35,173 nt of DNA from Planctomycetota bacterium (GTDB lineage Bacteria; Planctomycetota; UBA1135; UBA2386). A program made the position numbers and the translations under genes. The notes below the pieces were generated by a model that saw only the letters and a program-made list of their open reading frames with translations, did no database searches and was not told the origin of the DNA. Below, piece by piece: positions 1 through 35,173 of the stretch; the stretch's first letter is position 1, and each line of letters opens with the position of its first letter. The DNA lies in contig VGXW01000012.1 in NCBI GenBank assembly GCA_016873195.1, positions 1-35,173 on the forward strand, given 5' to 3'.

Positions 1-106
1 CCCCGGACGAGCCGAACAGGATCACGCGCAGCGGCCGCACGCTGGCGACGATCTGCCGCACGAGATCGGCGATGATCTGCTCGCGTGGTTGGTTCTGGCG
101 TGCCAT
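1..106 (-). CDS. Nucleotidyltransferase-domain (MNT-type) protein, N-terminal part only (runs off left edge)
   Basis: Reverse-strand translation from ATG at 106: MARQNQPREQIIADLVRQIVASVRPLRVILFGSSG...; the VILFGSS motif is typical of minimal nucleotidyltransferases. Not in the supplied ORF track because it is truncated. Confidence 0.6.
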   Translation of the reverse strand, partial: MARQNQPREQIIADLVRQIVASVRPLRVILFGSSG

Positions 107-217
107 TCCTGGATTGTCGGCCCCGGCAACGGCGGGCGCAAGCCACCGCCGGCGCGCGCCAGCGGCTCTTCCCTCGCGGTGTCCGCAGTTGCCGGGGCCC
201 TGCGTGCCCGTCGCGCC

Positions 218-1117
218 TCACCGCCGCAGCGCCGCCACCACCTGCGCCATGTCGTCGGGCATCGGCACCGAGAACCGCAACGGCGCATCGCTCAGTGGAT
301 GCACGAAGCCGAGTTCCGCCGCGTGCAGCAGGATGCGCGGGGCCGGCAGCACCGGGCCGCGGTGGTCGCGCACGTAGCCGCGTTCGCCGAGCAGCATGTG
401 CCCCGACTCGGCGAGGTGGATGCGGATCTGGTGCGTGCGCCCCGTCTCGAGCCGGCAGCGCACGAGCGAAGCGCCCCGCAGCAGCTCGACCCGTTCGACG
501 TGCGTGATCGCCTCCTTGCCGACCTTCTCGTTGGCGATCGAACCGCGCAGCCCGTCGCCGCGGTCGTCGGCGAGGAACGTGCGGATCGTGCCGCCGTGCA
601 CTTCGCCGTGCGCGACCGCGAGGTAGCGGCGGTGCACCGCGTGCCGCCGCAGCTGGTGCTCGAGGTGCGTGAACGCCGCCTTCGTGCGCGCGAACACGAT
701 CGCGCCGCTGGTGTCGCGGTCGAGCCGGTGCACGGTTCGCACCGGCTGGTCGAGCAGCGCCTGGAGCCGCCGGTCGAGCGTGTCCTGCTCGTCGCCCCAC
801 GGCACCGTCGGCAGCCCCGCGGGCTTGTCGACGACGATCAGGTCGCGGTCCTGGTGCAGCACGCGGCCGCGGTCGAACGGCGGCACCGCGGTGGCCGGCG
901 GCAGGCGCGGCTGGTCCATGGCGATCGTCACCTCGGCGCCCGGCGCGAGTTCGTGGCCCGGGTCGGTGATGCGCGCGCCGCCGACCGCGACCTTGCCGCG
1001 CGCGATCAGGTCGCGCACGTCGTTCCAGCTGCAGCCGGGCCGGCCGGCCTTGAGCGCGCGGTCGAGCCGGCCGCCGGCTTCGGCGCGGAACGTGCCATCG
1101 CGGGGATCGGCGGCCAT
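218..1117 (-). CDS. RluA-family RNA pseudouridine synthase with N-terminal S4-like domain
   Basis: 299 aa; catalytic motif HRLDRDTSGAIVFARTK; ETGRTHQIRIHLAESGHMLLGE; N-terminal S4-like region (DVRDLIARGKVAVGGARITDPG). Confidence 0.93.
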   Translation of the reverse strand: MAADPRDGTFRAEAGGRLDRALKAGRPGCSWNDVRDLIARGKVAVGGARITDPGHELAPGAEVTIAMDQPRLPPATAVPPFDRGRVLHQDRDLIVVDKPAGLPTVPWGDEQDTLDRRLQALLDQPVRTVHRLDRDTSGAIVFARTKAAFTHLEHQLRRHAVHRRYLAVAHGEVHGGTIRTFLADDRGDGLRGSIANEKVGKEAITHVERVELLRGASLVRCRLETGRTHQIRIHLAESGHMLLGERGYVRDHRGPVLPAPRILLHAAELGFVHPLSDAPLRFSVPMPDDMAQVVAALRR

Positions 1118-1187
1118 GCGCGGGTGTTACCCGATCGGGCGGGCGAGGGGAACGCTGGGCGGGCGGCGGGTCGGACCCGCCGATGCA

Positions 1188-2672
1188 CTACTGGTCATCC
1201 TCCCGCTTCTCCGCGCGCCGCCGCGGCACGAACGGCCCGCCCACCCCATCGCGCAGCTCGTCGCACCGCGCGCGCAGCCGCGCCAGCACCGCCGCGTGCT
1301 CCGGGTCCGCGACCAGGTCGTGCGCCTCGTCGGGATCGGCGAGGTGGTCGTAGAGCTCCTCGACGACGGGCGCCTGCGCGAACCAGCGCACGTAGGTCCA
1401 GCGCTCGTCGCGCACGCCCTCGCTCTTCGGGATGCCGGGATGCTCGAGGAGGTGCTCGTAGAAGAAGTCGGTGCGCCAGGCGACGGGAGCCCGGCCATGC
1501 AGCAGCGGCACGAGGCTCTGGCCCTGCGTCGGCGGCGCCTCGCGCACGCCGGCGAGTTCGCCGATCGTCGCGGCGAGGTCGACGTTGAGCGCCATCAGGT
1601 CACTGACCGCGCCGGCCCGCAGTGCGGGCAGCCGCGGGTCGACGACGATCAGCGGCACGCGCACGGAGGGGTCGTAGAGGTACCACTTGTCGGCGAAGCC
1701 GCGTTCGCCGAGGAAGTAGCCGTTGTCCGAGGTGAACAGGATCACGGTGTTCTCGACCAGACCGCGCGAGGTGAGTTCCTGCACGATCCGGCCGATGACG
1801 GCGTCGACGTCGGCGACCATGCGGTAGTAGCCGCGGAGCATCTGCTGCCGCTTCTCGGGTTCGTCGAAGCGCCAGAGGAAGCGCTTGCGGCTCTCGGTCT
1901 CGCGCAGGAACCCGGGCAGCGCGGCGAAGAACCCGGGCGCCATCGTGCCGCGCGCGGGGAACACCGCGTCGGCGTAGAGCCCGTCGGTCGCCGCGGACCA
2001 GACGTACTGGCGCGGTTTGTCGTCCTCGGCGTGCGGCGCGTGGAAGCTGATCGACAGGCACCAGGGCGTCGCTGCGGAACAGCCGTCGAGGAAGCCGAGC
2101 GCGCGGTCGCCCGTGATGTCGGTCAGGTGGCGGAAGCTGCCGTCGGGTTGCCGCTTGGAGTAGGGCCACTGCAGCGGCACGAACTCGTCGAACATGAACT
2201 TGCGGGCCTCTGCGCTCGCGGCGACGCCGAACTTGCCGACGAAGCCCGTGCGGTAGCCGTGCCGGCGCAGCAGGGCCGGGTAGCTCGCGGCGAGGTGTTC
2301 GTCGGTGAGCGGCGGAGTGCCGAACGTGTAGCCGTGCGTGCGTTCGTAGAGGCCGGTGAAGATCGACGCGCGGCTCGCCGCGCAGATCGATGTGGTCACG
2401 AACGCGTTGCGGAAGCGCACGCCGCGCGCCGCCAGCGCGTCGATCGCCGGGGTCACGGCGATGCGGTCGCCGGCGCAGCCGAGCACGTCGTGGCGCAGGT
2501 CGTCGAGCAGCAGCAGCAGGATGTTCGGCGGCCGGGACGGCGGCTCCGGCGCCCGGGTTGGTGGCGGGGTGCTGCAGGCGAGCGCGAGTACGAGCACGAG
2601 GGCGAACGCGGCCAGCGGAGCCGAGACGGCGCGGCTCCGGGCAGCGCGCGGGACGCGGTGGACAGGCGCCAT
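1188..2672 (-). CDS. Sulfatase (arylsulfatase/iduronate-2-sulfatase-like), secreted/lipoprotein-like N-terminus
   Basis: NILLLLLDDLRHDVLG metal-binding start, SICAASRASIFTGLYERTHGYTF (CxAxR formylglycine site), VILFTSDNGYFLGERG. Start chosen at MAPVHRV (ATG at 2672); the ORF track extends upstream into a transposase remnant. Confidence 0.9.
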   Translation of the reverse strand: MAPVHRVPRAARSRAVSAPLAAFALVLVLALACSTPPPTRAPEPPSRPPNILLLLLDDLRHDVLGCAGDRIAVTPAIDALAARGVRFRNAFVTTSICAASRASIFTGLYERTHGYTFGTPPLTDEHLAASYPALLRRHGYRTGFVGKFGVAASAEARKFMFDEFVPLQWPYSKRQPDGSFRHLTDITGDRALGFLDGCSAATPWCLSISFHAPHAEDDKPRQYVWSAATDGLYADAVFPARGTMAPGFFAALPGFLRETESRKRFLWRFDEPEKRQQMLRGYYRMVADVDAVIGRIVQELTSRGLVENTVILFTSDNGYFLGERGFADKWYLYDPSVRVPLIVVDPRLPALRAGAVSDLMALNVDLAATIGELAGVREAPPTQGQSLVPLLHGRAPVAWRTDFFYEHLLEHPGIPKSEGVRDERWTYVRWFAQAPVVEELYDHLADPDEAHDLVADPEHAAVLARLRARCDELRDGVGGPFVPRRRAEKREDDQ

Positions 2673-2719
2673 GCTGCCTGTGTACCCGCCGCCGCGGCGC
2701 GCGGAAGCTTGCGTGCGAT

Positions 2720-3228
2720 CGCCGTCGGCCTTGTCGTAGGCCATAGTCTTCATCCGGCCGGCCGGCAGCGCCGCCTGTGCCTGGTCGACGAGCGTGGCTA
2801 CGTGTTGGTGGTCGGGGGCGTCGGCGCTGGTGACCTCGAAGGCCAGGGGCACTTCGTGCCTGGTGTCGACCAGGAGGTGGAGCTCGTAGCCGAGCCACGA
2901 CGCCACGTGCGTGATCGCGCCATCATCGTCACGGTGTTCCTTCTTGCCGCCAACGGGTGCTGGCAAGGTGGCTTCTGCCGAGCACTCGCTCGGCGTGGCG
3001 CACTCGGTGCGGGTGCCGAGGCGATTCGCATCGGCTGCGGCATGGGCGCCGAGGTCGGGAACTGTGGCTCCCGGCTCGGCGACCTGCTTGTCGAATATCT
3101 GCCGAATCAAGACGAGGAACTCGGGCTGGCCGAGGTTGGCGCGGAACCACGACATGCTGCAAGTCTTGGGCAGCTTGCCGGCCAGGTCGATGCCAGCGGC
3201 GTTCGCCAGAGCACGACCACCGGATGGT
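2720..3228 (-). pseudogene. Transposase remnant (DDE transposase-like), truncated at both ends
   Basis: In-frame upstream peptide: GGRALANAAGIDLAGKLPKTCSMSWFRANLGQPEFLVLIRQIFDKQVAEP...HVASWLGYELHLLVDTRHEVPLAFEVTSADAPDHQHVATLVDQAQAALPAGRMKTMAYDKADGD. The GYELHLLVDTRHEVPLAFEVT...AYDKADGD pattern is typical of IS-encoded DDE transposases; N-terminus and final acidic region are missing. Confidence 0.6.
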
Positions 3229-3416
3229 CATCCCGGCCGCGGTCTCCTGCCGCCGATGCCGCACCGGTGCTGGATCAGCGGACATCGCAAACGGCTCGCG
3301 CGGGGCAGGTCGAGGTGGCGCCCCGCACCGGGGTGCGGCTACGTTGGGACCCGCGGCAATGGCCCGAAGCACGTTCGGCGACAAGCTCCGGCTGCCCGCG
3401 GCTGCCGGCCTTCTCC

Positions 3417-4508
3417 ATGACCCCGAGAGAACGCATCCTCGCCACGCTGAACCGCCAGCCGGTCGACCGCACGCCGGTGGATCTCTGGCACACGCCGGAG
3501 ATCGCCGCGGCGCTGCGCGATCACTGCGGCGTCGCCGACGACTTCGCCATGTGGCAGGCCCTCGGGCTCGACAAGATCGTCTGGGACTTCATGGACTACC
3601 GGACCGACGCGGGCGAACGCGCCGGGGCGCAGTCCGGGGCGGGCGCGGAGTCCGGCGGGAATCGCACCACGTGGGGGGTGCCGCTCGAGGAGATCCAGGC
3701 GGGTGCGTCGCACTATGCCGAGTTCGGGGCGGCGCCGCTGGCCGGCTACGACACGCCTGCCTCGCTGGACGGCTACCCGTGGTGGCCGCAGGTCGGCCGC
3801 TTCGATTACGACGGCGCCGTGGCGCTCGCGCAACGCGCGTCCCGCGACTTCGCCGTCATCGGCCCGTGGGTGTCGCTGTTCGAGATCTACTGCCAGTTGC
3901 GCGGGCTCGAACAGTCGCTGCTGGACCTGATCGAGAACCCGGCCTTGGTCGAGGCGGTGCTCGACCGGGTGGAGTCCATCCAGACCGAGATGATGAAACG
4001 CTTGTTCGCGCGGGCCGGCAAGCACCTGGACCTCGTGTTCGTCAGCGACGATGTCGCCGGGCAGCAGTCGCTGCTGATGTCCCCGGCGATGTGGCGGCGG
4101 CACCTGCAGCCGCGGCTCCGGCGCTGGTGCGATCTCGTCCACGCCCACGGCCTGAAGGTGTTCTATCACAGTGACGGCGCGGCGCGCCCGCTGCTGGAGC
4201 CGATCCTGGCTTGCGGCGTCGACGTGTTGAATCCTGTCCAGCATGCCTGTCCGGGCATGGACATGGCGGAGCTGAAGAAGGAGTTCGGCGCGCGCGTGAT
4301 CTTCCACGGCGGCGTGGACAATCAGAGCGTGCTGCCGCGCGGCAGCGCCGACGACGTGCGACGCGAGACGCGCAACTGCCTGGCGACGCTCGGCGCGGGG
4401 CGCGCGGGGTTCATCTGTTGTTCCTGCCACAACGTCCAGGCCGGCACGCCAGTGGAGAACGTTCTCGCCATGATCGAGACCGTGCACGGGTCCTCGACCC
4501 GGGGATGA
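3417..4508 (+). CDS. Uroporphyrinogen decarboxylase (URO-D)/corrinoid methyltransferase-family protein
   Basis: MTPRERILATLNRQPVDRTPVDLWHTPEI..., HSDGAARPLLEPILACGVDVLNPVQHACPGMDMAELKKEFG, IFHGGVDNQSVLPRGSADDVRRE, typical of URO-D-like methyltransferases. Start ATG 3417; the 1279-aa ORF N-terminal extension is rejected. Confidence 0.85.
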   Translation: MTPRERILATLNRQPVDRTPVDLWHTPEIAAALRDHCGVADDFAMWQALGLDKIVWDFMDYRTDAGERAGAQSGAGAESGGNRTTWGVPLEEIQAGASHYAEFGAAPLAGYDTPASLDGYPWWPQVGRFDYDGAVALAQRASRDFAVIGPWVSLFEIYCQLRGLEQSLLDLIENPALVEAVLDRVESIQTEMMKRLFARAGKHLDLVFVSDDVAGQQSLLMSPAMWRRHLQPRLRRWCDLVHAHGLKVFYHSDGAARPLLEPILACGVDVLNPVQHACPGMDMAELKKEFGARVIFHGGVDNQSVLPRGSADDVRRETRNCLATLGAGRAGFICCSCHNVQAGTPVENVLAMIETVHGSSTRG

Positions 4509-4575
4509 CAGGAACGGGTTTTCGGCGCCGATGACGCGGCGCGTGGCGAGGGGATCGTGCCGGGTCAGCCCCGAC

Positions 4576-4644
4576 ATGGCCTACGCGCCGTTCGTCTTCT
4601 GGTTCTGGGACGAGCCGCTGCAGCCGCAGAAGACGGCCGAGTGA
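4576..4644 (+). pseudogene. Possible decayed N-terminus of a larger protein (MAYAPFVFWFWDEPLQPQKTAE*)
   Basis: 23-codon ORF with a protein-like FVFWFWDEPL start resembling N-termini of some large glycoside-hydrolase-like proteins; stops abruptly. Weak evidence. Confidence 0.2.
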
Positions 4645-4817
4645 CGCAGTGCTGGCGGCGGCCTCGCCGCGGTGCTGCGCTTGCTGGCGATCGATCTCGC
4701 GGACCGAGCGGGCTGGCCGGTCGAAGCCGTGAGTGTTGCCCTGGGCTGCCTGGCCAGAGACCATCTGCCGCGATGCCCCGAGGACCCGCTACCCGCAGCA
4801 CTCGTGGAGGAACCAGC

Positions 4818-6047
4818 GTGGATGCCCTGCTCGAACGCTTCTGCCGTTACGTGAAGATCGACACGCGCGCCCGCGACGACGTGAAGGACTACCCGAGCTC
4901 GCCGGGCCAGAAGGAGCTGGGCGCGCTGCTCGCGCAGGAACTGCTCGAGCTGGGCGTCGCCGACGCGCGCGCGCACGGTGACGGCATCGTCACCGCGACG
5001 CTGCCGGGCACGGTCCGCAGCGCGCCGGCGATCGCGTGGCTCGCGCACCTCGACACTTCGCCGGAGGCGAGCGGCACCGACGTGAAGCCGATCGTGCACG
5101 CGAACTACCGCGGCGGCGACATCGTTCTGCCGGGCGACAAGCAGCAGGTGATCCGCGTCGCGGAGTCGCCCGAGCTCGCGCGCCTCGCCGGCAAGACGAT
5201 CGTCACCAGCGACGGCACCACGCTGCTCGGCGCCGACGACAAAGCGGGCGTCGCCGCGATCATGACCGCCGTCGACGAACTCGCGCGCGCCCGCGTGCCG
5301 CACGGCCCGATCCGCATCGTCTTCTCGTGCGACGAGGAGGTCGGCCGCGGCTGCGAGAAGCTCGACCCGGAGCGGATCGGCGCGGTCGCCGCCTACACGC
5401 TCGACGGCGAGGACGAGGGGCTCATCGAGAACGAGACCTTCTCGGCCGACCTCGCGACGGTCACCATCACCGGCTACAACATCCACCCGGGGCTGGCGAC
5501 CGGGAAGATGGTCAATGCCATCCGCCTCGCCGGGCAGTTCCTCGAGCGCATGCCGTGGCAGACGAAGGCGCCGGAGACGACCGCCGACCGGCAGGGTTTC
5601 CTGCACCCCTACACGATCGAGGGCGGCGTCGGGGAGGCGAAGATCAAGGTCCTGCTGCGCAGCTTCGAGGCGCCGGAGCTCAAGCAGCAGGCGGCCGTGC
5701 TGAAGCGGATCGGGCAGACCCTCGAGGCCGAGTTCCCGCGCGCGAAGGTCGCCGTCGCGGTCAAACGCCAGTACCGCAACATGCTCGAACACCTCGGCAA
5801 GGAGCCCCGCGCCGTCGACCTCGCGGTCGCGGCGATGAAGGCGGCGGGCCTCGCGCCCACGTTCAAGTCGATCCGCGGCGGCACCGACGGCTCGCGCCTC
5901 AGCGAGATGGGGCTGCCGACGCCGAACCTGTCGGTCGGCATGCACAACTTCCATTCGAAGCTCGAGTTCGCCTGCCTCGAGCAGATGCAGTCGGCAGTGC
6001 GCGTGCTCGTCGAGCTCGCGCGCCTCTGGGGCAAGCAGAAGAGGTGA
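4818..6047 (+). CDS. pepT: Peptidase T (M20B tripeptidase)
   Basis: GTG start: VDALLERFCRYVKIDTRARDDVKDYPSSPGQKELGALLAQEL; LAHLDTSPEASGTDVKP; SCDEEVGRGCEKLD; YTLDGEDEGLIENETFSAD; IRGGTDGSRLSEMGLPTPNLSVGMHNFHSKLE. Confidence 0.92.
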   Translation: MDALLERFCRYVKIDTRARDDVKDYPSSPGQKELGALLAQELLELGVADARAHGDGIVTATLPGTVRSAPAIAWLAHLDTSPEASGTDVKPIVHANYRGGDIVLPGDKQQVIRVAESPELARLAGKTIVTSDGTTLLGADDKAGVAAIMTAVDELARARVPHGPIRIVFSCDEEVGRGCEKLDPERIGAVAAYTLDGEDEGLIENETFSADLATVTITGYNIHPGLATGKMVNAIRLAGQFLERMPWQTKAPETTADRQGFLHPYTIEGGVGEAKIKVLLRSFEAPELKQQAAVLKRIGQTLEAEFPRAKVAVAVKRQYRNMLEHLGKEPRAVDLAVAAMKAAGLAPTFKSIRGGTDGSRLSEMGLPTPNLSVGMHNFHSKLEFACLEQMQSAVRVLVELARLWGKQKR

Positions 6048-6051
6048 AACC

Positions 6052-8163
6052 ATGACCGACACGCAACCGACCACCCTGCCCGAGAACGCCTACCGCGAAC
6101 TGAAGCCCGGCGAGACCTACACGCCGATGGTGCCGCCTGGGACCGACGCGCCGGAGCTGACGCTGCGGTCGATCCTGTTCGGCATCCTGATGAACGTGCT
6201 GTGGTCGGCCGCGGCGACCTACGTCGCGCTGAAGGTCGGCCAGGGCATCGAGACGGCGATCCCGATCTCGATCCTCGCCGTCGGCCTGTCGGGCCTGCTG
6301 CTGCGCCTGGGCCGGCGCCGCAGCACGATCCTCGAGAACATCAACGTGCTCGCGATCTCGACGACCTCGGGCATGGTCGCCGGCGGCACCGTGTTCACGA
6401 TGCCGGCGATCTACATCCTGAAGCTGCACGAGGGCCTGAACCTCAGCGGCTGGATGGTGTTCCTGCACATCTTCCTGGTGCCGCTGTTCGGCGCCGTGTT
6501 CGGCGTGCTCTTCCTGGTGCCGTTCCGCCGCTACTTCGTCAAGGAGATGCACGGCAAGCTGCCGTTCCCCGAAGCGACGGCGACGAACGAGATCCTCGTG
6601 ACGGGCCAGGGCGGCACCGGCGGGGCCGTGACGCTGCTGGTGTCGACCGCGCTGTCGGCCGTCTACACGTTCTGCACCGCCGGGCTCCGGCTGTGGACCG
6701 AGGTCTTCACGACCGGGATCGTCGAACTGCCGGGCAAGGTCGCGCGCGAGGTGATCGCCTCCTCCGGCTGGTTCGTCACGAAGCTGCACGAGCTCAAGGC
6801 GGTCGTCTCGATCGGCACCGGCGCCGAACTCTGCGGGCTCGGCTTCATCATCGGCGTGCGTTACGCGTCGATCATCATGGCCGGCTCGATCCTGTCGTTC
6901 CTGGTGATCGTGCCGCTGCTCGGGCCGCTGCCGCTCGAGGCGCTGCGGGCGATCAATCCGTCGGCGGCGGGCACCTCGGCCGACGCGATCTTCCGGGCCG
7001 TGCCGCGCAACATCGGCATCGGCTGCATCTTCACGGCCGGCATCCTGTCGATCCTGAAGATGAGCCCGGTGATCGCGACGGCGCTGCGCGAGGCGCTCGG
7101 CAGCCTGTTCCGGCGCTCGGGCACTGCCGCCGCGCCGGACCGCACGGACCAGGACGTGGGCTATCCGGCGCTCGTGTTGCTCGGCCTCGTCACGCTGGTC
7201 GTCATGGCGGTCTACTTCCGGACCTGCGTGCTCGCCGGCACCGACAACCCGAACACGCTGACGGCCGTCGCGGTCGTGCTCGCGCCGGCCGTCGCGTTCG
7301 TGTTCATCACCGTGTCCGCGTGGGCGATCGCGACGATCTCGGTGACGCCGATCTCGGGCATGACGGTGACGACGATCATCGTGACCGCGGTCGTGCTCGT
7401 GCAGGCGGGGCTGACCAAGGGCCCGGTCGGCCAGCTCGCGGTGCTGCTCGTCGGCGGCGTCGTCGCCACCTCGCTGTCGGTCGCGGGCACGCTGGTGACC
7501 GAGTTCAAGCTCGGCTACTGGGCGGGCTCGAGCCCGCGCCGCATCCAATGGAGCTGCCTGTGCGCGTGCGCGCTGGCCGCGGCCGTCGTCGCCGGCACGG
7601 TGATGCTGCTCGGACACTCGCCGGGCTTCGACCCGCAGGCCAACAAGGAGGCGCTGAACGCGCCGCAGGCGAACATGATGGCGAGCGCGCTGCAGAGTTT
7701 CCTCGGCACGGGCAACGTGCCGTGGATCCCCTACGGGGTTGGCGTGATGGTCGCGCTCTTGCTGCAGCTCGTCGGCGTGTCGCCGCTCGCGTTCGGCCTG
7801 GGCATGTACTTGCCGATGCAGATGAACGCGCCGATCCTGCTCGGCGCGCTGGTCGCCTCGGCGCTGAAGATCGGCACGCGCGACGAGGGCACCGTGCGTG
7901 CGCGCACGACGCACGGCACGATCATCGCGTCGGGCCTGATCGCCGGCGCGGCGATCGTCGGCGTGATCCTGAACGGGCTGAAGTCGCTGTCCGGCGTCAA
8001 GGACTTCATGCGCGAGAACCTCGAGGTGCCGGAGCGGCTCGTCGCGGGCGGCGCCGATGCCGAGGCGGTCGGGCGGTCGCTGAACTGGTACGGGTTGCTG
8101 GCGTTCGTGGCGCTCTGTCTGGTGCTCTACGGCTGGGCGCGGCGCGCGAAGAAAAAGGCGTGA
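6052..8163 (+). CDS. OPT-family oligopeptide transporter
   Basis: 703 aa polytopic protein; SILAVGLSG..., NILENINVLAISTTSGMVAGGTVFTMPA, LPFPEATATNEILVTGQGG, IGVRYASIIMAGSILSFLVIVPLLG typical of OPT proteins. Starts 4 nt after the pepT stop codon. Confidence 0.9.
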   Translation: MTDTQPTTLPENAYRELKPGETYTPMVPPGTDAPELTLRSILFGILMNVLWSAAATYVALKVGQGIETAIPISILAVGLSGLLLRLGRRRSTILENINVLAISTTSGMVAGGTVFTMPAIYILKLHEGLNLSGWMVFLHIFLVPLFGAVFGVLFLVPFRRYFVKEMHGKLPFPEATATNEILVTGQGGTGGAVTLLVSTALSAVYTFCTAGLRLWTEVFTTGIVELPGKVAREVIASSGWFVTKLHELKAVVSIGTGAELCGLGFIIGVRYASIIMAGSILSFLVIVPLLGPLPLEALRAINPSAAGTSADAIFRAVPRNIGIGCIFTAGILSILKMSPVIATALREALGSLFRRSGTAAAPDRTDQDVGYPALVLLGLVTLVVMAVYFRTCVLAGTDNPNTLTAVAVVLAPAVAFVFITVSAWAIATISVTPISGMTVTTIIVTAVVLVQAGLTKGPVGQLAVLLVGGVVATSLSVAGTLVTEFKLGYWAGSSPRRIQWSCLCACALAAAVVAGTVMLLGHSPGFDPQANKEALNAPQANMMASALQSFLGTGNVPWIPYGVGVMVALLLQLVGVSPLAFGLGMYLPMQMNAPILLGALVASALKIGTRDEGTVRARTTHGTIIASGLIAGAAIVGVILNGLKSLSGVKDFMRENLEVPERLVAGGADAEAVGRSLNWYGLLAFVALCLVLYGWARRAKKKA

Positions 8164-8364
8164 GCCGGGGCGGGGCGTGCGCGCGGCCGCGAGCATCTCC
8201 CGGCAGGGCTACAGGATCGCGAAGACCTGTGCCCAGTGGCCCCACGGTGGGAGCACGGCTGCGGGGTCGGGAGGTGCACTGCGCTGGTCGGACGGGGACC
8301 CGGTGTTCACTCGTTCGTCCGCGAGCCGAGCCCGCGCCGGGCGACCGGTCGGGACCACGGGCGC

Positions 8365-8400
8365 TTGCCCTTCGCCGCCTGTGTCTTACACTCGTAGGAC
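8365..8400 (+). promoter_or_regulatory. Candidate sigma70-like promoter and inverted-repeat operator of the toxin-antitoxin operon
   Basis: TTGCCC (8365-8370), 16-nt spacer, TACACT (8387-8392); inverted repeat GTCTTAC-actc-GTAGGAC (8383-8400, one mismatch) abutting the ATG at 8401. Confidence 0.45.
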
Positions 8401-8634
8401 ATGGCTTCCACCCTGACCATCCGCACGGACGATGCCCTCCGCGCCGCGCTCGACGAACGCGCGCAGGCCGAGGACAAGACCGTGTCGGAGCTCGTTCGCG
8501 AGATCCTCGATGCCGCCCTCTCTCGACGCTCGTTCGGAGAGCGCGTCGACCACCTCCGCGGCCGCCTGCAGCTGCGCCGCAGCGGGCTCTCCGCCTGGCC
8601 CCGGCAGGTGCGGGAGCGGAACTGGCGACCGTGA
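8401..8634 (+). CDS. Ribbon-helix-helix antitoxin (VapB/FitA-like)
   Basis: MASTLTIRTDDALRAALDERAQAEDKTVSELVREILDAAL: RHH N-terminal fold; overlaps the downstream PIN gene (GTGA). Confidence 0.82.
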   Translation: MASTLTIRTDDALRAALDERAQAEDKTVSELVREILDAALSRRSFGERVDHLRGRLQLRRSGLSAWPRQVRERNWRP

Positions 8635-9050
8635 GGACCTGGCTGATCGACACGGGGCCCATCGTCGCCTTCCTCGACGCGCGGGATCCCGCCCACGGCG
8701 AGATCGTTCGACGCTGGTCAGGCCTGATCGGGACCTGTGCAACGACCAGCGCCGTGATCACCGAAGCCATGCACCTGCTGGCCGCGGACCCCGGCGGACC
8801 ATCGGCGCTCGCCGAACTCGTCTCGCTCGGGAACTTCCGCGTGTTCGATCTCTGCCAACCGGCCGACCTGACCGCGGCCGCGCGGCTCATGGAGAAGTAC
8901 GCCGACACTCCCATGGACTTCGCAGATGCCACTCTCGTTCTGCTCGCCGAGGCGCTCGGTGTGCGCGACATCCTGACCCTGGATCGGCGCGGATTCACCA
9001 CCTACCGCACGGGGAGGCGCGAGGCGTTCCACCTGCTGCTCGGCGCATGA
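8631..9050 (+). CDS. PIN-domain ribonuclease toxin (VapC-like)
   Basis: VRTWLIDTGPIVAFLDARD...SAVITEAMHLLAA...TPMDFADATLVLLAEALGVRDILTLDRRGFTTYR; acidic residues conserved (LIDTG, TEAMHLL, MDFADA). GTG start overlaps the antitoxin TGA. Confidence 0.88.
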   Translation: MRTWLIDTGPIVAFLDARDPAHGEIVRRWSGLIGTCATTSAVITEAMHLLAADPGGPSALAELVSLGNFRVFDLCQPADLTAAARLMEKYADTPMDFADATLVLLAEALGVRDILTLDRRGFTTYRTGRREAFHLLLGA

Positions 9051-9095
9051 CGTACGGCGCATCGCGGGACTGCCCTGCGGATCGACCCACGAGGG

Positions 9096-9290
9096 CCGCC
9101 GTACCAGCCGCCGACCTTGTTGAACCGGTCGGGCGTGAAGCCCGGGATGTGCGCGTGGGCGAACTCGCGCAGGCCGTGCTCCCAGAGGTAGAAGCCGAGG
9201 AAGTAGCCGGCGACGCCGCCCAGCACCGAGGCCAGCGAGGCCCAGAACGCATGGCGCCGGCGGCGCTCGCGGCGGCCGAGTGGGTGGGCC
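9096..9290 (-). pseudogene. Truncated YqaA/DedA-like membrane protein fragment
   Basis: HPLGRRERRRRHAFWASLASVLGGVAGYFLGFYLWEHGLREFAHAHIPGFTPDRFNKVGGWYG resembles the first conserved half of YqaA-type SNARE-associated proteins; no start codon at the left and alignment-like sequence ends abruptly at GGWYG. Confidence 0.55.
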
Positions 9291-9297
9291 GCCCTGG

Positions 9298-10110
9298 CTA
9301 CTCCACCAGCGACGGGAACACCTCGCGCACGCGCGCGAAGTGCTGCGCCGCGTCGGCCGGCGCGTTGCCCTTGCCGGCCAGCACCGTCAGCAGCGAGTAG
9401 AGATCCTGGCCGGTCACGGTGTAGGTCGCTTGCGGATCGTCCTGCAGCTGCCGCGCCAGCCGGCGCTGCGCCGCCTTCGGGGTCAGCACGCAGCGCTTCG
9501 CCGCGGCGGGCCGGTCCTCCAGTTCGCGCAGCGCGTCGTCGACGACGCGGAGCTCCTGGCCGGTCGGCGCCGCGAGCACGCGGCGGCCGATCTGCCGGGC
9601 CTTCGCCCACGACAGCTTGCCGGCGTGCAGTCTGGCGCGCACCCGCGGATCCATGCGGGGCACGTAGCGCAGGATCTCCTCGACCCAGGTCTCGTTCTTG
9701 CCGAGGAACGCGGCGATCCGTGCGACCGACCAGTCGGCGTTGTTCAGGAACAGGATCGTGTCGAAGTAGTCGCTGATCCTGGCGTCGAGGCGGTCGGCGT
9801 TGAGCTTGAGGTTCAGCGCGCGCATCTCCTCGAGGTCGCCGGTGACGACGCGCACGTCGATCCGGTCGTAGTAGCCCGCGTGCTCGGCGCGGATCCGCTG
9901 GATCGCCTCGAGGCGGTGGAAGCCGCCCACCAGGTAGTACTCGCGGTGCTGCCGCTCCCAGACGACCAGCGGCTCCAGCAGGCCGTTCTCCAGGATGTCC
10001 TGCTGGAAGTGGGCGACCTTGCTCTCGCAGAGCTCGCGGTGGTTGGTGAGCAGCGGGTGCCGGCGCACCTGCTCGATCGGGACGTAGTCGTAACGTCTGG
10101 TCGTGACCAT
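9298..10110 (-). CDS. Stand-alone ParB/sulfiredoxin-like nuclease-domain protein
   Basis: IEQVRRHPLLTNHRELCESKVAHFQQDILENGLLEPLVVWERQHREYYLVGGFHRLEAIQRIRAE...WSVARIAAFLGKNETWVEEILRY (HTH-like). No ParA adjacent. Confidence 0.75.
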   Translation of the reverse strand: MVTTRRYDYVPIEQVRRHPLLTNHRELCESKVAHFQQDILENGLLEPLVVWERQHREYYLVGGFHRLEAIQRIRAEHAGYYDRIDVRVVTGDLEEMRALNLKLNADRLDARISDYFDTILFLNNADWSVARIAAFLGKNETWVEEILRYVPRMDPRVRARLHAGKLSWAKARQIGRRVLAAPTGQELRVVDDALRELEDRPAAAKRCVLTPKAAQRRLARQLQDDPQATYTVTGQDLYSLLTVLAGKGNAPADAAQHFARVREVFPSLVE

Positions 10111-10278
10111 GGCGGATCGCGCCGCTCCGGACCGGTCGGCGGGCCGCGGCGCCGCTCGGCGCAGCTTCCCTGCGCGCGGCCGTCGTTTCCAGGCCGGGGC
10201 GAGGGAACCGCGGCGTGCACCGATCCAGGGGGAAGGCTCAGCCTGTTCCCGCCGTCCGCGACGGGCGTCGTGGACACG

Positions 10279-11487
10279 TCAATCCCGCGCGAGCCCGAAG
10301 TGCCGCAGCGCGATCCAGGCGTAGAGCTCGACGCCCGCGAACACGTTCTCCAGCGCGACGTACTCGTCGACGCGGTGCGCGCACTCGGGGTGGCCCGGCC
10401 CGACCTTGTTCACCGTCGGGATGCCCTGCTTGCCGAAGAAGACGGCGTCGTTGCCGGCCGGCGTGTACTGGAACCGCGCGTGCGGCCGGCCGAGGTCCTC
10501 GCGCAGCGCGCGCAGCACGGTCTGCGCGAGCGGATGGCCCTGGTCGAGTTTGTGGCCCTCGCGCGGGTAGAGCTCCTCGACCGTGATCGCGTAGCCCGGC
10601 TCCTCGTGCGCGCGCAGGCACTCGCCGAGTTCGCTGCGGAAGCGGCGCAGGTCGTCGGCGTACAGGAGCGGCGTCGGCCGGCAGTCGACCACCGCCTCGG
10701 CGACCTCGGGGATCACGTTGGTGCGGTCGCGGTCGCCGGCGCGGAACGCGGTGGTGGTCAGCGTCGTGTGGCCGAAGTCCGGGTCGGCATAGCGCTCCTT
10801 CCAGCGCGACTCGAGCGCGCCGAGCGCGTCGAGGATCGCGCGCAGCTTGCCGATCGGGTTGCGCGACAGGTGCGGGCGGCTGCCGTGCCCGCCGAGCCCC
10901 ACGACGCGCACGACGAGGAAGGTGCTGCCGCGATTGCCGAGGCAGACCTCGTCGAGCCCGGTCGGCTCGGTGACGACGCAGGCGGTGCGGGCGAAGTCGA
11001 GGAAGCGCTCGCGCTCGGCCCATTCGAGGAACCCTGCGGTGCCGTCGCCGGTCGTCTCCTCCTCGATCGTGAACGCGGTCACCAGTCGCCCGGGCAGCGC
11101 CACGTCGCGCAGCAACAGCGACGCGAAGTAGGCGGCGACCGTCGACGCGTGCATGTCGCTGGTGCCGAGCCCGTAGAGCCTGCCGCCGGCCACGGTCGGC
11201 GTGAACGGCCCGTAGGTCCACGCGCCCCCGTTCGGCGGGACCGTGTCGACGTGGCCCGACAGCACGAGCGCCGGCTCGCCGCGGCCGACGACGGAGATCA
11301 CGTTGTGCCGGCCCTTGCACGGCTGCAGGATCGCCGCGATGCCGCGCGCGCGCAGCCATTCGGCGAGGTGGTGCGCGATCGGTCCCTCGTTGCCGGTGAC
11401 GCTGTCGATCGCGACCATCTCCGTCAGCAACCGCACGATCTCGTCGCGACGGTCGTGCACCCAGCGGCGGACGTCCTCGGGCCTCAT
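10279..11487 (-). CDS. M20-family metallopeptidase/N-acyl amino acid deacylase (ArgE/DapE-like)
   Basis: LVLSGHVDTVPPNGGAWTYGPFTPTVAGGRLYGLGTSDMHAS; FTIEEETTGDGTAG; VTEPTGLDEVCLGNRG; HPECAHRVDEYV. ATG at 11487 overlaps the stop of the upstream GNAT gene. Confidence 0.88.
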   Translation of the reverse strand: MRPEDVRRWVHDRRDEIVRLLTEMVAIDSVTGNEGPIAHHLAEWLRARGIAAILQPCKGRHNVISVVGRGEPALVLSGHVDTVPPNGGAWTYGPFTPTVAGGRLYGLGTSDMHASTVAAYFASLLLRDVALPGRLVTAFTIEEETTGDGTAGFLEWAERERFLDFARTACVVTEPTGLDEVCLGNRGSTFLVVRVVGLGGHGSRPHLSRNPIGKLRAILDALGALESRWKERYADPDFGHTTLTTTAFRAGDRDRTNVIPEVAEAVVDCRPTPLLYADDLRRFRSELGECLRAHEEPGYAITVEELYPREGHKLDQGHPLAQTVLRALREDLGRPHARFQYTPAGNDAVFFGKQGIPTVNKVGPGHPECAHRVDEYVALENVFAGVELYAWIALRHFGLARD

Positions 11488-12029
11488 GCGGGTTCTCCGG
11501 GTCGCAGGATCATGCCGATGCAGTGGCAATGGCCGGGGTGGGTGCACAGCTCGGAGTGATTGCGGCACGACTCGCAGCCGCGCCAGAACTCGGGATCCGT
11601 CGTCAGCTGGTCGAGCGGCACGCGCACGAAGCCGAGCGCGTGGTTCATTGCCTGCACCAGCGGCGAACTGGAGAGGCTCATCAGCACGGCGTCGGGGTGG
11701 CGTTCGCGCGAGCTGGCCACCAGCGCCAGCTTGAGCCGGCTGCCCAGCGCGATGCCGCGCCGATCGGCGCGCACGACGAGCCCCGAGTGCGACACGAAGC
11801 GGCCGCCCTGCCACAGGGACCAGAAGCCGAAGCCGACCAACTCGTCGCCGTCGAGCGCGAGCACGGCCTGGCCGGCCTGGATCTTCGCGCGCAGCAGTTC
11901 GGGCGGCCGGCGCGCGACGTCGTGGTTGCGCGCGGCGGCGGCGATCAGCGCCGCCGCGGCGTCGGCGAAGCCGGCGTCGGCCTCGGTCGCGACGCGCACG
12001 ACGACCTCGCTTTCGTCCACCCCGATCAC
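11484..12029 (-). CDS. GNAT-family N-acyltransferase with Cys/His-rich C-terminal tail
   Basis: GTG start: VIGVDESEVVVRVATEADAGFADAAAALIAAAARNHDVARRPPELLRAKIQAGQAVLALDGDELVGFGFWSLWQGGRFVSHSGLVVRADRRGIALGSRLKLALV; tail CESCRNHSELCTHPGHCHC. Start overlaps the upstream argF' stop (GTGA). Confidence 0.72.
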   Translation of the reverse strand: MIGVDESEVVVRVATEADAGFADAAAALIAAAARNHDVARRPPELLRAKIQAGQAVLALDGDELVGFGFWSLWQGGRFVSHSGLVVRADRRGIALGSRLKLALVASSRERHPDAVLMSLSSSPLVQAMNHALGFVRVPLDQLTTDPEFWRGCESCRNHSELCTHPGHCHCIGMILRPGEPA

Positions 12030-13078
12030 CTCACGCGGCCGCCGAGGGCCGCGAAGACCGCGGCCGCGGTCCAGACGCGGTTCTCGGCCTCGTCGACGAC
12101 CACCCCCCGTCGCGAGTCCAGCACGCCGTCGGCCACGACGACGTTGCGCCGCACCGGCAGGCAGTGCATGAAGATCGCGTCGTCGGTGCGCGCCATCTTG
12201 GCCTCGTCGACGATCCAGTCCGCGCGCAGCGGCTGCTTCCTGCGGACCTCTTCGTCGAAGCGGCCGTAGTAGTCGAGCGAACCCCAGGCCTTCGCGCAGA
12301 CGACCTTCGCGCCGCGGTAGGCCGCGGCGATGTCGTCGGTCTCGCGGACCGAACCGCCGCGCGACTCGGCGCGCGCGCGCGCCGCGGCCAGCACCGCGGG
12401 CTCGAGGCTCCAGCCCTCGGGGCGCAGCACGGTCACGTCCATGCCGAGGTCGGCGGCCGACAGCAGCTGCGAGTGCGGCGTCGCGACCGGCAGCGACTTC
12501 GGGTGCCAGGCCCACGTCAGCACGTACTTGGTGCCCCGCGGCTCGGGGAACCGTTCGCGCATGGTCGCCATGTCCGCCAGCCCCTGCATCGGGTGGAAGC
12601 GGTTGGACTCGAGGTTGATCACCGGCACCTCGCTGAACTCCGCGAGCCGGTGCATGAAGAAGTCGCGCGCGAGCTCCGGATAGCTGCCGGTGACCGTTGC
12701 CTTGTCGTTGCCGACCGTGATCAGCTCGCACTTGCGGATGCCGATGAAGTTCGCCATGCGCGACAGCACCGGCGCCAGCTCGCGCACGTGCTCCTGCGTG
12801 TTGCCGTCCATCACGACGCCCTCGCCGGCTTCGAAGTTCCACGTGTCCTTGCCCGGCTGGATCGTGATCGCGGAGCCGCCGTAGCGCACCATCGCGGCCT
12901 CGCACGACACGCGCGTGCGCACCGAGGGGTTGAAGAACAGCAGCACGCTGACCATGCGCTCGAGCGCGGCGCTGCGGCGAGAGCGCTTCAGGTCGAGCGC
13001 GAGGTCGACGAGGCCGGTGACCTCGTCGACGCTGAAGTCCAGGGTGCTGAGGAAGTGGCGTCCTTGCAGTCCGGTCAT
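12026..13078 (-). CDS. argF': N-acetyl/N-succinyl-ornithine carbamoyltransferase (argF'-type transcarbamylase)
   Basis: FFNPSVRTRVSCEAAMVRYGGSAITIQPGKDTWNFEAGEGVVMDGNTQEHV; KYVLTWAWHPKSLPVATPHSQLLSAADLGMDVTVLRPEG; MHCLPVRRNVVVADGVLDSRRGVVVDEAENRVW. Closely matches the remembered Xanthomonas acetylornithine carbamoyltransferase pattern. Confidence 0.85.
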   Translation of the reverse strand: MTGLQGRHFLSTLDFSVDEVTGLVDLALDLKRSRRSAALERMVSVLLFFNPSVRTRVSCEAAMVRYGGSAITIQPGKDTWNFEAGEGVVMDGNTQEHVRELAPVLSRMANFIGIRKCELITVGNDKATVTGSYPELARDFFMHRLAEFSEVPVINLESNRFHPMQGLADMATMRERFPEPRGTKYVLTWAWHPKSLPVATPHSQLLSAADLGMDVTVLRPEGWSLEPAVLAAARARAESRGGSVRETDDIAAAYRGAKVVCAKAWGSLDYYGRFDEEVRRKQPLRADWIVDEAKMARTDDAIFMHCLPVRRNVVVADGVLDSRRGVVVDEAENRVWTAAAVFAALGGRVR

Positions 13079-13099
13079 GCGAGGCTCGGGGCGGTCGAG

Positions 13100-13120
13100 G
13101 ACGGCGCGCGCGGCGCCGTC
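13100..13120. promoter_or_regulatory. 8-bp stem hairpin in the argF' leader
   Basis: GACGGCGC-gcgcg-GCGCCGTC, 22 nt upstream of the argF' ATG at 13078. Confidence 0.3.
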
Positions 13121-13448
13121 GGCGCGGCAAGCCTAGCGACGAGGGTGTGCACGCAGAAGGCACTGCTCGGACACGAGCCGAGCGCCGCGTGCGGCGGGCC
13201 GGCGTCGTCGCCGCAACGCGCGCCCCCGGCAGTTCCACAGGCGGATCCGCCGGAGGACAGCGGGGGCCTTGCGTCGAAGTGCGTAGCCCTGGAGGCCGCG
13301 CGGGAGGTCCGGAGATCGCAGGTCGTGGCGGTGCGTCGCGCCTGCGGCCGGCGCGATTCAGAGGACGACGGGCGGGTTGTCAGTTCGTGCGAACCAAACT
13401 AGGTTGGCTCCCTCGTCGAACCTCGCCCCGTCACCCGGAGCCCATCCC

Positions 13449-15566
13449 ATGCGCCTCGCCACTCCCTGCCTGTCGGTGACCCTTGTGTTTGCCACCACGG
13501 CGCCGTCGCAGACCGCGATCGTCGTGCCCGATGGTCTCGCGACCGTGCCCGGCAACGCCAACAACTCCTTCCCCTGGTCGCGCAATGCGAGCAGCATGCG
13601 CATCCAGTTCATCTACGACGACTCCCACTTCACCGCGCAGGGCATGACGGGACCTGCCCTGATCACGCAGCTGCGCTGGCGGCCCTACTCGCCGACGACA
13701 ACCCCGGGAACCTGGGCGGGCGGTTCGTGGCCGAACGTGCGCATCGACCTGGCCACCGCCGCGACGAGCTGGTCGGCGCCCAGCGCCACGTTCGCCAACA
13801 ACCTCGGCGCGGACGCGATCACCGTGCACCAGGGCCCGGTGGTCGTGATCGGCGGCACCGTGCAACCGAACACGGTCGGCCCGTGGTACATCGGCATCCC
13901 GCTGGCCACGCCGTTCGTCTACAATCCGGCCACGGGCGACGACCTGCTGGTCGACATCCATCTGGACGGCACCGGCTGGACCGGCACGTCGCGCGCCGCC
14001 GACCACCAATGGACCGGCTCGATGGCGGCCCGCATCTACAACACGTCGGGCCTGACCGCGACCACCGGCTCGGTGGGGACCTCCTATGGCGCCGTCATGG
14101 AGGTCACGCACCAGCCGGCGGTCGGCGTGTTCTCCCGCTTCTCGGCGACGCCGCGCACGGGCCCCTCGCCGCTGCAGGTGCAGTTCGCGGACGCCAGCTT
14201 CACTTCCGATCCGAACGGCATCCTGGCCTGGGCCTGGGACGTCGACGGCGACAACGTCGTCGACTACACGGTGCAGAACCCGTCGCACACCTACACCAAC
14301 TGCGGCACCTACTCCGTGTCGCTGACGGTGATCGCCGCCAACGGCACGAACACGCTGGCCGTGTCGAACTTCATCGTCACCGACACGGTGACACCGTCGT
14401 TCGCCTGGAGCAATCTCGGCGCCAACGTCATCCAGTACACCGACACCTCGGCGCCGGTGCCGACGTCCTGGGACTGGGACCTCGACGGCGACGGCATCAC
14501 CGACTCGACGGCGCAGCACCCGGTCTGGGCCTACGCGCAGACCCAGTGCGTCGGCGCGAACGTCCGGCTCGCCGTGAGTCGCCTGTGCCGCGGCCCCTTC
14601 ACGACCTCGCAGCAGGTGGTCCTGGCGCCGAGTTCGGTCGCCTACATGACCGGCAGCACCAGCACCAGCAGCTCGAGCTGGATCGGCGGCCTGTTCGACG
14701 TTTCGGTGACCCATCCGGGCGGCATCAGCGTCTGCGGCGTGACGGTGCGGCCTGGCGGCCTCGTCGCCCCGATGAACGTCGCGGTCTACGTCGCGCCGGA
14801 CACCTACGTCGGCAAGGACACCAACGCATCGCTGTGGCGCCTCGTCGCCACCGCCACGGCGCTGCCGGCGGCGGCACCGGGCTCGATCGCGCTGAACCCG
14901 CCGTTCTACCTGCCGGCCGGCAACTTCGGCATGGCGGTCTACATCGGCCAGCCGGGCGGCGTCAGCACCAGCATGACCCACAACAGCGTGCCGACCACCG
15001 GCCATCCGGGCCCGATCAGCACCCCGGACGTGATCCTGTTCCCCAACCCGGCCGCCGCGCCGGGCATGATCCGCACCGGCCTGTTCGGCGGCGGCACGCT
15101 CAACCCGCGCATCTGGAACGGCACGCTGCACTACTCGGCGTGCGGCACGGGCGGCGACCCGGGCTTCGGGTTCTTCGGCGCCGGCTGCGCCGGCTCGCTG
15201 GGCATCACGAACCTGCGGCACGCCGGCCGTCCGCGGATCGGCAGCACGTTGACCGTGAACTACGACAACCTGCCGCTGGCGGCGGCCATCATCTTCATGG
15301 GCTTCAGCAACACGAACTCGCTGTTCGGCCCGCTGCCGCTCGACCTCGGCGTGTACGGCGCGCCGGGCTGCAGTGCCCGCGTCAGCACCGACGCGACGCT
15401 GTTCCTGCTCGGCGCCGGCAATGCCGCCGCGTGGAACTTCGGCATCCCGAACGTCGCGAACCTCGTCGGCGTGCTGATGTACCACCAGGCCCTCGTGCTC
15501 GATCCGGGCTTCAACACGTTCGGCGCGGTGATGTCGGACGCGGCGGGCCTGATCATCGGCAGCTGA
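13449..15566 (+). CDS. Secreted PKD-repeat protein with C-terminal beta-rich surface-type domain
   Basis: Signal-like N-terminus MRLATPCLSVTLVFATTAPSQ; PKD motif FSATPRTGPSPLQVQFADASFTSDPNGILAWAWDVDGDNVVDYTVQNPSHTYTNCGTYSVSLTV; second degenerate PKD (DWDLDGDGITDSTAQHPVWAY). Confidence 0.82.
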   Translation: MRLATPCLSVTLVFATTAPSQTAIVVPDGLATVPGNANNSFPWSRNASSMRIQFIYDDSHFTAQGMTGPALITQLRWRPYSPTTTPGTWAGGSWPNVRIDLATAATSWSAPSATFANNLGADAITVHQGPVVVIGGTVQPNTVGPWYIGIPLATPFVYNPATGDDLLVDIHLDGTGWTGTSRAADHQWTGSMAARIYNTSGLTATTGSVGTSYGAVMEVTHQPAVGVFSRFSATPRTGPSPLQVQFADASFTSDPNGILAWAWDVDGDNVVDYTVQNPSHTYTNCGTYSVSLTVIAANGTNTLAVSNFIVTDTVTPSFAWSNLGANVIQYTDTSAPVPTSWDWDLDGDGITDSTAQHPVWAYAQTQCVGANVRLAVSRLCRGPFTTSQQVVLAPSSVAYMTGSTSTSSSSWIGGLFDVSVTHPGGISVCGVTVRPGGLVAPMNVAVYVAPDTYVGKDTNASLWRLVATATALPAAAPGSIALNPPFYLPAGNFGMAVYIGQPGGVSTSMTHNSVPTTGHPGPISTPDVILFPNPAAAPGMIRTGLFGGGTLNPRIWNGTLHYSACGTGGDPGFGFFGAGCAGSLGITNLRHAGRPRIGSTLTVNYDNLPLAAAIIFMGFSNTNSLFGPLPLDLGVYGAPGCSARVSTDATLFLLGAGNAAAWNFGIPNVANLVGVLMYHQALVLDPGFNTFGAVMSDAAGLIIGS

Positions 15567-15575
15567 GATTGCCAC

Positions 15576-15590
15576 CGCCGCCGGGCGGCG
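15576..15590. terminator. Compact GC inverted repeat just after the PKD gene stop
   Basis: CGCCGCC-g-GGCGGCG 9 nt after the stop; no T-tract, so the terminator call is weak. Confidence 0.25.
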
Positions 15591-15919
15591 ACGATGGGCG
15601 TCACTCCCGAGTCGAGTGGAAACGCGGCTCGTCCCCATCCAGCAATCGTCGCGATGCGCCCCTCGTCGCCAGACCCGGCGCCCCCTGCGCGAACGGTCGG
15701 CTGCCGCGGCGCTGCGCCCGTTCGGCCGGGTCTGTGGCGAGGTCGTGCTGCGCGGCGCGGTCGGCCCGGGGACCGGCGTGGGCCCCAGCGCTCCGGTGGC
15801 TTTTCCCGCCGCGGCGTGGACCGCCCGCGGGGTCCAGCTACTGTCCTTCCGGGTTTCCACCTGCGCAGCAGGCGCAGCGTCGGGAGGACCCGCACCCGCG
15901 AGGCCCGGAGGTCGAGGAC

Positions 15920-16429
15920 ATGACGACTGCGCACCAGCGACGGATGCTCTTCGAGTTGGCGGACTCGCTGCTGGAGTTCACGGATCTCGGTCGCTCGGGC
16001 TACCGAGGTGCCGCGGCGCGCCTGCGGCAGGACAAGATCCTCGCCCGAGCCGAGGCGGACCTCGGCGAACTGCCGCCCGCGGCGCGCCGGGCGATCGAGG
16101 ACTGTGTGGATCCGGCGGCGGCGACCATGCTCGACAGGTCCATCGCGGGACTGGGCGCTGCCAGTGGCGAGGAGACGCAGGCCGGGCTGCGCGCGGTGCT
16201 CACGGCGCTGGCGGCTCGTCTGCTCGCCGCCGACCGCCGCGAGCAGGCCCAGCGCGCGCAGACCGCTTTGGCGTCGCTGCACGGGGCTCGCCCGGTGCCC
16301 GCGCCGCGCGCGAGCCGGGATCCGCAGGCCGGGAAGCCGCCGCGGCGTGCCGCCCCGACGAGGAAGCCGGGCCGCGCGACCGTTTCGGGTGGTGAACCTG
16401 GCCAGTCCTCCCAGGAGGCTGGGGCGTAG
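15920..16429 (+). CDS. Hypothetical helical protein with basic Pro/Ala-rich tail
   Basis: ATG 15920: MTTAHQRRMLFELADSLLEFTDLGRSGYRGAAARLRQDKILARAEADLGELPPAARRAIEDCVD...; no family recognised. Overlaps antisense with the convergent nitrilase ORF. Confidence 0.5.
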   Translation: MTTAHQRRMLFELADSLLEFTDLGRSGYRGAAARLRQDKILARAEADLGELPPAARRAIEDCVDPAAATMLDRSIAGLGAASGEETQAGLRAVLTALAARLLAADRREQAQRAQTALASLHGARPVPAPRASRDPQAGKPPRRAAPTRKPGRATVSGGEPGQSSQEAGA

Positions 16430-18218
16430 CCTTGGCCGCGGCCCCTCCGGGCGGCGGCCCGTCTGGGCGCGGCACCATGACCGTCAGCTCCCGCACCTTC
16501 GGGTGGATCTGGACGACCTGCTCGAGCTTCAGGTGCTTCGACCCCTGGTACTCGCGGCCGTCGGCGAGACAGGCGACGCCGGCGACGTGGCGCAGTCGCA
16601 GCAGCACGCCGCGCGCCTCCGGCGCGATCTCGATCTCGCGGAAGGTGCCCAGCGGGTCCTTCCACAGCGCGATCGTGCGCGACGGCGGGTGGCCGTCGGC
16701 GTGGCTGCGCCGCACCATGCCGAGCGACGTCAAGGTCAGCACCGACGAACCCGGATCGTCTGCGAGCACGCACGCGTAGTGACCCGGCCACCGGCTCTTC
16801 AACTGTGGTCCGTCCAGCAGCAGCGCCAGCACGAGCGAGGGGGCCAGCGTCCGCAGCAGGTCGCCGATCGGCTCCTGCCGGGCGAGGTCCTCGCAGATCA
16901 GGGGTGCGATCACGAGGCTGTTGGGCGCCGCTCCGATCTCCAACACGAACTGGCGGCGGCGGCTGATGTCGATGCGCTCCCACCACGTGCGCCGCTGGCT
17001 CAGCGCCGAACCGAGCTGGTACTGCGCGATCTGCGAGGCGTCGAGGTACCAGCGGTGGTGCTTGCACTGCTGTCCCCAGCCGATGCCCGGCGAGGAATCA
17101 CTGGCGTCGTCGTCGTGGGGAAAGCAGCTGAAGGCCGCGAGGTTCCGGTCGTGGCCTTCCGGGGACGACCCGGGCGCCTGCACGCCGGCGACGATCAGGG
17201 TAACCCCGTGGGCACCGGCAACCTCCCGCAGGATCCGCACCTGAGATTCGGCGACCGCCAGCTCCGGTAGCACGACGATCTCGACCGGGTCGCCGTCCGC
17301 CTGCGCCGCGTCCAGCAACTCGTCGAGCGATTCTCGCAGTCCGTCGTCGCCGAGGCGCGCCTTCGGCTCATAGCTGAAGTAGCCGAAGCGGCCGGGGTTC
17401 ATGGCTGGTCGATCTCCGTGCGGCACGGCGCGGAAGTCGGAGGCCGCCACCGTCTCCGGCCAGGGCAGGAGCAGGATGTTGACGCGTTCGCCCACCGGCT
17501 GATTCGTGACCGGCAGCCGGCGCCAATCGACTTCGACGAGCGGATTGCAGACCGCCAGGTGACGCGAAAGGCTCCTCACCGTCACGCCGGTGGTTCGCGA
17601 CACGGACTTCGGCAGCACGCGGCAGTTCGCGGCGGGGATGCGCGCAAGAGTAGCTGCTTTCAGCATCAGTCCGTGGTAGCGCTCCACGACGTGGATCGCG
17701 GGCGAAGGCGAATCGCCTGCGATCCGGCAGGCGGGGGCGTCGAGGTAGGCGCCGGCCTCGTCTGCCACGGCATTGAGCGTCGCGATCACGGAGAGGTCGT
17801 CCCAGTGCTCGACCTTGCCGAGTTCCAGCACCTCGAGATCGCGGAGCTTGGCGAAGTGCTCGATCAGTTCGTCCAGCCGTGGCGGCAGCCTGCCCGTCTT
17901 GCGGAGGTCGAAGGCGGCAAGATCCCGGAGCGACGTGTTCTCCGCGTCCAGCAGCGTACCGATCTCGCGCAGCCACTCCGCGGCCAACGTGCGGATGCCT
18001 GCGGCCCAGTCGCCGGTCGGTGGCCAGCGCTTCGTCGGCGGCACGGACACCAGCAGGCGGTATGCGTCCGAGGCGCGCAGGATGGACGTCGTCAGCGCGA
18101 ACAGGTCGGGTGGCCACGACGCGAACCAGTACTCGTCGACACCGGCGCGGAGCCGCTCCCGCGCTTCACGGATGCTCAGGGTCACTGGCGCTTTCCTTCG
18201 CGCCGGGGCACGGCGCAT
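16200..18218 (-). CDS. Carbon-nitrogen hydrolase (nitrilase-fold) protein with long uncharacterised N-terminal region
   Basis: Nitrilase triad motifs: Glu in IVVLPELAVAES, Lys in QQCKHHRWYLDASQ, Cys in SLVIAPLICEDLAR. About 290 aa N-terminal region starting DEYWFASWPPDLFALTTSILRASDAYRLLVSVPPTKRWPP. Alternative GTG start at 18185. The C-terminal ~75 aa is low-complexity. Confidence 0.72.
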   Translation of the reverse strand: MRRAPARRKAPVTLSIREARERLRAGVDEYWFASWPPDLFALTTSILRASDAYRLLVSVPPTKRWPPTGDWAAGIRTLAAEWLREIGTLLDAENTSLRDLAAFDLRKTGRLPPRLDELIEHFAKLRDLEVLELGKVEHWDDLSVIATLNAVADEAGAYLDAPACRIAGDSPSPAIHVVERYHGLMLKAATLARIPAANCRVLPKSVSRTTGVTVRSLSRHLAVCNPLVEVDWRRLPVTNQPVGERVNILLLPWPETVAASDFRAVPHGDRPAMNPGRFGYFSYEPKARLGDDGLRESLDELLDAAQADGDPVEIVVLPELAVAESQVRILREVAGAHGVTLIVAGVQAPGSSPEGHDRNLAAFSCFPHDDDASDSSPGIGWGQQCKHHRWYLDASQIAQYQLGSALSQRRTWWERIDISRRRQFVLEIGAAPNSLVIAPLICEDLARQEPIGDLLRTLAPSLVLALLLDGPQLKSRWPGHYACVLADDPGSSVLTLTSLGMVRRSHADGHPPSRTIALWKDPLGTFREIEIAPEARGVLLRLRHVAGVACLADGREYQGSKHLKLEQVVQIHPKVRELTVMVPRPDGPPPGGAAAKATPQPPGRTGQVHHPKRSRGPASSSGRHAAAASRPADPGSRAARAPGEPRAATPKRSARAGPARGGRRRADEPPAP

Positions 18219-18388
18219 CGGGTTCTCGCTCGCTCGCGAGGATGCGGACCGGGGCTGTGCCAGTCAAGCGAGGAGTCGCTACTCGCGCGCGCCGAGCGGG
18301 GAACGGCTGCAACTGCTGCGGGCGGTCGCTTGGCCCGTCCGCGCGGCGACCATCGCTCGGCGCGAGGTCGGGCGACTATCGTCTGGGC

Positions 18389-19720
18389 ATGCTCGGCCGC
18401 TCCCTGCTCGTCGTCGCATCGCTCCTCCCCGCGCTCCAACCCGCGCCCGCGCAGCAACCCTTCGACTTCGCGGCTGCCTCGCGCGACGTGCCCAGACCAC
18501 GCGAACTCTGGCCGATCGTGCGGCAGCACCGCGTGCCGCTCGGGTTCGAGGTCCGGTCGGACGAGACCGTGCCGAGCGACACCGACCCGCGGCTCGAGCT
18601 GCGCAAGGTCCGCGCGCACTTCTGGAGCCAGGAACTCGAAGGCAAGAGGTGGGGCCACGAGTGCGTGATCTTCACGCCGGCCGGCGCGGCCGCCGCCGCC
18701 AACGCGGCCGGCGCGCGCCGCGGCAAGGTCGTCGTGATCGGCTCGCCGGGCGGCAGCGCCTTCCCCGTGCACGTCGACAAGTACGCCGAACCGATCGCCG
18801 CGCGCACCGGCTATCCGACGATGGTGCTCGTCAATCCCGGCACCTACCCCGACGGCAGCGACATCGAGGCCGACATCGGGGTGCTCGACCGGCTGCGCAA
18901 GGCGACCGGCGCGAACCACTACAACATGAACTGCCAGCTCGCGGTCGTCTACGTGCAGGCGATGGACGCGCTGCAGCAGTTCCTCGGCCTCGACGAACTG
19001 CACGCGGTCGTCGGCGGGCACAGCAAACGCGGGCGCAGCGCGACGGTCGCCGCGGCGTTCGACCCGCGCGTCGCGAGCGCCGTGATCATGGGCAACGAGG
19101 GCGTCCACCGCACCGACACGGTCGAGTGGCATCTGTCGTTCCACCACGCCTTCTTCCAGGACCAGGTCCCGGACCTGCCCGTCTTCTACCTCGGCGCGAC
19201 CAACGAGGACGGCTACCGGATGTTCAACGTCAACATCCTGCAGGAACGGCTGCGGCGCCCGATGACGATCGAGCTGATCCCGAACTACTGCCACTCGAAC
19301 TACAGCGAGATCCAGTTCATGGACTTCCTGATGTGGGTCGCGCACGTGTTCGACGGCCGGCCGCTGACGCGCATCGTCGGCGTCGCGCACGAACGGCTCG
19401 CCGACCGGTCACTGTTCCGCGCGCGGCTCGAGGGCGAGGCCAAGGTGCAGGTCGTGAAGGCCTGGTACGTCTACAGCGACGATCCGGCGTGGCGCGACCT
19501 GATGTGGTACCACCTGATCATGGACCGGGTCGGCGACCACTACGAGGCCGTGCTGCCGGGCAAGATCCCCGACGCCTTCCTGATCGAGGTCGGCGACACG
19601 GCGCTCGGCTACCCGGGCTACGTGTCGAGCCTGCCGCAGAAGCTGACCGACGCAGAGGTGGTCGAGCGCAGGTCGCGCGGTTCGCGGCCGCGGCTCTGGG
19701 AGCCGCCCGCGCGCAAGTGA
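18389..19720 (+). CDS. PhoPQ-activated pathogenicity-related (PqaA-like) alpha/beta hydrolase, secreted
   Basis: Signal-like MLGRSLLVVASLLPALQPAPAQ; LDELHAVVGGHSKRGRSATVAAAFDPRVASAVIMGNEGVHRTD; VFYLGATNEDGYRMFNVNILQERL. Confidence 0.72.
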   Translation: MLGRSLLVVASLLPALQPAPAQQPFDFAAASRDVPRPRELWPIVRQHRVPLGFEVRSDETVPSDTDPRLELRKVRAHFWSQELEGKRWGHECVIFTPAGAAAAANAAGARRGKVVVIGSPGGSAFPVHVDKYAEPIAARTGYPTMVLVNPGTYPDGSDIEADIGVLDRLRKATGANHYNMNCQLAVVYVQAMDALQQFLGLDELHAVVGGHSKRGRSATVAAAFDPRVASAVIMGNEGVHRTDTVEWHLSFHHAFFQDQVPDLPVFYLGATNEDGYRMFNVNILQERLRRPMTIELIPNYCHSNYSEIQFMDFLMWVAHVFDGRPLTRIVGVAHERLADRSLFRARLEGEAKVQVVKAWYVYSDDPAWRDLMWYHLIMDRVGDHYEAVLPGKIPDAFLIEVGDTALGYPGYVSSLPQKLTDAEVVERRSRGSRPRLWEPPARK

Positions 19721-19758
19721 TCCGTGCGCCGGCGGCGCGGCCGGCCGACAATCGGGGC

Positions 19759-21675
19759 ATGGCACGCACCTCGCCCGGTCCGTTCTCGCTGCTCGCCGCC
19801 GCCTGTCTCGGCGCCGCCGCCGCGATCCCCGCGCAGGACCTTGCCGACATCACGCGGCCTATCGACGCGCGGCGCATGCGCGCGTCCAGCGGCCTGTTCG
19901 ACCCCGAGTCGAACGACGACGCGCTGCGCATCGCGCCCGGCGAGACCGCGACGCTCGCCGAACTGCGCGGGCCCGGCGAGATCCGCCACATGTGGTTCAC
20001 GATCGGCGCCGAACACCGCCGCTATCCGCGCTCGCTCGTGCTGCGCATCCATTGGGACGGCGCCGAGGTGCCGTCGGTCGAGACGCCGATCGGCGACTTC
20101 TTCGCCGCCGGCAACGGCATGCGCGCGACGGTCAGTTCGCTGCCGATCGAGGTCACGAGCTACGGCCGCGCGATGAACTCCTACTGGCGCATGCCGTTCG
20201 GCAAGAGCGCCAGGATCACGATCACGAACGAGTCCAGCGGCCGCGTCAGCTCGTGTTACTACTACATCGACTGGCTGCAGCAGGACCGCGCGCCGGCCGA
20301 CCTGATGTACTTCCACGCGCGCTACCGGCAGGAGTTCCCGGTGCCCGAGTTCACGCCCTACGTGGTCGCCGACCTGCGCGGCCGCGGCCACTACGTGGGC
20401 ACCGTGCTGTCGATCCAGAGCTGCAACGGCGAGTGGCTCGGCGAATCCGACGACCGCTTCTACATCGACGGCGAAGCGACGCCGTCGCTGGTCGGCACCG
20501 GCATGGAGGACTACCTGACCGACGCCTGGAACCTGCGCCTGTTCAGCAATCTGCGCGCCGGCGTGACGATCTACGAGCCGAAGGCGATGGACCAGCGCAT
20601 GACCGCCTACCACTGGCACATCGCCGCGCCGATCACGTTCCGCGAGTCGCTGCGCCTGGAGATCGAGCGGCGCAGCTTCATGACGATGAAGGACCCGGCG
20701 AGCGGCGAGTCGAAGACCTTCGACTTCAAGTACCGGCCCGATCTGCTGTCCTCGGTCGCGTTCTGGTACGCGACCGCGCCGGCACCGCGCTTCTGGGACT
20801 TCCCGCCGGTCGAGGCGCGGCTGAATCCGGAGGTGATGGTGGAGACGACGCAGATGGTCGAACGCATCCGCCGCGCCGACGGCGTGGTGGTGGAGGCGCG
20901 CAGCAACCGCGCGATGGGCGCGACCAGCGGCCCGTCGCGCAAGAAGATGACCTTCGTCGGCAACCGCGGGCCCGGCGGCTGGATCGAGGTGCCGTTCACT
21001 TTGCCCGAGGGTGGGGTCTGGTCGATCTCGGTGTTCCAGTCGCTGTTCTGGCACTACGGCATGTGGCGCGTCTCGCTGCGCGGCCCGGGCATCGACGAGG
21101 TGCTCGACGGCGCGATGGACTTCTTCGTCGACCGCCACCACAACCGCGGCGACCAACCCGAGAACTTCCTCTACGGCACGTGGTTCGACAACAAGTGCGG
21201 CGTGCGCCGGCTCGCCGCGGGCGACTACGTGATGCGCTTCGAGTGCGTGGGCGCCAATCCGCTGTCGCGCCGCCGCGGCACCACGGAGCCGGGCTACGAC
21301 ATGGCCCTCGACGGCATCTCGCTGCGGCGGCTGCCGTGGCAGGGGGACATGTGGGAGTGGCTGCAGGGCTACCTGGCCCGCGAACAGGCGCGCGAGTCGG
21401 CGATGGTGGCGGAGGCCAGACGTTTCGTAACGATCCTCGCCGCCGCGGTCGAGGAGTTCCGGCGGCGGCAAGGGCGATTGCCCAGGGAACTCGGCGAACT
21501 GCTCGGCGCCGACCTGCAGTCGCTGCCCGAGGGCATGCGCACGCGTTTGCCGCGGGATCCCTGGGGCCAGGAGTACGGTTATGCGGCGCCCGGCCGGCAC
21601 AACGTCGAGGGCGCCGACGTCTGGTCGGTGCACGGCAACTCGCGCCGGCCGAGCGGCTGGATCGGCAACTGGTAG
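19759..21675 (+). CDS. DUF2961 (GH172-type) protein fused to C-terminal GspG-like type II secretion pseudopilin domain
   Basis: DUF2961 core: SSGLFDPESNDDALRIAPGETATLAELRGPGEIRHMWFTIG...GDFFAAGNGM...SYWRMPFGKSARITITNESS...GTGMEDYLTDAWN. C-terminus: EARRFVTILAAAVEEFRRRQGRLPRELGELL...LPRDPWGQEYGYAAPGRHNVEGADVWSVHGNSRRPSGWIGNW, matching the GspG C-terminal pattern. Confidence 0.85.
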   Translation: MARTSPGPFSLLAAACLGAAAAIPAQDLADITRPIDARRMRASSGLFDPESNDDALRIAPGETATLAELRGPGEIRHMWFTIGAEHRRYPRSLVLRIHWDGAEVPSVETPIGDFFAAGNGMRATVSSLPIEVTSYGRAMNSYWRMPFGKSARITITNESSGRVSSCYYYIDWLQQDRAPADLMYFHARYRQEFPVPEFTPYVVADLRGRGHYVGTVLSIQSCNGEWLGESDDRFYIDGEATPSLVGTGMEDYLTDAWNLRLFSNLRAGVTIYEPKAMDQRMTAYHWHIAAPITFRESLRLEIERRSFMTMKDPASGESKTFDFKYRPDLLSSVAFWYATAPAPRFWDFPPVEARLNPEVMVETTQMVERIRRADGVVVEARSNRAMGATSGPSRKKMTFVGNRGPGGWIEVPFTLPEGGVWSISVFQSLFWHYGMWRVSLRGPGIDEVLDGAMDFFVDRHHNRGDQPENFLYGTWFDNKCGVRRLAAGDYVMRFECVGANPLSRRRGTTEPGYDMALDGISLRRLPWQGDMWEWLQGYLAREQARESAMVAEARRFVTILAAAVEEFRRRQGRLPRELGELLGADLQSLPEGMRTRLPRDPWGQEYGYAAPGRHNVEGADVWSVHGNSRRPSGWIGNW

Positions 21676-21747
21676 GGCGGGATGCGAGGAACCGGGCCAC
21701 CTCGGCAGTCCCGCCGCGCCGAACACGGGGCCGACACGACCACCGAC

Positions 21748-22605
21748 ATGACGACCGACGAACTGCCGCTCAGCGACGTGTCCGACACCGGACTCATGAC
21801 GCTGTTCTGCCGCGTGCGCGAGAGCCGCTCGGCGCGGCCGATCCTGCACGATCCGGCGGCCGAGGCGCTCGCCGACCGACTGTTGCCGCTGGTCGCCAAG
21901 GTGGACCGCGAACTGCCGCGCCGGCTCGCACGCGGCAAGGTGCACCCGCTGCTCGCCGTCTACCTCGCGCTGCGGACCCGGCACTACGACGGCATCGCGC
22001 GCGGCTTCGTCGCGCGGCATCCGCCCGGCATCGTCGTCGACCTCGGCTGCGGCATGGACACGCGGTTCCAGCGCCTCGACGACGGCGCAATCACCCTGTT
22101 CGACCTCGACCTGCCCGAGATGATCGCCGTCAAGCGGCGGTTCACGGCGGCGAACGAACGCCACCGGCTGCTGGGCTGCTCGGCGCTCGACCACGCCTGG
22201 CTCGACGAGGTCGCCGCGGTCGCCCGGGGCCCGGTGCTGTTCCTCGCCGAGGGCCTGTTCCCGTACTTCGAACCGGCGGCGGCGAAGGAACTCGTGCTCG
22301 CGCTGCAGCGGCGGTTCCCGGGCTCGGAGCTCGTGTTCGAGACCTGCGCCGCGCGCTGGTTGTCGCCGCTGATCCGGTCCGTCGTGCACTTCAAGATGCG
22401 CCGCGTCGGCATCGGCCGCACGGCGGTCTACCGCTTCGGCCTGCGCGACGGGCGCGAGGTGGAGGACTGGGGCCCGGGCATCCGGCTGCTCGGCGAGTGG
22501 AGCTGGCTCGACGAGGACGAGCCGAAGATCGGCTGGCTGCGCCTGCTGCGCCGCTGGCGTGCGGTGCGGAGGAGCCAGTGGGCGGTGCACTGCCGGCTCG
22601 GATAG
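21748..22605 (+). CDS. Class I SAM-dependent methyltransferase (LCM/PPM1/TcmP-like)
   Basis: VSDTGLMTLFCRVRESRSARPILHDPAAEALADRL; RTRHYDGIARGFVARHPPGIVVDLGCGMDTRFQRLD; FDLDLPEMIAVKRRF; GPVLFLAEGLFPYFEP. Confidence 0.85.
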   Translation: MTTDELPLSDVSDTGLMTLFCRVRESRSARPILHDPAAEALADRLLPLVAKVDRELPRRLARGKVHPLLAVYLALRTRHYDGIARGFVARHPPGIVVDLGCGMDTRFQRLDDGAITLFDLDLPEMIAVKRRFTAANERHRLLGCSALDHAWLDEVAAVARGPVLFLAEGLFPYFEPAAAKELVLALQRRFPGSELVFETCAARWLSPLIRSVVHFKMRRVGIGRTAVYRFGLRDGREVEDWGPGIRLLGEWSWLDEDEPKIGWLRLLRRWRAVRRSQWAVHCRLG

Positions 22606-22739
22606 CCAGCACTCCCGACCTGCCCGGCCTCGGGGCCGCTCTTCGCCGCCGCAGGACGACGTTGCGTCGGCCGTGCCGAACCTGCTCCGGCTGCCGCCGG
22701 CACCGTTCTCGTCGGTCGGGACGACCGGTCACCGCGCGG

Positions 22740-23972
22740 TCATCGCGCGTCCCGTTTCCCGAGCGCGTTCGTGATGTCCGCCAGTCCGACGCCGAGCACC
22801 GCGCGCGCCACCGGATCGAGCGCTGCCTCCGGCCCGGTCAGGTGCACCGTGCGGTGGAGGTGCGAGAGGCTCGCTCCCGGCGCCAGGGCGGCCGCGGGAG
22901 ACGACGATTCGAGTTCGTAGAAGGGGCCCAGCGGCTTCGCGCCCGGCGCCGGCGGGCCGTCGTTGTAGCTGTTGGCCGCGTCGCCGGCGAACGGGTCGTC
23001 CTGCAGCTTCCACAGCGAGTTCACGTAGTCGGTCGCGCCCGCGGGCTGGGTGAACTGCACGATGGTCAGCACGCGAGCGGCGGCGTCGTAGCTGCCGAGC
23101 ACGCCCGTGCTGCGGCGCGGGCCGATGCCGATCTTGCTGCGGTACTTGCCGTCCCCGCTGAAGTAGATCACGTCGTCGCGCACCGACAGCCGCTCGGGCG
23201 GCACCTCGCCGAAGTAGTCGGCCGTCACCTTCCTGCCGAGCTCGGCGTCCGCTCCCGCGCGGATCGGCACGACGACGGTGGTCGCCGGCGAGGGGTTGAA
23301 CATGCCGAGGATCCAGATGGAGAGCAGCCCGGTCTCCTTGCGCCACGGCTCCTTGCCCGCGTTGGTGATCCGGTTGTCCGATTCGTAGGCGACCAGCGAC
23401 ACGCCCGCCGCCGGCGCCGCGCCCAGCGCCTTCCAGATCGCCGCGGCCTCGAGCAGGCGCACCTCGCGGTCGACCTCGACGTCGAACTTCGTGCCCGAGT
23501 AGTTCGTCAACTCGAAGCGCGCGGCGAAGCGCGCGGCGCTGCGCGACCGGTTCGCGACCCGGAACGGCAGCGTGTCGATCGGGGCCGGCGTCTGCCAGTC
23601 GGCCAGCTCGAACTTCGCGCCCTTCGCGAAGAAGATCGAGAACTGGCCGCCTTCCGGCCCCAGCCAGAAACGATCCTCCCCGCCGAACGGGTTCATGTGC
23701 GGCAGGAGCTTCCGCGAGGCGATCAGCTCGCGGTTGATCCAGCCGAAGCTGGCGCCGGTGTCGCCGCCCGCCGTGCTGGTCACGACGCGGCCCTGCCACG
23801 CGGGCGCGAGCGCCACGCGGGCCGCACCGGACTCGTCGCTCAGCACGATGACGTCGGTGTACGGCTTCAGGAACGCGACGTCGTCGGCGAAGCTCGGCGT
23901 GCGGGCGCCCTGCGCGAGAAGGGTGGGTGCGGTCATGCAGATCAGCGCGGCAGTGAGGGGGATTCGGGTCAT
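22740..23972 (-). CDS. DUF6786-like secreted protein
   Basis: MTRIPLTAALICMTAPTLLAQ signal-like; SFADDVAFLKPYTDVIVLSDESGAARVALAPAWQGRVVTSTAGGDTGASFGWINRELIAS...HMNPFGGEDRFWLGPEGGQFSIFFAKGAKFELADWQTPAPID. Confidence 0.65.
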   Translation of the reverse strand: MTRIPLTAALICMTAPTLLAQGARTPSFADDVAFLKPYTDVIVLSDESGAARVALAPAWQGRVVTSTAGGDTGASFGWINRELIASRKLLPHMNPFGGEDRFWLGPEGGQFSIFFAKGAKFELADWQTPAPIDTLPFRVANRSRSAARFAARFELTNYSGTKFDVEVDREVRLLEAAAIWKALGAAPAAGVSLVAYESDNRITNAGKEPWRKETGLLSIWILGMFNPSPATTVVVPIRAGADAELGRKVTADYFGEVPPERLSVRDDVIYFSGDGKYRSKIGIGPRRSTGVLGSYDAAARVLTIVQFTQPAGATDYVNSLWKLQDDPFAGDAANSYNDGPPAPGAKPLGPFYELESSSPAAALAPGASLSHLHRTVHLTGPEAALDPVARAVLGVGLADITNALGKRDAR

Positions 23973-24038
23973 GGCGTCGGCACCGTGCAGGCGGAAGCCT
24001 ACCCCTCCGGATCCTGATCTTGCACGGCGGGATCGTGC

Positions 24039-24066
24039 CCGCACCCGGTGCCGGCACCGGGTGCGG
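24039..24066. repeat. 28-nt perfect palindrome
   Basis: CCGCACCCGGTGCC|GGCACCGGGTGCGG, in the intergenic region between the APC permease stop and the DUF6786 start (both minus strand). Confidence 0.8.
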
Positions 24067-24141
24067 TCCGGCAGCGGCCGGCTGCAACGAGAGGACCTCC
24101 GATCCCGGACCACGTCCGGAGCCAGACGATGATGCCGCCGC

Positions 24142-25425
24142 CTACCCCGCCCGGGCCCGCAGGCCGCGGCCCGCCGCGGCGACCGCGACCCCGAGCGTCA
24201 GCACCCCGAGCAGCGCGTCCCCCGGTGCCGCCAGCACCGAGCCGATCGCGAACCACGTCACGATGCCGACGAACAGGAGCGGCACCACCGGCCAGCCCCG
24301 GCACGGCACCGCGGCGGCCCCCTCGGCCACACGAAGCCGCATCATGCCGACCACCGTCGCGGCCGCCGACACGCTGAGCGTCCAGCCGATGTAGGTCATC
24401 AGCTGCTGCAGCCCCGCGGCCCACAGGAACACGAGCGCGAGCCCGGCCTGCAGCGCGATCGCCGCGCGCGGCGGCCTGCCCGCCGCGCCGGCGAGCCAGC
24501 GCGGCAGCGCCCCGTCCTCGGCCATGCGCGCGTAGACGCGCGGACCCGCCATCGTCATGCCGGTGATCGAGGTCAGCAGGGCGAGACAGACGATGCCGGT
24601 GACCAGCACCTCGCCGGGCCGGCCGAGCAGGCCGCGCGCGGCGATCGCCGCGACCTCGGGCTGGCCGGCGAGTTCGCCGGCGGGCACCGACCACAGGAAC
24701 ACCGCGTTCAGCAGCACGTAGGCCGCGGTCACCACGAGCGTGCCGAGCAGCATCGCGCGCGGCACGTTGCGGCCCGGGTCGTGCACTTCGCCGGCGACGT
24801 AGGCCGCGGCGTTCCAGCCCGAGTAGGCGAGCGCGATCCACGGCATCGACTTCGCGAAGCCCGCGAACGGTGTCGCCGCGGCGGGCAGCCCCAGCACCTC
24901 CGGGCCGCCGAGCAGGCGCAGCGACAGCGCGAGGAAGACCATGATCAGCAGCACCTTGGCCAGCACGACGAAGTCCTGCAGCAGGGCCCCGGTGCGCACG
25001 GCCCGGCCGTGCATCAGCGCGGCCAGCAGGATCGCCGCGGTGCCGGCCCAGGGCAGTTCCGGCGGCGCCACGCCGAGCAGGCGGCCGCCGTAGATCTCCA
25101 GCGTGTGCGCCGCCATCGCGATCGGCGCGCTGAACCCGGCCAGCATCGAGACGATGCCCGCCGCGACGCCGGCCGCCGGGTGCAGCGTGCGCCGCAGGTA
25201 CTCGTACTCGCCGCCCGAACCGGGCAGCCGCAGCGCCAGCGCGCCGTAGCTCAGCGCGCCGCAGACGGCGAGCGCGCCGCCGGCGAGCCAGGCGAACAGC
25301 ACGAGCCAGCGGCTGCCGAGGTCGTGCAGCGCGAAGCCCGAGGTCGTGAACACGCCGACCCCGATCATGTTCGCGATCACGAGGCTGGTCGCGCTGCGCA
25401 GCGGGATCCGCCCGGGTGCGTTCAT
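24142..25425 (-). CDS. APC-family amino acid permease
   Basis: SATSLVIANMIGVGVFTTSGFALHDLG; PGSGGEYEYLRRTLHPAAGVAAG; PWIALAYSGWNAAAYVAGEVHDPGRNVPRAMLLGTLVV; SITGMTMAGPRVYARMAEDGALP. Confidence 0.9.
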   Translation of the reverse strand: MNAPGRIPLRSATSLVIANMIGVGVFTTSGFALHDLGSRWLVLFAWLAGGALAVCGALSYGALALRLPGSGGEYEYLRRTLHPAAGVAAGIVSMLAGFSAPIAMAAHTLEIYGGRLLGVAPPELPWAGTAAILLAALMHGRAVRTGALLQDFVVLAKVLLIMVFLALSLRLLGGPEVLGLPAAATPFAGFAKSMPWIALAYSGWNAAAYVAGEVHDPGRNVPRAMLLGTLVVTAAYVLLNAVFLWSVPAGELAGQPEVAAIAARGLLGRPGEVLVTGIVCLALLTSITGMTMAGPRVYARMAEDGALPRWLAGAAGRPPRAAIALQAGLALVFLWAAGLQQLMTYIGWTLSVSAAATVVGMMRLRVAEGAAAVPCRGWPVVPLLFVGIVTWFAIGSVLAAPGDALLGVLTLGVAVAAAGRGLRARAG

Positions 25426-25703
25426 CGCCTGCGGCGGCCCCGCCGCCGGGTCGCGCGCCAGGGCAGGGCGCGCGGCATCGAGAACCTCGCCATCGCGCCA
25501 TCTTCGGCGACGCGTGCGGGCGCGACAACGACGCCGGGCGCCACGGCGGAGGCTCGCGCCGGGCGGGGGCGCCGGCTTCCGCCGGCGGCGGCACGTCACG
25601 CTGGCATGGCCGCAGGGCCCTGGGTAGCTTTCGCCGCCAGTTTTCCCGGGCGGTCGGCCTCACTCGCCGAACTCGCTCAGCCATGCACGGAAAGGAGCGT
25701 TGG

Positions 25704-28127
<2,424 letters not shown>

Positions 28128-28140
28128 GCCGCGGCCCCGG

Positions 28141-28179
28141 TTCGCGGTCCCGGTCCGCGGTCCCGGTCCGCGGTCGCGC
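28141..28179. repeat. Three tandem ~13-nt units (TTCGCGGTCCCGG / TCCGCGGTCCCGG / TCCGCGGTCGCGC)
   Basis: Direct reading of the intergenic region between convergent hppA and the PQQ-propeller gene. Confidence 0.6.
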
Positions 28180-28202
28180 CCGCGGTGCTCACCGCCGCGG
28201 GC
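28178..28202. terminator. 8-bp perfect stem hairpin between convergent genes
   Basis: GCCCGCGG-tgctcaccg-CCGCGGGC; overlaps the stop codon of the minus-strand PQQ-propeller gene; no T-tract. Confidence 0.4.
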
Positions 28203-29379
28203 CGAACGCCCAGATCGAGCCGTCGTGCGCGCCGACGACGATGCGGCCGCGCGCGACGGCGGGCGACGCGGTGATCTTCGCGCCGACGTCGTGGCTCCAC
28301 AGCCGTTCGCCGCGCGCGAGGTCGAGCACGTAGACGCGCCCGTCCTCGCTCGCCGCGACCACCTTGCCGCCGCAGATCACCGGACTGCTGTCGACCAGGC
28401 CGCGCGTGCGGAAGGTCCACAGCCCCTGGCCCGTCGCGCGGTCGATCGCGTGCACGCACCGGTCGCGGCCGCCGATCACCACGCGGGTGCCGTCGACGGC
28501 GGGCGAACCGAAGAACGGGAACTCGCCCGCGCCGTAGCGCCACAGCACCTCGCCGCTCTGGACGTCGAGGCAGACGACCTGGCCCCCGTGGTGGCCGATC
28601 CAGGCGCGGCCGCCGGCGACCGCCGGCGAGGCCGCGATGTAGGCGCCGAGGTCGTGCGCGGCGACCATCGTGCCGTCCGCCGCGCGCACCACGCGCAGTT
28701 TGCCGTCGCAGCCGCCGAACACGGCGAGATCGCCCGCGACCGCGGCCGTGCCGTTGACGTAGCCGTCGGTCTCGCAGGTGAAACGGGTTCTGCCCTGCGC
28801 GTCGAAGCCGTGCAGCCGCTGGTCGTGGCTGCCGACGAGCACGCGCCGCGCGTCGCCGTCGCCCGCGATCGCCGCGGCGCCGACGATCTTGTCGCCGGTC
28901 GCGGCTTGCCACAGCACCTCGCCGCGCTCGGCCGACAGGCACCAGAGCACGCCGTCGTGGTCGCCGACGTAGAGCCGGCCGGCCGCGAACAGCGGCGGCG
29001 CCTCGATGGTGGGGGGGCGCTCGGGCTTGCCGAGCGGCGTGGCCCAGATGCGTTCGCCGTCCTGCAGCCGCAGCGCCAGCACCTTGCCGTCCTCGCTGCC
29101 GACGTAGACGCGTTCGCCGACGATCACCGCCGACGACGTGATCGGCCCGCCGGCGCGCGTGGTCCACAGCGGTGCCTGGTCGGCCGCGAGTTCGCCGCCG
29201 GCGAGGCCGGTCAGCCCGGGCTGGCCGCGGAAGGCGGGCCAGTCGTCCTGCGCGAACGCGGCGGGGGCGGGCGGCGCCGGGACCGGGGCCGGCGGCGCCG
29301 CCGGTTCCCGTGGCCTGCACGCCGGGGCGCCGAGCAGCGCGAACGCGATCGTCGCGGCAACGGACCGGGTCGGGAACAT
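28189..29379 (-). CDS. PQQ-binding-like (BamB-like) beta-propeller repeat protein
   Basis: Repeated blades: GERVYVGSEDGKVLALRLQDGERIWATPLG, GRLYVGDHDGVLWCLSAERGEVLWQAATG, GGRAWIGHHGGQVVCLDVQSGEVLWRYGAG, GGKVVAASEDGRVYVLDLARGERLW. Confidence 0.9.
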   Translation of the reverse strand: MFPTRSVAATIAFALLGAPACRPREPAAPPAPVPAPPAPAAFAQDDWPAFRGQPGLTGLAGGELAADQAPLWTTRAGGPITSSAVIVGERVYVGSEDGKVLALRLQDGERIWATPLGKPERPPTIEAPPLFAAGRLYVGDHDGVLWCLSAERGEVLWQAATGDKIVGAAAIAGDGDARRVLVGSHDQRLHGFDAQGRTRFTCETDGYVNGTAAVAGDLAVFGGCDGKLRVVRAADGTMVAAHDLGAYIAASPAVAGGRAWIGHHGGQVVCLDVQSGEVLWRYGAGEFPFFGSPAVDGTRVVIGGRDRCVHAIDRATGQGLWTFRTRGLVDSSPVICGGKVVAASEDGRVYVLDLARGERLWSHDVGAKITASPAVARGRIVVGAHDGSIWAFGPRR

Positions 29380-29388
29380 CCCGGCAGC

Positions 29389-31272
29389 CTACCGCGCTCG
29401 CCGCCCCATGCGCAGGCGCCAGCGCGCCTCGACCGCGCGCAGTTCGTCGTCGGTCAACGGCACGACGTCGGGCCGCAGGCGCCGGCGGCCGCCGCGGTCC
29501 TCGACGTTGGGCCGCAGGTCCTCGACGTAGCCGGCCGGCGGTTCGCGTTCGTGCGCCATCTGCCGCGGCGGCAGCATCTGCAGCACCGCCTGCGCGAGTT
29601 CGTCGACGTCCAGGCGCTCGTCGCCGTCGTCGTCGCCGAGCGCCAGCAGCACGTCGGCCCAGACCTCCGGGCGCAGCGCGGGGCCGATCGACACCAGCAG
29701 GGGCGACGCGGCGCCGAGTTCGCGCGGGTCGAGCCGCCGGTCGGGGTCCGTGTCGAAGGTCGGGAACGCCGCGCGCAGCACGGCGACGTCGAACGGCGGG
29801 CCCCGGTCCTGGCGGTTGCGCGCGATGACCCAGTCGTTGAGCCCCTTGCCGTCGACGATCGCGACGTCGGCGAGCGACCAGCCGACCACGCCGACCGCGT
29901 CGACGCGGTAGACGAGGCGCTGGCCCGGCACGGCGCCCTCGATCCAGCCGGCGCGCCGTTCGGGCAGATCCGACAGGGCGGCGGCGCAGTAGAACGCGTG
30001 CGTGGCGCGCCGGAAGTTCACCGAGTGCACGTGCAGCCAGGCCTGGCAGCGGTCGTAGCCGGCGAGCAGCGGACGCAGCAGCGCGGGCACCGTCGGCGCG
30101 GCGCGCGCGAAGCCGTCGGCCTCGTGGCCGACCAGCGCGCGCTCCATCCACCAGCCGGGCACGGTGCCGAGCCCCAGGAACGCGAACAGCCAGCCCAGCG
30201 CGACCGAGCGGTTCGCGCGCAGCGACGCGAGCATCGCGGCGCTGGCGAGCCAGCAGAGCGGCACGAGGTGCACGAACACGCGGTAGGCGAAGTGGTCGCC
30301 GCCGACCACGAGCGTGTAGTAGCCGGCGTGCGCGAGCCACGTCGCCACGGCGGTGAGCGCCCCGAAGCGGTCCCGCAGCAACCGCGGCGCGCCGCCGCGG
30401 CACGCCGCCACCGCGAGCCAGACGAGCGCGAGCAGAAGCCACCACCACAGCCCGCTCTCGACGGCGAAGCAGTAGAGGTGGCGCAGGCCGCTCGCGGGCC
30501 AGGGCTCGACGACCTTGGCGTACCACGTGTTCGGCTGCCACTCGCCGTAGAACCAGCGCCGCCACAGCACGTGCGCGACCGGCACGAGCAGCGGCAGCGC
30601 GGCCGCGAGCACGGCGCGCGATCGCTGGCCGCGCAGCAGGAAACCGTGCAGGCCGACGCCGAGCGTCGCCAGCGCGAGCAGATCGCCGTCGGGCCGCACG
30701 AGGTGCGCGAGCGCCGCCCAGGTGGCGAGCCAGGCGAGGTCGCCCGCGAACGTGGCCTCGCGCAGGTTCGTGGCGCGCCGCGTCCACAGCAGCGCGAGCA
30801 GCGCGAAGACCATCGTCTCCATGCCGCTGCTGAGCCATGTCGCGAACGAGTGGTTGCCGGCGATGCCGAGCAGCACGGCGCCCGCGAACCACGGTGCCCA
30901 GGTCCGCCAGGCCTCGGGCAGGTGCTCGGCGCGCAGCCGCCGCGCGACGAGCCACAGCAGCAGCAGCCCCGCGGTCAGCGTGATCGGGATCGCGGTCACC
31001 GGCGGCGGCAGCCCGGTGACGACCCACACGAGGTAGAGGCCGGCGACCCAGCCGAAGCTCGTGTAGCCCTCGACCGGCGCCCACGGCGGCGGGTTCCAGA
31101 CGAAGCCGTGGCCTTCGTAGGCGTTCGCGCAGTAGCGGTAGTTGATGAACGCGTCGTCGCAGAGGAACCACGTCGCGCGGAAGCCGGCGATCGCGACGCC
31201 GATCGCCAGCAGCAGGGGCAGCGCGCTGCGCCAGCGGGGCGTCGGGGGAGCCGGGGCCATCGTCGCGGCCAT
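29389..31272 (-). CDS. Polytopic GT-C/arabinofuranosyltransferase-like membrane protein with C-terminal EF-hand pair
   Basis: FLCDDAFINYRYCANAYEGHGFVWNPPPWAPVEGYTSFGWV (DDAFI.YRY...VEGYT motif); multiple hydrophobic segments; C-terminal FDTDPDRRLDPREL and GDDDGDERLDVDEL EF-hand-like loops. Confidence 0.75.
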   Translation of the reverse strand: MAATMAPAPPTPRWRSALPLLLAIGVAIAGFRATWFLCDDAFINYRYCANAYEGHGFVWNPPPWAPVEGYTSFGWVAGLYLVWVVTGLPPPVTAIPITLTAGLLLLWLVARRLRAEHLPEAWRTWAPWFAGAVLLGIAGNHSFATWLSSGMETMVFALLALLWTRRATNLREATFAGDLAWLATWAALAHLVRPDGDLLALATLGVGLHGFLLRGQRSRAVLAAALPLLVPVAHVLWRRWFYGEWQPNTWYAKVVEPWPASGLRHLYCFAVESGLWWWLLLALVWLAVAACRGGAPRLLRDRFGALTAVATWLAHAGYYTLVVGGDHFAYRVFVHLVPLCWLASAAMLASLRANRSVALGWLFAFLGLGTVPGWWMERALVGHEADGFARAAPTVPALLRPLLAGYDRCQAWLHVHSVNFRRATHAFYCAAALSDLPERRAGWIEGAVPGQRLVYRVDAVGVVGWSLADVAIVDGKGLNDWVIARNRQDRGPPFDVAVLRAAFPTFDTDPDRRLDPRELGAASPLLVSIGPALRPEVWADVLLALGDDDGDERLDVDELAQAVLQMLPPRQMAHEREPPAGYVEDLRPNVEDRGGRRRLRPDVVPLTDDELRAVEARWRLRMGRRAR

Positions 31273-31320
31273 GATGCAGGGGCTGGCCCGGCGATCAAGG
31301 CGGGGGGGCGCGGCGGCCCG

Positions 31321-31851
31321 CTACGGCAACGTCGCCGCGAAGCGGCGCTGCCGCCGGGATCCAGCGCGCAGCAAGGCCGACACGGCGCGCGCGATGCGCC
31401 GCGCGAGCTCCGGCAGCGCCGCCGCCACCGCGGGCGTGAAGGCCGTGCCGAACGTGAACGGGTCGGCGACCTCGACCGCGTAGACGCGGAGCCGCGCCGG
31501 CATCGGCAGGCCGAGCCGGCGGCCGAGTTCGATGGCCTCGAGCAGCCCGAAGGCGTGCGCGTTGCCGGGCACGGGCACGCGGCTGCCCGTGAGGTCGAGG
31601 CGGTACAGTTCGCCCGGTTCACCCGCTTCGCTGCGGATCGCGTCGATGACCACCGCGGAATCGAAACCGCCCAGGATCTCCAGCAGTTCGATGCCGCCGA
31701 CGGCCTCCTGGCGCAGTTCGCAACCGCCGCCGAGCAGCGCATGCACGCGCGCGGCCAGCTCCGGGCCGACCCCGTCGTCGCGCAGCAGCGGGTTGCCGAG
31801 CCCGAGCACGACGACCCGCTCCGGCCGCGGCGAGGTCGGCGGAGCGCTCAT
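31321..31851 (-). CDS. [NiFe] hydrogenase maturation protease (HyaD/HycI-like)
   Basis: VVVLGLGNPLLRDDGVGPELAARV; VGGIELLEILGGFDSAVVIDAI; overlaps the upstream large-subunit stop (ATGA). Confidence 0.9.
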   Translation of the reverse strand: MSAPPTSPRPERVVVLGLGNPLLRDDGVGPELAARVHALLGGGCELRQEAVGGIELLEILGGFDSAVVIDAIRSEAGEPGELYRLDLTGSRVPVPGNAHAFGLLEAIELGRRLGLPMPARLRVYAVEVADPFTFGTAFTPAVAAALPELARRIARAVSALLRAGSRRQRRFAATLP

Positions 31852-33308
31852 TGGCGCAGCGTCGCCAGCAGCCGGCCCGATCCGTCGTGGATGCGCGCCC
31901 GCAGCGGCATGCGACCGGGCAGCGTGTGCGTGGCGCAGGCGTGGCACGGGTCGTAGGCGCGGAACGCCATCTCGACCTTGTTGAGCAGCCCGTCGCTGAC
32001 CTGGCCGTTCCGGATCATGTGCTTCGCCGCGCGTTCGACGGACATCGCGATCGGCGCGGCGTTGTGGTTCGTCGCCACGACCAGGTTCACCTTGGTCAGC
32101 AGGCCCTGCGGGTCGGTCCAGTAGTGGTGGATCAGCGTGCCGCGCGGCGCCTCGACGACGCCGACGCCCTCCTTGGGCTCGGCCTTCGGCAGCCGCCGGA
32201 TCTCGGTGCCCGTGATCGCCGGATCGGCGAGCAGCTGCTGCATGCGCTCGGCGGCCTGCAGCGCCTCGACGAGGCGCGCCCAGTGGAACGCCAGCGTCTG
32301 GTGCGCCGGTTTGCCGCCCAGCGTCGCGAACAGCTCGTCGTGCGCCTGCTGCGCCTCCACGGTGGCCATGCCGTCGGCGACGTTGAGGCGCGCGAGCGGC
32401 GCGACGCGGTAGACGCCGCTGTCGGGACCGTCCTGGAAGCCCTGCCAGCCCTTCTGCTTCAGGTACGGGAACGTGATGTAGCTCCACGGCTCGACGTGCT
32501 CGGCGACGTGCTGCACGTAGTCGCGCGCGGCGAACTGCAGGATCCGGCGGCCGGTGGGATCGACGACGCGCACCTGGCCGTCGTAGAAGGCGACCTTGCC
32601 GTCGGCGTCGACGAGCCCCATGTAGTGCGTGCGGTGCGTGTAGGCCTCGTCGAGCACGAGCCCCAGGTTCTGCGCGTCCTTCAGCACGACGTCGCGGAAC
32701 ACCTGCAGGCTGAACCGCGACAGCTCGAGCGCTTCGCCGGCGATCTTGCGGAACTCGTCGCGTTCCGCCGTGGTCATGCCCTTGCTGACGCCGCCGGGCA
32801 CGCCGAACACCGGGTGCACGACCTTGCCCATCATCGTCTCGAGCATGCCGCGCACGCGCCGCCGCGTGGCGATCACGCGGCCGGCGACCTCGAGACCGAC
32901 CTTGCCGATGACGCCGAGGATGTTGCGTTCGCCCTTCGGCGCCTCGGGCCCGACCACGAAGTCCGGGCCGCCGAGGTAGTAGAAGTGCAGCAGGTGGTCC
33001 TCGCACATGAAGGCGTGGTAGGCGAGTTCGCGCAGCATGCGCGCGACCGGCGGCGGCTCGACCTGCCAGAGGTCGTCGAGCGCCTTCACCGACGCCATGT
33101 GGTGCGCGGTCGGGCAGACGCCGCAGATGCGCGGCGTGATGCGCGCCATCTCCTCGGCCGGCCGGCCGAGGCAGAAGGTCTCGAAGCCGCGCAGCTCGGG
33201 CACCTGGAAGAACGCGCGCTGCACGTCGCCCTGGTCGTCGAGGAAGATCTCGATGTTGCCGTGGCCTTCGAGGCGCGTGATCGGATTGATGGTGATGCGG
33301 CGACTCAT
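31848..33308 (-). CDS. mvhA: [NiFe] hydrogenase large subunit (MvhA/group 3-like)
   Basis: ITINPITRLEGHGNIEIFLDD; L1 motif RICGVCPTAHHM; L2 motif AYDPCHACATH; adjacent small subunit and MvhD. Confidence 0.93.
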   Translation of the reverse strand: MSRRITINPITRLEGHGNIEIFLDDQGDVQRAFFQVPELRGFETFCLGRPAEEMARITPRICGVCPTAHHMASVKALDDLWQVEPPPVARMLRELAYHAFMCEDHLLHFYYLGGPDFVVGPEAPKGERNILGVIGKVGLEVAGRVIATRRRVRGMLETMMGKVVHPVFGVPGGVSKGMTTAERDEFRKIAGEALELSRFSLQVFRDVVLKDAQNLGLVLDEAYTHRTHYMGLVDADGKVAFYDGQVRVVDPTGRRILQFAARDYVQHVAEHVEPWSYITFPYLKQKGWQGFQDGPDSGVYRVAPLARLNVADGMATVEAQQAHDELFATLGGKPAHQTLAFHWARLVEALQAAERMQQLLADPAITGTEIRRLPKAEPKEGVGVVEAPRGTLIHHYWTDPQGLLTKVNLVVATNHNAAPIAMSVERAAKHMIRNGQVSDGLLNKVEMAFRAYDPCHACATHTLPGRMPLRARIHDGSGRLLATLRQ

Positions 33309-34330
33309 CGGTGGACCTCCTTGGCGACGCGCCGTGCCCGCAGCAGCGAGGCGGGCAGCGAGAAGCGGTAGAGCGTGCCCAGCGGGTCGGCCATGGTCGC
33401 GGCGACCGCCGCTGCTTCGGCCTCGGTCTCGCCCGCCGTCAGCGCCCCGAGCGAGGCGAGGAACTTGGTGCCCTGGTCGATGGCCCCGGGTGGGGGGCCG
33501 AAGCAGCCGCGGCAGGGCATGTTGCCGCGGATGCACCGCTCGCCGCAGCCGCCGCGCGTCGCCGGCCCGAGGCAGACGAAGCCGTCGGCCAGGAAGCAGT
33601 GGGTCGGGTCGGGCGCCTCGGTGGCGATGCGGCGGAAGCGCTCGACGCGCAGTTCGGCGGGCTTCGTCGGATTGCGCGGGCAGGTCTCGCACAGCGACTT
33701 GTCGGTCGTCAGCACGGCGCCCTTTTGCGGCAGCTGGCCGGCGAGGATCGCCAGCAGGGCCTTGCCGATCAGCTCGGGCGGCGGCGCGCAGCCGGGCAGG
33801 TAGTAGTCGACGTCGATCACCTGATCGAGCGGGCGCACGCTGTGCCACAGCTCGGGCAGCTCGAGTTCCGCGCCGTCGACGCGGGTGTCGCGCTGCGGCA
33901 GCACCCCGCGCGGATTGTCGACCGTCGGGGAGCGCTGGTACTTGTTGGCGAGGATCTCGTCGCGCGTCGTGGCGTTGGCGAGGCCGGGGATGCCGCCGAG
34001 GTGCGCGCAGGCGCCGAACGCGACGACGAGGCCGCACTTCTCGCGCAGCAGTTCGACCCACATCTCCTGCTCGGAGCTGCGCACGCTGCCGTTGACGAAC
34101 GCCACGGCGACCTCGCCGCGGCGCCAGGCGCGCACGTCCTCGAGCTTGTAGTCGAGCGCCACCGGCCACAGCACGATCTCGACCTTGTCGAGCACCGGCA
34201 GGATGGCCTCGGCGAGGTCGACGACGGCCTCCTCGCAGCCGCCGCACGACGCGCACCAGTAGAACGCGACCTTCGTCTTCGCCGCCTTGGTCGACTGGGC
34301 GGTTCCTGCTCCGTTGCCGTGTGGTTCCAT
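33305..34330 (-). CDS. mvhG: [NiFe] hydrogenase small subunit (MvhG-like)
   Basis: VAFYWCASCGGCEEAVVDLAE; VVAFGACAHLGGIPGLAN; VDYYLPGCAPPPELIGKALLAIL; Cys-rich CFLADGFVCLGPATRGGCGERCIRGNMPCRGCFGPP. Confidence 0.93.
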   Translation of the reverse strand: MEPHGNGAGTAQSTKAAKTKVAFYWCASCGGCEEAVVDLAEAILPVLDKVEIVLWPVALDYKLEDVRAWRRGEVAVAFVNGSVRSSEQEMWVELLREKCGLVVAFGACAHLGGIPGLANATTRDEILANKYQRSPTVDNPRGVLPQRDTRVDGAELELPELWHSVRPLDQVIDVDYYLPGCAPPPELIGKALLAILAGQLPQKGAVLTTDKSLCETCPRNPTKPAELRVERFRRIATEAPDPTHCFLADGFVCLGPATRGGCGERCIRGNMPCRGCFGPPPGAIDQGTKFLASLGALTAGETEAEAAAVAATMADPLGTLYRFSLPASLLRARRVAKEVHR

Positions 34331-34344
34331 GGTCGACTCCGGGT

Positions 34345-34779
34345 TCAGTTCTCGGCCGCGACGAACTGCTGCCACGCGAGCGGGCCGAGCTGCCGCAGTT
34401 GCGCGGTGAACTCCTGCACGATGCGCGCGAACCGGTCGCCTTCGGCGGCCGAGACCCACTCGAGCCGCAGGCGTTCGCGCCCGATGCCGTACTGGGCCAG
34501 GAGGCGGGTCAGCAGCGCGACGCGGCGCATCGTCTTGTGGTTGCCGTTCTGGTAGTGGCAGTCGCCCGGATGGCAGCCGGCGATCAGCACGCCGTCGGCG
34601 CCGTCGGCGAACGCCTTGACCACGAACGTCGGGTCGACGCGGCCCGAGCACATGACGCGGATCGCGGTCAGGTTGGGCGGGTACTTGGTGCGGCTGATGC
34701 CGGCGAGGTCGGCGCCGGTGTAGGCGCACCAGCGGCACAGGAAGCCGAGGATCTTCGGTTCGAACGGTCGGGTCGTCAT
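34345..34779 (-). CDS. mvhD: Hydrogenase iron-sulfur (delta) subunit, MvhD-like
   Basis: ILGFLCRWCAYTGADLAGISRTKYPPNLTAIRVMCSGRVDPTFVVKAFADGADGVLIAGCHPGDCHYQNGN, classical MvhD. Confidence 0.95.
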   Translation of the reverse strand: MTTRPFEPKILGFLCRWCAYTGADLAGISRTKYPPNLTAIRVMCSGRVDPTFVVKAFADGADGVLIAGCHPGDCHYQNGNHKTMRRVALLTRLLAQYGIGRERLRLEWVSAAEGDRFARIVQEFTAQLRQLGPLAWQQFVAAEN

Positions 34780-34813
34780 GCTCGGTATTGCTCCCGCGGC
34801 GGTGCTGCCGCCG

Positions 34814-35173
34814 TCATGCCAGCGCACCTTCGATCTCGGCGAAGATCTGCGCGTCCTCGAAACCCTCCTGCCGCGCGGCGCCGGACGGGCAGCCGGCGAC
34901 GCAGGTGCCGCAGCCCTTGCAGAGCTCGCGGCCGACCACGGACACCTTGCGCTGCTCGTCGTACTCGATCGCCGCGTACGGGCAGTTGCCGATGCACAGC
35001 TTGCAGCCGCCGCAGCGCTCGGCGTCGATGCTGGCGCGGACCGGCTCGAGCACCACCACGCCGCGGTCGAGCAGCGCCAGCGCGCTGGCCGCGGCCGCCG
35101 CGCCCTGCGCCACCGAGTCGGGGATGTCCTTCGGGCCCTGGCAGCCGCCGGCGACGAAGATGCCGTCCGCGTC
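34814..35173 (-). CDS. hdrA: Heterodisulfide reductase subunit A-like flavoprotein, C-terminal part (runs off right edge)
   Basis: Reverse translation to the edge: DADGIFVAGGCQGPKDIPDSVAQGAAAAASALALL...SIDAERCGGCKLCIGNCPYAAIEYDEQRKVSVVGRELCKGCGTCVAGCPSGAARQEGF; two 4Fe-4S motifs. Confidence 0.9.
   Translation of the reverse strand, partial: DADGIFVAGGCQGPKDIPDSVAQGAAAAASALALLDRGVVVLEPVRASIDAERCGGCKLCIGNCPYAAIEYDEQRKVSVVGRELCKGCGTCVAGCPSGAARQEGFEDAQIFAEIEGALA

Follow-up and report, generated by a model that had tools for sequence, protein, structure and literature searches.

Enzymes of the nitrilase superfamily are mostly metabolic and, to our knowledge, nitrilases are almost unknown as effectors of immunity. 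The described systems nearest to the protein reported here, DRT1 (UG1, class 3 UG/Abi; PDB ID: 9YFD) and UG5, join such a domain to a reverse transcriptase (RT). The DRT1 nitrilase is an effector of abortive infection, with the C-terminal tail of the protein serving as a lid over the active site; nitrilase immune effectors were reported to lack precedent, and the DRT1 substrate was left open (PMC13275509). The window analysed here, the whole stretch of 35,173 nucleotides from a Planctomycetota bacterium, encodes a protein that, like DRT1, exhibits a triad-intact nitrilase C-terminal to another domain; however, where DRT1 has an RT and helical repeats, the window protein and the relatives examined have no RT and an unrelated N-terminal domain. 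The family differs likewise from the UG5 RT-nitrilase (PDLC03780), which carries an RT (loci L115 and L117) and belongs to a separate clade, whilst the RTasNitrilase model (PDLC03804) matches the window protein in part, with no RT lying beside the window gene. With the CN_hydrolase enzymes (Nit2, amidases, beta-ureidopropionase, Lnt) the family has the fold and the Glu-Lys-Cys triad in common, but it shows no Pfam match and falls outside the ordinary clade. This RT-free combination of helical domain and nitrilase is apparently undescribed, and we give an even chance to the reading that it is a defence protein with a nitrilase effector and a helical partner as regulator.

The gene lies on the minus strand at 16200–18218 (672 aa). 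This frame contains zero internal stops and is a genuine coding ORF, with a minus-strand coding signal (GC by codon position, third-position excess) running from approximately 18200 down to approximately 16430. The start is likely GTG 18185 rather than ATG 18218, since the former fits the starts of relatives better (near residue 12); it is preceded by AAGGAAAG, and a putative Shine-Dalgarno-like AGGAAAG lies before it (18191–18197, minus strand). At the other end, residues ~597–672 (16200–16430, minus strand) form an unconserved, low-complexity tail that has lost the minus-frame GC3 signal, is missing from relatives and is antisense to a convergent plus-strand ORF at 15920–16429. Below 16430 the GC codon-position signal moves to the plus-strand frame and thus, given also the absence of the tail from relatives, the conserved protein comprises approximately 585 residues. 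The convergent ORF encodes a helical protein of 169 aa with its own GC3 coding signal and matched no known family. According to Pfam, the neighbours of the window copy are housekeeping genes; a Pfam scan of part of the window ORFs revealed no recognised defence gene and no RT family. Also in the window are a DUF2961 protein followed by an in-frame T2SSG (pseudopilin)-like segment (17773–21675, plus strand) and a strong match to DUF6786 (22740–24113, minus strand).

In order to model the window protein, an alignment of 74 relatives was used as input for AlphaFold2, which gave a confident structure (pLDDT 89.8, pTM 0.90). Residues ~15–190 (17649–18176, minus strand) are predicted to form an all-helical N-terminal domain, which is compact and helical also when modelled alone (pLDDT 91.3) and in which WPPD.FA, W82, L148 and D153 are conserved in the alignment of relatives. 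Neither the PDB (best E 0.84) nor the viral predicted structures of BFVD (best E 1.2) yielded a credible fold match for this domain, and Pfam gave none for the N-terminal region, so that the model points to a new fold. An earlier note on this DNA had set aside about 290 N-terminal residues as unassignable: the lack of Pfam, PDB and viral fold matches bears this out, but the nitrilase begins at about residue 245 and the extra region is therefore closer to 240 aa. Between the two domains lies a conserved motif of strands (V201-L-P-K204...G211...R215-S; residues 200–235; 17514–17621, minus strand) reading VLPK.RTP..G.T.RSLSH, with K204 present in 99% and G211 in 100% of the 74 relatives.

The nitrilase-superfamily domain spans residues ~245–571 (16506–17486, minus strand), for which Foldseek matched amidases, yeast Nit2 and beta-ureidopropionase at E~1e-8. 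The triad that the earlier note had read as intact is indeed so: Glu319 (VVLPELAV; 17262–17264), Lys386 (KHHRW in CKHHRWYL; 17061–17063) and Cys442 (ICEDLA in LICEDLAR; 16893–16895), all encoded on the minus strand, are each 100% retained in the 74–82 aligned relatives and share alignment columns with the E/K/C residues of DRT1, UG5 and ordinary nitrilases. Fold and triad together predict a catalytically intact nitrilase. A further family signature, D469-G-P-Q...R-W...D-P-G490 (16749–16814, minus strand), is nearly invariant in relatives. The protein has no accepted match in Pfam or NCBIfam, and PF00795 (CN_hydrolase) finds no match at E≤10 in it or in 11 relatives. Likewise, none of the RT models of Pfam and NCBIfam reaches E≤10 and the AlphaFold model contains no RT part, in agreement with the absence of an RT claimed previously; no RT was found in any family member examined. 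The sole library match under E=0.001 is to the PADLOC RTasNitrilase model (E=1.1e-4), covering 55 residues (295–349) and model positions 164–213 of 397, and the RT_UG5-nitrilase model weakly matches 4 of the 11 relatives.

In order to place the domain, we compared the family with the DRT1 of Vibrio halioticoli (L100, a full DRT1 with 1366 bits to PADLOC Drt1a), plasmid DRT1s, the UG5-type proteins of L115, L117, L122 and L123, and 33 ordinary nitrilases. In profile comparison UG5 comes nearest to the nitrilase domain (hhalign score 71, E 3.6e-9), and depth-matched hhalign gave 71.0 for UG5, 62.3 for DRT1 and a maximum of 59.6 over 25 ordinary subsets: by sequence profile the family would thus be slightly closer to UG5/DRT1 than to ordinary nitrilases, with a narrow margin for DRT1. 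An apparent profile exclusion of ordinary nitrilases (prob 9.9 with a 3-sequence alignment) was dropped, as 33 sequences give 95.9. The maximum likelihood tree separates three groups, namely the family (SH-aLRT 100), DRT1+UG5 (90) and the ordinary nitrilases (89); a branch with support 89 sets all 33 of the latter apart from the family, the stem of the family is very long (2.08 changes per column), and the tree is unrooted, which makes the sister relations of the three groups undecidable. The earlier suggestion that the domain is nearer to RT-linked than to housekeeping nitrilases thus holds for the depth-matched scores and the weak RTasNitrilase/UG5 matches, but on the tree the family occupies its own branch.

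These data also bear on the possibility that the protein derives from a DRT (class 3 UG/Abi) nitrilase by loss of the RT and gain of a new N-terminal module, and is still served by an RT or nucleic acid in trans. The weak profile matches to RT-linked nitrilases and the depth-matched preference for UG5 and DRT1 would fit such a history, as would the presence elsewhere in the same genomes of a DRT1 in V. halioticoli (L100, with the family member at L054) and of a UG5-type DRT in Aeromonas dhakensis (L115, with the family member at L035). Set against this are the separate long branch, the lack of an RT near the window gene and the fact that, of 42 carrier genomes, just 13 matched the Drt1a model, for the most part within its RT portion; we consider this explanation very unlikely. 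The earlier note had suggested an RT-less relative of such nitrilases; descent from DRT1 is not borne out, given the long branch and an N-terminus unlike those of DRT1 and UG5. Assignment of the family itself as a DRT was rejected, as it has no RT and its nitrilase lies outside the DRT1+UG5 group, as was the N-terminal domain as a remnant of an RT or of the DRT1 helical repeats, since profile comparison detected no resemblance to DRT1 or UG5. It is nevertheless plausible that the family works like a DRT nitrilase. Amongst the comparison proteins, the UG5-type RT-nitrilase at L122:103-3312, found on E. coli plasmids, is annotated as 'hypothetical protein' and is followed by a 156-aa helical ORF.

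Relatives are approximately 27–40% identical to the window protein over most of its length and were found in at least 181 contigs when 84,980 species genomes were scanned; they were recovered by an alignment-based scan, a single-sequence scan having found none. Read from 80 loci among these contigs, the family occurs in Pseudomonadota, Acidobacteriota, Actinomycetota, Myxococcota, Planctomycetota, Bacteroidota, Deinococcota and other phyla. In the order to which the window belongs, a full member is present in 2 of 151 genomes including its own, and the E. coli genomes searched held none. Relatives are carried on 12 plasmids and in 4 viral contigs; none was found in 50,697 phage records. Broken copies, as would be expected of a dispensable accessory gene, occur at L056, L087 and L094 and in M. 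extorquens, where the copy is split by an insertion element and sits in an island with TIR, SIR2 and VPA1262-type genes. The PADLOC release of 2023 contains no full-length model for the family.

We then examined the company of the relatives by comparing, in 16 genomes, the proteins within 6 kb of a family member (127) with those of a region of the same size at another place in that genome (137), using genes called by a custom caller of modest recall. At E≤1e-10, 279 PADLOC families were matched near the family gene (a count raised by the redundancy of the Type I restriction models) as opposed to 19 in the controls (16 regions each); the comparison is conservative, as some control regions lie on contigs with RT matches. 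Strong matches near family genes included Type I restriction-modification (RM), Zorya, DRT7/UG10, SAVED, Type II methylase, McrBC and a CBASS cyclase with TRIP13 and endonuclease effector, whilst the controls matched AbiEii, DpdE and mainly generic signalling. Type I RM was present at 6 of the 94 loci against 0 of 16 controls and in Pseudoalteromonas its genes abut the family gene. In the prophage at L092, the gene and its partner (see below) are encoded on the opposite strand from the phage genes, which include portal, terminase, replication O and repressor: replication O borders them at one end, portal, terminase and head genes follow farther out at the other, and they thus occupy a prophage cargo position. 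The association with defence genes that the earlier note had anticipated is therefore seen in the relatives, above matched controls, and the counter-reading it offered, of a domain grouping with ordinary amidases and showing no defence enrichment, agrees with neither the tree nor the neighbourhood comparison.

That counter-reading has a broader form, in which the protein is a metabolic amidase or nitrilase, acting for example on an unusual amide or a secondary metabolite, spread by horizontal transfer. The predominantly metabolic character of the superfamily, the amidases and Nit2 as nearest folds and the housekeeping genes flanking the window copy speak for it; however, metabolic neighbours are not conserved across loci, the distribution is very patchy, the domain falls outside the 33 ordinary nitrilases on the tree and L092 displays the gene as prophage cargo, all of which makes this explanation quite unlikely. 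We favour a defence role: the family is probably anti-phage since its genes tend to occur on plasmids, within prophages and next to anti-phage genes.

A small helical ORF begins at, or overlaps, the nitrilase stop codon in many relatives, with four-base overlaps between the two genes in Vibrio-type loci. A profile seeded with 17 such separate downstream ORFs was run on 23,681 ORFs (all loci, controls and the window): its best two non-seed matches, at L063 and L032, are weak (E 0.01–0.02) and both occupy the exact downstream position. Relatives from Actinomycetota, Bacteroidota and some Acidobacteriota and Myxococcota carry instead C-terminal extensions of approximately 80–300 aa, and when a profile was built from the extensions alone, its top matches beyond the ORFs of the family itself were the separate downstream ORFs at L029 and L026 (E~1e-4). 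With a combined profile, trained on many of the same sequences as it counts, the partner domain was present at 40 of the 94 loci, as a separate downstream ORF in 19 and as a C-terminal fusion in 21; by profile it was detected neither at the remaining loci, which include the alphaproteobacterial clade, nor in the window. At L014 the partner gene runs convergently to the nitrilase gene and overlaps its 3' end, much as ORF 15920–16429 does in the window. In spite of this position the latter shows no significant similarity to the partner, and it is by position that we name it a candidate. An upstream helical ORF at L098 was tested as a partner homologue and showed no homology. Some DRT1 loci also exhibit a small overlapping downstream gene (drt1b-like; L119:6864-7370 in Vibrio tubiashii, L120:6837-7289 in Pseudoalteromonas shioyasakiensis), which overlaps DRT1 by four bases and encodes a membrane helix; on testing, these genes bore no sequence relation to the family partner. 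In Bradyrhizobium members (L057, L070, L091) the gene is closely followed by a different conserved ORF, of ~60 aa (..YEKLREKLATI..), which may serve as an alternative partner. Across the loci, no further neighbour family was seen to recur.

A pair of overlapping genes could also be a toxin-antitoxin-like module, with the nitrilase as toxin and the helical protein, in trans or fused, as neutraliser, maintaining plasmids and islands rather than defending against phage. The four-base overlaps in Vibrio-type loci and the carriage on plasmids and in prophage agree with this; but fusion to its toxin is unusual for an antitoxin and is seen here at 21 loci, a separate neutraliser is not found in all members (19 separate, 21 fused, none detected in the rest) and defence genes adjoin relatives, and hence we regard such a module as unlikely. 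For the preferred defence role, the invariant triad across very divergent relatives and the patchy, mobile spread (plasmids, prophage, rarity within the order) count in favour, together with the defence genes near relatives, the linked partner domain and the precedent of DRT1, whilst the housekeeping surroundings of the window copy, the detection of the partner by profile in just 40 of 94 loci and the lack of a copy in the 50,697 phage records count against.

In such a role, the protein would be held inactive as an oligomer until the N-terminal domain, the partner or both sense a cue of infection. The partner, at the C-terminal edge, may gate the enzyme by analogy to the C-terminal tail of DRT1, and the released nitrilase would cleave a C-N bond in an essential small molecule (an amide or a nucleotide-linked amine) or a protein amide, so that growth would stop before the phage matures (abortive infection). 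For the window copy, the partner would be either missing or supplied by the convergent ORF 15920–16429. That the family constitutes an undescribed anti-phage class, in which a nitrilase acts without RT or nucleic-acid synthesis under the control of a helical sensor domain and partner, we judge to fall slightly short of evenly balanced. An RT-free family with the DRT1-type fold would make it possible to study the effector chemistry separately from DNA synthesis, and suggests that immunity may have drawn on nitrilases on more than one occasion.

Amongst the remaining loci, a deltaproteobacterial MAG (L028:9875-12634 and 13271-16144) contains two tandem family copies with C-terminal extensions of ~290 aa. 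At L116:14929-19197 very long open frames are present on both strands (1422 aa on the minus strand, 1356 aa on the plus strand), of which one alone can be the gene.
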